DNA of 63,882 nt, taken from Sulfurimonas sp. CG01_land_8_20_14_3_00_36_23. Its GTDB lineage: Bacteria > Campylobacterota > Campylobacteria > Campylobacterales > Sulfurimonadaceae. The stretch is taken from assembly GCA_002781365.1 (NCBI GenBank), contig PETN01000009.1, forward strand, positions 1-63,882, read 5' to 3'. The translations under genes were made by a program, and so were the position numbers. The notes under the pieces are model-generated. The model was not told the DNA's origin. It did no database searches and worked only from the letters and a program-made list of their open reading frames with translations. How positions within the stretch are numbered: position 1 is the first letter of the stretch; each line of letters begins with the position of its first letter. Below, piece after piece: positions 1 through 63,882 of the stretch.

Positions 1-67
1 CTCATATGTAAATCCTTATAAATAATTCACTTGATTATGATATCAAATGAATCTCATTTTTTAAGGT

Positions 68-1273
68 TTACACAGTTAGATTTACACTCTCTCAAAAGTT
101 TGTATCTGTATCATTTGAAGTATCATTATTAGGTAATTCTTCTGCATTTTTCATTGCTCTTTCTTCAATCTCTTTATTAATCATAGCCACAGTCTCAGCG
201 TCTCTAATATCCTTTCAAGCAATAAAATTATTTACTATATTATCAAAATCTGATTTACTTAAATCAGCTGTTCCCGTTTTTACTCATTCTATGACTTTAA
301 CACTTTCATCTTTTCTTAAATCTATAATTTTAGTTTTGTCTTCATCATTTTTATAAACTTCAACTTCTCATTCTATTACAATTATTTCAGTAGCAGTAGA
401 ATCTTTTTTCACTCAAAAGATTGTACCTCTAACCGCTGCCGTACTATCTGTCGTATAAACCTCAAAGTTAGAGCTATCATTTAAATGAGTTGCTTTTGTC
501 CAGATAGTACCTGTAGTTAGAGTTAGTTTTATGAAAGTTGTTAAGTTATTGTCTAGTGGGAAAGAAAGCTTTGTAAGTGTTAGTTCTCATCCATTTTCTA
601 AAACAGAAACTGAACCATCAGAAAAATATATTTCAAGGTCTCAAGAAGTTGCTTTTATGGTGTCATTTTCTCTGTAAACAATTCAGCTAGCTGTAGCTAT
701 TAAAATTAACTCTTCGGGATTATATGGTAGATTAGTTTTTGATTTATCATATACAAAATTACTTCCGTTATATTCTCTTATTAGATTATATGGTCAAGCC
801 TCAGCAGTATAATTTCAACTTACTTTAGCTTGATACTCTCAATCTATCAATTGAACAGAAGCTAACTCAAATTGATTAGCTACTATTTTTTCAGTACCTT
901 TAGTTTTTCAGTAAGAATAATATGAATTTGTTCTTGGATCAAGTGGAAGAACATCTAAATATTTTTTAGGCAAAGTATCTTCTGTAATACTCCCATAAAC
1001 TCAGAATGTTAAAGTGTCGTCGTATGAGTGAGAATAACTTGAGTCTACCTTGAAAAAGTTTGTATTCCCTCACGGCATAGGAAGTGAACTATTGTCTTGT
1101 GCGTAAGACTCTAAAGCGTTGTTTATAGTCTCAATATCTGATACTATTTTTGTGTTGTCTGTTTTGTCTTTGTAGCCTTGATTAGCTGAAAGTCATATAA
1201 CAGCAAGGAGTGTAATAATTGCGATAGCAATTATTATTTCCACTAGTGAAAATGCGGATTTTTTGTTTTGCAT
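68..1273 (-). CDS. Type IV prepilin-like protein with FecR-like domain, read with UGA = glycine
   Basis: The frame runs 402 codons from ATG (1273) to TAA (68) only if TGA is sense; it contains 15 in-frame TGA codons, for example codon 27 at 1195-1193. Read as Gly they give sensible protein. A prepilin N-terminus is present (residues 1-30, KKSAFSLVEIIIAIAI, Glu at +5 of the mature form, Ala in place of the usual Gly before the cleavage site), followed by a pseudopilin-like linker (PLDPRTN). Around residues 250-330 is a FecR-type stretch (AAVRGTIFGV, then IVIEGEVEVY). UGA = Gly is the code of SR1/Absconditabacteria and Gracilibacteria. A standard-code gene caller breaks this gene to pieces. On the same strand, AAGGA and an ATG at position 5 suggest another gene starting at the window edge. 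The pilin role is inferred from the N-terminus; the FecR match is from motif shape. Confidence 0.85.
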
Positions 1274-1430
1274 AAAATGAGGTTTATGTATTAAAAGTTT
1301 AGGAGTGATTTTAGTTTAATGTTTTTTTGAGATTTTGGAAGAGGAAGTTTTATAAAAGTAGGTATTCATAAAATTGTCATTTTTCTAAATTAGTGTTACA
1401 ATAATTTAAATACATTTTAATAAAAAAAAT

Positions 1431-1859
1431 ATGCAATATAAAGAATTGTGAATGTTTCAAAATGATAACATACTTAAAGATAAAATAAAAAGAGATTTCG
1501 AATATATAGAATGATTGATTGTTTGAGTATCAGCTTTTATGGAAGAAGAAAAATACTATGAAAAATGAGAAAAAAAAGCTCTTTATGAGAACTTATCAGA
1601 TGTTAAAATAAATTTAAATAGTGATGAATGACTTAACTTATCTTTAGTTTACAATAGATTAACAAATATTCTAAATATAATAATTCCCTATATTGACACA
1701 ACAAATTATAATGAATGGTTAAATCAATCATGACATTTTATAAAATTACAAAATTATATTGGAGAAATATTAAAATCATCATGAATTAATATTGATGTTT
1801 TAGATACACATATCAACGATACTAAAAATGCGATTAATAAAATTATTTTTTCTAAATAA
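1431..1859 (+). CDS. Hypothetical 142-aa protein, read with UGA = glycine
   Basis: The frame is 143 codons from ATG (1431) to TAA (1857-1859) with seven in-frame TGA codons, all readable as Gly. It is divergent from the prepilin gene, with a 157-bp AT-rich spacer between the starts. The protein is soluble-looking, acidic and Asn/Ile/Lys-rich, with no membrane segment; one Trp codon is TGG (NEWLNQ), so TGA is not simply Trp. I do not recognise a family. Two opposed genes sharing the same recoding make chance open frames very unlikely. Confidence 0.75.
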
Positions 1860-1936
1860 TGTTTAGGAATAAATCAGAATTAAATCTTTGTGTACTGCAA
1901 TAGTAGGATATATACAAAATTCATTTATTATGTATT
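1860..1936. other. Probable join between a recoded (table 25) genome and the Campylobacterota chromosome
   Basis: Left of this stretch both genes need UGA = Gly; right of it every gene reads in the standard code. The stretch is 77 bp, very AT-rich and without a gene. No transposase, integrase, tRNA or flanking direct repeat is visible, so a metagenome assembly chimera is the simplest explanation. The join could also lie slightly further right, because the 178-aa gene that follows cannot be tied firmly to either genome. Confidence 0.7.
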
Positions 1937-2473
1937 TTATTTAATTGCAATACCTTTAAACATAACCTGACCTGAACCAGTATTAAGTTTAATAGCTGAT
2001 AACTGTGTGCTATCAGTTGGAAAATTATTTACTGTAAAATGTGCCGACATTGGTACTTTAGATATAAAATCAGATGTACTACTAGCACGTTTATCTAAGA
2101 TAAAAGCTGATGAAATTTTAAACTTTTGCCCTTTTTCATCATATACATAGCTATCAATAATGCTACTTCCTGAGTCTTTACCCATATTAACAATTCGTAA
2201 CTTACAAGTAACACTAGATGATTCTCTAGAACAGCCTAATAAGTTATATTCATAATTCCCCACCATAATAGTTTTTTCAATAGTTGGTTTTGGAAGTCCA
2301 TCTATTGCATTAACTGTAACAGTCCTAGAAGATTTTAATGTATTAATCTCTTTTTGAAAACACTCTAATACTGTTTTAATGTTCTCTTGATTATCCAAGC
2401 TAGTTGATGGATTGATACAATCAGCATATAAAAATGTAGTGGTAAATAATACAAGTATTGAGAATATTTTCAT
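1937..2473 (-). CDS. Secreted protein of unknown function, 178 aa
   Basis: A signal peptide is clear at residues 1-17 (MKIFSILVLFTTTFLYA, then DC). The mature part holds four Cys (C19, C38, C82, C90 approximately), which could form disulfides in the periplasm, and a beta-rich C-terminal half. Standard code is used throughout with ordinary Gly codons, so it belongs with the right-hand genome rather than the recoded segment. AAAGGTG precedes the ATG, and a promoter-like TTTAAA-N17-TATAAT lies at 2532-2504. I do not recognise the family; it is a lone gene with no functional neighbour. Confidence 0.7.
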   Translation of the reverse strand: MKIFSILVLFTTTFLYADCINPSTSLDNQENIKTVLECFQKEINTLKSSRTVTVNAIDGLPKPTIEKTIMVGNYEYNLLGCSRESSSVTCKLRIVNMGKDSGSSIIDSYVYDEKGQKFKISSAFILDKRASSTSDFISKVPMSAHFTVNNFPTDSTQLSAIKLNTGSGQVMFKGIAIK

Positions 2474-2503
2474 GTGAACACCTTTGAAATTTTAAGTTAA
2501 AAA

Positions 2504-2532
2504 TTATAGCTAAATAAAAACGACTTTTTAAA
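2504..2532 (-). promoter_or_regulatory. Promoter of the 178-aa secreted protein gene
   Basis: On the minus strand TTTAAA (2532-2527) and a perfect TATAAT (2509-2504) are 17 bp apart, about 30 bp upstream of the ATG. The consensus match and spacing support it; no transcript data are available. Confidence 0.5.
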
Positions 2533-2587
2533 AGCTGATATAGTTGGTGGTCTTGGATGGAAGTATAATAAAATTATTGAAAATTTA

Positions 2588-2626
2588 AGTAAAACTTCTT
2601 AAAAATACAAGTTTTACTATTTTTTT
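2588..2626. terminator. Hairpin terminator downstream of the ttcA-like gene
   Basis: Inverted repeat AGTAAAACTT (2588-2597) and AAGTTTTACT (2609-2618) with an 11-nt loop is followed on the plus strand by a run of seven T (2620-2626) and on the minus strand by TAAATTTTC. The stem is AT-rich but long. It would end transcripts leaving the minus-strand gene at 2690. Confidence 0.5.
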
Positions 2627-2689
2627 GGATTTTGAAAGAAAAAGTTTGAAATAAAATATAAATTATTTTACCGCGGACTCAACGCGGAC

Positions 2690-3439
2690 TCAGTCCTCTT
2701 TCATAAAAAAAGAATCCACTGAAATGTTCTTAAATGCCGCATTTAGCGAGGTAAACAGGGATGGAAACTCTTTTTCCATCTTCGCTAACATCTCTTTAGT
2801 ACTGGCTCTGGCATGTGGCATCTTAACATCAAATCTCATAGCAGGACACGCTTCATCACCAACCGTTGGCATACTATTCTCAACTGCAGCAGCTGCAAGC
2901 TGTCTCTCTCTCATTTGGATGAGTGGACGGATCACGATCAAACCATTCCCTGCCTTATATTTTGGAGCTAAAGAGCGCATTTGACCATTGTATATAAAAT
3001 TCATAAAGAAGCTCTCTACTGCATCATCTAGATGATGACCAAGAGCCAACTTATTACATCCAAGTTTCTCTGCTAAACCATAAAGTGTTCCTCTTCTCAT
3101 TCTTGAAAAAAAGCTACAAAAAGAGGAGTTCTTTCTTATCTTCTCTTCTGCTAAATCAAAAATTTGAGTGTCATGTATGATATGTGGAATTTCATGCTCT
3201 TTACAATGTTCTATAAGACGATCAAAATTTTCACCCATTCCATAGCCAACCGTCACAGCAATAAATTCAAACTTAAAAGCAGCACGTCGCTGTTGCTCTT
3301 TGAGCGCATGAACCATAGTTAAGGAGTCTTTTCCACCACTTAGTCCAACTAAAATTTTATCGCCCTCTTCTATGAGGTTGAATTCAGCATTTGTTTTACC
3401 AAGTTTTGACATTATCTTTTTTGAAAGTTTAATTTCCAT
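2690..3439 (-). CDS. ttcA: TtcA-like PP-loop tRNA thiolation ATPase, atypical cysteines
   Basis: PP-loop ATP pyrophosphatase: the SGGKDS loop is at residues 34-39, and FCSFFSRMRRGTLY (107-120) and ALGHHLDDA (132-140) are TtcA hallmarks. TtcA makes 2-thiocytidine at tRNA position 32, using a [4Fe-4S] cluster held by Cys from two CxxC motifs. Here each motif keeps only one obvious Cys (C108 in FCSFF, C198 in EACPA), so cluster binding may differ or the protein may act on another substrate. Length (249 aa) is somewhat shorter than the E. coli enzyme. It is followed by a terminator and sits 30 bp downstream of the nucleosidase gene on the same strand. Confidence 0.8.
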   Translation of the reverse strand: MEIKLSKKIMSKLGKTNAEFNLIEEGDKILVGLSGGKDSLTMVHALKEQQRRAAFKFEFIAVTVGYGMGENFDRLIEHCKEHEIPHIIHDTQIFDLAEEKIRKNSSFCSFFSRMRRGTLYGLAEKLGCNKLALGHHLDDAVESFFMNFIYNGQMRSLAPKYKAGNGLIVIRPLIQMRERQLAAAAVENSMPTVGDEACPAMRFDVKMPHARASTKEMLAKMEKEFPSLFTSLNAAFKNISVDSFFMKED

Positions 3440-3469
3440 ATATACATCTTTTTACTAAAAAAATTTTAC

Positions 3470-4174
3470 TCAATTCTCACTCTTCTCAAGAAGCTTGTCT
3501 ACCATTTTTAAAACAAACTCAGCACTCTCAATGGCGCTCGTTTCAAGAAATGTATCAAAAGAGAAACTTGCGTCCATATCTGCAGCATCACTAATAGCAC
3601 GAAGAATAAAGAAAGGAACGTTTAGCGCGTTACAAACAACTGCAACACTTCCACCTTCCATCTCTAAAGCATCTGCATTGAAAGTAGCTCCAATCCAATT
3701 TTTGCGCTCTTCATTTGCAACGAATTGGTCACCTGTTGCAATAATACCCTCTTGCACCACTTTTCCCATCTCTTTTGCTACCTCTTTTGAGAGTTCTATC
3801 ATTCGCTTGTCCGCTTCAACAAATACAGAACCTTCTGGAACGAAACCATAAGGGTGACCAAAAGCTGTAATATCTAGATCATGTTGTGCTAACTTTGTAG
3901 CAACAATTAAATCTCCAACTTTGAGTGTAGGCGAGATAGCTCCAGCCACACCACTAAATAGAAGTACATCTGCACCAAAATGTTGTATCATAGTTGTTGC
4001 AGTCAATGTTGAAAAAACTTTACCAATTTTAGAATAAGCGATAACTAACTCAACACCTTTATATGTTGTCTCATAGAATTTATTGTTTGCATACTCAATA
4101 GTTTTATAATCACCAAGCTTTTCTAAAATTGGTGCTACTTCTTCAGGCATTGCTCCCATGATTGCTATTTTCAT
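3470..4174 (-). CDS. mtnN: 5'-methylthioadenosine/S-adenosylhomocysteine (aminodeoxyfutalosine) nucleosidase
   Basis: The full-length 234-aa MTAN fold has MGAMPEE at the N-terminus (Glu in the PEE pair is the family's acid/base), LFSGVAGAI, the ATGDQFV segment, the ribose-binding ALEMEGGSVA motif and RAISD with the catalytic Asp. The enzyme cleaves adenine from MTA and SAH. In Campylobacterota the same protein (MqnB) also hydrolyses 6-amino-6-deoxyfutalosine in the menaquinone pathway, which is the likely role here but cannot be read from sequence alone. It follows the amidohydrolase gene closely, probably as an operon. Confidence 0.92.
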   Translation of the reverse strand: MKIAIMGAMPEEVAPILEKLGDYKTIEYANNKFYETTYKGVELVIAYSKIGKVFSTLTATTMIQHFGADVLLFSGVAGAISPTLKVGDLIVATKLAQHDLDITAFGHPYGFVPEGSVFVEADKRMIELSKEVAKEMGKVVQEGIIATGDQFVANEERKNWIGATFNADALEMEGGSVAVVCNALNVPFFILRAISDAADMDASFSFDTFLETSAIESAEFVLKMVDKLLEKSEN

Positions 4175-4194
4175 ACGTTTATCCTTTTGTTCTT

Positions 4195-4911
4195 TTATAT
4201 ATCAAATGTTTCTACTAAAGTTTCATAATGTGCCAAGCGATGAATTATTTCTGCTTTTTCATTTACAATACAACTCCCACCCCAAAAACCAAGTCCATCT
4301 TCAAAACCGACACGATTGACAAAGAGAACTGTTGCATGACACTCTTTTGCCACTTTCTTGATTATAGTGTACCACTGCTTTTCAATTTCAAGTCCCTCAT
4401 CACTAAAACCACGTGCAGGTGATGCTACTAAAGCTATGATGTAATCAGGGTTAGCTCTCTTTAACTCTTCATGAATCGATGTATGCCATAAATCTTCGCA
4501 TACAAGCATAGAAATTTTACGATTATTATTTATAAAGGTATCAATCCTATTTCCAGCATTAAAATATCGAGCTTCTTCAAACATTCCATAATTTGGCAAA
4601 TGAATTTTGTCATGTTTATTCAGCAGTTCACCCTTGCTAAAATAGAGTGCTGAATTTCTAAAGACATCTCCCTCTCTCATAGCTGCTCCAACAACAATAT
4701 CCACATGTAAACTTGCTGTGAAGAGTTCTTGAAGTTCGTCAAGATACCACGCATCTTCAAAAAGCTTATCTTGTAACATATAGCCATTTAAAGAGAGTTC
4801 TGGAAATACAATTAAATCGCTACTCTCTTTCATCTCATTTACAATTTCTAGAACTGTTTTAAGATTTGAACGATTTAACTTAGGTGAAATTTGAGCTAAA
4901 GTAACTCTCAT
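4195..4911 (-). CDS. Carbon-nitrogen hydrolase resembling the glutaminase domain of NAD synthetase
   Basis: Nitrilase-superfamily protein with the complete catalytic triad: Glu38 in FPELSLNGY, Lys102 in HDKIHLP and Cys138 in VCEDLWH. CEDLWH is the form seen in the N-terminal amidase domain of glutamine-dependent NAD synthetases, but no NadE synthetase domain follows, so it stands alone (238 aa). It could supply ammonia to a separate NadE or hydrolyse another amide. It is 1 bp from fabD upstream and 20 bp from the nucleosidase downstream, implying co-transcription. Confidence 0.8.
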   Translation of the reverse strand: MRVTLAQISPKLNRSNLKTVLEIVNEMKESSDLIVFPELSLNGYMLQDKLFEDAWYLDELQELFTASLHVDIVVGAAMREGDVFRNSALYFSKGELLNKHDKIHLPNYGMFEEARYFNAGNRIDTFINNNRKISMLVCEDLWHTSIHEELKRANPDYIIALVASPARGFSDEGLEIEKQWYTIIKKVAKECHATVLFVNRVGFEDGLGFWGGSCIVNEKAEIIHRLAHYETLVETFDI

Positions 4912-4912
4912 T

Positions 4913-5854
4913 TTAGATACAAACTTCCTCTACAACTTTAGCTAAGGATGCCATATCTGACACATTTAAAGTGCTTAAGTTCCCTGCAATTCTACGGTTT
5001 AAACCTTTTAAAACTGTTCCATTTCCAAACTCAATTGCTAAATCGACATCACTGGCAATTGCTTCTATCGATTGTTTGTACTTCACTGGTTTAATTAACT
5101 GCTCTTTTAAAAGTGACACAGCATCCTCTTTGTTACTATATGGCTTTGTCGTAACATTTGATATGATTGGAGCTTCAAAATTATTTTTTATCATCAGTTG
5201 CATCATCTCTTCTAGCGGTGCTTGTGCAGGAGCTAAAAGGTCACAATGAGAGGCTACAGACATATTTAAAAGAAGTGCTCTTTTGGCACCTGCATCTTTA
5301 AACGTTTGCTCTAAAGAGATTAAATCAGATTTCATACCAGCGACAACTAGCTGTCCATCTTGGTTGTAGTTAGCAGGCCAAACTTTTTTTCCTTGTTCTT
5401 GCGCATCACTACAAACTTTTTCAACACCTACATCATCTAAGCCAACAATAGCCATCATCCCAGCTTCAATAGATTCACATGCGGACTGCATAAAAGAGCC
5501 TCTTTTATGTACTAGTTCAATTGCATCTTCAAAATCAATTGCACCGCTTGCACATAAAGCAGAAAATTCTCCTAAAGAGTGTCCTAAAAAGAGTGTAGCT
5601 TTACTTTGTGGGCATGCTTCTTTAAAAAGACGATACGCAATCATTTGTACTAATAATATTGCAGGCTGTGTAAAAGCTGTTTGTGCCAATTGTTCATTGT
5701 CTTCAAAAATCAACGCTTTAAAATCAACACCAATTCTCTCAGAAGCTTTCTCAAACATCTCTCTTGCAAGTTCACTATTATCGTAAAAATCTTGTCCCAT
5801 ACCAACTGCTTGGCTACCTTGTCCAGAAAAAATCATAGCTATTTTTTTTGACAT
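4913..5854 (-). CDS. fabD: Malonyl-CoA:ACP transacylase
   Basis: FabD loads malonyl groups from CoA onto acyl carrier protein for fatty acid synthesis. GQGSQ (11-15) forms the oxyanion region, GHSLGEFSAL (91-100) carries the nucleophile Ser93, and MSVASHCDLLAPA carries the catalytic His. The length (313 aa) is normal. Its ATG overlaps the stop of the upstream Fis/AAA gene at 5854, so the two are translationally linked. Confidence 0.95.
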   Translation of the reverse strand: MSKKIAMIFSGQGSQAVGMGQDFYDNSELAREMFEKASERIGVDFKALIFEDNEQLAQTAFTQPAILLVQMIAYRLFKEACPQSKATLFLGHSLGEFSALCASGAIDFEDAIELVHKRGSFMQSACESIEAGMMAIVGLDDVGVEKVCSDAQEQGKKVWPANYNQDGQLVVAGMKSDLISLEQTFKDAGAKRALLLNMSVASHCDLLAPAQAPLEEMMQLMIKNNFEAPIISNVTTKPYSNKEDAVSLLKEQLIKPVKYKQSIEAIASDVDLAIEFGNGTVLKGLNRRIAGNLSTLNVSDMASLAKVVEEVCI

Positions 5855-6624
5855 TATTCATCTCCAATATTGTGCAAATATTCTTTATTATCTGCAATTT
5901 TTTTTCTAAGTGTATTTCTATTTAAACCAAGCTTATCAGAGAGCTGAAGCTGCGATTTGTATTTTTTAAGTCCTGCTTTTATCAATGGAACTTCATAAAG
6001 ATATAATAGATTTTTATAATCGTTGTTAGAGCCCATTTTTTCTAAGAAATAATTTTCCATAATAGCAATAAGCTCAACATCTTTTATATCTTGTAAAAGG
6101 CAGTTGACCATTACCTGACGTCTTAAAGAGTTTGAATTATCACTCAAATCATATTTGAAATCTTTAGTATTAAACTCTTCAGAAGTAGAAAATAAAACAG
6201 ATGCCTCTTTTATGAACTTTTTAATCAATAAAGAAACATCTTCAAGTCTTTCTCGTAATGGAGGTATATCAAATTTAATACTAAACAAATCATCCACATA
6301 CTCATTCACAAATAAGCTGTTTGCAGTTGCTATGACTCGAACGTCATTTAAACGGATACTCTCTACAATTCTTTTAATATTTGGTGAGTTCTCTAAATTG
6401 GTAATAATAATCTCTTTTGTACTTTCGAGTGTAGATAAAAGACGATTAAAATCAGATGCATCCAATAGGGGTGCATCTGGGAGTATATACATTGCAAGGC
6501 TTTTTTTGCCAACACCAGACTCTCCTGTTATAAGAGAGTTTACAGTAAGTGTTTTTAAAAGGTTAGCTGTCTTTAATGCTTTTTTTGAAGCCTCTGAAGC
6601 AGTTAAAAAATTAGTGACATCCAC
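5854..6624 (-). CDS. AAA-like regulator with C-terminal Fis-type DNA-binding helix
   Basis: The N-terminal half resembles a shortened sigma-54 activator ATPase: Walker A GESGVGKK, an IITNLEN strand in the Walker B position and a PPLRERLEDV segment. No GAFTGA loop, needed for contact with sigma-54, is present. The C-terminus (SDKLGLNRNTLRKKI) is a Fis-type helix-turn-helix. It may be a nucleoid or transcription factor derived from an activator. A longer frame to ATG 6684 would overlap slyD by 74 bp and would encode slyD's Cys/His tail out of frame, so I prefer GTG 6624; ATG 6657 is a possible alternative. The gene is probably translated from the slyD mRNA. Confidence 0.7.
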   Translation of the reverse strand: MDVTNFLTASEASKKALKTANLLKTLTVNSLITGESGVGKKSLAMYILPDAPLLDASDFNRLLSTLESTKEIIITNLENSPNIKRIVESIRLNDVRVIATANSLFVNEYVDDLFSIKFDIPPLRERLEDVSLLIKKFIKEASVLFSTSEEFNTKDFKYDLSDNSNSLRRQVMVNCLLQDIKDVELIAIMENYFLEKMGSNNDYKNLLYLYEVPLIKAGLKKYKSQLQLSDKLGLNRNTLRKKIADNKEYLHNIGDE

Positions 6625-7129
6625 AACCGCTGCCACCGCCAGTACCACAGCATCCATCATCTTGTTTATTTTCTGCTGGAACACCAGTCATAGCTTCTTC
6701 AGCAGATGCATCTCTTATGTTATTTATAGTCACGTTAAACATTAAATCTTTACCAGCTAATGGGTGATTAAAATCTATAACTACTGTTTCTTCATTGATT
6801 TCCATAACTGTAACTTGAACCGTACCGCCATCTTCGCCTTGACCATAAAGAGTCATTCCAACTGCTAAGTCAATACCTGCAAATTGGTCTAGAGGAACTT
6901 CTTGCTTAGCATCTGGATTGTGTGTTCCGTAAGCATCTTCAGATTTAACTAAAATATCACCTTTTTCACCAATAGACATATTAACAATGCCATTTTCTAA
7001 GCCAGGAATAATTTGACCTTTACCAAACATAAATACTAAAGGTGCTCCGCCCACGTTACTATCTACAACTTTATCACCATCACGAACTTCATATTCGATT
7101 GATACAATTTGATTTGTTTCTATTGCCAT
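6611..7129 (-). CDS. slyD: SlyD-type FKBP peptidyl-prolyl isomerase with metal-binding tail
   Basis: An FKBP core opens the protein (VSIEYEVRDGDKVVDSN, PLVFMFGKGQIIPGLE) with an inserted chaperone flap (residues ~70-130, VIDFNHPLAGKDLMFNVTI). The C-terminus ends in a Cys/His/Gly-rich tail (DDGCCGTGGGSGCGCH), suited to Ni2+ or other metal ions. SlyD isomerises prolyl bonds, chaperones folding and hands nickel to hydrogenase maturation; hypA/hypE occur at 23.6-24.9 kb in the same window. Length 172 aa. Confidence 0.9.
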   Translation of the reverse strand: MAIETNQIVSIEYEVRDGDKVVDSNVGGAPLVFMFGKGQIIPGLENGIVNMSIGEKGDILVKSEDAYGTHNPDAKQEVPLDQFAGIDLAVGMTLYGQGEDGGTVQVTVMEINEETVVIDFNHPLAGKDLMFNVTINNIRDASAEEAMTGVPAENKQDDGCCGTGGGSGCGCH

Positions 7130-7202
7130 TTTGTTAAGCCTTCTTATTTATTTTTTTGGATTCTATCATAATAACATATAATATGGCTGAAAAAATAATG
7201 CA

Positions 7203-8123
7203 CTACTTCATAGAAGTAAGATATTTTTCAGCATCATTTGCATGTTTACTGTTTGGATATTTTGCAATTATTGCTTCATAAAAAGTTTTTGCGTTTGTTT
7301 TATCCCCAGTTTTATCCATAGAAAGAGCAGTATGAATCATCAAAGTTGGCATGTACGATGCCGTACTATGTAAAGATGCACTTTTTTTGAAATAGGCTAT
7401 AGCATCTGCATAATTTTTTCTATAGTACTTCATCTCCCCGATCATATAGTTTGAAGTAGCCGGTTTATAATTTTTTTCGATGAGATAAGTATAATGTTCT
7501 ATTGCTTTTGTATAATACTTTTTATCATAGTATGCTTTTGCCTTAGTTTCAATATCACTATTTTTCATACCCTCAAATTCTGATTTATTTTTTTTTGCCG
7601 CAGGGCTATGCTTGAACTCTTTGGCTAATAAATCTTTAAATTTGTTGATATCAGTAACTAAATTATTAAATTCACTTTTAGTTACATAGCTACTATTTAT
7701 TGTATCAACTAAGCGTGAAATTTCACTCATAGCCATCTTTATTTCTTCAATATTCTGCGAATTTTTTTGACTTATTTCAGTTAATCTTTTTTCATATTCA
7801 TTTGAACTTTCAAGTGCTTCACTACTCTTTTGATTCAAAACTTGCATACTCATTTTATTCTCTTGAGATTTTACTGCTAATCCTTCGAGTATAGCTTGTA
7901 AGCCATCAATTCTATCTCTAATTGAATCGACTTCGTTTGCTTGATTATTACTTTTGATTACTACTTTATGAAGATTATTTTTATTTTGGAGAATTACTTC
8001 TTCGCTTGAGGTTAAGCCATAAGGATTTGGATTATTGAGATTTCCAGCACCGAACGCTGAAGGTTCGCTACTGAATAATGGCACGACAATTGTTGCTAAG
8101 GCAACCAATAGAGTGCGCTTCAT
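7203..8123 (-). CDS. ybgF: Tol-Pal system coordinator, TPR protein (CpoB/YbgF)
   Basis: A signal peptide (residues 1-18) is followed by a long coiled coil (about 55-155, rich in NSSYVTKSEFNNL-type heptads) and C-terminal TPR repeats (AKAYYDKKYYTKAIEHYTYL; GEMKYYRKNYADAIAYFKKS; DKTGDKTNAKTFYEAII; YPNSKHANDAEKYL). This is the CpoB arrangement. The periplasmic protein links Tol-Pal outer-membrane constriction with peptidoglycan synthesis at division. It lies 3 bp downstream of pal. Confidence 0.88.
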   Translation of the reverse strand: MKRTLLVALATIVVPLFSSEPSAFGAGNLNNPNPYGLTSSEEVILQNKNNLHKVVIKSNNQANEVDSIRDRIDGLQAILEGLAVKSQENKMSMQVLNQKSSEALESSNEYEKRLTEISQKNSQNIEEIKMAMSEISRLVDTINSSYVTKSEFNNLVTDINKFKDLLAKEFKHSPAAKKNKSEFEGMKNSDIETKAKAYYDKKYYTKAIEHYTYLIEKNYKPATSNYMIGEMKYYRKNYADAIAYFKKSASLHSTASYMPTLMIHTALSMDKTGDKTNAKTFYEAIIAKYPNSKHANDAEKYLTSMK

Positions 8124-8126
8124 GAA

Positions 8127-8690
8127 TTATGGAAGAAGTTTGAAATCTACGCGGCGATTTTTTGCCCAGCACTCTTTAGTTTTATCACTACATACTGCAT
8201 TGCTCTCACCATAACTTACCATAGTAATACGGTTTGCATCAACACCTTCTGAAACTAAAGCATTTTTAACAGCATTTGCTCTTTTTAAACCAAGTGCAAA
8301 GTTATACTCATCACTACCCCACTCATCACAATTACCTTCGAGTTTAATCATAAAAGAGTTTGCAGATGTCTTTGCTAAAGTAGCATCATTTGCTATTTTA
8401 GTTTGCATTTGAGAAGTTATATTAAATTTATCAAAATCAAAATAAACTGACAACATCTCTTTTTCTAAATTTGCCATAGTCATTTCATTTGAATCTGCAC
8501 CTGACATACCGTTTTCTGAAGTAACTGATGCATCATCTTTCCCAACTGTTTCAGTGTCTACTGACGCTACTTCTTGAGCTGGTTGAGCTACAACTTCCGT
8601 TGCTGATTCATCAACAATTGGATCTTTAGAACTACATCCACTAAAAACTAAAAGAGCTGTTACAACACTTGTAAGGACTATATTTTTCAT
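8127..8690 (-). CDS. pal: Peptidoglycan-associated lipoprotein
   Basis: The lipobox is VFSGCSS with lipidated Cys19; a Thr/Ser/Glu-rich linker follows, then an OmpA-like peptidoglycan-binding domain (from about residue 80: VYFDFDKFNI, LEGNCDEWGSDEYN, GLKRANAVKNAL, ending WAKNRRVDFKLLP). The protein anchors the outer membrane to peptidoglycan and partners TolB. It follows tolB after a 96-bp gap that holds a TACAAT-like minus-strand hexamer (8726-8721), so pal-ybgF may have an extra promoter. Confidence 0.95.
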   Translation of the reverse strand: MKNIVLTSVVTALLVFSGCSSKDPIVDESATEVVAQPAQEVASVDTETVGKDDASVTSENGMSGADSNEMTMANLEKEMLSVYFDFDKFNITSQMQTKIANDATLAKTSANSFMIKLEGNCDEWGSDEYNFALGLKRANAVKNALVSEGVDANRITMVSYGESNAVCSDKTKECWAKNRRVDFKLLP

Positions 8691-8786
8691 ACGAATTACC
8701 TTCTTATTTAAATTTAAAACATTGTACCAAAAAAGTACTGAGTTAGCATAACAAATAAATAAATTTATATATCATGCGTCTATCGA

Positions 8787-10037
8787 TTACCAATCTAATG
8801 ATTGAATTTTCCCATATTTAAGAGGAAAAAGATAGTTTTTGTTATGATTAAGTCTAATAATTCCTAAAGCACTCTGTTCTTTATAATTTTTTATAAAGAG
8901 TATTGCATCCCCATCTTTTGAGAATCTTGGAAACTCATTTACACCTGTTGCTGTAAGTCTTCTGATAAAGTTAGTTTTAGTAGATATAAGATGCAAGTTA
9001 AATGTATTTTCAGAAAAAGCATTGGAGCTTTCCCTTGCTTTATAAACAATATACTCACCATTAACACTACAAGCTGCATTACTTTTCCCATAGTAAACCA
9101 TTTGTTCAACACTACTAGAACCAATTTTTTTAGAGAATACATTTGGATAACCAAGTCTTCCAGAGATAAACACAATATTCTCATCATCTAAGAATTGTCC
9201 ATTTACATCAATTCCACCATAGGTTGTAACTCTTTTGTACTTCTTCGTATTTACATTGTAAATATAAATATCTGGTTGTCCATTTGGTGCCATAGTTAAT
9301 AATAAGTTGTTAGCATCTACACTAACATCAGAGCATATCATCATACCATCAGAAGAGATAATTGTCTCTGTTACTCCAGTGCTAAGCTTAACGCGCTTTA
9401 AAGTAGGCTTGGTACTATTAAAAGACGTATAGTAAAAAGCATCTTGATTTTTATTAGCCCATTTTGGGAAGACATTAAATCCACCTTTCACAAGCACATG
9501 TTGGTAATTTAATGTGTAATCCGAAAGCACTATTTCGCTTAACTTTGCATCAATTACTCGAGAGAAAATCACTTTATTCTTCATCCAAGCAACAGAGGGA
9601 GCTCCCATAAATTCATTAATATCAAAAGCAATAGCATGTGCAACAAACATGTAAACATTCTTGCTACTAATTTTATAATTTTTAATAAAAACATTTGCAG
9701 AGTTACTAATAAGTTTAGTTTCAATATTTAATGCACCATCATCATCTTCAAACATCTTATATCGCAACACATAATTCATATCTTTATTGTCAGTAATAAC
9801 ATTTGTATCATTGAAATGTGTTTCTCGATAATGTCTGTCCACATTAAAAAGGGAAATTACATTCAAATCAGATACTAGTGTCTTAAAAAACTCTAGCTTA
9901 AATGTATCATCATAGCTAATAGACGAATCTTCAACCGCTAAAGTTGGCAATGATTCTACTTTTTTTATTACTTCTATTGTCGCATCGCTAGCAAAAGCAT
10001 AGCTAAGCAGAAATAACCATATAAAAACTATTTTCAA
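8787..10037 (-). CDS. tolB: Tol-Pal periplasmic beta-propeller TolB
   Basis: The 416-aa protein has a signal peptide (residues 1-16), an N-terminal alpha/beta domain and WD40-like propeller repeats (FPKWANKNQDAFYYTSF, SVDANNLLLTMAPNGQPDIYIY, FISGRLGYPNVFSK, FPRFSKDGDAILFI). TolB couples Pal to the TolQRA motor. It is 2 bp from the tolA-like gene. Confidence 0.92.
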   Translation of the reverse strand: MKIVFIWLFLLSYAFASDATIEVIKKVESLPTLAVEDSSISYDDTFKLEFFKTLVSDLNVISLFNVDRHYRETHFNDTNVITDNKDMNYVLRYKMFEDDDGALNIETKLISNSANVFIKNYKISSKNVYMFVAHAIAFDINEFMGAPSVAWMKNKVIFSRVIDAKLSEIVLSDYTLNYQHVLVKGGFNVFPKWANKNQDAFYYTSFNSTKPTLKRVKLSTGVTETIISSDGMMICSDVSVDANNLLLTMAPNGQPDIYIYNVNTKKYKRVTTYGGIDVNGQFLDDENIVFISGRLGYPNVFSKKIGSSSVEQMVYYGKSNAACSVNGEYIVYKARESSNAFSENTFNLHLISTKTNFIRRLTATGVNEFPRFSKDGDAILFIKNYKEQSALGIIRLNHNKNYLFPLKYGKIQSLDW

Positions 10038-10039
10038 AA

Positions 10040-10738
10040 CTACTCCTCAGATTTTAAAATCACTATATAATTTCCAGATTTGTTATCTGGATTAATTGGA
10101 AAAACAACACTTTTCAACCTATCTTTAATCATACTACACTCTTTATTTAAATCGGCATTAGAAGAGGGAGTTAATATTCTGAAATCTAATACTTTTCCAA
10201 TTGAATTCAATTGAATAACTGCTTTAACACTATATCCCTCTGAGTTTGCAGGAGGGTAAAAATATTTATATACTAGAGCTTGAATTTTAGCTAAATATTC
10301 ATTTACCTCACTCGCTGTTGATACAGGACTATTTTGATCACTTTTTTTCATATTATTTATATTATTAATTTTTTCAGATATTGATTCAACTTCATTAAGC
10401 TCGCTAGTTTTGATTCTTTTATTGAGTTCTTGAATTCTTTTGTTATCTTGTTTATCTTCTTTTATTTTTTTTGTCCAGACCTTGCTAAAGAGATTATCAA
10501 TGTCAACATTTTTTGATTGAGTTGGGATAGTTATATCAGGACTATTAATTGAAGTTGTGTTTTTACTTTTTAAACTTTCTATTGAGAGAGAAACTGTAAT
10601 ATAGTTATCTTTCTTTAATGCATAGGATTTGATATTGTTAGGTGAAAAAAGTATATAAAAAAAAGAAGCTAAGACAAATGTAAACAGTGAGAAGGATATC
10701 AAACCACTGAAGAAAAGATATGATCTTTGATTATCCAT
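10040..10738 (-). CDS. tolA: TolA/TonB-like energy-transducing protein
   Basis: A single N-terminal TM segment (about residues 9-31, FFSGLISFSLFTFVLASFFYILF), a charged periplasmic linker (KIKEDKQDNKRIQELNKRI) and a C-terminal domain with TonB/TolA character (YFYPPANSEGYSVKAVIQLNSIGKVLDFRILTPS). It spans the periplasm and transmits motor energy to TolB/Pal. It overlaps the tolR-like gene by 8 bp; at 232 aa it is compact compared with E. coli TolA. Confidence 0.85.
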   Translation of the reverse strand: MDNQRSYLFFSGLISFSLFTFVLASFFYILFSPNNIKSYALKKDNYITVSLSIESLKSKNTTSINSPDITIPTQSKNVDIDNLFSKVWTKKIKEDKQDNKRIQELNKRIKTSELNEVESISEKINNINNMKKSDQNSPVSTASEVNEYLAKIQALVYKYFYPPANSEGYSVKAVIQLNSIGKVLDFRILTPSSNADLNKECSMIKDRLKSVVFPINPDNKSGNYIVILKSEE

Positions 10739-11123
10739 TTGTAGCTAAAGATACCTCAGAAAATCCAGATAATTTCACAGCAGCAAGAACTGACATTACA
10801 ATTCCATAATCCAAACTTTTATCAGCACTAATCAACACCGTTGCTTTAAAATCTAAATTTCTAGAGTATTTATAAAAATTATCTTCAAAAGAGTTCAAAT
10901 CAAAGTTATCTTTATTCACCATAATTTTTAATTCTTTATCAATTGTAATATGCACAGGAGGAATTTTTGATATTTGCTTACTTATTGAACCCTGAGGAAG
11001 CTTTATATTCTCTTCATAAATAATATTTGGAGCAATCACCATCAAAATTGCCAATAAAACGAGCATAACATCGACTAATGGCGTAATATTTAATTCTGGC
11101 TTATCTTCCCAATCATAAATCAT
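10731..11123 (-). CDS. tolR: TolR/ExbD proton-channel subunit
   Basis: The 130-aa protein has the canonical NITPLVDVMLVLL segment; Asp18 in the single TM helix is the proton-carrying residue. The C-terminus is the small periplasmic ExbD domain (HITIDKELKIMVNKD, VLISADKSLDYG). It pairs with the TolQ-like protein 3 bp upstream. It is a useful internal reference for the ExbD-like protein at 53.4-55.8 kb. Confidence 0.93.
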   Translation of the reverse strand: MIYDWEDKPELNITPLVDVMLVLLAILMVIAPNIIYEENIKLPQGSISKQISKIPPVHITIDKELKIMVNKDNFDLNSFEDNFYKYSRNLDFKATVLISADKSLDYGIVMSVLAAVKLSGFSEVSLATNG

Positions 11124-11126
11124 TTC

Positions 11127-11693
11127 TTACTGCTTACGAGCTAAAATTGCATCACTTTGCATTTTCAAGAAACCAACTACTTCAAAAGATTTTCTTTTTA
11201 ACATTTGATGGTATGTATATGCAAATATTGCAACAAAAATACCCGATGCAGTTGCTATAAGAGCATCAGACACACCGCTAGAAATAATAGACATACTGCC
11301 ACTACTTTGACCAATATGAGTAAAAGTATCTAATATAGAAACAACTGTACCGAAAAGTCCAATGAAAGGAGTAGTAGATGCAAAGACAGAAAGAATTGAG
11401 AGACCTTTTGTAGCCTCTTTTGTGGCAGCGAGCATTCCTAAATCTAAAATTTCTTTAGAAACATTAGAACTACTTTTTATAAAATTATTTAAAAAAGATT
11501 GTTGATTGACGGTTTCAGCTCCTAAGAGCAGAGCTTCCAAAGAACTCTCTTCTTTTAGCAACCACTCATTAAGATAAAATAAACGATAAAAGAATACCCA
11601 GTTTAGAACTATGAAGTATACTGATAAAACTACCAGTACACCCAAAGTGACAGGATGACTTTTAAGATAAAAATCTACTATCTCGTTTATCAT
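11127..11693 (-). CDS. tolQ: TolQ/ExbB proton-channel subunit
   Basis: Three TM helices and the MotA/TolQ/ExbB signature (STTPFIGLFGTVVSILDTF, then ISSGVSDALIATASGIFVAI). The protein forms the inner-membrane motor with TolR that drives TolA. Length 188 aa. It starts 3 bp after the atpC stop, so the tol genes continue the ATP synthase transcription unit. Confidence 0.93.
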   Translation of the reverse strand: MINEIVDFYLKSHPVTLGVLVVLSVYFIVLNWVFFYRLFYLNEWLLKEESSLEALLLGAETVNQQSFLNNFIKSSSNVSKEILDLGMLAATKEATKGLSILSVFASTTPFIGLFGTVVSILDTFTHIGQSSGSMSIISSGVSDALIATASGIFVAIFAYTYHQMLKRKSFEVVGFLKMQSDAILARKQ

Positions 11694-11696
11694 AAA

Positions 11697-12089
11697 CTAT
11701 AATAATCTTTGAGCAGCTGATTCTATTCTTGCAGTAACTGCAACTATTGCAGGGTTTGTATCTGCAATAGAGGAGATAAGTTCTTTAGCATCTTCTAAAG
11801 CAGTAGCAATAGAACTTTCACTATCGCCACGAATAGCAACAGCACCTTCTACTAATACAATTACCTTCTCTTCATCTATATTAACTACACCCCAGTTAAT
11901 AAGAATTGATTCAATAGACTTATCTTTGTTTTCGATATCAATAACACCTGCTTCCAACAAAGTTGATAATGAAGCATGGTTCGCAAGAACACCGAACTCT
12001 CCCTCTTCACCAGGAAGAGTAACACTAATAACGTCATCGTTGTAGATTTCACCATTAGGAGTTAGGATTTCAAGTTTAAACGTATCCAT
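11697..12089 (-). CDS. atpC: F1 ATP synthase epsilon subunit
   Basis: 130 aa, N-terminal beta-sandwich domain (KLEILTPNGEIYNDDVISVTLPG, GEFGVLANHASL) and C-terminal helical hairpin. Epsilon is part of the rotor stalk and can inhibit ATP hydrolysis. It ends the atp cluster, 23 bp downstream of atpD. Confidence 0.96.
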   Translation of the reverse strand: MDTFKLEILTPNGEIYNDDVISVTLPGEEGEFGVLANHASLSTLLEAGVIDIENKDKSIESILINWGVVNIDEEKVIVLVEGAVAIRGDSESSIATALEDAKELISSIADTNPAIVAVTARIESAAQRLL

Positions 12090-12112
12090 TACAGTCCTTT
12101 TTGTTTTACGAA

Positions 12113-14412
<2,300 letters not shown>

Positions 14413-14422
14413 AAAGTATTCC

Positions 14423-15940
14423 TTACGCTGCTATAAAGCTAGCTTTGAATTCTTCAAGTGCTTTTATCAATAATGCTTTAGTATCATCATCTAGTTTAGA
14501 AGTGCTTCTAATATTCTCAAAAATTTGAGGATAAGATGCTTCGATAAATGGATATAACTCAGCTTCAAAACGAACAACATTAGATGCGTCCATATCATCT
14601 AAGAAACCTTCATTACCAGCAAAAATAATAGCTACTTGTTTTTCAACTGAAAGTGGAGAAAATGGTCCTTGTTTTAGAACTTCTACCATTCTTTGTCCAC
14701 GCTCTAGTTGATTACGAGAAACTTCATCAAGATCAGATGCAAATTGAGCAAACGCTTGAAGTTCACGATATTGAGCAAGGTCAAGTCTTAAAGTACCAGC
14801 AACTTGCTTAGTAGCTTTAATTTGAGCAGCACCACCAACACGAGAAACTGAAAGACCAACATTAATAGCTGGACGAACACCAGAGTTAAATAAATCTGTT
14901 TCTAGGAAGATTTGACCATCAGTAATTGAAATAACATTTGTTGGAATATATGCCGCAACATCACCAGCTTGTGTTTCAATAATAGGAAGAGCAGTTAAAG
15001 AACCAGCTCCCTGCTCATCACTCATTTTTGCAGCACGTTCAAGTAAACGAGAGTGTACATAGAACACATCACCTGGATATGCTTCACGACCTGGAGGACG
15101 ACGAAGGATAAGAGACATTTCACGATATGCAACTGCATGTTTTGTTAAATCATCATATACAATGAGACCATGTCTAGCATTATCACGGAAGTATTCACCC
15201 ATAGTAACACCAGTATATGGAGCTAAAAATTGAAGTGCAGCAGCTTCAGCAGCTGTCGAAGATACAATAATTGTATATTCCATTGCACCATGTTCTTCTA
15301 AACGACGAATAATCTGAGCTACTGTTGACTCTTTTTGACCTACTGCAACGTAAATACAAACAACACCATTACCCTTTTGATTGATAATCGCATCAATTGC
15401 AACAGTTGTTTTTCCAGTTTGTCTGTCACCAATAATAAGTTCTCTTTGACCTCTACCGATTGGAACAAGAGCATCAATAGCTTTAATCCCAGTAGCTAAT
15501 GGTTCATGAACTGATTTTCTGTTCATAATTCCAGGCGCTTTTTCTTCAACGAAACGAGTTTCAGTTGTTTCAATCGGGCCTTTTCCATCAATTGGTTCAC
15601 CAAGAGCATTTACAACACGACCTAAAAGTGCATCACCAACTGGAACACGAAGAAGTTTTCCTAGTCTTTTTACTGACATACCTTCACGAAGTTCCGCACC
15701 AGCACCAAGGATAACAACACCTACATTGCTCTCTTCAAGGTTCATAACTAAACCTCTAGTCCCTTCGTCAAATTCAACCATCTCTCCTGCCATAACATTG
15801 TTAAGTCCGTAAACTCTTGCAACGCCATCAGCATAAGAAACAATTTTACCTGTTTCATTGATATCAACACTTAATTCAAAGTTATCGATACGTTCTTTAA
15901 TTATTGAGCTGATTTCATCAGCTTGAATTTTTGCTACCAC
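14423..15940 (-). CDS. atpA: F1 ATP synthase alpha subunit
   Basis: 505 aa with Walker [31 protein letters not shown] and the signature [17 protein letters not shown]. It is the non-catalytic nucleotide-binding subunit alternating with beta. The N-terminal helix binds delta. Confidence 0.98.
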
Positions 15941-15963
15941 TATTGTTCTCCTCTCTTTGAAAG

Positions 15964-16497
15964 TTAAATTGCTTTTACTATGTGTTCTATAATTTGACTG
16001 TTAATTCTTGCTTTGGAAAAATTAATGTCTATACCAAGATCCTCTACATCCACTTTAATACCGTTAAAATTATTTTTAACGAATGCAAGGGATATAGTAG
16101 AGTCAAGTTTTTTACTTAATCCACTACTCAACTCAGATATTAATTTATCATCAATATCACTATCACTATATATAATACCAGTAAAGTTTTTTGTAGATCT
16201 AGCAACATCTTTTCTTAACTCTTGCGCAATTGCAGGAATAATATTGATGCGTTTATTTTCTACGAGAAGCTTAATGAAGTTGCTTAACTTTATAGAATCA
16301 GCTGATTTTACAGCATCCAATAAAATTTTCGACATTTCATGCATACTTATATTTGGATTATCAATTATTTGAACAAATTTTTTGTTATTAAAAGATTCAG
16401 CTAAAGTAGAAAAAATGAGCATCATATTTTTCAATGATTCCACATCAGAGCCTTGTTTAAGAGCTTTGATATATCTTTTTGCAATTAATTCTTCCAT
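15964..16497 (-). CDS. atpH: ATP synthase delta subunit
   Basis: 177 aa, N-terminal helical bundle ([18 protein letters not shown]) and C-terminal domain ([20 protein letters not shown]), the OSCP/delta form that joins F1 to the peripheral stalk. It ends 2 bp before atpF begins. Confidence 0.93.
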
Positions 16498-16498
16498 A

Positions 16499-17011
16499 CT
16501 ATGCTACCTTCTTTAAAATAACATTTGCCATAGCTTCTTTATCAAAACTATCACTACTTTGAACTAGAACATCATTAAGAATCTCTTCAACAATGCCACG
16601 AACCATTTTTCTTTGCTCAAACTCTCTCAATGAAATACTTTGTTTACTCAAAGTCTCTAACTCTGCATCACACTGAGCCATAATGTTATCATTAATGATT
16701 TTATTCTCTTTTTTAGAAGCAACTCTCAACTCTGCTTTAAACTTTTCAGCATCTGATATCTTATCTAATGCCTCTTTTTTCTTAGCAATTGTCTCTTTTA
16801 ACTTCTCTTGAACTTTTTGTAATTCATCAGAAATAGATTTACTTCTAGATGAGAAATAACTTTTTACAGGTTCAGCAATCAAGTACCAAACAAGACCAGC
16901 AAACAGTAAAAAGTTAACAGTTCTTTGAACAATATCAGTAGTTGATTGTTCACCATTAGACGCCAATGCATAAGTTGATATCATCAGCACAATTATTAAA
17001 ATTTTACTCAC
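16499..17011 (-). CDS. atpF: ATP synthase b subunit
   Basis: 170 aa. A hydrophobic N-terminal stretch (MSKILIIVLMISTYALAS) resembles a signal peptide, followed by the membrane anchor (VNFLLFAGLVWYLIAEPVKSYF) and a long charged helix forming the peripheral stalk. The presence of a second b-type gene just upstream indicates a b/b' heterodimer. Confidence 0.92.
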   Translation of the reverse strand: MSKILIIVLMISTYALASNGEQSTTDIVQRTVNFLLFAGLVWYLIAEPVKSYFSSRSKSISDELQKVQEKLKETIAKKKEALDKISDAEKFKAELRVASKKENKIINDNIMAQCDAELETLSKQSISLREFEQRKMVRGIVEEILNDVLVQSSDSFDKEAMANVILKKVA

Positions 17012-17020
17012 ATAATATCC

Positions 17021-17443
17021 TTATATTTGACTAAACTTAGCTTCAACAGCTGTTTTGAACAGTGGAATATGAGTCATCAAGTCCCCTTTGAGCTGTTCTT
17101 TAGACTCTGCTAGAGATTTTTCAAACTCTAGATATTCATTAGCTAATTCAGCACGTCTTGCCTCTAACTTACTTTCTGCCAACTCTCTAGCATCAGCAAT
17201 AACTTTTTCCCTTAGGGCCGCAGCTTCCAATTTAGCGTCCATAACAATTGTCTGTGCTTTTAAATGTAAACTTTGAATCTCATCATCATTTGATGCTACT
17301 TTATGCAGCTCTTTTTTGATGTGTTCATCACGATTATTCATATATGCAAACAATGGATTATATAGCCAACTGTTCAGTACGGCGATTAGTGAAAGAAATA
17401 CAACAAATGTAACCAAAAGTAGTATCGGGTTTATATCTAACAT
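17021..17443 (-). CDS. atpF': ATP synthase b' subunit
   Basis: 140 aa. The N-terminal TM (INPILLLVTFVVFLSLIAVLNSWLYNPL) is followed by a continuous charged coiled coil (LHLKAQTIVMDAKLEAAALREK). It is the second peripheral-stalk subunit and the first gene of the cluster, with a strong AGGAGG Shine-Dalgarno 4 bp before the ATG. The F0 a and c genes are not in this window, so the cluster is split, as is usual in Campylobacterota. Confidence 0.92.
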   Translation of the reverse strand: MLDINPILLLVTFVVFLSLIAVLNSWLYNPLFAYMNNRDEHIKKELHKVASNDDEIQSLHLKAQTIVMDAKLEAAALREKVIADARELAESKLEARRAELANEYLEFEKSLAESKEQLKGDLMTHIPLFKTAVEAKFSQI

Positions 17444-17447
17444 AGCG

Positions 17448-17471
17448 CCTCCTAAAAGTTGCGTGATTATA
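17448..17471 (-). promoter_or_regulatory. Promoter and ribosome binding site of the atp-tol cluster
   Basis: On the minus strand a perfect TATAAT lies at 17471-17466 and AGGAGG at 17453-17448. No good -35 hexamer sits at 17 bp. The 121-bp gap from parB makes this a likely main start for atpF' onward. Confidence 0.5.
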
Positions 17472-17564
17472 CTATGTCAAAATTGAAAGGATAGTTAAAG
17501 TAGCAAAAAAATTAAAGAATTTTCTAATTTAGTGAAAAATAGCTTGTATTTTGTCTATTTATTT

Positions 17565-18410
17565 TTATTTAATTGGGAAAAAGTGAAGTAGTTCTTCTAT
17601 TTGCATTTCATTTGCAAATTCAATTGTCAATCTATTTTTTGAAGTTTTAGCATCAAACCCTAAATTATTTAATCTCGCTTGAAGAGTTGAAAAATCATAC
17701 TCAGCGAATGCAGTTTTTGGTTGAGCACTCTCTTTTACTTCTTTAATGTTCTTTATCATGGACTCTACATCTCGGACACTTAGCTTTTGTCCTACTATAG
17801 AGTTAACCATAAGTTGTTGCTGTTTCTCATCCAAGCCGATTAAAACTTTAGCATGCCCAGCAGTTATTTTTTTATCTATTAAAGATTTCTGGGTTTTTTG
17901 TGATAATTGAAGTAATCTGATTGTATTTGTAATATGCGTTCTACTTTTGTGAATCATATGAGAGAGTTCATCATGCGTTAAACTATGTAGTTTTAAAAGT
18001 TCATTGTATGCATCTGCAAGTTCCACAGAGTTTAACTCTTCTCTTTGAATATTTTCTATAAGAGCAAACTGTCGCATCTTTTGTTCATTAGTATGGATGA
18101 CGATAACGCGAATTGTTTTTAATTTTGCTAACTTCGAAGCACGGAATCTTCTCTCCCCAGCAATTAAAATATATCCATCAATATCTTCTGTTACAACGAT
18201 TGGCTGTAAAAGACCATCTTTTTTTATGGACTCAGACAACTCTGCTAAAGACTCTTCGTCAAAAGATTTTCTTGGCTGAAAAGGGTTAGGGCGTATATCT
18301 TTAAGTGAAACTTCTAATATAGAATCTTGTTTTGAACTCTCATTGATATAAGCTTCATCTATTTCACCAAAAAGGGCATCTAAGCCTCTACCTAATGCAC
18401 GATTTTTCAT
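17565..18410 (-). CDS. parB: Chromosome partitioning protein ParB (Spo0J)
   Basis: 281 aa. The N-terminal ParB/Srx domain holds IRPNPFQPRKSFDEE and the CTP-binding motif AGERRFRASKLA; the central HTH (LSHMIHKSRTHITNTIRLLQLS, KITAGHAKVLIGL) reads parS; a short C-terminal dimer domain follows. It overlaps parA at a single base. Near-origin location is common for parAB, but no clear parS was found nearby. Confidence 0.95.
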   Translation of the reverse strand: MKNRALGRGLDALFGEIDEAYINESSKQDSILEVSLKDIRPNPFQPRKSFDEESLAELSESIKKDGLLQPIVVTEDIDGYILIAGERRFRASKLAKLKTIRVIVIHTNEQKMRQFALIENIQREELNSVELADAYNELLKLHSLTHDELSHMIHKSRTHITNTIRLLQLSQKTQKSLIDKKITAGHAKVLIGLDEKQQQLMVNSIVGQKLSVRDVESMIKNIKEVKESAQPKTAFAEYDFSTLQARLNNLGFDAKTSKNRLTIEFANEMQIEELLHFFPIK

Positions 18411-19192
18411 TATCTCATAATCGCCTGTGCTAAATCTTGGTAAGCAATAGAACCACTTGATTTTACATCATATAAAATCGCAGGTTTCCCAAAAGATGGT
18501 GACTCTGCGAGTTTAACATTTCTTGGTACAACAATGTACTCATCTTTCATATCCTTAAAGAGTTTACCATTAAAGTGTTGCTTTAAATCTGCAAAAACTT
18601 GCTTAGAGAGATTATTTTGAGAGCTAAACATTGTTGGTAAGAATCCTTTAATGCTCAACTTTGGATTGATAGATTTTCTCACAAGTTTTACTGTATTTAA
18701 AAGTTGTGCCAAACCTTCAAGCGCAAAGAATTCACATTGAATAGGAATAATCACAGAATTAGATGCGGAGAGTGCATTGATAGTCATCGGTCCAAGCGCT
18801 GGAGGTGAGTCTATTATAATGTAGTCATAGTCTTTTCTTACATTTTCCAAAGCTCGTTTTAAAACAAGTTCACGCCCTTTAGTATTGTTCGCATCATAAT
18901 ACTCTTTTTCAATTCCAACAAGTCCAATATTAGATGGAGCCAAATGAAGCGTTGGCAAATCAGATTTTAAGATAATATCTTTAATGTTTTTTGTACCTAT
19001 TAGTACATGATAAAGGTTAAACTCATAATCATTTCTGTGAAAACCTAAAGATGTAGTAGCGTTTGCCTGTGGATCTGAGTCAATTAGGAGAACTTTTTTT
19101 TCTGCAACGGCTAGAGATGCTGCAAGGTTTACGGCAGTGGTTGTTTTACCGACTCCACCTTTCTGATTTGCTATTACTATTACTTCGCTCAT
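18410..19192 (-). CDS. parA: Chromosome partitioning ATPase ParA (Soj)
   Basis: 260 aa with the deviant Walker A KGGVGKTTTAVNLAA at residues 11-25, the DSDPQANAT switch and DYIIIDSPPALGPMT Walker B. It forms DNA-bound ATP dimers that move ParB-parS complexes. Its ATG overlaps the birA stop by 4 bp. Confidence 0.96.
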   Translation of the reverse strand: MSEVIVIANQKGGVGKTTTAVNLAASLAVAEKKVLLIDSDPQANATTSLGFHRNDYEFNLYHVLIGTKNIKDIILKSDLPTLHLAPSNIGLVGIEKEYYDANNTKGRELVLKRALENVRKDYDYIIIDSPPALGPMTINALSASNSVIIPIQCEFFALEGLAQLLNTVKLVRKSINPKLSIKGFLPTMFSSQNNLSKQVFADLKQHFNGKLFKDMKDEYIVVPRNVKLAESPSFGKPAILYDVKSSGSIAYQDLAQAIMR

Positions 19193-19842
19193 CTTAAACT
19201 AAATATCCTCTTGCCGTTGATTGTAACCGAGCCGTCACTTTCTAGCGAGGCACCTTCTAATGAAATTCTTAAATTATTTGTATGTGTAAAAAAGTTTTGA
19301 TTCTTGTAAAATTCTAACTTATATTTACTAAAAACTTGCTTCCATAAAATCTTTTTTTCAATATTTAGAAAATACTTTTTTAATAGTTCTTCTCTTGAAA
19401 TGCTAATGTCCAATGTAGAAAAGCCCTCAGGAGCAATAGCTAAATTTAATCCAACTCCACAAATTACAACATCTTTTACAATGTTTGTTATCATACCACC
19501 TATCTTAAATTTATCTAGATAAAAATCATTTGGCCACTTTAACCATACTTCTGAATTGAGCTCACGTAGAGTCTCTTTTAGAAGATATGCAAAATAGATT
19601 GAAGAGGATTCTATTTTTAAATCACTCGGTAAATCTTTAAGTGCAATGGCAAAAGATAAAAACAGATTTCCATCCAAACCCTGCCAAGCGTTGCCTCTAC
19701 TCCCAATCCCATCGGTTTGAATATTTGAAACTACGGCATGTGGAAGTTGAATATTTGACGTTCTTACAAGCTCTTTTAAATAGTTTTGAGTTGAATCAAC
19801 ACTCTCAAGATAGAATAGCGTCAAGAGTGAGCCTTTTACCAT
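19189..19842 (-). CDS. birA: Biotin-protein ligase (BirA catalytic domain only)
   Basis: It biotinylates acetyl-CoA carboxylase carrier protein. Motifs: YLESVDSTQNYLKEL, GIGSRGNAWQGLDGNLFLS (biotinyl-AMP loop) and WLKWPNDFYLDKFKIGGM. There is no N-terminal repressor HTH, so it is monofunctional (217 aa). A longer frame to 19938 overlaps fmt by 134 bp and encodes unrelated residues; ATG 19842 leaves a 38-bp overlap and fits the family's N-terminus. Confidence 0.88.
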   Translation of the reverse strand: MVKGSLLTLFYLESVDSTQNYLKELVRTSNIQLPHAVVSNIQTDGIGSRGNAWQGLDGNLFLSFAIALKDLPSDLKIESSSIYFAYLLKETLRELNSEVWLKWPNDFYLDKFKIGGMITNIVKDVVICGVGLNLAIAPEGFSTLDISISREELLKKYFLNIEKKILWKQVFSKYKLEFYKNQNFFTHTNNLRISLEGASLESDGSVTINGKRIFSLR

Positions 19843-20713
19843 TGATGTAAGAGAGTATATCGACCTCGTTTTTAGATTGCGCCTGAACACTAAAAATTCT
19901 AAGACTCCCCTCTTTACAGCCAACAACAATGCTATCACTCTGGATTTTTAAAATTTTTCCCATCTCATTGTGAGTGACGCTCTCTTCTAGTTCTATCTTT
20001 TTGAGTTTAAGCCCATTTTCTAAGAAGATTCCAGGCCAAGGGGTAAATGCACGGTATTTATTATAGATTTCAGTTGCATTGTCTAAGGTGATTTCACCGT
20101 GAGCTCTTGTTATTTTAGAGCAGTGTGTTGCTTTTTCTTCATCTTGTTTTATAGGAGTTAGCGAATCAAAGTTTTCTAAAACGTCTATAGTTAAATCTGC
20201 TGCAACTTGCGTAAGCCTCTCAAAAAGTGTTTCGACCATTTCATCAGCAGAGACTTCAATCGTGTTGATTTTCAAAATCGCACCCGTATCTAAACCCTCT
20301 TCCATGAGCATTGCAGTCACGCCTGTTTGTTTATCACCATTGAGAAGTGTTTGCTGAATTGGGCTTGCCCCACGGTACTGAGGTAAGATAGAAGCATGTA
20401 AATTAATACATGGCGCATGCTCTAAAATAGCACGAGGGAGAATCTGTCCGTATGCCGCCACTACGATATAGTCGCACTCAATTTGAAGAAGTTCTGCAAC
20501 CACTTCAACATCACGAAGTCTACTCGGCTGATAGACAGGAATACTATTTCCACATGCCAAAGTTTTTACTTCTGGAGGGGTCATAATTTTTTTACGACCT
20601 ACAGGTTTATCTGGCTGTGTATAGAGAGCCACGACTTCTATATCTTTGGTATCAATCACTCTTTGCAAAATTACTTTTGCATATTCTGGAGTACCCATAA
20701 AAATGATTTTCAT
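19805..20713 (-). CDS. fmt: Methionyl-tRNA formyltransferase
   Basis: 302 aa. The formyl-THF binding and catalytic signature is intact: CINLHASILPQYRGASPIQ with Asn/His, then DTGAIL. The N-terminus MKIIFMGTPEYAKVIL is typical. A C-terminal OB-like domain follows (FTPWPGIFLENGLKLKKIE). It transfers formyl to initiator Met-tRNA. Two copies of the 14-mer repeat lie in or next to it (19735 just downstream, 20547 inside). Confidence 0.96.
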   Translation of the reverse strand: MKIIFMGTPEYAKVILQRVIDTKDIEVVALYTQPDKPVGRKKIMTPPEVKTLACGNSIPVYQPSRLRDVEVVAELLQIECDYIVVAAYGQILPRAILEHAPCINLHASILPQYRGASPIQQTLLNGDKQTGVTAMLMEEGLDTGAILKINTIEVSADEMVETLFERLTQVAADLTIDVLENFDSLTPIKQDEEKATHCSKITRAHGEITLDNATEIYNKYRAFTPWPGIFLENGLKLKKIELEESVTHNEMGKILKIQSDSIVVGCKEGSLRIFSVQAQSKNEVDILSYINGKRLTLDAILS

Positions 20714-21481
20714 CTATATACTCTCTTTAGTAAAAAGTGTTCCACCAAGATGTTTTTGCTCTATCATAAAACTTTTCACATCTTTTAAATTAAATCCGCT
20801 CGATAAAAACATACTCTTTCCACATGCCAAAAGATAAGAAGCTGCTTTAAGTTTTGTAACGATTCCACCTGTAGCAAAGAAGTTATTAGGTGTTGCGATT
20901 TTTTCTAATTCACTCTCTGGTATTGTCTCTACAACTTTTAATATCTTGGCATGTGGATTTACTCTTGGGTCACTCTCATAATAAGCATCAATATCTGACA
21001 AAATAACTAATATATCTGCATTCATATGATTTGTTATATAAGCTGAGAGTTGATCATTGTCTCCAAGAACAAGCTCTTCTGTAGCGGTTGCATCATTCTC
21101 ATTGACTATAGGAATTACGCAATTTTTCAAAAGTGTATCTACAGTATTTTTGATTCTTTGAATATCATCTTTTTTACTAAAGTTTGCTGCGGTAACTAAA
21201 ACTTGCGCTGTGAGTATAGTATGTTTCGCAAACTTTTTTGCATACTTGTCCATTAGAACTGGCTGACCTATAGATGCCAGAGCCTGCTTGTTTTCTAAAA
21301 CAGTTCTATCTAACTGTAACTGCGTATATCCAGCGGCAACTGCACCAGAAGAGACCAAGATGACTTCATTCATCTCTTTTAATTCTGCAAGAAAATCCAC
21401 CAGAGCCTGCATACGTTCTAATGCAATAGTACCGTTTTCTGTTAAAACAGCACTTCCAACCTTTACAACTACCCTACTCAT
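20714..21481 (-). CDS. proB: Glutamate 5-kinase without PUA domain
   Basis: 255 aa amino-acid kinase. VVKVGSAVLTENG, LVSSGAVAAGY, NENDATATEELVLGDNDQLSA and the C-terminal FATGGIVTKLKAASYLLACGKSM are ProB signatures. It phosphorylates glutamate in the first step of proline synthesis. The family's C-terminal PUA domain is absent, as in many Campylobacterota. It adjoins fmt with no gap; two 14-mer-type repeats (20817, 20946) lie in it. Confidence 0.95.
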   Translation of the reverse strand: MSRVVVKVGSAVLTENGTIALERMQALVDFLAELKEMNEVILVSSGAVAAGYTQLQLDRTVLENKQALASIGQPVLMDKYAKKFAKHTILTAQVLVTAANFSKKDDIQRIKNTVDTLLKNCVIPIVNENDATATEELVLGDNDQLSAYITNHMNADILVILSDIDAYYESDPRVNPHAKILKVVETIPESELEKIATPNNFFATGGIVTKLKAASYLLACGKSMFLSSGFNLKDVKSFMIEQKHLGGTLFTKESI

Positions 21482-21490
21482 AAATAGACT

Positions 21491-22597
21491 CTAGTAAGTT
21501 TTTCTATCTAAATGCACTAAATTAAAAAGCGCATATCTCAAAGGCTCTATATTTTTCGAGGTTGCTGAAGATATTGGAGCAACAAAATATGGAAGAGATT
21601 TGTCATATCCAAGGAGTTCATCTGCACTCTCTTGAATAAAATAAGGCATAGCCGCATCAAATTCAAACTCATTTTTTTCGCTTGCTTTGAGACCTAATAA
21701 ATCTAAAAAGCCATTGATCAAATCAACAATCTCTTCTTGAGGAACTACGTCCACTCTTGTGAGTGCAATAGCAAATTTATTTTCACCCATTTTTTGAGAA
21801 AAAGATGAAATCTCATTTTTAAGAGTCTCATACTGCTCTTTTAAATCTCTGTATGAAGCTAAATCTACCATATAAAGAAGTGTTTTTGTTCTCTCAATAT
21901 GTCTTAAAAATTTAATTCCAAGACCTTTGCCTTCATGCGCTCCACCAATAATACCTGGAATATCAGCCATGATAAAAGATTCAAAATCACCAATGTTTAC
22001 CTGACCGAGCTTAGGTGTAAGTGTTGTAAACTCGTAGTTTGCTATCTCTGGACGTGCATTTGAAACTGTAGAGATAAGCGTAGATTTTCCAACATTTGGA
22101 AAACCAACAAGACCAACATCAGCAATAAGCTTTAAGTCTAACTTGATTTGTCTTGTGATACCTACTTCACCTGGTTGCGCATAAGTAGGTCTTTGGTTCG
22201 TTGATGATTTAAAGTGAAAATTTCCAAGACCACCGCGTCCACCTTTAATGAACTTCTCTTCTTGCCCATCTTTTAACATATCAAAAAGCACATCGCCTGT
22301 TTCCATGTCAACAATTTGTGTTCCTGGAGGAACAATAATTACTTTTGCACTCCCTGATTTTCCAGTCATTCTAGAACTTTCGCCCTGAACACCATTGTCA
22401 GCTTTTATATGCATTTTTCTTTGAAAGTGAGAAAGCGTATGGGTATTATTGTCGCATTTGAAAACAATATCCCCTCCTGCACCACCATCGCCACCATTAG
22501 GACCACCATTTAAAACAAACTTTTCACGGCGAAATGATACACAACCCTGCCCACCTTTTCCAGATGAAACTGTTAATTCGACACTATCTGTAAACAT
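21491..22597 (-). CDS. obgE: GTPase Obg (ribosome assembly)
   Basis: 368 aa. The Gly-rich OBG fold fills residues 1-158 (SGKGGQGCVSFRREKF, GGPNGGDGGAGGDIVF); the G domain has GFPNVGKST (P-loop), DIPGIIGGAHEGKGLG (switch/G3) and TRVD (G4). Obg binds the 50S subunit during assembly. It is downstream of rplU-rpmA, the usual genomic arrangement. Confidence 0.97.
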   Translation of the reverse strand: MFTDSVELTVSSGKGGQGCVSFRREKFVLNGGPNGGDGGAGGDIVFKCDNNTHTLSHFQRKMHIKADNGVQGESSRMTGKSGSAKVIIVPPGTQIVDMETGDVLFDMLKDGQEEKFIKGGRGGLGNFHFKSSTNQRPTYAQPGEVGITRQIKLDLKLIADVGLVGFPNVGKSTLISTVSNARPEIANYEFTTLTPKLGQVNIGDFESFIMADIPGIIGGAHEGKGLGIKFLRHIERTKTLLYMVDLASYRDLKEQYETLKNEISSFSQKMGENKFAIALTRVDVVPQEEIVDLINGFLDLLGLKASEKNEFEFDAAMPYFIQESADELLGYDKSLPYFVAPISSATSKNIEPLRYALFNLVHLDRKTY

Positions 22598-22620
22598 TTG
22601 TAATCCTAATATATTTATAT

Positions 22621-22800
22621 AAACTTAACTTTCGCAGGAGAACCTGTATAGTAAATTCGAGCCTCTACGAGGCAGAGTTCATTTTAAAAACTTAAGAATT
22701 TACTGTTGACAATATGATAGTAAATTATTAAATATTTAATGTTTTAGGTGAAAACCTAGTTGAAGTAGAAATATTTGGGCTTACGCCCAAACATTAGTAG
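22621..22800. other. Structured intergenic region between rpmA and obgE with several stem-loops
   Basis: Nested inverted repeats occur: CAGG-AGAA-CCTG (22635-22646), GCCTC-TAC-GAGGC (22661-22673), enclosing arms AGTAAATTC (22650-22658) and GAATTTACT (22694-22702), AGGT-GAAA-ACCT (near 22746-22757), and TTTGGGC-TTAC-GCCCAAA (22774-22791). The last lies directly after the rpmA stop and can act as an attenuator or terminator on the minus strand. The others may be a 5' leader of obgE mRNA. No known RNA family is recognised. Confidence 0.45.
22774..22791 (-). terminator. Stem-loop after rpmA
   Basis: Perfect 7-bp GC-rich stem TTTGGGC / GCCCAAA with a 4-nt loop, 12 bp past the rpmA stop on the minus strand, followed by a weak T-rich tail (ATATTTCT). 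It may be only a partial terminator because obgE follows. Confidence 0.5.
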
Positions 22801-22802
22801 AA

Positions 22803-23060
22803 TTATACTGCAGGAATGATTGAAACTTGTTGACGTTTTTTGTCTTTTCTTTCGAAACTAACAACACCATCTACAAGTGCATAAAGAGTATGGTCTTTTC
22901 CCATACCCATGTTTTTACCTGGGTGAACTTTAGTTCCTCTTTGACGAATAACAATGTTACCAGCAACTACAGCTTCTCCACCAAATTTCTTTACACCAAG
23001 TCTTCTACCAGCCGAGTCACGATTATTCTGTGTACTACCTTGACCTTTCTTATGTGCCAT
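22803..23060 (-). CDS. rpmA: 50S ribosomal protein L27
   Basis: 85 aa: [29 protein letters not shown] is the conserved N-terminus reaching the peptidyl transferase centre; [15 protein letters not shown] and [11 protein letters not shown] are diagnostic. No N-terminal extension needing proteolysis is seen. Confidence 0.98.
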
Positions 23061-23079
23061 CTTTCTCTCCTCTTTTTAA

Positions 23080-23388
23080 TTACGCAGCTATTTTCGTGAT
23101 GCGAACACGAGTGAAGTCTCTTCTGAAACCTCTTTTAGTTTTACTATCTTTACGACGACGTTTTTTGAAAGTAATAACTTTCTTATCACGACCTTCATTG
23201 ATAACTTCAGCAGTTACAATAGCGCCTTCAACAAAAGGAGCTCCCATTTTAAGCTCACCAGCGTTCACTGCTAAAACTTCTTTAATTTCGATGATAGTTT
23301 TAGGCTCAAGAGACATTTTATCAAAAGTTAAAATATCACCCTCTTGAACTTTATACTGTTTACCACCATTTTTAATAATTGCGTACAT
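23080..23388 (-). CDS. rplU: 50S ribosomal protein L21
   Basis: 102 aa: [18 protein letters not shown] at the N-terminus and the basic C-terminal [20 protein letters not shown] segment binding 23S rRNA. It forms an operon with rpmA (19 bp apart). A minus-strand TATAAT lies at 23412-23407. Confidence 0.98.
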
Positions 23389-23406
23389 TTACGGTCCTTA
23401 AAATAT

Positions 23407-23412
23407 ATTATA
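23407..23412 (-). promoter_or_regulatory. -10 element for rplU-rpmA
   Basis: A perfect TATAAT on the minus strand about 20 bp before the rplU ATG; no clear -35. An 8-bp inverted repeat TTTGAATA/TATTCAAA just upstream (23424-23453) may mark the end of the hypE-hypA transcript. Confidence 0.4.
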
Positions 23413-23566
23413 CATAACAAACTTTTGAATACGCCAAACATCCCATATTCAAAGGTTTATTTCTACAAAAAGTTCGGAATTATATCTTATCAAGCTTTAA
23501 GTTTTATTTAATGCTTCACATATATTTCAAGAAAATCAAAACTTTCAAGCTATAAATAGAACTTTT

Positions 23567-23908
23567 TTACTCAAGTTCGAGCTGCATTAGGTACATATCT
23601 TCGCCATCGATTACATCTAACTCTATACTTTGACACTCTGGGCAACAATATTCCAGCTTTTGAAGTGTTGTCTCTTTTGCACAATTATGACACTTTATAA
23701 CAATAGGCTGAATATTTAATATAAACGCAGCATCTTCGCACATTGTCTTCTCTTTAAATGTATCGAATGCTGTTTTTAGAAGCTCTGGTTCCACTCCACT
23801 CATCACACCAATTTTGACTGTCACTTTAGTTACTTTGGTTGCACTGTTTGCCCTCGCATTCTCTTCGCAAGAGTCTAACAAAGATTGCACTATACTATAT
23901 TCATGCAT
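23567..23908 (-). CDS. hypA: Hydrogenase/urease nickel incorporation protein HypA
   Basis: The N-terminus [16 protein letters not shown] provides the Ni-binding Met1-His2-Glu3, which decides the ATG at 23908 over a TTG 6 bp upstream. The zinc site is formed by two pairs: CHNC and CCPEC (about residues 71-92). HypA delivers nickel to [NiFe] hydrogenase. The start overlaps the hypE stop as TAATG, so translation is coupled. Confidence 0.94.
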
Positions 23909-24906
23909 TAGCAAATCCTTGGAAGTAACTCACCATTTGGAGTTTCTAAAAATCTTGATGTTCCCCAGCTACTATTTAAGATAACTTTTTTCAGATGCTT
24001 CTGTGTAACCTTGGCAATTACAGTCGCTTGTGAACAATTTTTAAAAGTTTTCAATATTTCACATGCCTTTGGGGCATCCTCTTTTTTAATCGCTAAGACA
24101 AAAGTACCCTCATTGGCTAAAGCAGTTGCTTCAAAGCCAAGCATTTCACAAATACCGGCTACCTCATCGCTCACTGGTATTTTCTCTTCCTCGACCTCTA
24201 TACAGATGTTGGACTGCTTGGCCCACTCATTTAAAACTGCACTCACCCCACCTCTAGTTGCATCTCGTAGAGCAGTTATGTTGATGCCCGCATCTAGGAG
24301 TGCCTTTACTTGTGGGTAGAGTGATTCACAATCACTTTGAAGATTGCTACTCATCTCTATTCCTTCTCGAGCCGCAAAGATAGTAGCACCGTGACAACCA
24401 ATATCACGATTCACAAGGATAAGGTCCTCTGTTGTTATATTGTTTGAACTTATCCCTTTTTTTTGCACTTCACCTATGCCTGTAGTATTGATAAAAATCT
24501 TATCTACACTTCCACGAGGAACAACTTTTGTGTCGCCACTAACAACAATCGCTCCATTCTTTTCAAGCTCGCTCTTCATACTCGCCACAATTCGCTCAAG
24601 TTCAGAAGTTTCAAAACCCTCTTCTATGATTACACTACAAGTTAGGTATTTAGGTTTAGCACCCATCATCGCCAAATCATTACAAGTTCCACATATAGCA
24701 AGCTTCCCTATATCAGCACCTGCAAAAAAGAGAGGTGAAACTGTAAAACTATCCGTTGAAAATGCCAACTCCCCACCATGAATAATTGCAGCATCTTCGC
24801 TTTTTTCTAAAATATCATTTTTAAAAGCTTTGTAAAATACTTTAGAGATAAGTTCATTATTTTCCTCTCCACCATTTCCACATGCCAAACTAATTGTTTT
24901 ATTCAT
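23908..24906 (-). CDS. hypE: Hydrogenase maturation protein HypE
   Basis: 332 aa PurM-like ATPase. It ends in PRIC, whose Cys receives carbamoyl from HypF and is dehydrated to thiocyanate, the source of the CN ligands of the [NiFe] centre. LACGNGGEE and [11 protein letters not shown] are typical. This window holds only hypE and hypA; the rest of the hyp genes must be elsewhere. Confidence 0.95.
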
Positions 24907-24926
24907 TTGAAACTCTCCTGCTTTAC

Positions 24927-25382
24927 TTAGTTTTTAAAATTTTTAGTGAAAAATTTATGTATCTGATTTGAAAACTGATGTGCATCTTTTTGATTAAAAG
25001 GAGATGGACCTCTTGTCATCTCTCCACTCTCACGGATAGTTTGCATCAGATTTCTCATTGCGAGATACTGTTTTATATTATCCACACTATAGAGCTCCCC
25101 ACGATGATCGATGGCATGTGCATTTTTTGTTATGACACGATCCGCCAATGGAATATCTGCAGTAATGACTAAATCGCCCTCTTCTACCATCTCAACTATT
25201 TTATGGTCCGCTTCATCTGCTCCAGCTTCAACGATTATATAGGTAATAAACTCAGATTTACCTATATCTACTTTTTTATTTGAGACTACAAATGTTTTGA
25301 GATGAAGCTTCTCAATCCAACGCAGTAAAATAGGCTTTAAAAGATTTGGAAAAGCATCTGCGTCAACATAAAGATTAAGCAT
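24927..25382 (-). CDS. UPF0178/DUF188 (YaiI) family protein
   Basis: 151 aa PIN-like fold with YVDADAFP near the N-terminus, a conserved central TADIPLADRVI and DHRGELY, and the diagnostic C-terminal TRGPSPFNQKDAHQF. Function is not established; the acidic pattern suggests a nuclease-like fold. It overlaps the GIY-YIG gene by 8 bp. Confidence 0.88.
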   Translation of the reverse strand: MLNLYVDADAFPNLLKPILLRWIEKLHLKTFVVSNKKVDIGKSEFITYIIVEAGADEADHKIVEMVEEGDLVITADIPLADRVITKNAHAIDHRGELYSVDNIKQYLAMRNLMQTIRESGEMTRGPSPFNQKDAHQFSNQIHKFFTKNFKN

Positions 25383-25620
25383 GGATGAGACTCAATTTTT
25401 CTTCTCTTGTAAGTTTTTTGATACTATGCTCTCTTTTAGAGGCACTGCTTCTATCTTCTAGTTTCTCTTTGTACATCAACTTCACAGGTCGTCTATGTTT
25501 CGTGTATTTTGCACCCTTTACAGAGTTATTATGTTCTTCAAGGCGTCTTTGTACATCTGTTGCTATGCCTGTGTATAAAGTTTTATCACTACACTCAACA
25601 ATATAAACATAATAGGACAT
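25375..25620 (-). CDS. GIY-YIG nuclease-fold protein
   Basis: 81 aa. YYVYIVECSDKTLYTGIATDVQRRLEEHN is the single-domain GIY-YIG (YhbQ/UPF0213-type) motif with Arg and the downstream KREHSIKKLTREEK. Single-domain members probably act on DNA, but no specific substrate is known. Divergent from the nucleotidase gene. Confidence 0.88.
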   Translation of the reverse strand: MSYYVYIVECSDKTLYTGIATDVQRRLEEHNNSVKGAKYTKHRRPVKLMYKEKLEDRSSASKREHSIKKLTREEKLSLIHA

Positions 25621-25638
25621 AAAAACATCTCCAAGCAG

Positions 25639-25666
25639 TTGAATAATTAATTTATTGTACTATAAT
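25639..25666 (+). promoter_or_regulatory. Promoter of the 5'-nucleotidase gene
   Basis: TTGAAT (25639-25644), 16 bp, TATAAT (25661-25666). Transcription would start near 25672, so the upstream ATG at 25655 lies inside the promoter and cannot be used; AAAAGGA (25676 onward) then serves the TTG at 25688. Confidence 0.6.
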
Positions 25667-25687
25667 ATGCGCCTAAAAGGATTCATC

Positions 25688-26650
25688 TTGGCATTAAATT
25701 TAGAAAACACTTTAGTTATAGGTATCTCCGCTACAGCTCTTTTTAATCTCTCTCAAGCAGACAAACTTTTTAAAAAAGAGTACGAAAAGAATCCAGATAA
25801 AGCTATAGAAATCTATAGAAGCTATATGCTCGAAAATGAAAATATTGCTTTAAGTGAAGGCATTGGTTTTGACTTCATAAAAGCTCTGTTGGATTTAAAT
25901 AGATTTCAAAAAGAGGGTGAAGCACCTTTAGTGGAAGTTGTAGTTATGTCTCGAAATTCTCCTGACACAGGAGTTCGTGTACTCAATACAATCAGAGAAC
26001 TCTCCCTAGAGATAACCCGTTCTGCATTTACAGCAGGCGAATCAAGTGCTGACTATCTTGAAGCCTTTGATGTAGATCTTTTCCTCACAACCAATGAAGA
26101 GGATGCACAAAAAGTTATTGACAACAAAGTGTGTGCTTCAGCAGTTCTCTCAACACCACCTGAGTATAAATGCGACATACCTCAAGGACAGCTCAGAATT
26201 GCCTTTGATGGGGATGCTGTACTCTTTGATGAGTCGAGTGAATTGGTCTATAAAGAGCAAGGGATGAAAGCATTTCATGAGAACGAACATAAATCACAAA
26301 ATATACCTATGAATGAAGGTCCTTTTGCTTCATTTTTAAAAAAACTTGCAAAACTGCAAAATAGACTTCCTATGAAGATGGAGTTTTCTCCTATTAGGAT
26401 TGCTATTGTTACAGCTAGAAACAGTCCATCAGATTTGAGAGTTATAAAGACACTAAGATACTGGGGTGTTTATGTGGATGAGGCTTTTTTTCTTGGAGGA
26501 ATCGAAAAGAGTAAAATATTGCAATCCTTTAAAGCCCATATCTTTTTTGATGACCAAGATGTTCATTTAAAAACTTCTTCTTTAGTCGTCCCTTCTGGCA
26601 AAGTTTTATATCCTTCTGACTCAAAGTTACATCAACATCTTAAAAAATAG
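25688..26650 (+). CDS. Cytosolic 5'-nucleotidase family protein
   Basis: About 320 aa of the bacterial 5-nucleotidase (PF06189-like) family: ALNLENTLVIGISATALFNLS at the start, RIAFDGDAVLFDESSE (HAD-type DxD motif) in the middle, IAIVTARNSP and IFFDDQDVHL near the end. It dephosphorylates nucleoside monophosphates. The TTG start is chosen because it has a good Shine-Dalgarno, keeps the family N-terminus and clears the promoter. Confidence 0.8.
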   Translation: MALNLENTLVIGISATALFNLSQADKLFKKEYEKNPDKAIEIYRSYMLENENIALSEGIGFDFIKALLDLNRFQKEGEAPLVEVVVMSRNSPDTGVRVLNTIRELSLEITRSAFTAGESSADYLEAFDVDLFLTTNEEDAQKVIDNKVCASAVLSTPPEYKCDIPQGQLRIAFDGDAVLFDESSELVYKEQGMKAFHENEHKSQNIPMNEGPFASFLKKLAKLQNRLPMKMEFSPIRIAIVTARNSPSDLRVIKTLRYWGVYVDEAFFLGGIEKSKILQSFKAHIFFDDQDVHLKTSSLVVPSGKVLYPSDSKLHQHLKK

Positions 26651-26703
26651 AACCTTACATTATAAAATCTTATTTTACTATTGTAAATAACAAAAAGTTA
26701 TAT

Positions 26704-26709
26704 TATAAT
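26704..26709 (+). promoter_or_regulatory. -10 element of the response regulator gene
   Basis: TATAAT 55 bp before the ATG at 26764; AGGGGA gives the ribosome binding site about 8 bp before that ATG. Confidence 0.4.
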
Positions 26710-26763
26710 CCCAGCCAACATATCACAAATTAATTACTATTTTTTGATAAAGGGGAAGTTATT

Positions 26764-27513
26764 ATGCTAAAAGAGAGAGTTATTATTGTTGAAGATGATG
26801 AGATTACAGCACTTAATCTCAAGCTTTCACTTGAAAAACATGGCTATAGAGTAGAAGCGATATCCACTAGTGTAGATGATGCAAAAAAGAGCATTAATAA
26901 ATATAAACCAGAGATTATGATCATAGATATATCACTTCAAGAGACTAATGACGGCATTGAACTTGCCAAAGTTATTCGTAAAAAACACAATATCCCATTT
27001 ATTTTTTTAACCTCTTATAGTGATAATGAGATAATTGCACAAGCCAAACTTACTGAACCTTATGGCTATATTGTAAAACCTTTTAACCCTAATTCTCTCC
27101 ATGCAACGATTCAAATGGCTCTTTTTAAATATGCAGCTGAGAATGAGAGAAAAAATGACATTACAGCACTTAAAGTAGACAAACTAAACCTTGAAAAGTT
27201 ACTTTTTTCAAAACGACCTTCTAATAAACCTATCGTACCTTTTGGAGAGGAGTACCACCTTGACATAAGTATCTGTGAAACTTTTTATAAAGGTAAAAAA
27301 ATTAAACTCACAAAAAAAGAGAATGCTTTTTTACGACTTCTTGTAGCGCAACTTGGTATAGTTGTCACTTTTGAACAAGCAATGAATTATGTCTGGGAAG
27401 AGAATGGAACGACTGAGAACAGTGTGAGAACATTAGTTTGGAGATTGAGAAATAAACTTGAGACTGATATTATTAAAAATGCTTCAGGCATAGGTTATTA
27501 CATAGAAGAGTAA
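26764..27513 (+). CDS. Response regulator, receiver plus OmpR-like winged helix
   Basis: 249 aa. Receiver domain residues 5-120: acidic pair EDDE at 10-13, phospho-Asp55 in IIDISLQ, Thr in FLTSYSD and Lys in YIVKPFNP. The C-terminal winged helix (about 165-248) has KLTKKENAFLRLLVAQLG and TENSVRTLVWRLRNKL. It is convergent with a hybrid kinase 20 bp away, a plausible but unproven partner. Confidence 0.9.
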   Translation: MLKERVIIVEDDEITALNLKLSLEKHGYRVEAISTSVDDAKKSINKYKPEIMIIDISLQETNDGIELAKVIRKKHNIPFIFLTSYSDNEIIAQAKLTEPYGYIVKPFNPNSLHATIQMALFKYAAENERKNDITALKVDKLNLEKLLFSKRPSNKPIVPFGEEYHLDISICETFYKGKKIKLTKKENAFLRLLVAQLGIVVTFEQAMNYVWEENGTTENSVRTLVWRLRNKLETDIIKNASGIGYYIEE

Positions 27514-27533
27514 GGAACAACCCCTCAAGCACA

Positions 27534-30191
27534 TCAGGAGACATAGATTTCTTGGATTCTTGACTGAATAATCTCAAAAACACTTTCATAATCATAATCA
27601 CTCTTTTTTTCTTTTGCCATCATCTCCATTTCACCCGCTTTATCTTGCAAAACTTCTATTCTAAAATTTCCACTCGAACCTTTTATACTGTGTGCCAATA
27701 ATGCTATCTTTTTGTAGTTTTTACTCTCTATATATGCTTTTAACTCTGGCAATAAACTTAGCATTTTTTTAATATAAAGATTGATGAGCATTACTAAATC
27801 ATCTTCATCTAACAAAAGTTCTTCAGTTAATTTTTTTGTATCTAGTCCAACAATCTTATGTCCTGAAGATGCTTGTACACTCTCTTCTAAAGTAGCGGAG
27901 CTATCCTCTTTTAAATATGTTTTAAAAACTCTTTCAAGCTCTTTTAAAACAATCGGTTTTCCTAAAAAGGAGTCAAAACCACTTTTTAGTCCTCTCTCTT
28001 TTGCTCCCTTTATTACATTTGCCGTTAAGGCAGATACAGGAGTGTGTCGTAACCCTTTTATCTTCTCATATTTTAAAATTTCAACTACAGCTTTGTTTCC
28101 ATCCATGATTGGCATCTGCTCATCCATCAAAATTAAGTCATAGTGATTTAATTTATAGATTTCAACAGCTTCATATCCATTTTCAACGACATCAAAAGTA
28201 AGCCCATATTTTGCTAAAATGATTTTTATAAGTTCTTGATTTGCCTCATTATCCTCAGCGACAAGAATATGTCCTATAAATTTTATATTTTGCTTCTTTA
28301 AGTGAGGCAAGTAAGAATCAGGGTTTAAAAGTTCACTAAAGCTCGCTTTGATTTTTGAACAGTAAAGAGGAAAACACATCGTCGATATATGCTGATGTTT
28401 ATCATAATAATCACTCTGCTTATTCATTAAAGCTATAAATTTTTTATCTGATTTTATGATTTTGTTTTTAAGTTCTTTAGTTAACTCTGCATCTACAAAG
28501 ATTGCTATATCAAACGAAACATCCAATGAGTCAACAATCTCAATCTGCATTCCAAAGATATTTGCATATTTCAAAAAGGAGTCATGCTCAAAGAGTCTCT
28601 TCTTCTCTTTTGAGTAGATGACAATTTTTAGTGAGGTAAAGGCACTCATATCTTCTAGTAAAGGGCACATAGTATCAAGTATCTCTACAGGAATCTCTAC
28701 CCAAAATTTACTTCCCTTGCCAAGGGTTGATTCTACTTTTATATGCCCATTCATATGCTTTGTTAATTGATGAGAGATAGAGAGTCCGAGTCCTGTACCA
28801 TCAGAATCTTTGAGTCCATTATCTTGTGCTTGGGCAAATGCTACAAATATATTTTCTATATTTTCCTTAGATATACCTTTTCCGTTGTCCGTCACACTAA
28901 TATAGAGTATATTCTCTTTACAGCGGACTTCTACACTGATGATTCCACCATAAGGAGTGAACTTAATTGCATTACTTAAAAAATTTGATAGTATCTGCTT
29001 GATTCTAAGTGCATCTGCATATATCTCTTTTGGGATTTCAGGATCCATAAATGATGTGATTGTAATATTTTTACTGCTTGCACTTGCAACAAAAAGCTCC
29101 ATCGTATGACTTAACTCATCATGCACAGAAAAAGTTTTTGGCTCGATTGTGAACTCTCCGCTACGAAGCTTGGAAAAGTCTAAAATATCATTGATGATGG
29201 TTAATAGATTTTCACCACTATTTAAAATAATATCCAGATAACTTCTATGCTTTTTAGAGACACTCTCATCCAAAAGAAGAGTCACAAAACCTAAAATTGC
29301 ATTAAGTGGTGTTCGAATCTCATGAGACATGTTAGATAAAAAATACTCTTTAGCCTGTGAAGCATGTAATGCTTTTGTCTTTGCATCCACTAAAGTAGTA
29401 ATATCATAGGCGATAAACATATACTCTGCAACATTCTCTTGCGGGTCATGTATCTCAACAATAGTAGTGTCAACGTAAAAATAGTCTCCATTTTTTTTAC
29501 GGTTTTTCAGTTTTCCCTTATAAAACTTTTTATTTTTCAACTCTATAAAAATATCGTCTATAGCATTTTTGGACATATCCTCATGTCGAAATATGTCATA
29601 CTGTTTTCCTATCAGTTCACTCTCAGAGTATCCACAAAGTTCCACTAACTTATGGTTCACATAAATGAGAGTTCCATTTAAGTTAGTTTTAGCAATTAAT
29701 GCACTCGCATCAAGTGCTTTTTTATATTCACTTAAAAGTTTTGTATTTCTATTTATCTCTTGCTCTTTTTGAAAAATAGTATCTGTATAGTATCTGAGAA
29801 TACCTCTAAAATTTTTATCAAAAATATAGGAGATTTCATCAAAAAGTTCTTTAGAGTCTATCTTTATTTCATAACTGAAGTGAATCATGGAACGACGGAA
29901 ATGACTGCAAATCTCAAACAGCTCATCTGCAGTGATTTTACTATGTTTAAAATAGCTCAAAAGAGTGTGCATGATAGGACAATCTCCTACTTCAGCTTCA
30001 CAAGAGATTACATCCATAAAATAGTCAAAAACTCCGTCAGCATAATCATGTAAAAACTTATCTGCATCTATCTTATGCTGAAGTAAAATTTCCTTTGGGG
30101 AGGCATAGGACAACCAGTCATGCAGTATCTTCTCTTTTGAGAGTTCAAAAAGTTTTTGATTTTGCGTTAAATGTGGGGTTTTATATTTCAT
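27534..30191 (-). CDS. Hybrid sensor histidine kinase with PAS, receiver and HPt domains
   Basis: 885 aa, no TM segment, so cytoplasmic. Order: an N-terminal helical domain (1-150, with HTLLSYFKHSKITADEL) of unknown ligand; PAS (about 155-270); HisKA with SNMSHEIRTPLNAILGF (His near 290); HATPase (N box NFLSNAIKF, G boxes DNGKGIS and GTGLGLSI); a degenerate receiver (about 520-630); a functional receiver (LILMDEQMPIMDG); and a C-terminal HPt with LAHSIKGSSGNF. This gives an internal four-step phosphorelay. Soluble with PAS, it probably senses an internal cue such as redox. Confidence 0.9.
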   Translation of the reverse strand: MKYKTPHLTQNQKLFELSKEKILHDWLSYASPKEILLQHKIDADKFLHDYADGVFDYFMDVISCEAEVGDCPIMHTLLSYFKHSKITADELFEICSHFRRSMIHFSYEIKIDSKELFDEISYIFDKNFRGILRYYTDTIFQKEQEINRNTKLLSEYKKALDASALIAKTNLNGTLIYVNHKLVELCGYSESELIGKQYDIFRHEDMSKNAIDDIFIELKNKKFYKGKLKNRKKNGDYFYVDTTIVEIHDPQENVAEYMFIAYDITTLVDAKTKALHASQAKEYFLSNMSHEIRTPLNAILGFVTLLLDESVSKKHRSYLDIILNSGENLLTIINDILDFSKLRSGEFTIEPKTFSVHDELSHTMELFVASASSKNITITSFMDPEIPKEIYADALRIKQILSNFLSNAIKFTPYGGIISVEVRCKENILYISVTDNGKGISKENIENIFVAFAQAQDNGLKDSDGTGLGLSISHQLTKHMNGHIKVESTLGKGSKFWVEIPVEILDTMCPLLEDMSAFTSLKIVIYSKEKKRLFEHDSFLKYANIFGMQIEIVDSLDVSFDIAIFVDAELTKELKNKIIKSDKKFIALMNKQSDYYDKHQHISTMCFPLYCSKIKASFSELLNPDSYLPHLKKQNIKFIGHILVAEDNEANQELIKIILAKYGLTFDVVENGYEAVEIYKLNHYDLILMDEQMPIMDGNKAVVEILKYEKIKGLRHTPVSALTANVIKGAKERGLKSGFDSFLGKPIVLKELERVFKTYLKEDSSATLEESVQASSGHKIVGLDTKKLTEELLLDEDDLVMLINLYIKKMLSLLPELKAYIESKNYKKIALLAHSIKGSSGNFRIEVLQDKAGEMEMMAKEKKSDYDYESVFEIIQSRIQEIYVS

Positions 30192-30199
30192 ATTTATTC

Positions 30200-31018
30200 T
30201 TATAAAGGATTCACCAAAAAGTAGGATAGGAGCATAAGCAATGTTAACTTAACTAAAGCTAAAAAAGTGGTTCCAATGATATTTCCTATTTGACAACTTG
30301 TACATGAAGTATATTTTTTACCTTCATATTGCGCATAAAAAAAGTAGACTATATTGACTCCAACTACAGCGTAGGAAGTGTAAAGTTGATATTTCCACAT
30401 GCCAAGAAGAGTCTCTTGCGTACTGATAAACAAAGAGACAACAAGTGTCAGAGCAATAGTTATCATTAAGATATTGGAGAGTTTTACCAGATAATCTCTT
30501 CTAAATGTAGTCGGACAGCTTTCAGGTATCGCTATATTAGAGCCATACTCTAATTTTTTCTCAAAAATTGCTTTTTCACTTTTAGATAATTTACTTAAAA
30601 AAGTAGCTCCAAAAGTATAATCTATCTTTCTTTGGAGTAAAACTGCAAATGCACCCTCTGCTTTTAAATATTGCTGTTTGGATTCTCTATCTTGATAGAC
30701 GATACTAATATTGTCATATCTTGTCACTTCCGCTGTCAGTCCTGCAAAATAGGCTGTAGATTCTATTGTCGTGATTTTTCCATTTGTACTTATAAGTCTA
30801 GGGTTTATAAGTTCTAAAAAACTTCCATCCTCTTTTTTAATGACTACAACATTAAAATAGCTTCCTATCTGATATGCCGCAAGTCCATCCATGCCATTTT
30901 CATTGATACTCTCTTTTAAATCATCTATTAAAGAGAAAAGCTCTTCATTAAACAATCTAACATCAGTCGCATATTCAACACTTGGTGGCGTAGGATAGGT
31001 AATAACCTCTTTTATCAT
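30200..31018 (-). CDS. Membrane-anchored protein with an inactivated peptide deformylase domain
   Basis: Residues 1-165 follow the peptide deformylase fold: motif 1 is kept as GMDGLAAYQ (42-50), the motif 2 Cys is lost (ESTAYFAG, 86-93), and motif 3 HExxH is replaced by RKIDY (130-134, QRKIDYTFG). All metal ligands and the catalytic Glu are therefore gone. Three TM helices follow (about 180-200, 212-230, 246-268), with a CTSC motif (239-242) between the last two. It cannot be a normal Def; a membrane pseudoenzyme binding N-terminal peptides or another ligand is possible. It is separated from the sqr unit by a terminator. Confidence 0.7.
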   Translation of the reverse strand: MIKEVITYPTPPSVEYATDVRLFNEELFSLIDDLKESINENGMDGLAAYQIGSYFNVVVIKKEDGSFLELINPRLISTNGKITTIESTAYFAGLTAEVTRYDNISIVYQDRESKQQYLKAEGAFAVLLQRKIDYTFGATFLSKLSKSEKAIFEKKLEYGSNIAIPESCPTTFRRDYLVKLSNILMITIALTLVVSLFISTQETLLGMWKYQLYTSYAVVGVNIVYFFYAQYEGKKYTSCTSCQIGNIIGTTFLALVKLTLLMLLSYFLVNPL

Positions 31019-31054
31019 TGCAATACCTTTGTTAAAAAATAGGATGAGAGTCTT

Positions 31055-31089
31055 AAGAAAAGAAGGATCTGAGATATTCTTAGATCCTT
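31055..31089 (-). terminator. Terminator after the sqr-small protein unit
   Basis: On the minus strand AAGGATCT (31089-31082) and AGATCCTT (31070-31063) form an 8-bp stem with an 11-nt loop, followed by CTTTTCTT. Confidence 0.65.
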
Positions 31090-31101
31090 GTCACGCGTGC
31101 G

Positions 31102-31269
31102 TTAGTGGCTTTTACTTACGACAACTAACATTTTAATATTGATTACAATAAATCTTATTGCTTGCCAAACAACACACGTTCTTATCCATTTTGCAAATGG
31201 ACCAGGTGTCATTGTTGTAAAGTTTTGACTATACGCTTTGATGTTCGCTTCTTCTTTTTTTCCAGCCAT
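31102..31269 (-). CDS. 55-aa membrane protein downstream of sqr
   Basis: ATG 31269 is preceded by AAAGGAAAAACA, a good ribosome binding site, 32 bp after the sqr stop. The protein is basic at the N-terminus (MAGKKEEANIKAYSQ) and has one hydrophobic helix (residues ~33-51, VVWQAIRFIVINIKMLVVV). The position, coupled to sqr and before its terminator, suggests a membrane anchor or partner for Sqr, which is a monotopic enzyme. The upstream part of the longer frame to 31347 overlaps sqr and is not real. I know no named family. Confidence 0.7.
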   Translation of the reverse strand: MAGKKEEANIKAYSQNFTTMTPGPFAKWIRTCVVWQAIRFIVINIKMLVVVSKSH

Positions 31270-31301
31270 TGTTTTTCCTTTATTTCTTTTTTTGTTTTTT
31301 A

Positions 31302-32771
31302 CTATTCTGGGATTAATGTCCAGCCAGCTTTTAGCTTCGCTTTCCATATAAACAGGTGATGTAAAATATGTTTAATCCAGTGACCTGCAAGACCGATTTC
31401 ACCAAAAGTGTAATCTGTATCACGACCAGTACCTGGATACTTCTCAAAGTCTGGGACAACAGGATAGATTGTCATTGCAGCAGCAGTACCATCAAATAAA
31501 CCCTTTCCAGCAGAAGCAACACAAGCCGCACCCATATGCGCCATAGAAGCTTCATGTAATGGAGCCTCTGAACCCTTGAGGATTCTGTCACAAATGCTAT
31601 GCGCAACAGCTTTACCGATGATTCCCGATGGCATACCAGTTCTTGGAGGAGTTGGACTGATTGGAGTACCATTTGGAGAACTCATTGGTTTAGAGATTGG
31701 ATGTGGCGGTGCAAATGCGATTCCACATGCAAACATATTTGCATAGGTTGGATTTTGATATGTTGAAGGCCAGTCACTCGCTTTCCAGTTTTCATAACTG
31801 CCAGCCGCATAGTTGGCATCGACTTTCATAAAACCATTTGGAGCAAAAACAGTCGCTGTAATATCTTCACCAGCTTTGTCATACGCTTTTAAACCAACGC
31901 CAGCGAATGGAGGGATAAGCATAGAAAAGTCAAACTCCTCTTCACCCATAGTTCCATCAAGTAACTCATAGTGTGCTTTGCCTGACTCTACTTTGTTTAC
32001 GTGCGCACCGATAATCCATTCAACACCACGCTCAGTAAAAAGAGACTCTGCAAAGATTTTAGAACTTACAGCGTAACCCATAGTTTTCATATGAAGTCCA
32101 CCAACACCAAAGTCGCCAAGGAAGGATTCATTTGAAATCCACTTGATATCCGCCATATCACGAACACCCGCTTTTCTTACTTCATGCTCTATATTGAAAA
32201 TATACTCAAATGCAGCACCTTGACAAGTACACATACCATGTCCAGTACCGATGAGGAATTTTTGACGTTCTCCAGCTTTCATCTTTTCAATAGCTTTTTC
32301 TAGCTCAGTTGCAGCATGCGAAGCGTGATCTGCTGTACAAACTGAAACAGTAAACTCACCTAAACCATTTGCATCCCCTAGACCTGGAGTCGCAGCAAAG
32401 TTCAGCTTTGGTCCTGTTGCGTTGATGAGATAATCGTACTCTATATTTTCACTTTGACCAAGTCTAGCTTCGTCTGTAAACTCGACTGTCACAAAAGGTT
32501 TTTCAATTGAATCGCTTCCTTCAGGATTGATAGAGACTGCTTTTGCTTGCTTATATGTGATACCTGCTTTAGCATAAACTGGAGCTAAATCAAAAGTAAC
32601 CTCTTCTTTACTCATTTGACCAACACCAACCCATATATTCGATGGAATCCAATTCCACTTTGAGTTTGGAGTAACTACAACGACTTCGTGAGCTGAACCG
32701 AGCCATTCTGCCGCAAAAGTTGCTGCTGTATGACCTGAAACACCACCACCTAGAACAATTAATCTTGCCAT
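31302..32771 (-). CDS. sqr: Sulfide:quinone oxidoreductase
   Basis: 489 aa FAD flavoprotein with N-terminal dinucleotide-binding ARLIVLGGGVSGHTAA, the DYLINATGPKLNF segment, and redox Cys residues in GMCTCQGAAFEY (region 200-215). The C-terminal amphipathic segment (GLAGHWIKHILHHLF) would dip into the membrane. It oxidises sulfide to polysulfide/sulfur and reduces menaquinone, the main energy reaction in sulfur-oxidising Campylobacterota. GAGGAAG before ATG 32771 and the Rossmann motif decide the start. I cannot assign the Sqr subtype with certainty. Confidence 0.9.
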   Translation of the reverse strand: MARLIVLGGGVSGHTAATFAAEWLGSAHEVVVVTPNSKWNWIPSNIWVGVGQMSKEEVTFDLAPVYAKAGITYKQAKAVSINPEGSDSIEKPFVTVEFTDEARLGQSENIEYDYLINATGPKLNFAATPGLGDANGLGEFTVSVCTADHASHAATELEKAIEKMKAGERQKFLIGTGHGMCTCQGAAFEYIFNIEHEVRKAGVRDMADIKWISNESFLGDFGVGGLHMKTMGYAVSSKIFAESLFTERGVEWIIGAHVNKVESGKAHYELLDGTMGEEEFDFSMLIPPFAGVGLKAYDKAGEDITATVFAPNGFMKVDANYAAGSYENWKASDWPSTYQNPTYANMFACGIAFAPPHPISKPMSSPNGTPISPTPPRTGMPSGIIGKAVAHSICDRILKGSEAPLHEASMAHMGAACVASAGKGLFDGTAAAMTIYPVVPDFEKYPGTGRDTDYTFGEIGLAGHWIKHILHHLFIWKAKLKAGWTLIPE

Positions 32772-32934
32772 ATAATCTTCCTCTTTTTTAGTATTTAACA
32801 ATCTTATCAAAAATATATCAAATTTCTATCATAAACTTATCTCAAGAAATTAGTTTTATTTTTCAAGAAAACTTAAGCAATAAAAAATGAAACTGCCTAT
32901 TTTATGGAGTTTAATGGCGAATCAATCATCTATT

Positions 32935-35499
32935 TTAATAATCTTTTATTATTTTATTTATTATTTCGTAAACATTTTTAGAGAGAGAGTGTGTATTTTT
33001 TACACGTTCTAGCTCTTTTTTCATCACTATTTTATTCTCTTTGTTTAATTTTTCATATATTTTAAAAGATGAAGCAAGTCCCGAAGCCATTTGTGCATTG
33101 ATTTTATCTATCTCAATTATCTTATCTGCTACAAAAGCATATCCCTTTGCATCTTTTGCATGAAAGTGTTTATAGTTTCTTGCAAAACCTCCGATAAGTG
33201 AGCGTACAAGATTAGGAACTTTCTCATCATACGCCTCATCTTTTTGCAGAGCGATAACTCTCTCTAGTGTTCCTTCTCTTGTTGAAGAGGAGAGAATTGC
33301 AAAATATTTATTCATCACTAAAGTATCATCTTTATAGCGATTATAAAAATCTTCTTGCGCTGACTTAGCAAACTCTGCGCTTCTATTTTCAAGTATTTCA
33401 AGAGCAACTACTCTATCTGTCATCGTTAAAGATTGCGCATACTGCTCTTTGACAAGTGCAATCACTTCTTCACTCTCCAAAGATGCTAAAAGCTTTAAAC
33501 ACGCATTTTTAACAGCTCTTCTGCCAATATTGAGACTATCAATAGCATCACACTTTGGCATGTGGAAATGTTTGTACATCTCTAAAAGCTTCTCTTTATG
33601 CACAGAGGCTAAATGTTTTTCAAGCTTCTCTTTCACCTCATAAAGTGGCTCAAAATCAATAACCTCTTCTCTTTGCATCAGTGTTGAGATAGATGGAAGT
33701 TCCAGCAACAAGGCTTTATACGAAAGGTCAATATCTAAGTCCAATATATGCCCATAAGAGTCCACAAATTCAGGGTCTATCTCAGCTCCACGCTTCATCG
33801 CTTCAAGTGTATGCACTGCAAAAGATTGCGCGGATTCATAACGTACAAAACTATTTTTATCATGCTTCATCAAAAATGGATAATCTGTCTGCTCTTGTTC
33901 TATGATAATTGGTGCGGAGAAATCTCTATTTATCGATAAAACTGGCTTGGATGTAAAACCATCAAAGCTAAAACGCTCCTCTTCCTCTTTTACTATCAGA
34001 ACCTCAGAGACTAGCTCTTCACCCTTCTCATCTAAAAGAGCCATTTTGAGAGGATAATAGTAGGGCTTCTGTTCATCTCCATTTATGGCATGTGGAATTA
34101 TCTGTTTAAGAGTTAGTGTATATGTGCCATTAGAGAAGTTCTCTTTGACATCTAACTTCGGAGTTGCATTTTGATGGTACCATCGCTCAAACTGGCTCAA
34201 ATCCACGCCACTCGCCTCACTCATCGCCCATAAAAAATCTTTTGTAGTAACGGCTTGACCATCAAAAGTTTTAAAGTAAAGGTCTGTAGCTTTACGGTAG
34301 TTCTCTTCGCCCAAAAGAGTATGAATCATGCGAATCACTTCCGCACCCTTTTCATAGACTGTCGCTGTGTAGAAATTATTCATAGAGATATAAGACTCTG
34401 GTTGAATTGGGTGAGAAGTTGGGGAAGCATCTTCAACAAATTGTCGCTCTCTTAAAGATTTTACCTCTTCAATACGAATCACCTCTTTAGAGTTCAAATC
34501 CGCTGAAAAACATTGGTCACGAAAAACTGTCAAACCCTCTTTAAGTGTAAGCTGAAACCAGTCACGGCACGTAATACGGTTTCCTGTCCAGTTGTGAAAA
34601 TACTCATGCGCGATAACACTCTGAATCCCCATAAAGTTTGCATCTGTCGCGACATCTTTATCTGCTAAAACATAGTGGGAGTTAAAAATATTCAGCCCCT
34701 TATTTTCCATTGCACCCATGTTAAAACTATCGACTGCAACGATATTATAAATCTCCAAGTCATACTCACGCCCATACTTCTCTTCATCCCAAGTCATGGA
34801 CTCTTTAAGTGATTGCATAGCATGGAAACATTTAGACTCATTCCCTTTATCGCAGTAGATATTGAGCTCTACATGCGCACCGCTTGTAGTTGTAAATGTA
34901 TCATTTACAGACCCTAAATCCCCAGCAACAAGCGCAAACAGATAAGATGGCTTTGGATGTGGATCTTCCCAAGTCACACTTATTCTGTTATCTTCTAGCT
35001 CTTTTGTCTCTTTTTTATTTCCATTACTCAACAAGATAGGATATTTTGTTTTATCGGCTACAACGACTGTTCTAAAGAGAGTCATCACATCTGGTCTATC
35101 TAGGTAAGGCGTGATTTTTCTAAAACCTTCAGGCTCATTTTGCGTACAAAAGATACTCCCAGATTTATAGAGTCCTTCTAACTCCGTATTGGCATGTGGA
35201 AATATTTTATTGACTATTTTAAGAGTAAAAGTGGAAGGCACATTGAAGATTTTCAGTTTCTCATCGCCATAGATATAGCGACCCTTTTTGAGTTGCAAGT
35301 CATTAATCCATAACTCTAAAAGCTCTAAATCTATTGCATCAAGTTCGATGTCACTCACGCTCGCATCTACTTTTTCAAATCTCATAACATTCGTTACAAT
35401 GGTCTCTTCTTCGTATAAGTCAAAAAGGAGCGAAACATCTTTTATCGCAAACTCAGGCTTTTTGTAATCTTTTAGATAGATAGTTTTCATTTCACTCAT
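32935..35499 (-). CDS. pepN: Aminopeptidase N (M1 family)
   Basis: 854 aa. The exopeptidase motif is NMGAMENKG; the zinc site is VIAHEYFHNWTGNRITCRDW with Glu further on in LKEGLTVFRD; a long C-terminal helical domain follows, as in E. coli PepN. No signal peptide is seen, so it is cytoplasmic and removes N-terminal residues in peptide turnover. Three repeat copies (33554, 34086, 35189) fall in the gene. The start at 35499 (MSEMKTIYLKDYKKPEFAI) may instead be the Met4 codon. Confidence 0.95.
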   Translation of the reverse strand: MSEMKTIYLKDYKKPEFAIKDVSLLFDLYEEETIVTNVMRFEKVDASVSDIELDAIDLELLELWINDLQLKKGRYIYGDEKLKIFNVPSTFTLKIVNKIFPHANTELEGLYKSGSIFCTQNEPEGFRKITPYLDRPDVMTLFRTVVVADKTKYPILLSNGNKKETKELEDNRISVTWEDPHPKPSYLFALVAGDLGSVNDTFTTTSGAHVELNIYCDKGNESKCFHAMQSLKESMTWDEEKYGREYDLEIYNIVAVDSFNMGAMENKGLNIFNSHYVLADKDVATDANFMGIQSVIAHEYFHNWTGNRITCRDWFQLTLKEGLTVFRDQCFSADLNSKEVIRIEEVKSLRERQFVEDASPTSHPIQPESYISMNNFYTATVYEKGAEVIRMIHTLLGEENYRKATDLYFKTFDGQAVTTKDFLWAMSEASGVDLSQFERWYHQNATPKLDVKENFSNGTYTLTLKQIIPHAINGDEQKPYYYPLKMALLDEKGEELVSEVLIVKEEEERFSFDGFTSKPVLSINRDFSAPIIIEQEQTDYPFLMKHDKNSFVRYESAQSFAVHTLEAMKRGAEIDPEFVDSYGHILDLDIDLSYKALLLELPSISTLMQREEVIDFEPLYEVKEKLEKHLASVHKEKLLEMYKHFHMPKCDAIDSLNIGRRAVKNACLKLLASLESEEVIALVKEQYAQSLTMTDRVVALEILENRSAEFAKSAQEDFYNRYKDDTLVMNKYFAILSSSTREGTLERVIALQKDEAYDEKVPNLVRSLIGGFARNYKHFHAKDAKGYAFVADKIIEIDKINAQMASGLASSFKIYEKLNKENKIVMKKELERVKNTHSLSKNVYEIINKIIKDY

Positions 35500-35649
35500 A
35501 AAGCATCTCTTTTATTTTTTTGTAATCATAGCATAGTGGCAGAGAGATTAGCCAAAAGTGTAAAATGTAAAATGCTTCCTTAACCTGATTCTCATACTTT
35601 TAAAGATACTATTGAGATAACTAAGAGTTCAATAGAAAAAGGAGAAAAA

Positions 35650-35928
35650 ATGCAAAAAAGTTTCAGAGTACTCAATGTAAAGTGTGGGGGATGTGCAAAC
35701 ACTATTAAAAAATCTTTGAAAGAGGAGTTTGGCGAAGTGGATGTGGATTTAAACTTTGAGCCTCGAATCGTTACGCTAGAGATAGAAGATGATGCCAAAG
35801 AGCTTCTCTTTCGCAAAAAGATGATGGCGCTTGGCTACCCTTTTGAAGATGAGAAGTTAGGCATGTTTACCAAAGGTGGTCTCAAAGCAAAAAGCTTTGT
35901 CTCATGTGCCATTGGCAAGATGGACTAA
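35650..35928 (+). CDS. Heavy-metal-associated (HMA) domain protein
   Basis: 92 aa. VLNVKCGGCANTIKKSL has the CxxC metal site (C12, C15), as in CopZ and MerP-type proteins, followed by a beta-alpha-beta fold (GEVDVDLNFEPRIVTLEI). It likely binds Cu+ or a similar ion; the CGGC loop differs from CopZ's usual M-x-C-x-x-C. Shine-Dalgarno AAGGAG precedes the ATG. It is convergent with the next gene with 3 bp between stops. Confidence 0.85.
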   Translation: MQKSFRVLNVKCGGCANTIKKSLKEEFGEVDVDLNFEPRIVTLEIEDDAKELLFRKKMMALGYPFEDEKLGMFTKGGLKAKSFVSCAIGKMD

Positions 35929-35931
35929 GCT

Positions 35932-36369
35932 CTATTTTCTATCCTCAAGATATAACTCTATAAATCCATCTATCAGAAAATTTATTGATTCAAGAGTCTC
36001 CACTAAAGGCTCTTGCGTATCTATCAAGTCATTGGAGAAGTAGGTAAAAGCGAGAGTCTCTATCTTCTCCTCTCTTTTACTCGTCACCTCTTCTGCTACT
36101 GCAACTTGAACATTGACCGCATAGCTTTTATCGACTTTTAGAGACTCTATCTTAATCATAAAAGTACTTGAATCTACTTTATCAAACACAATACCTACCG
36201 CTTTTAACTTCTTCATTGCCAAAGCTTTTATCTCGAGTTCTTGCTTCTTATCTATAAACTTAGTTTTATTGATAATATGGAGTCTCAGATTTTTAAGATT
36301 ATCCGTTGTAAAAGGAGCCTGTGCAAAGAGTGAAGTACAAAACAGCAGCGTAAAAAGTATTTTTTTCAT
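35932..36369 (-). CDS. Periplasmic protein of unknown function
   Basis: 145 aa with a clear signal peptide (MKKILFTLLFCTSLFA, 1-16). The mature protein is beta/alpha with no Cys or metal motif. It adjoins the thioredoxin-like gene with a one-base overlap (translational coupling), so the two probably act together in the periplasm. No family recognised. Confidence 0.75.
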   Translation of the reverse strand: MKKILFTLLFCTSLFAQAPFTTDNLKNLRLHIINKTKFIDKKQELEIKALAMKKLKAVGIVFDKVDSSTFMIKIESLKVDKSYAVNVQVAVAEEVTSKREEKIETLAFTYFSNDLIDTQEPLVETLESINFLIDGFIELYLEDRK

Positions 36370-36800
36370 TATTGGAGCCTCTTGAATTTTGTCAGAGCTG
36401 TATCGAGTGTATCTCTGTATTCATCAATTTGAACATACCCTAAAGATTCAAAAATCTTACGCTCTTTGTTTGGCTCTATAAAATGAACAGTAGGAATTCT
36501 TGGGGAATAATAGAGTTTTGGATAGTTCTCTTTATCAAGATTTCTATCGACAATCACAGGGATAAAATTTTCTTGCACCTTGCGAGCGATTGATTCACGT
36601 TGGAGTGTCTTTCTCTCAAACTTTCTACACCAAGGGCAGTAGTCACCTACGAGGACAAGCATAATAGGTTTATTCTCTTTTTTTGCTTGGAGAAGTGCTG
36701 TGTCATAATCTCTGTAATAGGACATATTGGAGGCAAACTCATCTATTTGAGCGCAGAAGAGTGTAAGCGTGAGTGCGAAGAGTAAAACAAAAGATTTCAT
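36369..36800 (-). CDS. Periplasmic thioredoxin-like protein (CPWC)
   Basis: 143 aa. Signal peptide 1-17, then a thioredoxin-7/DUF255-like fold with MLVLVGDYCPWCRKFERKTL carrying the CPWC redox pair and a cis-Pro segment (SPRIPTVHFI). It is similar in shape to SoxW and other periplasmic thioredoxins and may reduce periplasmic disulfides. First gene of a two-gene unit with its own -10 at 36837. Confidence 0.85.
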   Translation of the reverse strand: MKSFVLLFALTLTLFCAQIDEFASNMSYYRDYDTALLQAKKENKPIMLVLVGDYCPWCRKFERKTLQRESIARKVQENFIPVIVDRNLDKENYPKLYYSPRIPTVHFIEPNKERKIFESLGYVQIDEYRDTLDTALTKFKRLQ

Positions 36801-36831
36801 TCAATGACCTTAAATCTGAGATAGGGTTTGC

Positions 36832-36868
36832 ATTATACCATTTTAGCTCCATGCCATTATGCTATAAT
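36832..36868. promoter_or_regulatory. Divergent promoter pair between the thioredoxin and acpS genes
   Basis: TATAAT on the minus strand at 36837-36832 serves the thioredoxin-like gene; on the plus strand the extended -10 TGCTATAAT ends at 36868 and serves acpS. The two lie 25 bp apart and may share regulation. Confidence 0.5.
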
Positions 36869-36924
36869 CCTTACAAAAATTTACCTTAAAGATTTAAAGT
36901 TACCACAAGGGAGCAAAAGCATAG

Positions 36925-37296
36925 ATGATTGGTATTGACCTTATAAAAACATCTCGTATGAGTCATTTGATGGAGAGGTTTGGAGAAAAAGCACTACAGA
37001 AATTTCTCTCATCGGATGAGATTGCACTTGTGAAAAACTATAAAACTGCTGCTGGATTTTGGGCTGTGAAAGAGGCAAGCTCAAAGGCATTGGGAGTTGG
37101 TATAGGCTCAGAGTGCAGTTTTCATGACATCATCATCACAAAAACTCCAAAAGGTGCACCTAAAGTAGAGTTTTCACCCTCAATACTCAAAACATTCAAC
37201 ATTGTAGCAACCAGTGCTTCCATCACACATGATGGAGAGTACGCTATCGCTGTGGTGGCGATTGAGCAATCACCCTCCACCGACAAAATCGAGTAG
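36925..37296 (+). CDS. acpS: Holo-[acyl carrier protein] synthase
   Basis: 123 aa. [12 protein letters not shown] provides the Mg-binding Asp and [17 protein letters not shown] the second Mg-binding Glu and the CoA site. It transfers 4'-phosphopantetheine to ACP. The 3' end overlaps thiS by 27 bp on the opposite strand. Confidence 0.95.
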
Positions 37297-37470
37297 CTCT
37301 AAGCTATCTCCATCTTCGAGGACATGAGCCTCCCAAGCATCTTGTTTGACAATTTCCATATTTACAGCCGCAGCCATCACTTTACCAGTTAAAGACAACT
37401 CTTCAAGTGCCTCTGAGAGTGTTGCAGAAGCTTTAAACTCTCTTGTTTGACCATTTACTACTATTATCAT
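37270..37470 (-). CDS. thiS: Sulfur carrier protein ThiS
   Basis: 66 aa ubiquitin-like fold ([37 protein letters not shown]) with the C-terminal GG tail (LLDFVGGG) adenylated by ThiF for thiazole synthesis. It is not beside other thi genes here. The 3' end overlaps acpS antisense, and its start overlaps the ankyrin gene stop by 4 bp. Confidence 0.88.
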
Positions 37471-38018
37471 TTTTTCTCTTTTTCATAGGATTTAAGTACA
37501 TCTATTACAGATAAATTATTTTTAGCAACCGCAAAGTCAAAGGCTCTCGCACCCGACTTTGCTTTTAGGGTGTAGTCCGCCCCCATATTGAGTAGATACT
37601 CAACAATCTGAGGATTTCCGCTAAAGGCTGCTTGATGAAGAGGTGTAATCCCATCCTCATTTGCTAGATTTATATCTGCATTTGCAAGCAGTAAAAAAGT
37701 AATCAAACTTCTATTTTTCTTTTTTACCCCAAGAAGCAGAGGCGTATTGCCGTGGTTATCCTGCGCATTCACATCAGCACCACTCTCAAGAAGTAGCTGT
37801 GCCATCTTCAAGTCACGCTTTTTTATCGCAATATGAAGCGGTGTTAATCCCGCGGCATTTGCGACTTCTGTATCTGCTCCACTTTTGAGCAGTTTAGAAA
37901 CTTCACTATACTTTTCATAATAGACTAAATCATGAAGAAGTGCTCTCCCATCTACTTCATCAGCAAATGAGTAGAGAGAGAAAAAGAGTAGAATAAAGAG
38001 TTTTAGCATACCAACCAT
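37467..38018 (-). CDS. Ankyrin-repeat protein with signal peptide
   Basis: 183 aa. N-terminal signal sequence (LKLFILLFFSLYSFADE) then about four ankyrin repeats (GLTPLHIAIKKRDLKMAQLLLESGADVN; HGNTPLLLGVKKKNRSLITFLL; DGITPLHQAAFSGNPQIVEYLLNMGADY). It is a periplasmic protein-protein interaction module. The start may be Met1 or Met4. No partner is visible nearby apart from the T2SS. Confidence 0.85.
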   Translation of the reverse strand: MVGMLKLFILLFFSLYSFADEVDGRALLHDLVYYEKYSEVSKLLKSGADTEVANAAGLTPLHIAIKKRDLKMAQLLLESGADVNAQDNHGNTPLLLGVKKKNRSLITFLLLANADINLANEDGITPLHQAAFSGNPQIVEYLLNMGADYTLKAKSGARAFDFAVAKNNLSVIDVLKSYEKEKK

Positions 38019-38073
38019 CTTAAAATAAATTGAGCGTATTGTATCAATATTAGTTGAATAAACAAACTGAGAT

Positions 38074-38595
38074 TTACTCCTCGTTTAAAACCTTTATTTT
38101 CATCAAAAGATTCTCCATACGCTTAAAATCAATATGAACGAGATAGAACTCTTTTGTTTTATCTAAGGATTTGTAGAGTCTAAAGCTATTGACTTCACCC
38201 AGATAATCAATATCAAACTCACTCTCTGCAGGCAGTTCATACGTTGAGATTTTTTTTAATGACTCGAGTCGATACAACTTCTTCTCTTTAACTATATATG
38301 TAACATAGGGGTTGTATCTTTTATGGATGGAGTGTGAACTTTGCAGAAAGACAAAATCCTCTTTTTTATCTCTGTTGTCTATTTTAGTTGTATTAAAAAG
38401 AGCTAGAGAAAAATCTAAATAGATAATTTTTTTTATGTTTTGAATATTGGTGATACTACTTAGCTCTCTTTTGAGCACTCTATTTGAGTCATTAAGCGCG
38501 GCATAACTCTTATACAAGAATAGCATCATAATAGATAAGATACTAATAGCGATAAGAAGTTCTATAAGCGTAAAGCCTTTTCTGCGAAGTCTCAT
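38074..38595 (-). CDS. gspJ: Type II secretion minor pseudopilin GspJ-like
   Basis: 173 aa. The prepilin peptidase site is RRKGFTLIELLIAISILSI (Gly|Phe, Glu at +5). The position after GspI at the end of the gsp cluster and the length fit GspJ, a tip pseudopilin. It overlaps the GspI-like gene by 4 bp. Assignment among minor pseudopilins is by gene order rather than sequence. Confidence 0.75.
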   Translation of the reverse strand: MRLRRKGFTLIELLIAISILSIMMLFLYKSYAALNDSNRVLKRELSSITNIQNIKKIIYLDFSLALFNTTKIDNRDKKEDFVFLQSSHSIHKRYNPYVTYIVKEKKLYRLESLKKISTYELPAESEFDIDYLGEVNSFRLYKSLDKTKEFYLVHIDFKRMENLLMKIKVLNEE

Positions 38596-39032
38596 TCTAC
38601 TCTTAACCTAAGTAAAGAGGAGGAAGAGCCTTCTGCTTGTAAAATAGTTTTACCTATCTCCAAAACCATCTTTGAGTTTCCTTCAGCCTCTGTATCACCA
38701 CTTTGCTCACTCAAATCTATCCGCTCTAGTTTTTGATAGAGCACTTTTGTTTTGCTATTTTTGAGCTCTCTTCTAAGCGTATCATCTAAATTAAAATCTC
38801 TTAGCAAATCATTCAGTGTTACATCTTTGTTTTGAAAACCATACTCTTTATTAGATATGAAAAAAGAGGTGTATTGCGTGATTGTCGTCTGTTTTTTAAT
38901 ATAAGAGAAGAGATGTGTATTATTTGAGAACATCTCTATGAGTGCCATAATAACGACTGAGATTATCATAACCGATACCATCACTTCTATCAGAGTAAAA
39001 GCTTCTTTGGCATGTGGAAATGTTTTTCTCAT
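38592..39032 (-). CDS. gspI: Type II secretion minor pseudopilin GspI-like
   Basis: 146 aa. The N-terminus HAKEAFTLIEVMVSVMIISVVI is a prepilin signal with Ala|Phe cleavage and Glu at +5; the EVMVS pattern resembles GspI. It probably nucleates the pseudopilus with GspJ and GspK. One 14-mer repeat copy (39007-39020) lies at its start codon region. Confidence 0.75.
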   Translation of the reverse strand: MRKTFPHAKEAFTLIEVMVSVMIISVVIMALIEMFSNNTHLFSYIKKQTTITQYTSFFISNKEYGFQNKDVTLNDLLRDFNLDDTLRRELKNSKTKVLYQKLERIDLSEQSGDTEAEGNSKMVLEIGKTILQAEGSSSSLLRLRVE

Positions 39033-39033
39033 C

Positions 39034-40539
39034 TTATAAACCTATACGGATAGCTTCATCTAAGGATGTCTCTCCAGCAAGTAACATCTCTGAGAGTTGT
39101 GATGCTATTGTTTTTAGCCCCTCTTTTTGAAGAACTTCTAAAATACTATGTTCATCTGTAGAGGTTTTGAGTACATTTCTTAGAGCATCGTTCATAACCA
39201 ACAACTCACCGATAGAGCGACGACCTGCATAGCCGCTATATCCACATGCTTTACATCCACATGCCTTATAGATTTTGGCACTGCTATCAAGGTTGTAATC
39301 CGTCGCAAACTCTTCTGCTATAGTATCCTCTTCTTTACACTCATCACAAATAACACGCACTAGTCTTTGCGCCAAAACACCCAAAAGGGAAGAGGAGATA
39401 AGAAATGGTTCTATCCCCATGTCTGCAAGTCTTGAGATTGTTGCTGCTGCTGAGTTTGTATGGAGTGTTGAAAAAACCAAGTGTCCTGTGAGTGCAGCAC
39501 GAACAGCAATATTTGCTGTCTCCTCATCACGGATCTCCCCTATCATAATGACATCTGGATCTTGACGTAAAATAGAGCGAAGTGCGGAGGCAAAGGTAAG
39601 CCCTACTTTCTCATTGACTTGAATCTGGGAGATACTCTCAGACTTATACTCCACTGGGTCTTCAACGGTGAGTAGGTTTTTATGAGGCTCTTCTACCTCT
39701 CTTAAAAAAGAGTGAAGCGATGTTGTTTTACCACTTCCTGTTGGTCCTGTAACAAGAATAATTCCATGCGATGAACGCAGAAGTTTTTTCACATCACCGA
39801 TAAGAGAGCTGTTAAATCCGAGTTCACTTATCTGAGGTATCTGAGAGCTCTGCATAAGAAGTCTCATAACCACTCTCTCTCCATAAAAAGTAGGTAAAAC
39901 CGAGACACGAATATCTAAAGTTTCTCCAGCGATTTTAATCTGCGTTCTCCCATCTTGAGGGATTCTCTTTTCAGAGATGTCAAGGTTAGAGATAACTTTG
40001 ATACGACTTACAATGAGGTTAACGATTTTCTTATCTAAGTCTGCATTTTTGATAAGCATCCCATCGATTCTAAAGCGTACCTCCCCACGTTTTTCTTGAA
40101 CTTCTATATGAATATCTGAGGCTCTTTTTTTAACAGCCTGATAAAAGAGTGCATTCACAAACTTGATAATCGGAGCAGACTCCTCAGAAGTTAAAATGTC
40201 AGAAGAGGTTCTTAAAAAGTCTGTTAAAGAGATATCCTCTTCACTCTCCTCAGCAGAATCTTCTTGCATACTCTCCATTGTTTTATCTGTGCGGAGTTCT
40301 AAAAACCTGTTATAGAGCATGTCATAAGAGTCTTCATCAAGCATCTTAAGTGGATATTTATCATCGAGTTTGCTATAGTAGTTTAACGCTTGCCCTAAAT
40401 ATCTCTCACAAATAAATGCACACACTTCACCCTCAAGTTCACTAAAGAGAAGAAAGTTTTTAACACTAATCTCTGTAGTTATATCCGAAGGTTCATAAAC
40501 TTCGAGTTTTGTATTATGGATGGGTTCAAGGTTTAGCAT
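39034..40539 (-). CDS. gspE: Type II secretion ATPase GspE
   Basis: 501 aa. N-terminal GspE/MshEN-type domain, then the ATPase: Walker A GPTGSGKT, Asp box VEDPVEYKSE, Walker B PDVIMIGEIRDEETA, His box TGHLVFSTLHTNSA. The zinc motif has CDEC and CGCKACG. It powers pseudopilus growth from the cytoplasm. It lies 1 bp from gspD. Confidence 0.94.
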   Translation of the reverse strand: MLNLEPIHNTKLEVYEPSDITTEISVKNFLLFSELEGEVCAFICERYLGQALNYYSKLDDKYPLKMLDEDSYDMLYNRFLELRTDKTMESMQEDSAEESEEDISLTDFLRTSSDILTSEESAPIIKFVNALFYQAVKKRASDIHIEVQEKRGEVRFRIDGMLIKNADLDKKIVNLIVSRIKVISNLDISEKRIPQDGRTQIKIAGETLDIRVSVLPTFYGERVVMRLLMQSSQIPQISELGFNSSLIGDVKKLLRSSHGIILVTGPTGSGKTTSLHSFLREVEEPHKNLLTVEDPVEYKSESISQIQVNEKVGLTFASALRSILRQDPDVIMIGEIRDEETANIAVRAALTGHLVFSTLHTNSAAATISRLADMGIEPFLISSSLLGVLAQRLVRVICDECKEEDTIAEEFATDYNLDSSAKIYKACGCKACGYSGYAGRRSIGELLVMNDALRNVLKTSTDEHSILEVLQKEGLKTIASQLSEMLLAGETSLDEAIRIGL

Positions 40540-40540
40540 T

Positions 40541-42421
40541 TTAGTTATTCTCTAGAGTTGTATCACTGCTGTTTGTCTTGATAACTTCACTCTTTTTAGA
40601 GTTTATAACAGTACCATCTCTCTCGATTTTCTCAAAAGTCTCTTTGTTATATGCGGCTTGGAGTTTTGAGAGTTCACCCAAATCTTTTTGAAGCTGTGAA
40701 AGTTTTTCACTCTTATCCATGATGTAGGGAGTTAAAATGAGAACTAAATTGTCCTGCTCATCTGTTGTTGAAGTAGATGAAAATAACCACTCTCCCAACC
40801 ATGGAATGTCTCCTAAAAGAGGTACTTTATTCACAGAATCAAGCGTATAGCTTTTGACAAGTCCACCAATAATAATACTCTCACCATGACGAAGAATTGC
40901 TTGTGTTTTCACCTCTTGTTTAGAGGTTACAGGTTGACCTGTTGCATTATTGCTTCCATCATCCAAGATATTCTCTAGGATAGTTTCAACATCGAGCGTC
41001 ACTTTATCACTTGAAGAGACACGAGGCTTTATCTTCAGAGTCAGACCAACATCTTCTCTCTTATAGCTGCTTGTAAGTCCTGAACCGACGGTTGTATTTG
41101 AGACAGTTCCTGTAGAGACAGAGATAGTCTTACCCACATAGATGGAGGACTCTTTGTTGTTGACACAGAGAATCGAAGGGTTAGAGATTGAAGTAGATGC
41201 CCCTTTTGTCTCTAAAAAATCTATAGCTGCTCCAAGTGCAAATCCTTGTGTTACACCTGTACCAATGATAGAGTTTTGCAGGGCAGACCCAACAATTCCC
41301 TGAACAGGAGTTCCTCCAAAATTTGAAGCAAAAGAGTAGAGTCCTTCAGAAGTTAAGCCAGCCCCGTCAAAGCCATACTTTACACCTATATCAGAAGAGT
41401 TATTTTTATTTATTTGAATGATTCTCGCTTGAACATAGACCTGATACTTCTCTTTGTCAAGTTCATCGATGATAAGTTTCATACCATTTACAACAGAGGG
41501 TTCTCCTATGACAATAATCGCATTAATCTCTTCACTTGCTGAGACATTTGGCTTCATTGCAGGATCTGTAAAAACTTGCTTTGAAATAATCTCATTTAAA
41601 CTTGCTAAGACTGCTTTAGCATCCGAGTTTTTAAGTTCAAAAATATGCACGGTGTTATTAATACTCGACTCCACATCTAATTTACTCACAAGAAACTCTA
41701 TCTTTTCAACATTCTCTTTTGTACCAACCACAATAAGTCCATTGATATTTTCATCGAAAATTATCTTTACAACCTGAGAAGCAACATTTACATTAAAGAG
41801 GGATTTCGCAATATCGGTCAATTTTATCTGTAATTTTTTGGCTTCTGTATGTTTGATTGGCAAAATTTTCACTATGGAGAAGTTGATTGTATCTATATCT
41901 TTAATCACCTTTTTGATAGTCTCTATGTTTTTTGGATAATCTGTAATCAACATAGAGTTACTCTCTTTCATCGTCATCAGTTTTGCAGTTTTAGAGATAA
42001 GATAGCGGATTTTCGCAGCTACAATATCTACATTTTCACCACTTACTTCTATCACCTGCGTCACCATCAAAGAGCCGTTAAGTTTTTTACCCTGTGTTGC
42101 TACTTTTACATTATATTTTGATGCATCTACAGAACGAACAATCTCATAGAGAGAATCATTTTGTATAAGTGTATACCCTTTTGACTCCAAAACAGAGACT
42201 AAAATACTTAGAAGTTCATCGTCATAAACGGGAGTTGTACTTATAAAGTTCACAGTTCCTACAATCTTATCGTTCATCAAAATATTTTTATTTGTAATCT
42301 TTGATGTTAGCTTGATAAAGTCATTTATCTCTAAATTGGAAAAGTTCACATTCACTTGCTCTCTTGCAGACAATACAAAAACAAAACTGCCAACTAAAAA
42401 TAGTAATCTAATTAATCTCAT
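40541..42421 (-). CDS. gspD: Type II secretion outer-membrane secretin GspD
   Basis: 626 aa. Signal peptide 1-19, N0 domain (VNVNFSNLEINDFIKLTSKIT) and repeated N1-N3 domains (KILPIKHTEAKKLQIKL, HIFELKNSDAKAVLASL), then the secretin core with VGLTLKIKPRVS and ILRHGESIIIGGLVKSYT...VPLLGDIPWLG. It forms the outer-membrane exit pore. It overlaps gspC by 14 bp. Confidence 0.94.
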   Translation of the reverse strand: MRLIRLLFLVGSFVFVLSAREQVNVNFSNLEINDFIKLTSKITNKNILMNDKIVGTVNFISTTPVYDDELLSILVSVLESKGYTLIQNDSLYEIVRSVDASKYNVKVATQGKKLNGSLMVTQVIEVSGENVDIVAAKIRYLISKTAKLMTMKESNSMLITDYPKNIETIKKVIKDIDTINFSIVKILPIKHTEAKKLQIKLTDIAKSLFNVNVASQVVKIIFDENINGLIVVGTKENVEKIEFLVSKLDVESSINNTVHIFELKNSDAKAVLASLNEIISKQVFTDPAMKPNVSASEEINAIIVIGEPSVVNGMKLIIDELDKEKYQVYVQARIIQINKNNSSDIGVKYGFDGAGLTSEGLYSFASNFGGTPVQGIVGSALQNSIIGTGVTQGFALGAAIDFLETKGASTSISNPSILCVNNKESSIYVGKTISVSTGTVSNTTVGSGLTSSYKREDVGLTLKIKPRVSSSDKVTLDVETILENILDDGSNNATGQPVTSKQEVKTQAILRHGESIIIGGLVKSYTLDSVNKVPLLGDIPWLGEWLFSSTSTTDEQDNLVLILTPYIMDKSEKLSQLQKDLGELSKLQAAYNKETFEKIERDGTVINSKKSEVIKTNSSDTTLENN

Positions 42422-43226
42422 ATATCAACTCCATCTCGATGTTATTTCTAAGTATGACTATCTGCACACTCTTTAAATTATTTATATCTTTATATATATC
42501 TAAAGCGTCTTTATAGGACTTAATTCTGACATTATTAGCTCCAATAATCAAGTCCCCCTTTTTCAGTCCAAGATCATACATTTTAGATTTCTCATTGATT
42601 CGAATGACCCTAAACCCTTTAATCTCATTTCCATCTTTAACCTCATTAATCGCAATATCTTTCCATATCTGCTTAGGATTTTGAGCATAAAACTCTATGT
42701 CCTTGCGTGCAACATCTTTCTGCTTTTCTACCTGCGAGATATTTCCATAGAGTGCACTCTTAGGCAAATCAGGAACTTTAATGCTCTCCATTGCTAAAAC
42801 ATACTCTGCTCCAGCTTTGCTAAAAATAACTCTATCTACAAAAATCGTTTTTAAGATATAACCAGAAAAATTTTCGCCAACTGAGACTATGGATGTAGTT
42901 TGTGGAGAAGATTTCAAAGAGACTATAGCAAAACCTTTTGAATCTTTTCCATAAAGCCCTTTGAGTGTCATGTTTGTTATGCTTACACCACTTACTGATG
43001 CTTGTGCAGTGCTACTTCTATTTTGTGAATCATATAAAGCAGTGTTGAGCATATTTTTAAAATCAACTCTCTGATATTTTGGTTTATAATTATCTTGGAC
43101 TTGAAGTTCTACTCCATCAGCTGGCAAGAACCACCAAAGAGCCAAAGAGAGAGTTTTGGCAATTGCTAAAAGTATCAAAAGCTTCGTAAAAACACTTAAC
43201 ATGATGGAGTTAGAAAGTTTTGACAT
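42408..43226 (-). CDS. gspC: Type II secretion inner-membrane protein GspC-like (PDZ)
   Basis: About 272 aa: one N-terminal TM (MLSVFTKLLILLAIAKTLSLALWWF), a homology-region domain (NMTLKGLYGKDSKGFAIVSL) and a C-terminal PDZ-like domain (IKGFRVIRINEKSKMYDLGLKKGDLIIGANNVRIKSY). GspC links the secretin with the inner-membrane platform. GGGAG 7 bp upstream supports ATG 43226 rather than 43241. Confidence 0.85.
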   Translation of the reverse strand: MSKLSNSIMLSVFTKLLILLAIAKTLSLALWWFLPADGVELQVQDNYKPKYQRVDFKNMLNTALYDSQNRSSTAQASVSGVSITNMTLKGLYGKDSKGFAIVSLKSSPQTTSIVSVGENFSGYILKTIFVDRVIFSKAGAEYVLAMESIKVPDLPKSALYGNISQVEKQKDVARKDIEFYAQNPKQIWKDIAINEVKDGNEIKGFRVIRINEKSKMYDLGLKKGDLIIGANNVRIKSYKDALDIYKDINNLKSVQIVILRNNIEMELIYEIN

Positions 43227-43740
43227 ATCTATACTCCCCATTTTGATCTCTTTGAAATGTTTGCAATGTGCTTTGATATTTTTGTAGCATCAAAGCTGAG
43301 GGCTTTAAAAGAAGTGTCACACTTCTCTCTAAAAGATTCACATCTGCATTCACTTCACCAAATGCACCAAGGGCATCCCCTGAGATTTTCAGAGGGTTGA
43401 ATATAGTATATTTAATATCTGCACTCTCTATATGCAGAGGGACAAAAGAAGCAGCCATACTTGATAACTCAATATTTTGAATATGAAGTGCATTGTAAAG
43501 TAAGAAAACTTTTACATCTATCTCTTCAACTGAAGCACTCTCTATAGAGTCAAACGTAACTTCTGCATGTTTCACTTTTAGAGAAAAACCACTATCAACA
43601 ACTTCCTCTTTAGAGAGAATAAGCCTCTTTTTTTGCAACTCTTGTTCTGCATAAAAATAGAGAGCTGCTTTAGGTAAGAAGTAGATAAGTGCTAATACAA
43701 AAAAGAGCATATAAGCGAAAAATTTCAATAGTTTTACCAT
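43210..43740 (-). CDS. GspN-like type II secretion protein
   Basis: 176 aa: one N-terminal TM (KFFAYMLFFVLALIYFLPKAALYFYAEQEL), then a beta-rich periplasmic domain. The size and position between the GspM-like and GspC-like genes fit GspN, an accessory component. No catalytic motif. It overlaps both neighbours slightly (7 and about 17 bp). Confidence 0.6.
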   Translation of the reverse strand: MVKLLKFFAYMLFFVLALIYFLPKAALYFYAEQELQKKRLILSKEEVVDSGFSLKVKHAEVTFDSIESASVEEIDVKVFLLYNALHIQNIELSSMAASFVPLHIESADIKYTIFNPLKISGDALGAFGEVNADVNLLERSVTLLLKPSALMLQKYQSTLQTFQRDQNGEYRYVKTF

Positions 43741-44141
43741 TTTATCTCCATCTCTAAGCTTGCACTCTTTTCACTCAATCTTTTGATTTTTAATGAAGAG
43801 ATATTATAGGCTCCATTCAAAACTTTTCCAAGTAAGAAGTTAAGCGCTGTAGAGTCCAGACTAGCAGAACTTAAAAACATGTTTGAACTCTGCACTTTTT
43901 GAGTGATATTCGCTGATTTCAAAGAAGCATGACTCAATAAAAGATTCATAGACTTTCTTATTCTCTCTTTATCTGAGTAACTCTCATTGAGAGCTTTCAA
44001 CTCTGTCGAGACACTCAATGTCTCTTGATAAAGCGCTTTAGTTTGGCTCAGTTCCTCTTTTGCTCCACTGAGTTTAAACATAAAAAAGAGTAAGAGCATA
44101 ATGAGTAAAGCTGCTACGTGAAGGGGATTTATACGATTCAT
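43734..44141 (-). CDS. GspM-like type II secretion protein
   Basis: About 135 aa: short cytoplasmic tail, TM (LHVAALLIMLLLFFMFKL), periplasmic coiled coil (TKALYQETLSVSTELKALNESY) and a ferredoxin-like C-terminal domain. This is the GspM shape, partner of GspL. ATG 44141 overlaps the gspL stop as ATGA and is preferred over 44162. A 14-mer copy (44149-44162) lies just upstream in gspL. Confidence 0.65.
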   Translation of the reverse strand: MNRINPLHVAALLIMLLLFFMFKLSGAKEELSQTKALYQETLSVSTELKALNESYSDKERIRKSMNLLLSHASLKSANITQKVQSSNMFLSSASLDSTALNFLLGKVLNGAYNISSLKIKRLSEKSASLEMEIKW

Positions 44142-45061
44142 AGTTCTATTTCCACATGCCAAATATTATTTTTAAGGTGAGAGCTAAATTTCATATTTTT
44201 GCTCTTAAACATATCTTTCATTGCTACTGCTCGAGCATTTTGCATCCCACTAAACTCAGCCATTAGTCGCTTCCCCTTAACTCCAACAAAAGAGAGTGAC
44301 TCCTCTTTTTGCAAACTTAAAGAGAGAAGCGTTGAGATAGTTTCCCTTAAGGTGCTTTGAGTAGAGTGTATCTCCTGCTGTTTTTTTAACATGGAGCGAT
44401 TTTGCATCATCGTTGCTTTGAGACCATTTTTTTGAAAAAGTTCCTCTTTAAGTGCTGAAGTCGTCGCTATTTTTTGCAAGGTCATAAAGTACTCAGCCCC
44501 TACAATCCCTATGAGCAAAATCAGAAGCGTTGCTATGGTATAGAGAGCTTTATCATTTACAATATGTCCAAACTGCTTGAGTGTTATACTATTTTTTGAA
44601 AGAGAGATTGTACTCAAATCCAAATCTCTACTCTCACTGACCCAATCACTAGGAACAAGGACTAATAAATCATCCTGCTGATAGAGCGATTTAGAGTCAT
44701 TGATTTTGATAGCTGCATCTCCCTCAGGAAACTCACTTTGAGCAAAATTGACACTATTTACCTCTGCTAAAGAGATACCTTTGGAAGTGAGCGTGTCAAG
44801 GATAAGTTTATCCTCATACGCAAATATATAAAAATACTCTCCACTCTTATAAGCACTGTAACTATAGACTCCCTCAGGAAGTGTATCTTCAAAAAGAGAG
44901 GGAAGGAGCGCTTTTACATCTCTAAGATATTTTACAGGAAGCTGAACTTTTTTGACCCAATAGAGCGCAGGTGATAAAATCACATTCACACGCTCATTTA
45001 TTTGGAAATTCTCACAATGAGGATCCAAAAAGATTGTATCCATCTGCTTATTAAATTTCAT
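44138..45061 (-). CDS. GspL-like type II secretion assembly protein
   Basis: About 307 aa: a cytoplasmic actin-like half (VNVILSPALYWVKKVQLPVKYL, FEDTLPEGVYSYSAYKSGEYFYIFAYED), one TM (LYTIATLLILLIGIVGAEYFM, near residue 190), and a periplasmic part. GspL recruits GspE to the membrane. ATG 45061 gives a small overlap with gspK, while the longer frame to 45103 would overlap by 53 bp. Confidence 0.7.
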   Translation of the reverse strand: MKFNKQMDTIFLDPHCENFQINERVNVILSPALYWVKKVQLPVKYLRDVKALLPSLFEDTLPEGVYSYSAYKSGEYFYIFAYEDKLILDTLTSKGISLAEVNSVNFAQSEFPEGDAAIKINDSKSLYQQDDLLVLVPSDWVSESRDLDLSTISLSKNSITLKQFGHIVNDKALYTIATLLILLIGIVGAEYFMTLQKIATTSALKEELFQKNGLKATMMQNRSMLKKQQEIHSTQSTLRETISTLLSLSLQKEESLSFVGVKGKRLMAEFSGMQNARAVAMKDMFKSKNMKFSSHLKNNIWHVEIEL

Positions 45062-45938
45062 AAACAAAATTAGACCCTTTTTTTGATTGTATATTGTATT
45101 CAAATCTCAGATTTGAACTTATATTTTTTTCAGTTATAGCTATATTTACTTCTATATGCGGTTCGAAAAAACTTGTTTTAAAATGAGAGAGAGAACTATT
45201 CTCATCACTGTTTAAACCTAAATCTGCAACCGAGGAGTATGTTCCGCCACTCAACTGTAGCATCTGCGCTCTCTCTTCATCACAACCAAGTAAAACTTCC
45301 CACACTTGTGCTGTTGCATAGTTCAAGTCGATAGAGCTATTACTCTCTTTTGAGGTATAAAATAGCTCTTGCATCTCTATGCTTTTCAAACTTTCATCTT
45401 CATAACTTCTCATAAAAGAGTCATTGAGCTCCTCAAGATGTTTATCTGAGGTTATATAATCTCTAAAAAGAGAAGGTTTATGCGTGAAAATATCTGTATT
45501 ATAGGACATATCTTCTTTAATTCCACCTACTGCGTCTGCTAAAATATCCGCATATTGCGTATTTACCATCTTCTTTATCAAAAAACTTTTAAAAATATTT
45601 AAACGAGTTGTATCTGTAAATATATTTGGATTTATCTTCGCTCTTGCACTTTTTATCTCGATAAGAATACGCATTCCATTACTTTGAAATGGAATAATTG
45701 AAGATTCAGCCAAAAAGATTGCCAAACCTTCTTGCGAATTTACCCGTGCTAAATCAGGAGAATCTCGAAGAATCTTCAATACATCTTCTAAAATCATCGA
45801 AGTTTGGAGTGCGAATTGTTCACTCTGCATACTTTTAGAGCCAGTTGCAACATACTTTAAAGAGATGCCTAAACTCACACTAATAGCCATGATAAAAAAA
45901 ACAGTGATAAGAAGTGCTATGGCGCGTTTTTTAAACAT
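45051..45938 (-). CDS. gspK: Type II secretion pseudopilin GspK-like
   Basis: 295 aa. The N-terminus MFKKRAIALLITVFFIMAISVSLG is a GspK-type prepilin signal; a large helical insert follows, with a helix-hairpin-helix-like DLNYATAQVWEVLLGCDEERAQML. GspK caps the pseudopilus. It adjoins gspF without a gap. Confidence 0.75.
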   Translation of the reverse strand: MFKKRAIALLITVFFIMAISVSLGISLKYVATGSKSMQSEQFALQTSMILEDVLKILRDSPDLARVNSQEGLAIFLAESSIIPFQSNGMRILIEIKSARAKINPNIFTDTTRLNIFKSFLIKKMVNTQYADILADAVGGIKEDMSYNTDIFTHKPSLFRDYITSDKHLEELNDSFMRSYEDESLKSIEMQELFYTSKESNSSIDLNYATAQVWEVLLGCDEERAQMLQLSGGTYSSVADLGLNSDENSSLSHFKTSFFEPHIEVNIAITEKNISSNLRFEYNIQSKKGSNFVYEI

Positions 45939-47153
45939 CTACTTAATACTCATAGAGAAGATTGGTAAGAGCATAGCCGCAACGATAAAACCTATAGTTC
46001 CACCTACAAAAAGCATCAAAGAAGGTTCAAGCAGCGTTAAAAGTGTGGAGATTTTATCACGGTTCTCTTCAAAATAGAGCTCAGAGATATTGGTCAGTAC
46101 ACTCTCCACTTCGGAGGTCTCTTCCCCTAGTGCGATTGATTGAATAAAAGCATAATCTATCTTGTTCTTCTCTTCATTTAAAGCTTGTGAGAGCAACTTC
46201 CCTTCAACGACTTTTTTTGAAGCATGAACAAAAATCTCTTTTAAGACCAAGTTATTTAAAATATTTGTGCTCAGATTGATAGTCTGAACAAAAGGAACAC
46301 CTGAACGTGTAAGGAGTGAAGCGATGTAGGAAAATCTTGCAAGTTCACTCTTTTGGATGATGCTTCCAAAAAGAGGGAGTTTTAAAAGTAACTTGTGCAC
46401 AAAATAGGCAAAGGAGTAACTCTGTTTCATTAAAACCATAAACACAACTATCATGAGTGTTCCAACACCGAGTATGGTTGTGAAGTTATGATTGAAAAAA
46501 TCACCTAAAGCAATTACAACGATTGTCGGCGTTGGCAATTTTTGATCCATACTTTCAAAGATTCCTGTGATTTGAGGAACAACAAAAGAGAGCATAAAAG
46601 ATATCATTAAAAGAGAGACGACTATCATAAAAGTAGGATATGCAAAGGCTGACTTTATCTCTTTGTTTATCTTCTCTTGCTCTTTTAAAAATCTTGATAA
46701 CTCCAAGAGAACCTCATCCAAAGCACCACTACTTTGACTCACTTTGATAGAGTGTTTAAAAAATTCTGGAAGTGTGACAACACTTTGTGTCTCAAGTGCA
46801 GTATAAAAATCTTTTCCTTCGTCAAGATAGGTACTCACAGCTGTTAAAAAAAGTCTGATTTTTTTGTTGTTCGCATAGTGTGTCTCTATTATTTTCAGGG
46901 CAGAGACTATCGTGATTCCAGAGCGGATATACATCGACAACTCTCTTGAGAGTGAAGATAAATCTTTCGCAGAGATTTTATACTTTCTTGTAAAGTTTAG
47001 GTTATCAAAAAGAGATGCTGAGTCCTCTGAGAGAGTTTCATAGATAATATGTTTCGTTTTTAGTTTACTCTTTGCCTCGGCGAGAGATGTCGCCTCAACT
47101 TTGTCTTTAATCCTCTTTCCATGGCTGTCGATGCCTTTAAATTTAAAAATCAT
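45939..47153 (-). CDS. gspF: Type II secretion inner-membrane platform GspF
   Basis: 404 aa with the duplicated T2SSF domain (LSSLSRELSMYIRSGITIVSALKI; LARFSYIASLLTRSGVPFVQTINLS) and three TM stretches (TFMIVVSLLMISFMLSFVVP, GVGTLMIVVFMVLMK, LLTLLEPSLMLFVGGTIGFIVAAMLLPIF). It is the rotary platform for pseudopilus assembly. Overlaps the GspH-like gene by 4 bp. Confidence 0.93.
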   Translation of the reverse strand: MIFKFKGIDSHGKRIKDKVEATSLAEAKSKLKTKHIIYETLSEDSASLFDNLNFTRKYKISAKDLSSLSRELSMYIRSGITIVSALKIIETHYANNKKIRLFLTAVSTYLDEGKDFYTALETQSVVTLPEFFKHSIKVSQSSGALDEVLLELSRFLKEQEKINKEIKSAFAYPTFMIVVSLLMISFMLSFVVPQITGIFESMDQKLPTPTIVVIALGDFFNHNFTTILGVGTLMIVVFMVLMKQSYSFAYFVHKLLLKLPLFGSIIQKSELARFSYIASLLTRSGVPFVQTINLSTNILNNLVLKEIFVHASKKVVEGKLLSQALNEEKNKIDYAFIQSIALGEETSEVESVLTNISELYFEENRDKISTLLTLLEPSLMLFVGGTIGFIVAAMLLPIFSMSIK

Positions 47154-47668
47154 CGTTTCACTTCTTCTTCAAGCTCTCTTTTAAAGCGAACTGCCTCTTC
47201 AAGCGAGTCGTATTGAAGGGTTTGCGTAAGGTAAGGGGTAAAATCATAAACACGGTTTTTAAATGCAATAATCACCTGATCTCCTACTCCACTTTTATCT
47301 ATTTCATAAGAGAAGCAAACCCTCTCTTGAACATTATCGAGATTAAAATAGACCTCTTTTTGCTTCTCTACTGTGCCATATGCAGACTCATATCTATAAC
47401 TCTTCACACTCTCATCCAAGAAATCTTCTACATTGGCAACTTTCTCATTATCAGCCAAAATATCACAATTTGAGCAATCATCAAGACAGAGTAGCTTCAC
47501 TCGCTTCGCATCCGAAAATGAGAGCAGATACTCTTTGAGCGTTAAGAGAGTGAGCTTCTCTTTTGGGTCACTAAGTTTGTTCATATTTGTAATTGCAAGC
47601 GTATAGACAACCCCTATGATTACAATAACAATAAGTAATTCAATAAGGGAGAACGCTCTTTTTTGCAA
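47150..47668 (-). CDS. Type II secretion pseudopilin, GspH-like
   Basis: 172 aa. MQKRAFSLIELLIVIVIIGVVYTLA is a prepilin signal (Ala|Phe, Glu +5). The mature domain has Cys in LCLDDCSNCDIL and VCFSYEID, perhaps disulfide-bonded. Placed by gene order after gspG; the exact minor-pseudopilin class is uncertain. Confidence 0.75.
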   Translation of the reverse strand: MQKRAFSLIELLIVIVIIGVVYTLAITNMNKLSDPKEKLTLLTLKEYLLSFSDAKRVKLLCLDDCSNCDILADNEKVANVEDFLDESVKSYRYESAYGTVEKQKEVYFNLDNVQERVCFSYEIDKSGVGDQVIIAFKNRVYDFTPYLTQTLQYDSLEEAVRFKRELEEEVKR

Positions 47669-47671
47669 CTT

Positions 47672-48094
47672 CTATTTACACTCGCTCATCTTAATATCTA
47701 CGCCTTCATCTTTGCCACCCTCTTTTTTATCTGCACCTAAAGAGATGATTTCAATCGTGCCATCTTCATTGATGTAGATAAAGTTATTTCCCCATGAGTC
47801 TTTAGGTAGTTTAGAGTCTTTAAAATAACCACTTGTCGAGTAGTTTGAGTACTTCTCTTCATCTGGATTTTTTACTAAGGCTTCTAATCCCTCTTCTGTA
47901 GAAGGGTATGTGCTATTGTTAAGTTTAAACATATCCAACGCGCCATTGTAAATACTTTTCATCTGCACACAGACCAGATTTCTCTTCGCCTCTTCCCCTT
48001 TTCCTGTAAGACTCGGCATAACCATTGCCGCTAATAATCCCAAGATTACGATAACTATCATAAGTTCTATAAGAGAGAATGCTTTTCTTTTCAT
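47672..48094 (-). CDS. gspG: Type II secretion major pseudopilin GspG
   Basis: 140 aa. KRKAFSLIELMIVIVILGLLAAMVMP is the N-terminal prepilin helix; YPSTEEGLEALV and KDSWGNNFIY are the GspG-specific and calcium-site regions. It is the main pseudopilus subunit and first gene of the operon. Confidence 0.93.
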   Translation of the reverse strand: MKRKAFSLIELMIVIVILGLLAAMVMPSLTGKGEEAKRNLVCVQMKSIYNGALDMFKLNNSTYPSTEEGLEALVKNPDEEKYSNYSTSGYFKDSKLPKDSWGNNFIYINEDGTIEIISLGADKKEGGKDEGVDIKMSECK

Positions 48095-48123
48095 ACATAT
48101 TACCTTTTGTTTTTTAGATGTGT

Positions 48124-48129
48124 ATTATA
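48124..48129 (-). promoter_or_regulatory. -10 element of the type II secretion operon
   Basis: TATAAT on the minus strand (48129-48124), 30 bp before the gspG ATG; no strong -35. All twelve gsp genes downstream are contiguous or overlapping. Confidence 0.45.
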
Positions 48130-48151
48130 GTGTAAAAAAATTGTACTTTTA

Positions 48152-48253
48152 TTAAGCATTCACTAAAGAAGCGGCGATAAAAGCTGCTCCACTTAATAAA
48201 GAGAGTTTAAACATAACGATTGCTACTAAAATTTTTGATGTTGATGGATTCAT
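48152..48253 (-). CDS. 33-aa hydrophobic small protein
   Basis: ATG 48253 has AGGAAGAG at ideal spacing; the frame ends at TAA 48152. The peptide is MNPSTSKILVAIV followed by MFKLSLLSGAAFIAASLVNA: a polar N-terminus and a hydrophobic stretch covering most of the rest, ending LVNA. It could be a small membrane protein or toxin-like peptide. It lies between gspG and the DUF455 gene, on the same strand. No family known. Confidence 0.55.
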   Translation of the reverse strand: MNPSTSKILVAIVMFKLSLLSGAAFIAASLVNA

Positions 48254-48340
48254 TTTCTCTTCCTTATATATTTTTGATAGTTGAATTATAAGAGAAGAGA
48301 ATGAAGAAAAGATGAAGATAAAAAAAGATTTATAAGAGCA

Positions 48341-49156
48341 TTAGCAGATACTCTTTTGCTCCATAATATTGAGTTCACTACAACTAAAACCAGCCTCTTT
48401 TCTTGCCTCAATATTTAAATTTTTTGCTCTTAAAAAACCTTGTGGATAGTAGTTGTTTATTATCTCAAAATAGATTTCATTAGAAACACCATTTTGATTA
48501 CAAGCATAGTTGAACCAGATATTACCCTTTTTTACATGGGCAATCTCCTCATCCAAGATAAGAGTTAAAGCAGAGATAATGCTCTGTATCATCTCACTTT
48601 TTGGAAGTTTCTTTAGCTTTGTTAAAATCATAGGCGTAGCATCGAGTCCATTGGCTTCAAGGTAGCGTGGGACCACTGCCATTCTCTCGATGAGAGTCTC
48701 TGTTCTTTGCGAGGCTTCAAAAAGTGCGTTATGCACTGCAATATCTCCATACTTTGCACCGAGCTGTGTTAAAAGATTTTCAAGGAGTAAAAAGTGTCTT
48801 ATCTCATCCTCGGCAACTTCAAGCCAATCATCATAATATTTTTTAGGCAAGCCCACAAATCTATAGGCTCCATCGAGTGCTAAATCGATTGCAGAGTACT
48901 CAATATGTGCAATCGCATGAAGGAGTGTAATCTGTCCCTGCTTCGTTGTTAAGTTACTTCTTTTTGGAACATCCTGAGGCGGAACAATTTGGCATGTGGA
49001 AATATAAGAGGGCTCTTCAAATTTTTTAGCTTTATATTCTGCTTCAAACTCCACATCCCCTGTTTTGTAGTGTTTGTAAAAAATACTAAACATCGCTATC
49101 TTTTTTGAGGAAGTTTCTGCTTCTAAGATTAATTCTAATTCGTGATAAAAATTCAT
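48341..49156 (-). CDS. DUF455 family ferritin-like protein
   Basis: About 271 aa. LLHAIAHIEYSAIDLALD and DEIRHFLLLENLL have the E-x-x-H pattern of diiron ferritin-like helices, with further Glu/His in LDEEIAHVKKGNIWF. DUF455 proteins probably bind two metal ions; the reaction is unknown. The longer frame to 49204 runs into the divergent promoter, so ATG 49156 (MNFYHELELIL) is chosen. A 14-mer copy lies inside (48989). Confidence 0.8.
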   Translation of the reverse strand: MNFYHELELILEAETSSKKIAMFSIFYKHYKTGDVEFEAEYKAKKFEEPSYISTCQIVPPQDVPKRSNLTTKQGQITLLHAIAHIEYSAIDLALDGAYRFVGLPKKYYDDWLEVAEDEIRHFLLLENLLTQLGAKYGDIAVHNALFEASQRTETLIERMAVVPRYLEANGLDATPMILTKLKKLPKSEMIQSIISALTLILDEEIAHVKKGNIWFNYACNQNGVSNEIYFEIINNYYPQGFLRAKNLNIEARKEAGFSCSELNIMEQKSIC

Positions 49157-49180
49157 AAATGTATGATAATTTAATAATGC

Positions 49181-49186
49181 TATAAT
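49181..49186 (+). promoter_or_regulatory. Extended -10 promoter of the MBL-fold hydrolase
   Basis: TGCTATAAT ending at 49186, 20 bp before the ATG at 49207; AAAAGAGG is the ribosome binding site. Confidence 0.5.
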
Positions 49187-49206
49187 CCCAATAAAAAGAG
49201 GCAATT

Positions 49207-49800
49207 ATGACCATTAAAGTTCAAGCTATGGGTGATTACCAAACAAACTGTTACATTGCAACCATCGAGGGCAAAGATTTTATTATAGACCCAGGTGTAG
49301 ATGCAACGAAATGGGTTTTAGAAAATGTAACAAACCCTGTCGCTATTTTAAATACACATGGGCATTTTGACCACGTCTGGTCCAATGATGAACTACAAAA
49401 AAAGCTTCATATTCCACTCTATACTCCAAAAGGAGATGTAATGCTACTTAGTGGTAGTGGATGGATGCCAGAGCTTCCACCTTCGACTCCTGATGTGGAG
49501 GTAGAACCAAACGAGGAGTTTGATTTTGATGGTGTTAAAGTCAAGTTTCGTCATTTTCCTGGGCATTGTCCTGGGTGTTCAACCATAGAGATTGGAGATG
49601 CCATGTTTAGTGGCGACTTCATTTTTGAGCGTTCTATCGGAAGATGTGATTTTCCTTACTCTAGCCCTGAGGATATGAAAGAGAGCCTCAAAAGATTTAA
49701 AGAGTTGGATTATGATAAAACAGTTTATCCTGGGCATGGCGGAAGCACCACGATTCAAGAAGAACAAAAATATTCTGACTACTGGATAAAAAATATTTAA
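49207..49800 (+). CDS. Metallo-beta-lactamase fold hydrolase (glyoxalase II-like)
   Basis: 197 aa. The dinuclear metal motif is LNTHGHFDHVW, with further ligands in HFPGHCPG, MFSGDFIF and YPGHGG. The size matches the short glyoxalase II-like group, which hydrolyses thioesters such as S-lactoylglutathione; the substrate here is unproven. A methyltransferase gene follows closely. Confidence 0.9.
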   Translation: MTIKVQAMGDYQTNCYIATIEGKDFIIDPGVDATKWVLENVTNPVAILNTHGHFDHVWSNDELQKKLHIPLYTPKGDVMLLSGSGWMPELPPSTPDVEVEPNEEFDFDGVKVKFRHFPGHCPGCSTIEIGDAMFSGDFIFERSIGRCDFPYSSPEDMKESLKRFKELDYDKTVYPGHGGSTTIQEEQKYSDYWIKNI

Positions 49801-49811
49801 GGATGAAACAG

Positions 49812-50408
49812 ATGAAAGACCATTTTCAAAATAAAGCTAATAGTTGGGATGAAGGGAAAACAAGAGTAGAGGGTGCCAAAAATATAGCCCAAGCGATATG
49901 CAGTAAAATTGCACTCCACAAAGAGATGGAGATTATGGATTTTGGAACAGGGACAGGACTCTTAGGATTTGAAATCGCGCAGTTCACAAAAAAAGTTTAT
50001 GGGGTCGATACCTCTGAGAGTATGCTTTTAAAACTAAAGGCGAAGAATACTCCTGAGTTGGCAATTGAGACATATTGCCAAGATATTGTTCTTCATCCTC
50101 TGGAGCAGACCTTTGATGGGATGGTAAGTTCTATGACGCTCCACCACATAGAAAATCTAGAACTCTTTTTTCAAACTTTATATAAAAACATTAAAAAAGA
50201 TGGCTTTATTGCTATCGCTGATTTAGAGCTTGAAGATGGAACTTTTCATTCAGACAACACCGGAGTTTTTCACTTTGGTTTTGATGTAGAGGAGTTAAGT
50301 AAAATTGTTTTGGCATGTGGATTTAAAGATGTTGAGTTTGAAAACATCAACACCATAAAGAAACCAGATAAAGAGTTTGGAATTTTTTTATTAACAGCTA
50401 GAAAGTAG
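49812..50408 (+). CDS. SAM-dependent methyltransferase
   Basis: About 198 aa class I methyltransferase: motif I IMDFGTGTGLLGFEIA, acidic end of strand 2 VYGVDTSESM, and SSMTLHHIENLELFF. AAGGA near 49801 favours the second ATG (49812). The substrate is unknown. Ends in a shared terminator. A repeat copy (50310-50323) lies in the 3' part. Confidence 0.88.
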   Translation: MKDHFQNKANSWDEGKTRVEGAKNIAQAICSKIALHKEMEIMDFGTGTGLLGFEIAQFTKKVYGVDTSESMLLKLKAKNTPELAIETYCQDIVLHPLEQTFDGMVSSMTLHHIENLELFFQTLYKNIKKDGFIAIADLELEDGTFHSDNTGVFHFGFDVEELSKIVLACGFKDVEFENINTIKKPDKEFGIFLLTARK

Positions 50409-50424
50409 TTTTAACACTACTTTT
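50402..50424. terminator. Bidirectional terminator between convergent genes
   Basis: AAGTAGT (50403-50409) and ACTACTT (50416-50422), 6-nt loop, with T-rich plus-strand tail TTATTG and A-rich start. The stop codons of both convergent genes lie within or beside it. Confidence 0.6.
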
Positions 50425-50893
50425 ATTGCTCTTCTTCAAGCAGTTTCAACTTTAAAACATGCCTCTCGGTAATCACAGTTTTAAACTCTCCCTCAAAAAC
50501 TTTGATATGAAAAACATGCCCTGTAACATGCACGTTTCTTTTTCTTCCCTCTTTATGACGCACTTTTGCAACAAAGTTCACATCATCCCTCAGTTTTACA
50601 GGAGATAAAAACTGGCACTCACTTCCGACTAAAACAACATTTCTCTCATTGACTGCTACCATTGCGGCAAAATCGGCTGCACTAAATATAAACCCGCCGT
50701 GAATAAGCCCTTGGTCATCTGCAAGCATCTCTTCGGAAGTGCTCAGTCTTGTTTCAACATAACCATTTTCCATCTTTAGAATCTCACCATTTAAATAACG
50801 GTTTATCTTCTCATGCGTTTTGAGGACAACCTCATCTTTCTCATCTTCTCTATAATCGTTCAGTTCTAACTCATCATCTATCTCTTCGCTCAT
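50423..50893 (-). CDS. Hotdog-fold thioesterase-like protein
   Basis: 156 aa. [22 protein letters not shown] is the PaaI/4HBT-like hotdog signature (the GG and Asp/Glu region); an acidic N-terminal extension precedes it ([20 protein letters not shown]). It probably hydrolyses acyl-CoA thioesters. It overlaps cmoB by 4 bp. Confidence 0.8.
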
Positions 50894-51786
50894 TTCTTCT
50901 CCTTTATCAATTTCACATAGACTCTTTTAGGAGCTGGATACCCTTCGACTGTCTTTGTCACGTCCTCTTTATCTAAAAAATCTTCTAAGGATTGCCCCTC
51001 TATCCACTCCGTTTTTCTCTGTTCTTCTGCATCCGTTGTAGAGCTCTCTAACAGCTCAAAACTACTAAAACCAGCCCTTAAACACCAGTTTTTAAGAGCG
51101 TTTATCGTCGGTACAAAATAGATATTTGGTATCTTTGAGTATGAAGATGCAGGACAAAGTGCCATCTCCTCCTCGCCTTCAATATAAAAAGTATCTAAGA
51201 AGACTTCCCCCTGATTCTCTAAACCACGGTAAAGAGACTTTAACATTGCAACTGGATCACTTCGATGATAAAGCACGCCCAAACAAAAGATAGTATCGAA
51301 CTTCTCTTCATAAAACTCTAAATGTTCTACACCCAAAAGTTCATATACTATTTTACTTTTTACAAAATGATTTATAAAATCAAACTGCGTCTTATAGAGT
51401 GCAGAGGGATCAAAACCGACTAAAGATTCAGGATTGTCCTCTTGCATTCGAAACAAGTAATAACCATTGTTGCACCCTATATCGGCAACTCGCTTATCTT
51501 TTAAATTAAAATGTGGGCGAAGAAGATTGTATTTTATGTTACTTCTCCACTCTGAATCTATAAAAGTGTTGCAAACTTCAAAGGGTCCTTTACGCCATGG
51601 CATCATAAGTTTTGCGACCTCTTTGATATGCACTTCATCTATGCCCTCTGCACTTATCTTAAGAACATCGCCTAATTCCACATGCCAAGAAGTTTCAGGT
51701 AAAGTGCAAAGTGCTTCTCTGAGTGGTGCGATATTTTTCCAATGCATCCACTTTTCTCGTTCTTTTCTCACTGTTTCTAAATTCAT
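50890..51786 (-). CDS. cmoB: tRNA U34 carboxymethyltransferase CmoB
   Basis: 298 aa. [45 protein letters not shown] (SAM-like binding) and [20 protein letters not shown] are CmoB hallmarks. It uses carboxy-SAM to form cmo5U34 in tRNA and needs CmoA, which is not in this window. A repeat copy lies at 51676. Confidence 0.93.
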
Positions 51787-51813
51787 TTTATGCGTTCTTC
51801 ACCTTAATTTTAT

Positions 51814-51819
51814 TATAAT
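51814..51819 (+). promoter_or_regulatory. -10 element of the cation efflux gene
   Basis: TATAAT 31 bp before the ATG at 51850, in the divergent gap from cmoB. Confidence 0.45.
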
Positions 51820-51849
51820 TGTATCTAAAATAGCAGAGGATATAAGTTT

Positions 51850-52743
51850 ATGAGATTAGAGAAAAAAGCGACCGTTGTTTCAACCTCTATTGCGGGCTTG
51901 CTTGTAATCATGAAACTGACTGTTGGAATTTTCAGTGGTTCTGTTGCCGTTCTTGCCTCTGCAATTGACTCATTTTTAGATTTAACTGTTTCACTTTTTA
52001 ACTATTTTGCCCTTAATACAGCAGAGAAAGACCCTGATGACCAGTTTCACTTTGGACGAAGCAAGATAGAACCTCTTGCAGCAGTTATTGAGGGAACGGT
52101 TATCTCCCTCTCAGCTATCTTTATCTTCTATGAAGCACTCTCTAAAATCACCCATCCACAGCCATTGGAATATATGACTGCTAGTGTTTGGGTCATGGTA
52201 GCCTCTTTTATCATTACAGGCTTTTTAGTCTATTTTCTTAATTATGTTGCTAAAAAAACAAGAAACATGGTTATTAAAGCAGATGCCCTACACTATAAAA
52301 CAGACCTCTATTCAAATGGTGCAATCCTTCTTGCCCTTGGACTTATCTCTTATACTGGGGAGCAGTTGATTGACCCTATTTTAGGTGTTGGTATTGCCAT
52401 TTATATGATTTATTCCGCCTTTCCTATTATTAAAGAGGGAATTTTAATGCTTTTAGATGCTTCGATTCATGAAGAGCATTTAAATGAAATAATTAAAATT
52501 ATCAAAAGTGAACCAGCGATTACCGCCTATCATGATTTAAAAACAAGAGAGGCAGGTTCCCATATCTTCATCTCCGTACATGCAGTTTTTAATGTCAGCA
52601 TTTCACTCTATGATGCGCATCTGATTTCTGATAAGGTTGAAGCAAAACTTAGAACTCTCTTTGAGGGTAAAATGCTTCACATACTTATACATATGGATCC
52701 TTATGATGATTCAGAGATAAATCATTATGAAGATGCATATTAG
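51850..52743 (+). CDS. Cation diffusion facilitator (FieF-like)
   Basis: 297 aa with six TM helices. SAIDSFLDLTVSLFNYFAL has Asp pairs in TM2 and KADALHYKTDLYSNGAILLAL provides TM5 residues (HxxxD), as in FieF/YiiP. A C-terminal metal-binding domain follows (HDLKTREAGSHIFISVHAVF). It exports Zn2+, Fe2+ or similar by proton antiport. Confidence 0.92.
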   Translation: MRLEKKATVVSTSIAGLLVIMKLTVGIFSGSVAVLASAIDSFLDLTVSLFNYFALNTAEKDPDDQFHFGRSKIEPLAAVIEGTVISLSAIFIFYEALSKITHPQPLEYMTASVWVMVASFIITGFLVYFLNYVAKKTRNMVIKADALHYKTDLYSNGAILLALGLISYTGEQLIDPILGVGIAIYMIYSAFPIIKEGILMLLDASIHEEHLNEIIKIIKSEPAITAYHDLKTREAGSHIFISVHAVFNVSISLYDAHLISDKVEAKLRTLFEGKMLHILIHMDPYDDSEINHYEDAY

Positions 52744-52744
52744 G

Positions 52745-52750
52745 TATAAT
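52745..52750 (+). promoter_or_regulatory. -10 element of the DUF3365 gene
   Basis: TATAAT 34 bp before the ATG at 52784, overlapping the 3' end of the efflux gene region. Confidence 0.35.
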
Positions 52751-52783
52751 TCTTTAAGCAAACTCTAACAACAAAGGAAAACA

Positions 52784-53365
52784 ATGAAACTCTTACACTC
52801 AATGGCACTTCTAACACTCACAACTACTCTCTTAATGGCAACACCAGGGGACGAGCAGGAGAAGCATATTCAAAGAACTGTAGACCTTGGCAAGAGCAGT
52901 GCAACACTGCTTTTACAGACACTAGGTAAAAACATGAAAGCGAACATGAAAAGTGGTGGTGTGATGAATGCCCTAAACTTTTGTTCACAAGAGGCGTTTA
53001 CACTTACAGACAAAGTCAATACACAGCTAGAAAAAGGTGTAGAAGTAAAGCGTATCAGTCTCAAGTACCGCAATCCTGCGAATGCACCACAAGGCAATGA
53101 GATAAAGATTTTAAACTCATTTGAAAATTTAAAAAATGAGAATGTTATTTTACCAAAGTTTCTAGTGGAGTATGTAGATGCAAGCACCTACAAATATTAC
53201 CAGCCTATCGTTATTGACAATGCAGTATGTCTAAAATGTCATGGCAATGTAAGTGAAAATCCAGAGCTTCAAAAAGCTATCGCTGAGAAGTACCCGATGG
53301 ATAAAGCAACTGGATATAAAATGAATGATGTACGCGGAGCAGTTGTTGTCACTGTAAAGCACTAA
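52784..53365 (+). CDS. Periplasmic DUF3365 (Tll0287-like) haem protein
   Basis: 193 aa. Signal peptide MKLLHSMALLTLTTTLLMA (1-19), a conserved helical region (VMNALNFCSQEAFTL, ISLKYRNPANAPQGNEI) and one c-type haem site CLKCHG near residue 147. DUF3365 domains are periplasmic haem sensors; here it is free-standing. It ends 14 bp before an inverted pair of the uptake-like repeat. Confidence 0.87.
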   Translation: MKLLHSMALLTLTTTLLMATPGDEQEKHIQRTVDLGKSSATLLLQTLGKNMKANMKSGGVMNALNFCSQEAFTLTDKVNTQLEKGVEVKRISLKYRNPANAPQGNEIKILNSFENLKNENVILPKFLVEYVDASTYKYYQPIVIDNAVCLKCHGNVSENPELQKAIAEKYPMDKATGYKMNDVRGAVVVTVKH

Positions 53366-53378
53366 ATCTCTTCATCTA

Positions 53379-53404
53379 TTTCCACATGCCAAGAGCATGT
53401 GGAA
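53379..53404. terminator. Inverted pair of the 14-mer repeat used as intergenic hairpin
   Basis: TTCCACATGC (53380-53389) and GCATGTGGAA (53395-53404) form a perfect 10-bp stem with loop CAAGA, between two convergent genes (stops at 53365 and 53428). The left arm is a full copy of the repeated 14-mer. Inverted pairs of uptake sequences commonly act as terminators in Haemophilus and Neisseria. Confidence 0.65.
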
Positions 53405-53427
53405 TCTCTCACTCTTAACCTACACTT

Positions 53428-55776
53428 TTACCAGATATGATCTATATATTTATAAAAATGGTGTTGTATAGTTAAAGTTTTTCTTTTGTACTCTCTTTTA
53501 CTAATAGTTTCATCTTCAAAATATACAAAATGTCTACATTCATCTTGTACTGTTTGTTCAAAAATTGGTTTAGTTAGTTTCATAAATGTATTGAGTGTCA
53601 TTGTTTGATCTACTAATTTATCTAAGTTTGGAAGACCTTTAGTCAACTCTTCTATCCCATCTTGCCAACCAAGTTGCACATACATATTATCATCTCTTAA
53701 ATAGAGTTTAAAGAGGTACATTGTAGTGCCTTCATTATCAAGCAAACAAGGTAAGTGTACTACTCCATTTTTTTCTATCTTTTTTTGTAAATACTTTATC
53801 TTATTTTTAAGATCTGCTATCTCTTTATTAGAGTTTATAGCAACACTATCTTTTGGTAAACTATTTATTGGTTTATCAATTTTTTCTAAAATAGTATCTA
53901 TATCCTTTATTTTATCCTCTAAATCTTTTTGTTCATTTAATCTATTTATCACAAAATTCAGTTCAGAGATATTTGTATTTTCTTCAGGTGTTGAATATAA
54001 GTTTGAATACAAATCACCTAATTGTTCTGGTGTTGGCACATCTTTTATATTAAATTTATCAAGCGTTGAGCGAATATCTTTATCTGGTTTTAAATTTGGT
54101 TGTTCCATTTTATCTTCGAGATATTTTATAGCCTTATCAATATCTTTATTTAGAGTAGGTTTGCTGCTTTTATTACTTGAAAGTTGATTTTCAATCTTTT
54201 GTATCTCTTTGATACCATCTAAAGCATCCTTCAATTTATATCTATAAACTTTTTCACTAGGAGTATTCAGATCTTTTATATTACTGTTTTTTATATTTTC
54301 TAAATTATCTAGTGCTTTTTCAATCTTCTCTTTATTGATACTTGGATCTTTTAATACACTCCCTTCATTAATCTGTTTTTCTAGCGCTTTAATCTGCTCT
54401 TTTAACTCTTTATCTTGATTCATTGGGTTTAGGCTCTTGTTCAACTCTTTTTTTAAGTTATTGATTTGGTCTTCTAATGGTTTATTGGTTTGGTCTAGTT
54501 TTTGTAAGATATCTTTTGTATTTGGGTCGTATTTTCCTGTTGTATCATTTTTTATCTTTTGTAGGTTATCGAGTGCTTTTTGAAGATTATTTGCGCCTGT
54601 GTTGTTCAACTCTTTTTTTAAGTTATTGATTTGATCTTCTAATGGTTTATTGGTTTGGTCTAATTTTTGTAAGATATCTTTTGTATTTGGGTCGTATTTT
54701 CCTGTTGTGTCATTTTTTATCTTTTGTAGGTTGTCGAGTGCTTTTTGAAGATTATTTGCGCCTGTTTTATCCAACTCTCTTTTTAAGTTATTGATTTGAT
54801 CTTCTAATGGTTTATTACTCTGCTCTGGTTTTTGTAATATATCTTTTGTATTTGGGTCGTATTTTCCTGTTGTGTCATTTTTTATCTTCTGTAGGTTATC
54901 GAGTGCTTTTTGAAGATTGCTTATATCTACTATATATTTTGGTGCATTTAAATTATTTGCTAACTCTCTTTTTAACTTTTCTATCTCAAGTAATAATTTT
55001 TGATTTTCTAAGGTTCTTTTTAATGCCTCTATTTGATTCTCAATTGGCTGATTATTTTGTTTTAAATGTTCCAAAATAGCTTTTGTATTATTGTTATAAT
55101 TAATTTCTAAATTGTGATTCTTACTCAACAAGCTTTTATCAAATTTTTTCAATTCATGATTTATAGCATCCATTTGCTCTTGCAAAGGGGCATCATACTT
55201 ATCAAGTTTTAAAAGTACATATTTTATTTTTTCATTAGCTTTTAACTTTTTTAAATTATTTGATTGAATTAACTTATTCTGATAATTATTTTTTACTTTT
55301 GTTTCCAAATATTGAATTTGTTTATGGAGTGGTTGATTTTGCTGATTGAGTTCATTTAAAGTGTTTATCGTAAGTTTATTATTTATTAAATTCGACACTT
55401 GGATATAGAGTTCATTTTTTTGTTTTAATAAATCATCATAGTTTCTATATGTTCTTAATCTATTTGCATTTTTCATATCATCTAATACTTTGTTTTTCAA
55501 ATAATTAATTCCAGAGTTTTCATCCTTTAAATCATTATTTAATTTTTTGTATTTTTCAATATTTACAATGTCATTGATTTTATTTTCTAAGCTAGGATAG
55601 TTTTTCTTTACAATATCTTCTGTAATCTCTCTTTGAGATTCAACTACTTTATTTAATTCATCTATCTTGTTTGTTTTATAGGACAATTGATATACAAATA
55701 TAAATATACACATAAAAAACAGTGTCAGTATTATCTCTATAATACTAAGATTGAAAACTGATTTGTTGTTATTCAT
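53428..55776 (-). CDS. Large ExbD/ZorB-topology coiled-coil protein, four-gene system component 4
   Basis: 782 aa. A single N-terminal TM (residues ~9-30, NLSIIEIILTLFFMCIFIFV) resembles the TolR/ExbD helix NITPLVDVMLVLL of this genome with Glu14 near the proton-carrying Asp, allowing a one-residue gap. About 630 residues of coiled coil follow, including three 55-residue tandem repeats (NLQKALDNLQKIKNDTTGKY...), and then a globular C-terminal domain (~115 aa, GVVHLPCLLDNEG to HFYKYIDHIW) with Cys residues. It lacks an OmpA peptidoglycan-binding domain. Topology suggests the coiled coil lies in the periplasm. No family recognised for the C-terminus. It is co-transcribed with the MotA/ExbB-like gene upstream (11-bp gap). 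Confidence 0.8.
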   Translation of the reverse strand: MNNNKSVFNLSIIEIILTLFFMCIFIFVYQLSYKTNKIDELNKVVESQREITEDIVKKNYPSLENKINDIVNIEKYKKLNNDLKDENSGINYLKNKVLDDMKNANRLRTYRNYDDLLKQKNELYIQVSNLINNKLTINTLNELNQQNQPLHKQIQYLETKVKNNYQNKLIQSNNLKKLKANEKIKYVLLKLDKYDAPLQEQMDAINHELKKFDKSLLSKNHNLEINYNNNTKAILEHLKQNNQPIENQIEALKRTLENQKLLLEIEKLKRELANNLNAPKYIVDISNLQKALDNLQKIKNDTTGKYDPNTKDILQKPEQSNKPLEDQINNLKRELDKTGANNLQKALDNLQKIKNDTTGKYDPNTKDILQKLDQTNKPLEDQINNLKKELNNTGANNLQKALDNLQKIKNDTTGKYDPNTKDILQKLDQTNKPLEDQINNLKKELNKSLNPMNQDKELKEQIKALEKQINEGSVLKDPSINKEKIEKALDNLENIKNSNIKDLNTPSEKVYRYKLKDALDGIKEIQKIENQLSSNKSSKPTLNKDIDKAIKYLEDKMEQPNLKPDKDIRSTLDKFNIKDVPTPEQLGDLYSNLYSTPEENTNISELNFVINRLNEQKDLEDKIKDIDTILEKIDKPINSLPKDSVAINSNKEIADLKNKIKYLQKKIEKNGVVHLPCLLDNEGTTMYLFKLYLRDDNMYVQLGWQDGIEELTKGLPNLDKLVDQTMTLNTFMKLTKPIFEQTVQDECRHFVYFEDETISKREYKRKTLTIQHHFYKYIDHIW
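54424..54918 (-). repeat. Three tandem 165-bp repeats inside the coiled-coil gene
   Basis: The period is exactly 165 bp (55 codons); for example the same segment recurs at 54456, 54621 and 54786. Copies differ by few bases (LQKPEQSNKPLED in the first, LQKLDQTNKPLED in the others), so the expansion is recent. Such repeats let length vary by slippage or recombination. Confidence 0.95.
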
Positions 55777-55787
55777 ATACTTTAAAG

Positions 55788-56543
55788 CTACTTAGGGCTT
55801 TTTTTAATTTGTGCACCAAATTCAGTAATTACTTTTTTTTGATTATCTATAACTTCTTCATACTCTTCACTTTTTTTCTTTACTTTTTCATATTCTGTAG
55901 AGAGTATTTTCGTTTGCTTTTTATGTGTATTTTCCATGTTTAGGGTTATATTTTTTATAGAATCATTAAAAGTTTTTATAGTAGATTTAAAATCTTCATC
56001 AAGTAATTTTTTAAATTGCTCTAATGCCTCTTGTGTTGACTCAACAAGAATTGTCATTCTTACATCAATCATTTGTGAAAATACTTTATTTTTTTGCATA
56101 TTGTCAAGTAGTATTTCATTCATCATACGCATCTTATCAGAGATTGATTGATTGATTATCTCTTTATTAGATTCATTTGTTGGTATAAAATTAGCTAAAT
56201 ATACCCTAGCAAGAAGACCCATGAGAGTAGTTATCATAGATACACCAAAATTATTTATAATGTTGTCTATATCATATGAATTTGAAACTGTCCCAATCAA
56301 CGAAACAAGTATAGACATCAGAGTAAACATAAAACCTAAGTAATAATTACTATCAGCTAATTGCTCCATAGAAATTTGTCTCTTTCTTGTATTTAAATAA
56401 AGAGTTGTAAAAAAATATATCAACATTATCAAGATAGAGAGAATAATGGTTATTAAGTAGTAACCGCTGTAGTTTCCATATACAATCAGAAAACCACCAA
56501 GAATAAAAGTTAATACAAATATATTTTTTATTTCAGAAAACAT
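55788..56543 (-). CDS. MotA/TolQ/ExbB-like proton channel subunit, four-gene system component 3
   Basis: 251 aa, four TM helices (about 7-24, 28-50, 66-86, 97-119) followed by a long cytoplasmic coiled coil (125-248). YLGFMFTLMSILVSLIGTVSNS and NNFGVSMITTLMGLLARVYL align in pattern with GLFGTVVSIL and GVSDALIATASGIFVAI of the TolQ at 11.1 kb. It is a divergent channel subunit, with the coiled-coil tail recalling ZorA of Zorya. It is 9 bp downstream of the vWA-like gene. Confidence 0.75.
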   Translation of the reverse strand: MFSEIKNIFVLTFILGGFLIVYGNYSGYYLITIILSILIMLIYFFTTLYLNTRKRQISMEQLADSNYYLGFMFTLMSILVSLIGTVSNSYDIDNIINNFGVSMITTLMGLLARVYLANFIPTNESNKEIINQSISDKMRMMNEILLDNMQKNKVFSQMIDVRMTILVESTQEALEQFKKLLDEDFKSTIKTFNDSIKNITLNMENTHKKQTKILSTEYEKVKKKSEEYEEVIDNQKKVITEFGAQIKKSPK

Positions 56544-56552
56544 AATCTTATA

Positions 56553-57386
56553 TTAGCCTTCTACTCTTTTAATAACAACATTTTTACTTCCTGATTCAGT
56601 AAAATATTTTTTCCAAAAATCCAGATATTCATCATTTAAATACTCTTCACGACCATTTCTTCGCATAAACATTAAGTTGACATCCACATTGTCAAATTTT
56701 GTATATACCTTTTGACGATACGTTGTAGTCCAGAAATTTTTTATTTTATTGCGAAAAAATGAATAATCATCCGAGTGCTGTATAAAGTCTGAAATAATCG
56801 TAAATCTTGTCTTAGTTCCCTCTTTACTCTTTTTAATGGATGCATTATTTATCATTTGAACTGTTTCAAAAATAGGAGATTTATCTGCAGTTTTTTGATT
56901 TGTATCAAAATCTGTTAAAATATTATTTAATGGTTTGTAAAGTTTATCTTCCCATTTTTTCTTTATCATCGCTTGATTTCCAAAAGCGGCATCAACATTT
57001 TCACCTTTTCCAGGATTACAAACTTCCATTAAAGGTTTTACTCCAGCAACAACACTATTTGTAATAAAGTAAAATTGAAGTTGTTCATCAAGTTCTAAGT
57101 TTTCCACTTCTTTTTCTATAGTTTGTCTTATCGTCTTATGCTGAATAAGACTGTATCTACCAGTGATGTCGAGTAATATAATATGCTTATTATAGTTTCC
57201 ATCCACTTTACATAAATTATCTTTATTTCTTGGTACTTGTTCAGATGAAACAGATACATACATATAGATAATTGCACTAAATACTATACCAACTGCAGAT
57301 ATGATTAAGATACCTGCTAAATTACCACTGTTTTTTTTGGCTCTTTTTGTATTACTACTTGGTCTATTATTTATCTTTTTAGACAT
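56553..57386 (-). CDS. Membrane-anchored von Willebrand A-like protein, four-gene system component 2
   Basis: 277 aa: basic N-terminus (1-20), one TM (about 24-46, AGILIISAVGIVFSAIIYMYV), then a domain with HIILLDITGRYS (68-79), a degenerate MIDAS-like DxTxxxS strand-loop, KTIRQTIEKEVENL and RFTIISDFIQHSDDYSFF. The fold looks like vWA; metal binding may be lost. It should lie outside the inner membrane. No named family. It follows the 453-aa protein gene with no gap. Confidence 0.7.
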   Translation of the reverse strand: MSKKINNRPSSNTKRAKKNSGNLAGILIISAVGIVFSAIIYMYVSVSSEQVPRNKDNLCKVDGNYNKHIILLDITGRYSLIQHKTIRQTIEKEVENLELDEQLQFYFITNSVVAGVKPLMEVCNPGKGENVDAAFGNQAMIKKKWEDKLYKPLNNILTDFDTNQKTADKSPIFETVQMINNASIKKSKEGTKTRFTIISDFIQHSDDYSFFRNKIKNFWTTTYRQKVYTKFDNVDVNLMFMRRNGREEYLNDEYLDFWKKYFTESGSKNVVIKRVEG

Positions 57387-58748
57387 TTACATAGTCTCAC
57401 TTTTCGTATTCTCTTTTAACTCTTCAATAATTTTACGAATATTTGTTTTTGCTTCGAGTTCATATTCTGGTATTTTTTGAATTGCAGACTCTAATAAAAC
57501 AGTTTTTTCTTTATTATCAATGTAAACAAACTCTACACGTGATGGATTAAACTCTACCTCATTATCAAAATAGGCTGGTTTAGGTGTTGTTCTCATATCG
57601 CTATTCATTGATCTGTAACTTTTAACAGCAGTAATTGCTAAATTTTTTATGGAACTTACATGTTCATTGTATTTATTTTCTAATTTTTGCTTTGCAATAT
57701 GTATATCTTGTATCTCTTCATATGTTTGCGTAGCTTCTGTTTTGAGTAACTCTATTTTTTGATTGATAGTTTTAGTCATCTCATGTTCATCATCGAGTAA
57801 AACAAAATTCAATGCATCATACTCTTGTTTTATTTTATTAAACTTTTGAGTTATCTCACCATAACCTGGGTATGGATCTTTTAGTTTGTATAAATCTATT
57901 ATTAATACAACAAAAAATAAAAATCCCATAACAACTAATATATAAGACTCAAAATCTATTAAAACAAAAGGACTTGAACTAAAGTTTAATACAGAAAAAG
58001 CATACGCATTCTCAAAATCTATTCTTAAAGCATCTCTATAGTGACCAACAAGAAAATGAAAACAGACTGTAGCAACAATTAATATACCACTTAAAAGTGT
58101 ATATCCTAATTTTTCTATACTACTGTTTGATATAAGATTTCTTCTTCTAATTAACAAGACAACTAAATTTGCTACTAATACATTAATCATTACAATAACA
58201 AAGGCTTGTACAATTCCACCTAATAAACCTAATTCACTCCCTTTTGCAAAAAAACTAGCATTGAGTACAGATTCTGCAAATACAATGACAAGTACAATAG
58301 CCCAATTAAGTAGTGGTTTAGTAGATGATTGCTCTTGTCTTATGAGCTTATGTTCACTTTTAAAGCTATATAAGTCTTTCTTAGCCAGATTGTATTCTTG
58401 TTGAATTATGTCAGATTCACTTGAGTTTTTACGTATATTATATTGATATTCACTTCTAAAAGTTTCATGTATCAGTTTTAGACTTTCAATATTTGAGATA
58501 GCTTTGGTAACTTTTGTCATCAACTGTTTAAATACAGAAAATTTATCATAAACAAGGTCGTTTGCCTTTTGCACTTCTCTCTCACAAAAAGAGATGATAC
58601 TTCTTTCTGTATCATCCAAATTCATCGAATCACTCTTTGGTTCTTCTTCCATTGCTGCTTGTTTTGCAGCAGAAGATATTCGCAATATTTGATCTAGCTC
58701 ACCATTTGTTATAAGTTTAAAATCTGCTATTAAATTTCTATCCATCAC
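57387..58748 (-). CDS. Four-TM coiled-coil membrane protein, four-gene system component 1
   Basis: 453 aa. The N-terminal 140 residues are helical (EREVQKANDLVYDKFSVF), then TMs at about 147-168, 175-200, 214-235 and 267-287, a DPYPGYGEI motif, and a cytoplasmic helical C-terminus. Start: GTG 58748 or ATG 58745; AAGG lies close upstream. I know no family. As the first gene of the operon it carries the promoter region (two TATAAT at 58786 and 58794). Confidence 0.65.
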   Translation of the reverse strand: MMDRNLIADFKLITNGELDQILRISSAAKQAAMEEEPKSDSMNLDDTERSIISFCEREVQKANDLVYDKFSVFKQLMTKVTKAISNIESLKLIHETFRSEYQYNIRKNSSESDIIQQEYNLAKKDLYSFKSEHKLIRQEQSSTKPLLNWAIVLVIVFAESVLNASFFAKGSELGLLGGIVQAFVIVMINVLVANLVVLLIRRRNLISNSSIEKLGYTLLSGILIVATVCFHFLVGHYRDALRIDFENAYAFSVLNFSSSPFVLIDFESYILVVMGFLFFVVLIIDLYKLKDPYPGYGEITQKFNKIKQEYDALNFVLLDDEHEMTKTINQKIELLKTEATQTYEEIQDIHIAKQKLENKYNEHVSSIKNLAITAVKSYRSMNSDMRTTPKPAYFDNEVEFNPSRVEFVYIDNKEKTVLLESAIQKIPEYELEAKTNIRKIIEELKENTKSETM

Positions 58749-58780
58749 CTTAAAACTCCCATATTGTTTTTTAGTTATTT

Positions 58781-58794
58781 ATTATAACATTATA
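58781..58794 (-). promoter_or_regulatory. Probable promoter region of the four-gene operon
   Basis: Two overlapping-phase TATAAT hexamers on the minus strand (58794-58789 and 58786-58781), 33-45 bp before the first gene. The AT-rich gap to rny is 126 bp; no clear -35. Confidence 0.4.
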
Positions 58795-58874
58795 TCCTTG
58801 TATCATTCACTATTTTTGTTATAATTTATATTCCATTTTATGATTCCAAATTTTTATTTTTAGAACAGAAACAG

Positions 58875-60446
58875 TTATTTTGCAAACTCTATTGCTCTAC
58901 TCTCACGAATCACATTTACTTTTATCTCACCTGGATATTGAACTCTCTCTTCTATCTCTTTAGCTATCTCTTTCGCCATTAAAATAGACTCGTCATCATT
59001 TATCAAAGTAGCGTTGACTATAACTCTAATTTCCCTACCAGCATTGATTGCGTACGCCTGCTTCACACCGATATGTTCAGAAGCTATCTCTTCTATCTCC
59101 GTTACACGCTTTAAGAAGCTTTCTAACACTTCTCTTCTAGCACCTGGTCGAGCAGCTGAGAGTGCATCTGCGGCACATACTGCACCACACTCTACAGACT
59201 CAATCTCTTGCTGTCCATGATGTGCATAGATTGCATTGATTACAACACTATGTTCATTATAACGATTGCAAATCTCAGCACCTAAATCCACATGATTTCC
59301 ATTGTGTTCATGTGTAAGTGCCTTTCCTATATCATGAAGCAATCCTGCCCTTTTTGCAAGTCTAGCATCTCCGCCCATCTCTGCTGCCATCACGCCTGCA
59401 AGATGTGCCACTTCAAGCGTATGTGCCAAAGCATTTTGCCCATAACTCGCACGGTATCTTAAACGTCCAATAAGACGAATCAGTTCTGGATTCATAACAC
59501 CAATATCCATATCCGCAACAAGTTCTTCGCCTTCGCTCAGTATGGACTCTTCAAAATCATCGGAGACTTTTTGAAAGATCTCTTCGATTCTAGCTGGCTG
59601 TATTCTTCCATCTTCTATAAGGAGTTCTAAAGTCTTTGTCGCAATTGCACGACGGTAGAGATTAAAACTGCTTACTACGATTGCATTAGGAGTATCGTCA
59701 ATGATAATATCAACACCCATAAGTGTCTCAAGCGCTTTAATATTTCTTCCCTCTTTACCAATGATTCTTCCCTTTAACTCATCATTGTCAAGATGGACTA
59801 AATTGCTCAGTCTCTCGGATGCAAATTCTCCTGCAAAACGGCTTGTTGCCTGCGCTAAAATATAGCTTGCCCTCTTCTTTGCTTCTCTTTTTGCCTCGTT
59901 TTCACAGCGTCTTACGATATGTGAAATCTCTGCTCTTGATTTCTCTTCCACTTTTTGAAAAAGAATCGCTTTTGCCTCTTCTTCTGTCATTCCAGCACTA
60001 TGTTCTATAGCATGCACTGCTTCATCTATCTTATCTTCGTAGCGTTTTTTTAATGTATTTAAAGATTTTTCATTTCTTTCTAAATCAACTCTTTTGGCTT
60101 TTGTAACACTATTTTCTTCCTGAAGTCTTTTCTCTTCATTCTGCTTATAGCGTTTAAAATTTTGTTCTTTAAAAGTAACATCATGTTCTCTCTGACTCAG
60201 GTCTGCTTTAGCTCTCTCTTTAGCACTGTCATAGTGCCTCATAGCTTCTAATTCAATCTCTTGAGACTTAAGATTTGACTTTTGCAATAGAATATGCGCT
60301 TCACTCTCTATCGCACTTGCCTTTGCTTTTGCGTGTTCTATATAAATTTCAAAATTAGCACTAGTAATTTTTTTAGAGATGAGAAAACCGATAAGTCCAC
60401 TAAAGGTAGCAACGCCACCCCCTAGTAAAATTTCGTTTAACATCAC
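58875..60446 (-). CDS. rny: Ribonuclease Y
   Basis: 523 aa: N-terminal TM (LLGGGVATFSGLIGFLISKK), long coiled coil (30-200), KH domain (GRIIGKEGRNIKALETLMGVDIIIDDTPNAI) and HD domain (LLHDIGKALTHEHNGNHVDLGAEI). It is the membrane-tethered endonuclease that starts mRNA decay. It lies 6 bp from the next gene and forms its unit. Confidence 0.97.
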   Translation of the reverse strand: MMLNEILLGGGVATFSGLIGFLISKKITSANFEIYIEHAKAKASAIESEAHILLQKSNLKSQEIELEAMRHYDSAKERAKADLSQREHDVTFKEQNFKRYKQNEEKRLQEENSVTKAKRVDLERNEKSLNTLKKRYEDKIDEAVHAIEHSAGMTEEEAKAILFQKVEEKSRAEISHIVRRCENEAKREAKKRASYILAQATSRFAGEFASERLSNLVHLDNDELKGRIIGKEGRNIKALETLMGVDIIIDDTPNAIVVSSFNLYRRAIATKTLELLIEDGRIQPARIEEIFQKVSDDFEESILSEGEELVADMDIGVMNPELIRLIGRLRYRASYGQNALAHTLEVAHLAGVMAAEMGGDARLAKRAGLLHDIGKALTHEHNGNHVDLGAEICNRYNEHSVVINAIYAHHGQQEIESVECGAVCAADALSAARPGARREVLESFLKRVTEIEEIASEHIGVKQAYAINAGREIRVIVNATLINDDESILMAKEIAKEIEERVQYPGEIKVNVIRESRAIEFAK

Positions 60447-60452
60447 TTGTTC

Positions 60453-61019
60453 CTATGAATTAATTCTAGCCTTAGGAAGTATTCTTACCTTTGGTGTCAA
60501 TAGTAAATCACATCGAATGTCATAAACATCACAGATGGACTCGTTTGTATAACAGAACTCAGTTTGTATAAATATTGTGTATGGCCTCTTTTGTAATTTT
60601 GCAAAGAAACGATCATACATCCCTTTTCCAAATCCTATTCTTTGTAAATTTCTATCTATTCCAACTGCAGGTACTATAGCTATATCAATTTTTTTTATAT
60701 TTTTAAATGTATTACCCGCTTCAAAAATCCCAAATTTACTCTGTTTGAGCGGCAATCTAAATGGTACCATCTTAAAACTTTCGCCTTGCATAAATGGTAA
60801 ATATATCTCACTACTTTTTCTCATTTTCAGTAGTGTTTTCGTTATATTTGCTTCAAAAGGTAACGGGTAGTAAAAAAGTATTTTTTTATGTTTATACTTT
60901 TTTAACTCTTTACTCAGTGCTAAGTTTAGCATAGCATCGCGATAAAACTTGTTGTGTTGTGCGCAATTTTTAATCTTTTTTAAACATTTATCTCTAAATA
61001 GTGGCTTTGTAATACTCAT
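60453..61019 (-). CDS. 5-formyltetrahydrofolate cyclo-ligase
   Basis: 188 aa. YYPLPFEANIT, LPFMQGESFKMVPF and IAIVPAVGIDRNLQRIGFGKGMYDRFF (ATP/folate site) are diagnostic. It converts 5-formyl-THF to 5,10-methenyl-THF. Upstream of rny on the same strand. Confidence 0.92.
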   Translation of the reverse strand: MSITKPLFRDKCLKKIKNCAQHNKFYRDAMLNLALSKELKKYKHKKILFYYPLPFEANITKTLLKMRKSSEIYLPFMQGESFKMVPFRLPLKQSKFGIFEAGNTFKNIKKIDIAIVPAVGIDRNLQRIGFGKGMYDRFFAKLQKRPYTIFIQTEFCYTNESICDVYDIRCDLLLTPKVRILPKARINS

Positions 61020-61035
61020 ATTAAATCTTTATAGT

Positions 61036-61041
61036 TATAAT
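61036..61041 (+). promoter_or_regulatory. -10 element of the thioredoxin-ftsY-cyclase genes
   Basis: TATAAT 42 bp before the ATG at 61083, in the divergent gap from the cyclo-ligase gene. Three genes follow with gaps of 0-2 bp. Confidence 0.4.
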
Positions 61042-61082
61042 TTCTCATATTCTACATAAATTAAATAAAAAAAGGTTCCTTA

Positions 61083-61634
61083 ATGTTCAAAAAAGCTCTA
61101 CTCCCTGCTCTACTTACACTTCTCCTCTTTCAAGGATGTTCAAAAGATAAAACAGAAGATGCAAACAGTCTCATTTCTGTAGATGAAAATGTATTGACTG
61201 CCTTGGATGGGAGAAAATTAAAAGTAACAAAGCAAGCTAGTAATTTTATTTTAGAGAACACAAAAGGAAAAGTTGTTATTTTTGATATTTTTGCTACATG
61301 GTGTCCACCTTGCCAAGCAGCAGCTACACACTTATCTTCACTTCAAGAAAAGTATAAAGATGACCTAATCATCATAGGTGTAACTATCGAGGACAATGTC
61401 TCAAACGAAAAGCTTCTAGAGTTTAGAAAAGAGTACGGAGCAGATTACACTTTAGTAAACTCAGAGCAAAACCTTCTTTTAATCAATAAAATTGTGAGTG
61501 ATATTGGGTTAGGTGACCGCTACCCTATCCCTGTAATGGTTATTTATAAAGATGGAAAATATGTAAACCACTTCATTGGAGCGATTCAAGAAGAGTTTGT
61601 TGAGAGTGAGATTAAACAAGCTCTAGGAAAATAA
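61083..61634 (+). CDS. TlpA-like thioredoxin lipoprotein
   Basis: 183 aa. Lipobox LLLFQGCSKD (Cys19), then a TlpA/AhpC fold with FDIFATWCPPCQAAATHL (CPPC pair) and IPVMVIYKDGKYV (cis-Pro). It is a membrane-tethered periplasmic thiol reductant, often serving cytochrome c maturation. It runs directly into ftsY. Confidence 0.9.
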   Translation: MFKKALLPALLTLLLFQGCSKDKTEDANSLISVDENVLTALDGRKLKVTKQASNFILENTKGKVVIFDIFATWCPPCQAAATHLSSLQEKYKDDLIIIGVTIEDNVSNEKLLEFRKEYGADYTLVNSEQNLLLINKIVSDIGLGDRYPIPVMVIYKDGKYVNHFIGAIQEEFVESEIKQALGK

Positions 61635-62519
61635 ATGTTTGGATTTATAAAAAAATCACTTGGAAAAACTGTTGAAGCAATCAAGACAGTCGTTCCAAAA
61701 AAAAAGAGTTTTCTTACTAAAGATGAACTCGAAAATGTTTTACTAGAAGCGGATGTTGAATACGCTTTAGTTGAACTCATCCTAGAGCAAACCTATCAAG
61801 AAAAAATCACGAGAGAAATACTTCGCTCCAAACTTTTAGCAACACTTGCATACACAACCTATAAAGAACCAGAGTTTACAGCTCCTTTTGTAGAGCTTAT
61901 CGTTGGTGTCAATGGTGCTGGAAAAACTACAACTATTTCAAAACTGGCAAGTCGCTACAAAAATGAGGGCAAAAAAGTGATGCTTGGCGCGGGAGACACT
62001 TTTCGTGCGGCTGCAATAGAGCAACTCACACTTTGGGCAAATAAGCTTGAGATTCCTATTGTTTCATCCAAGCAGGGACATGACTCTTCTGCTGTTGCAT
62101 ACGACACAATAGACTCAGCAAAATCGAAGGGCTTTGACCATGTTATCATCGATACTGCAGGAAGACTTCACACGCAAACCAACCTCGCCAATGAGCTTAA
62201 AAAAATAAAACGAATCTGTGATAAAGCACATAATGGCGCACCACACAGAACTCTTTTGATTATAGACGGAACTCAGGGAAATTCAGCGATTGCCCAAGCA
62301 AAAGCTTTCAATGAGATGATTGGAATCGATGGAATTATTATTACCAAACTTGATGGAACAGCAAAAGGAGGAAGTGTTTTCAGTATAGCGTATGCGCTTG
62401 AACTCCCTATACTCTATGTAGGGACAGGTGAACAGCCCGAACATCTCACTAAGTTTGACAAGTATGAGTTTGTTGATGGTCTACTTGATGCTCTATTTAT
62501 AGAAGAGACAAAGGAATAA
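61635..62519 (+). CDS. ftsY: Signal recognition particle receptor FtsY
   Basis: 294 aa: helical N domain followed by the SRP GTPase G domain: [15 protein letters not shown] (G1), [26 protein letters not shown] (G3), [10 protein letters not shown] (G4). The acidic A domain of E. coli FtsY is absent, so an N-terminal amphipathic helix ([17 protein letters not shown]) probably anchors it. Confidence 0.96.
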
Positions 62520-62521
62520 CA

Positions 62522-63808
62522 ATGAGCCAAATGTTTAAATATCTCCATAAGCTATCACCCGATATTGATCAAGCATTTGAAAGTTTTTACGACAAATTAT
62601 TAAAAGATGTACATTTAACAAACTTCTTTGATTCCCAAGAACAAATAGCTATGCTTGTTCAAAAGCAAAAAATGTTTTTTATAAACTCTCTCACAATGAG
62701 CGACACAGAGTTGGATACTACCTATATTAGACTAGGCGAGTACCATTATGATCTTACAATTCCTTATGTTGATTACATAAAAGGAATGGAGATACTAGAA
62801 GAGCATTTTTTAATGTATTCACAAAATATAGATAATTCACGTGAATTAATGGAAGATATTTTTGAATACTTCAAGTTAATAAAATCCAAAACAGCTAGAG
62901 GCTATCTCAATAAAATGATGCTTGAGGATGAAGAAGATATTGAACTCTTTTTTACAAACCTTGAAGATGAAGAGAATGACCTCACAAGAGAGATTATTTT
63001 TGAAAGAGTTACTTGGCTAAAGTCTATTATTAATGCATTAAAACAGGATATTCCATTTGATTTAGATGAAAATAAGGAGTTTAAATTCTGGTCAGACAAC
63101 CTTCACTTTGTTGACCATAAGAAAAAAGAGTTTATAGAAAACCTTGAGAAGAGGATCAATATCAACACTAAGAATCTTTTTTACTTCTACAAAAAAAATA
63201 ACTTTTTAGAGATTCTCCCTCTCTACTCTTCACTCCTAAGTATCTATAAACTAACACTCCTTCTAAGTGGTTCAGCATTAATCTCTACAGCAGACCATCT
63301 TATCAAAAATCTCAAAATGGATACGCTCACAAATCTCTATAGAAAAGATGCCTTTGAGCAATTTCTTGAAAAAGAGCTTGAACTGTTTAAAAGACATCAT
63401 GTACTTTTTAGTGTTGTTTATCTAGATATAGATAATTTTAAAGAGATTAATGACAGTTTTGGTCACTGGAGTGGAGACAAAGTTTTAGAAAAAATAGGTG
63501 AGAAAATCAACCAAAATATAAGAGCTTCAGATATTGGATTTAGAATTGGAGGGGATGAGTTTGCTATCATCTTAAAAGGCTCAAATCAAGAACAAACACT
63601 TAAAATATGTCAAGAGATAAAGTCAGAAGTAAATAAATTTGAATTTGTTTACAATGAAAAACAATCTTTTTTTGCTGATATGAGTATAGGCTTTATTACA
63701 TGCGAAAATATTGCTGAAGTTCCTACCACACAAGAGATAATCAAAAGAGTTGACAAAGAGTTATATAGTGCTAAAAAGAGTGGCAAAGGAAAAATCAGCT
63801 TTTCCTAG
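62522..63808 (+). CDS. Globin-coupled diguanylate cyclase
   Basis: 428 aa. Residues ~1-155 match a sensor globin: FFDSQEQIAMLVQKQKMFFINSL and GEYHYDLTIPYVDYIKGM with candidate proximal haem ligand His75. A middle helical domain (~160-280) follows, then a GGDEF domain with GGDEF at 343-347 and an inhibitory RxxD (RASD, 334-337). It would sense O2 or NO and make c-di-GMP. The start is 2 bp from the ftsY stop. Confidence 0.82.
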   Translation: MSQMFKYLHKLSPDIDQAFESFYDKLLKDVHLTNFFDSQEQIAMLVQKQKMFFINSLTMSDTELDTTYIRLGEYHYDLTIPYVDYIKGMEILEEHFLMYSQNIDNSRELMEDIFEYFKLIKSKTARGYLNKMMLEDEEDIELFFTNLEDEENDLTREIIFERVTWLKSIINALKQDIPFDLDENKEFKFWSDNLHFVDHKKKEFIENLEKRININTKNLFYFYKKNNFLEILPLYSSLLSIYKLTLLLSGSALISTADHLIKNLKMDTLTNLYRKDAFEQFLEKELELFKRHHVLFSVVYLDIDNFKEINDSFGHWSGDKVLEKIGEKINQNIRASDIGFRIGGDEFAIILKGSNQEQTLKICQEIKSEVNKFEFVYNEKQSFFADMSIGFITCENIAEVPTTQEIIKRVDKELYSAKKSGKGKISFS

Positions 63809-63882
63809 TCCAACTTACTCATTGCGTCAACTTTAAATATGGGAGTGTAATAAATTCTGTGTCAACACCTAATTTCTCTTAA

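Follow-up and report, generated by a model that had tools for sequence, protein, structure and literature searches.

How did two reading frames that are open only if TGA is read as sense come to stand at one end of a Sulfurimonas contig that otherwise follows the standard code? In the window—the whole 63,882-nucleotide stretch of DNA analyzed here—translation under table 25 reproduces the coordinates and counts given by the first-pass annotation: a minus-strand frame at 68–1273 encodes 401 amino acids with 15 in-frame TGA codons, and a plus-strand frame at 1431–1859 encodes 142 amino acids with seven. Under table 11, by comparison, 1–1936 holds no ORF of at least 60 amino acids. The ordinary glycine codons and TGG that had also been described are present (10 GGN codons in the minus frame and 1 in the plus frame, with one TGG in each). 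TGA accounts for 22 of the 33 glycine codons over both frames, a share matching that of code-25 contigs, and for 7 of the 8 in the plus frame. The remainder of the window is standard code, as annotated, with 57 ORFs of at least 150 codons, 8 of which end in TGA. The features are listed in Table 1.

Table 1. Features at the left end of the window, with the basis for each assignment
Feature	Position	Strand	Basis
Tip of a host IS256-family element (1,348 bp) on the 5' side of its transposase; contig ends inside	1–91	-	Identical contig-end repeats
FecR-domain prepilin gene, Gracilibacteria type, code 25, 15 in-frame TGA; 3' end cut by the IS	92–1273	-	Pfam, homologues, TGA sites, tree
142-aa frame with 7 TGA, open only if TGA is sense; divergent from the prepilin	1431–1859	+	Table 25 frame, masking scan
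Likely right junction, foreign/standard code; AT-rich, noncoding	1857–1936		Repeat search (none found), codon count
Orphan secreted-type protein, 178 aa, standard code (9 GGN, 0 TGA)	1937–2473	-	ORF and codon count
TtcA-like tRNA thiolation protein; conserved host backbone begins here	2690–3439	-	Pfam, comparison with relatives

Could these frames simply be chance openings in AT-rich, noncoding DNA? Frames of at least 100 codons with at least five TGA often arise as wrong frames of real genes, and they number in the hundreds in 1.1 Mb of this genome. Because they turn up so readily on the strand opposite a real gene or next to one, openness by itself is weak evidence, and a chance origin gains some room from this. 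However, once frames covered by ordinary ORFs of at least 80 codons were masked, the TGA-only frames left in 1.10 Mb (a little under half of the 2.43-Mb genome) were exactly two, 68–1273 and 1431–1859. The absence of any further TGA-only ORF in that 1.1 Mb also means that there is no sign of other Gracilibacteria contamination there. For the minus frame, a chance opening is refuted by full-length homology to prepilins, with E values down to 1e-113, and by glycine at the TGA sites; for the pair of frames we give it practically no credence.

What is the minus-frame protein, and where does it come from? The first-pass annotation had called it a prepilin with a FecR-like domain, and Pfam N_methyl and FecR domains were indeed found. 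Gracilibacteria contigs were reached by means of a TGA-specific EF-Tu/IF-2 motif and, from there, 353 genomes of the class. The closest Gracilibacteria proteins are 50–63% identical to the window's protein (61% for the relative with the best E value), and their genes carry in-frame TGA; relatives at E < 1e-50 occur in 26 of the 353 genomes, each with 6 to 26 in-frame TGA codons. Where the window gene has TGA, 176 of 243 aligned cells in the relatives are glycine, encoded by TGA or GGN; overall, glycine makes up about 8%. In a phylogeny the window prepilin falls inside a Gracilibacteria clade (99/99), beside G121–G124 (91/91), on a short terminal branch. The G121 and G123 genes face thrS on Gracilibacteria contigs and are thus chromosomal. 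A search of the genome contigs collection with prepilin peptides gave no match, and plasmid and phage searches with the foreign segment were empty. Together, homologues, glycine sites, and tree support reading the prepilin as Gracilibacteria-type coding DNA in which UGA specifies glycine.

For the plus frame, the earlier assignment to Gracilibacteria-type DNA held less well. The table 25 translation and protein search that the first-pass annotation proposed, which returned Gracilibacteria relatives for the prepilin, gave a single weak match here (27% identity, E of 1e-3) and no convincing homologue; a viral contig search with this frame also found nothing. What speaks indirectly for a shared foreign origin is its unusual openness as an isolated TGA-only frame, the TGA share of its glycine codons, and its position beside the prepilin. 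As in the chromosomes of Gracilibacteria and Absconditabacteria (code 25, UGA as glycine), TGA stands at glycine positions, about two-thirds of glycine codons are TGA, and the FecR-domain prepilin family is present. In contrast to those chromosomes, the segment lies on a standard-code Campylobacterota contig, and its prepilin faces the 142-aa frame, where that of the close relatives G121 and G123 faces thrS.

Might the host itself decode UGA as glycine here, with the help of a suppressor tRNA or of a mobile element that brings its own code? Both frames are intact, as such a reading would have it, but the eight long window ORFs that stop at TGA argue against it, and no tRNA with a UCA anticodon was found in the window or in a partial sample of 45 loci. 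The phage collection, moreover, yielded no match to the prepilin, whose relatives sit beside thrS in Gracilibacteria contigs, and the window gene is truncated by an insertion sequence (IS). We therefore consider decoding by the host highly improbable.

What lies on the left side of the segment? The first-pass annotation had treated the whole of 1–1936 as foreign, which fits 92 to ∼1860; bases 1–91, by contrast, are a host IS tip. Contigs C96 (at both ends), C3, and C52 from this genome terminate in exactly this sequence, over whatever length of it each contig includes. The copies always sit at contig ends, the identity breaks off at base 91 every time, and all three contigs carry ordinary standard-code genes. 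This tip contributes the final seven codons and the stop codon to the minus frame, so the prepilin is truncated; its relatives reach 500–840 amino acids. Nearly all contigs of the window's genome end inside IS tips of this sort, most of them 60–100 bases in, and the end of the window's contig thus resembles those of the host in general.

The element has the Mutator-type transposase, terminal inverted repeats, and 8-bp target site duplications (TSDs) of the IS256 family; the window contig differs in holding the tip only, and the element itself has no unusual features. The Transposase_mut domain (Pfam PF00872) was found on a degenerate element whose tip is nearly the same; a full copy was seen in L224/L229, and the one in G107:C7 combines the transposase gene and both ends with an 8-bp TSD, GAAGTCAA. 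Across host contigs, matching 8-bp TSDs were found for three copies (C96/C30, C96/C62, and C52/C93), and through them the opposite IS end is known in this genome. Family membership is therefore documented by Transposase_mut and by the TSDs of these three copies and G107, with none for the window copy: its TSD partner, ACTTTTGA, is absent from the 13 opposite IS ends, as is a partner for the copy on C3. All 13 opposite ends lead into standard-code DNA. Within the order, 44 of 399 genomes carry the IS.

Does the same IS occur in Gracilibacteria? With scoring limited to two candidates per genome, the tip was recovered at ≥89% identity from only three contigs among the 353 Gracilibacteria-class genomes, G107:C7 (L229) and G040:C48 and C58 (L230 and L231). 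These contigs lack the TGA density of code-25 DNA, and one has GGN glycine throughout its long ORFs. A code-25 version of the IS in these two bins was rejected, as the contigs have no TGA-rich frames; they are probably standard-code host DNA misbinned with Gracilibacteria. Their presence in such bins suggests that IS-bearing bacteria and Gracilibacteria share samples.

Where does the foreign DNA end on the right? The junction most likely lies between the end of the plus frame and the orphan gene that follows (Table 1). The first-pass annotation had proposed comparing k-mers left and right of 1.9 kb; the log-odds do show a shift toward Gracilibacteria composition, one that stays within the range of the most AT-rich host stretches, and they do not place the junction. 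No convincing repeat able to misjoin contigs was found at this junction in the roughly half of the host genome examined. The 178-aa orphan was not recovered from any of 119 further genomes of the genus, nor did plasmid and viral contig searches give a match. On the far side of ttcA, relatives carry different genes, which points to an insertion specific to the window's genome. Between the orphan and ttcA, 88 bases of the window (2515–2602) match G409:C17 at 91% and read as a protein tail (..KADIVGGLGWKYNKIIENLSKTS); they lie near a GCGGACTCAACGCGGACTC repeat.

Is the segment, then, a real integration or an assembly chimera? The first-pass annotation had judged a chimera far more likely. That judgment is not supported by the left edge, where, instead of Gracilibacteria DNA running off the contig, there is a host IS tip shared with standard-code contig ends. 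The foreign piece thus has host DNA on both sides at the level of the assembly, as expected of lateral transfer: the IS tip on the left and standard-code ORFs on the right. In a chimera, DNA of a Gracilibacterium in the sample would have been misjoined to the host contig at ∼1860–1936, and the IS tip would be either a second false join or the Gracilibacterium's own IS. Several observations are in keeping with this and count against integration: a contig-end position is typical of misassembly, undecayed frames are also expected of an artefact, the window IS copy has no TSD partner among the 13 opposite ends, and the IS-bearing standard-code contigs inside Gracilibacteria-class bins make it probable that both groups co-occur in samples. 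However, a chimera requires two errors within 1.8 kb, or one error plus a Gracilibacterium carrying the same IS, which was never seen in a code-25 contig of the 353 genomes; the examined half of the host genome, moreover, yielded neither a repeat matching the right junction nor other Gracilibacteria DNA. One event plus the IS explains the host DNA on both sides, whereas a chimera needs more. On these sequence-based grounds we favor a real, recent, nonfunctional integration of 92 to ∼1860 into a Sulfurimonas-like genome, which we regard as probable, and consider an assembly chimera unlikely.

How could such an integration have come about? A fragment of a Gracilibacteria-class chromosome (92 to ∼1860) would have entered a Sulfurimonas-like Campylobacterota cell, for which close contact between Gracilibacterium and host offers a natural route, and would have been joined to the chromosome close to ttcA, with illegitimate recombination as the probable mechanism; the two are presumably linked physically in the cell. 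A host IS256-family element abuts its left side and cuts the prepilin gene. The DNA would have been dead on arrival: with UGA as a stop, translation of UGA-rich messages should end after 26 codons in the prepilin and after 6 in the second frame. Since neither frame has decayed, the transfer would be recent. Somewhat more cautiously, we think it reasonably likely that a piece of Gracilibacteria chromosome has become fixed in a Sulfurimonas-like genome as passive, dead DNA—a trace of contact identifying the group that serves as host or prey.

What would such a trace mean? Nonfunctional transfers occur between genomes with different codes, as with mitochondrial DNA copies in nuclear genomes. The likeness lies in foreign-code DNA that cannot be properly translated after insertion; the difference is that here donor and recipient would both be bacteria, the donor probably belonging to an epibiont lineage, and that the transfer is read from an assembly. 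We found no report in the literature of Gracilibacteria DNA in Campylobacterota. Patescibacteria have been predicted as donors to DPANN archaea (PMC12455944), and phages shared by Gracilibacteria and standard-code bacteria have been predicted in a separate study (PMC10746230). Most Gracilibacteria have no known host, and the segment, if real, would name a host or prey group for a lineage of this kind. DNA of a foreign code is easily detected in a host chromosome and not mistakable for adaptive gene transfer; thus, scanning for unexplained TGA-only frames could reveal host–epibiont pairs, and when 1.1 Mb of the window's genome was scanned in this way, nothing but this segment came up. If the segment is instead an artefact, it is a warning not to use the first 1.9 kb of a public assembly.

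The host assembly also offers some observations of its own. Its contigs (e.g., at L009, L010, L011, and L131–L210 of G000) fall into about a dozen distinct contig-end families, broken at IS tips. For one element the ends can be paired by their 8-bp TSDs, which would allow contigs to be ordered. On contig C35 of the same genome (5923–7822), the opposite IS end occurs twice internally on the same strand, at a spacing of 1.9 kb, and this may be an old, degenerate copy of the element.
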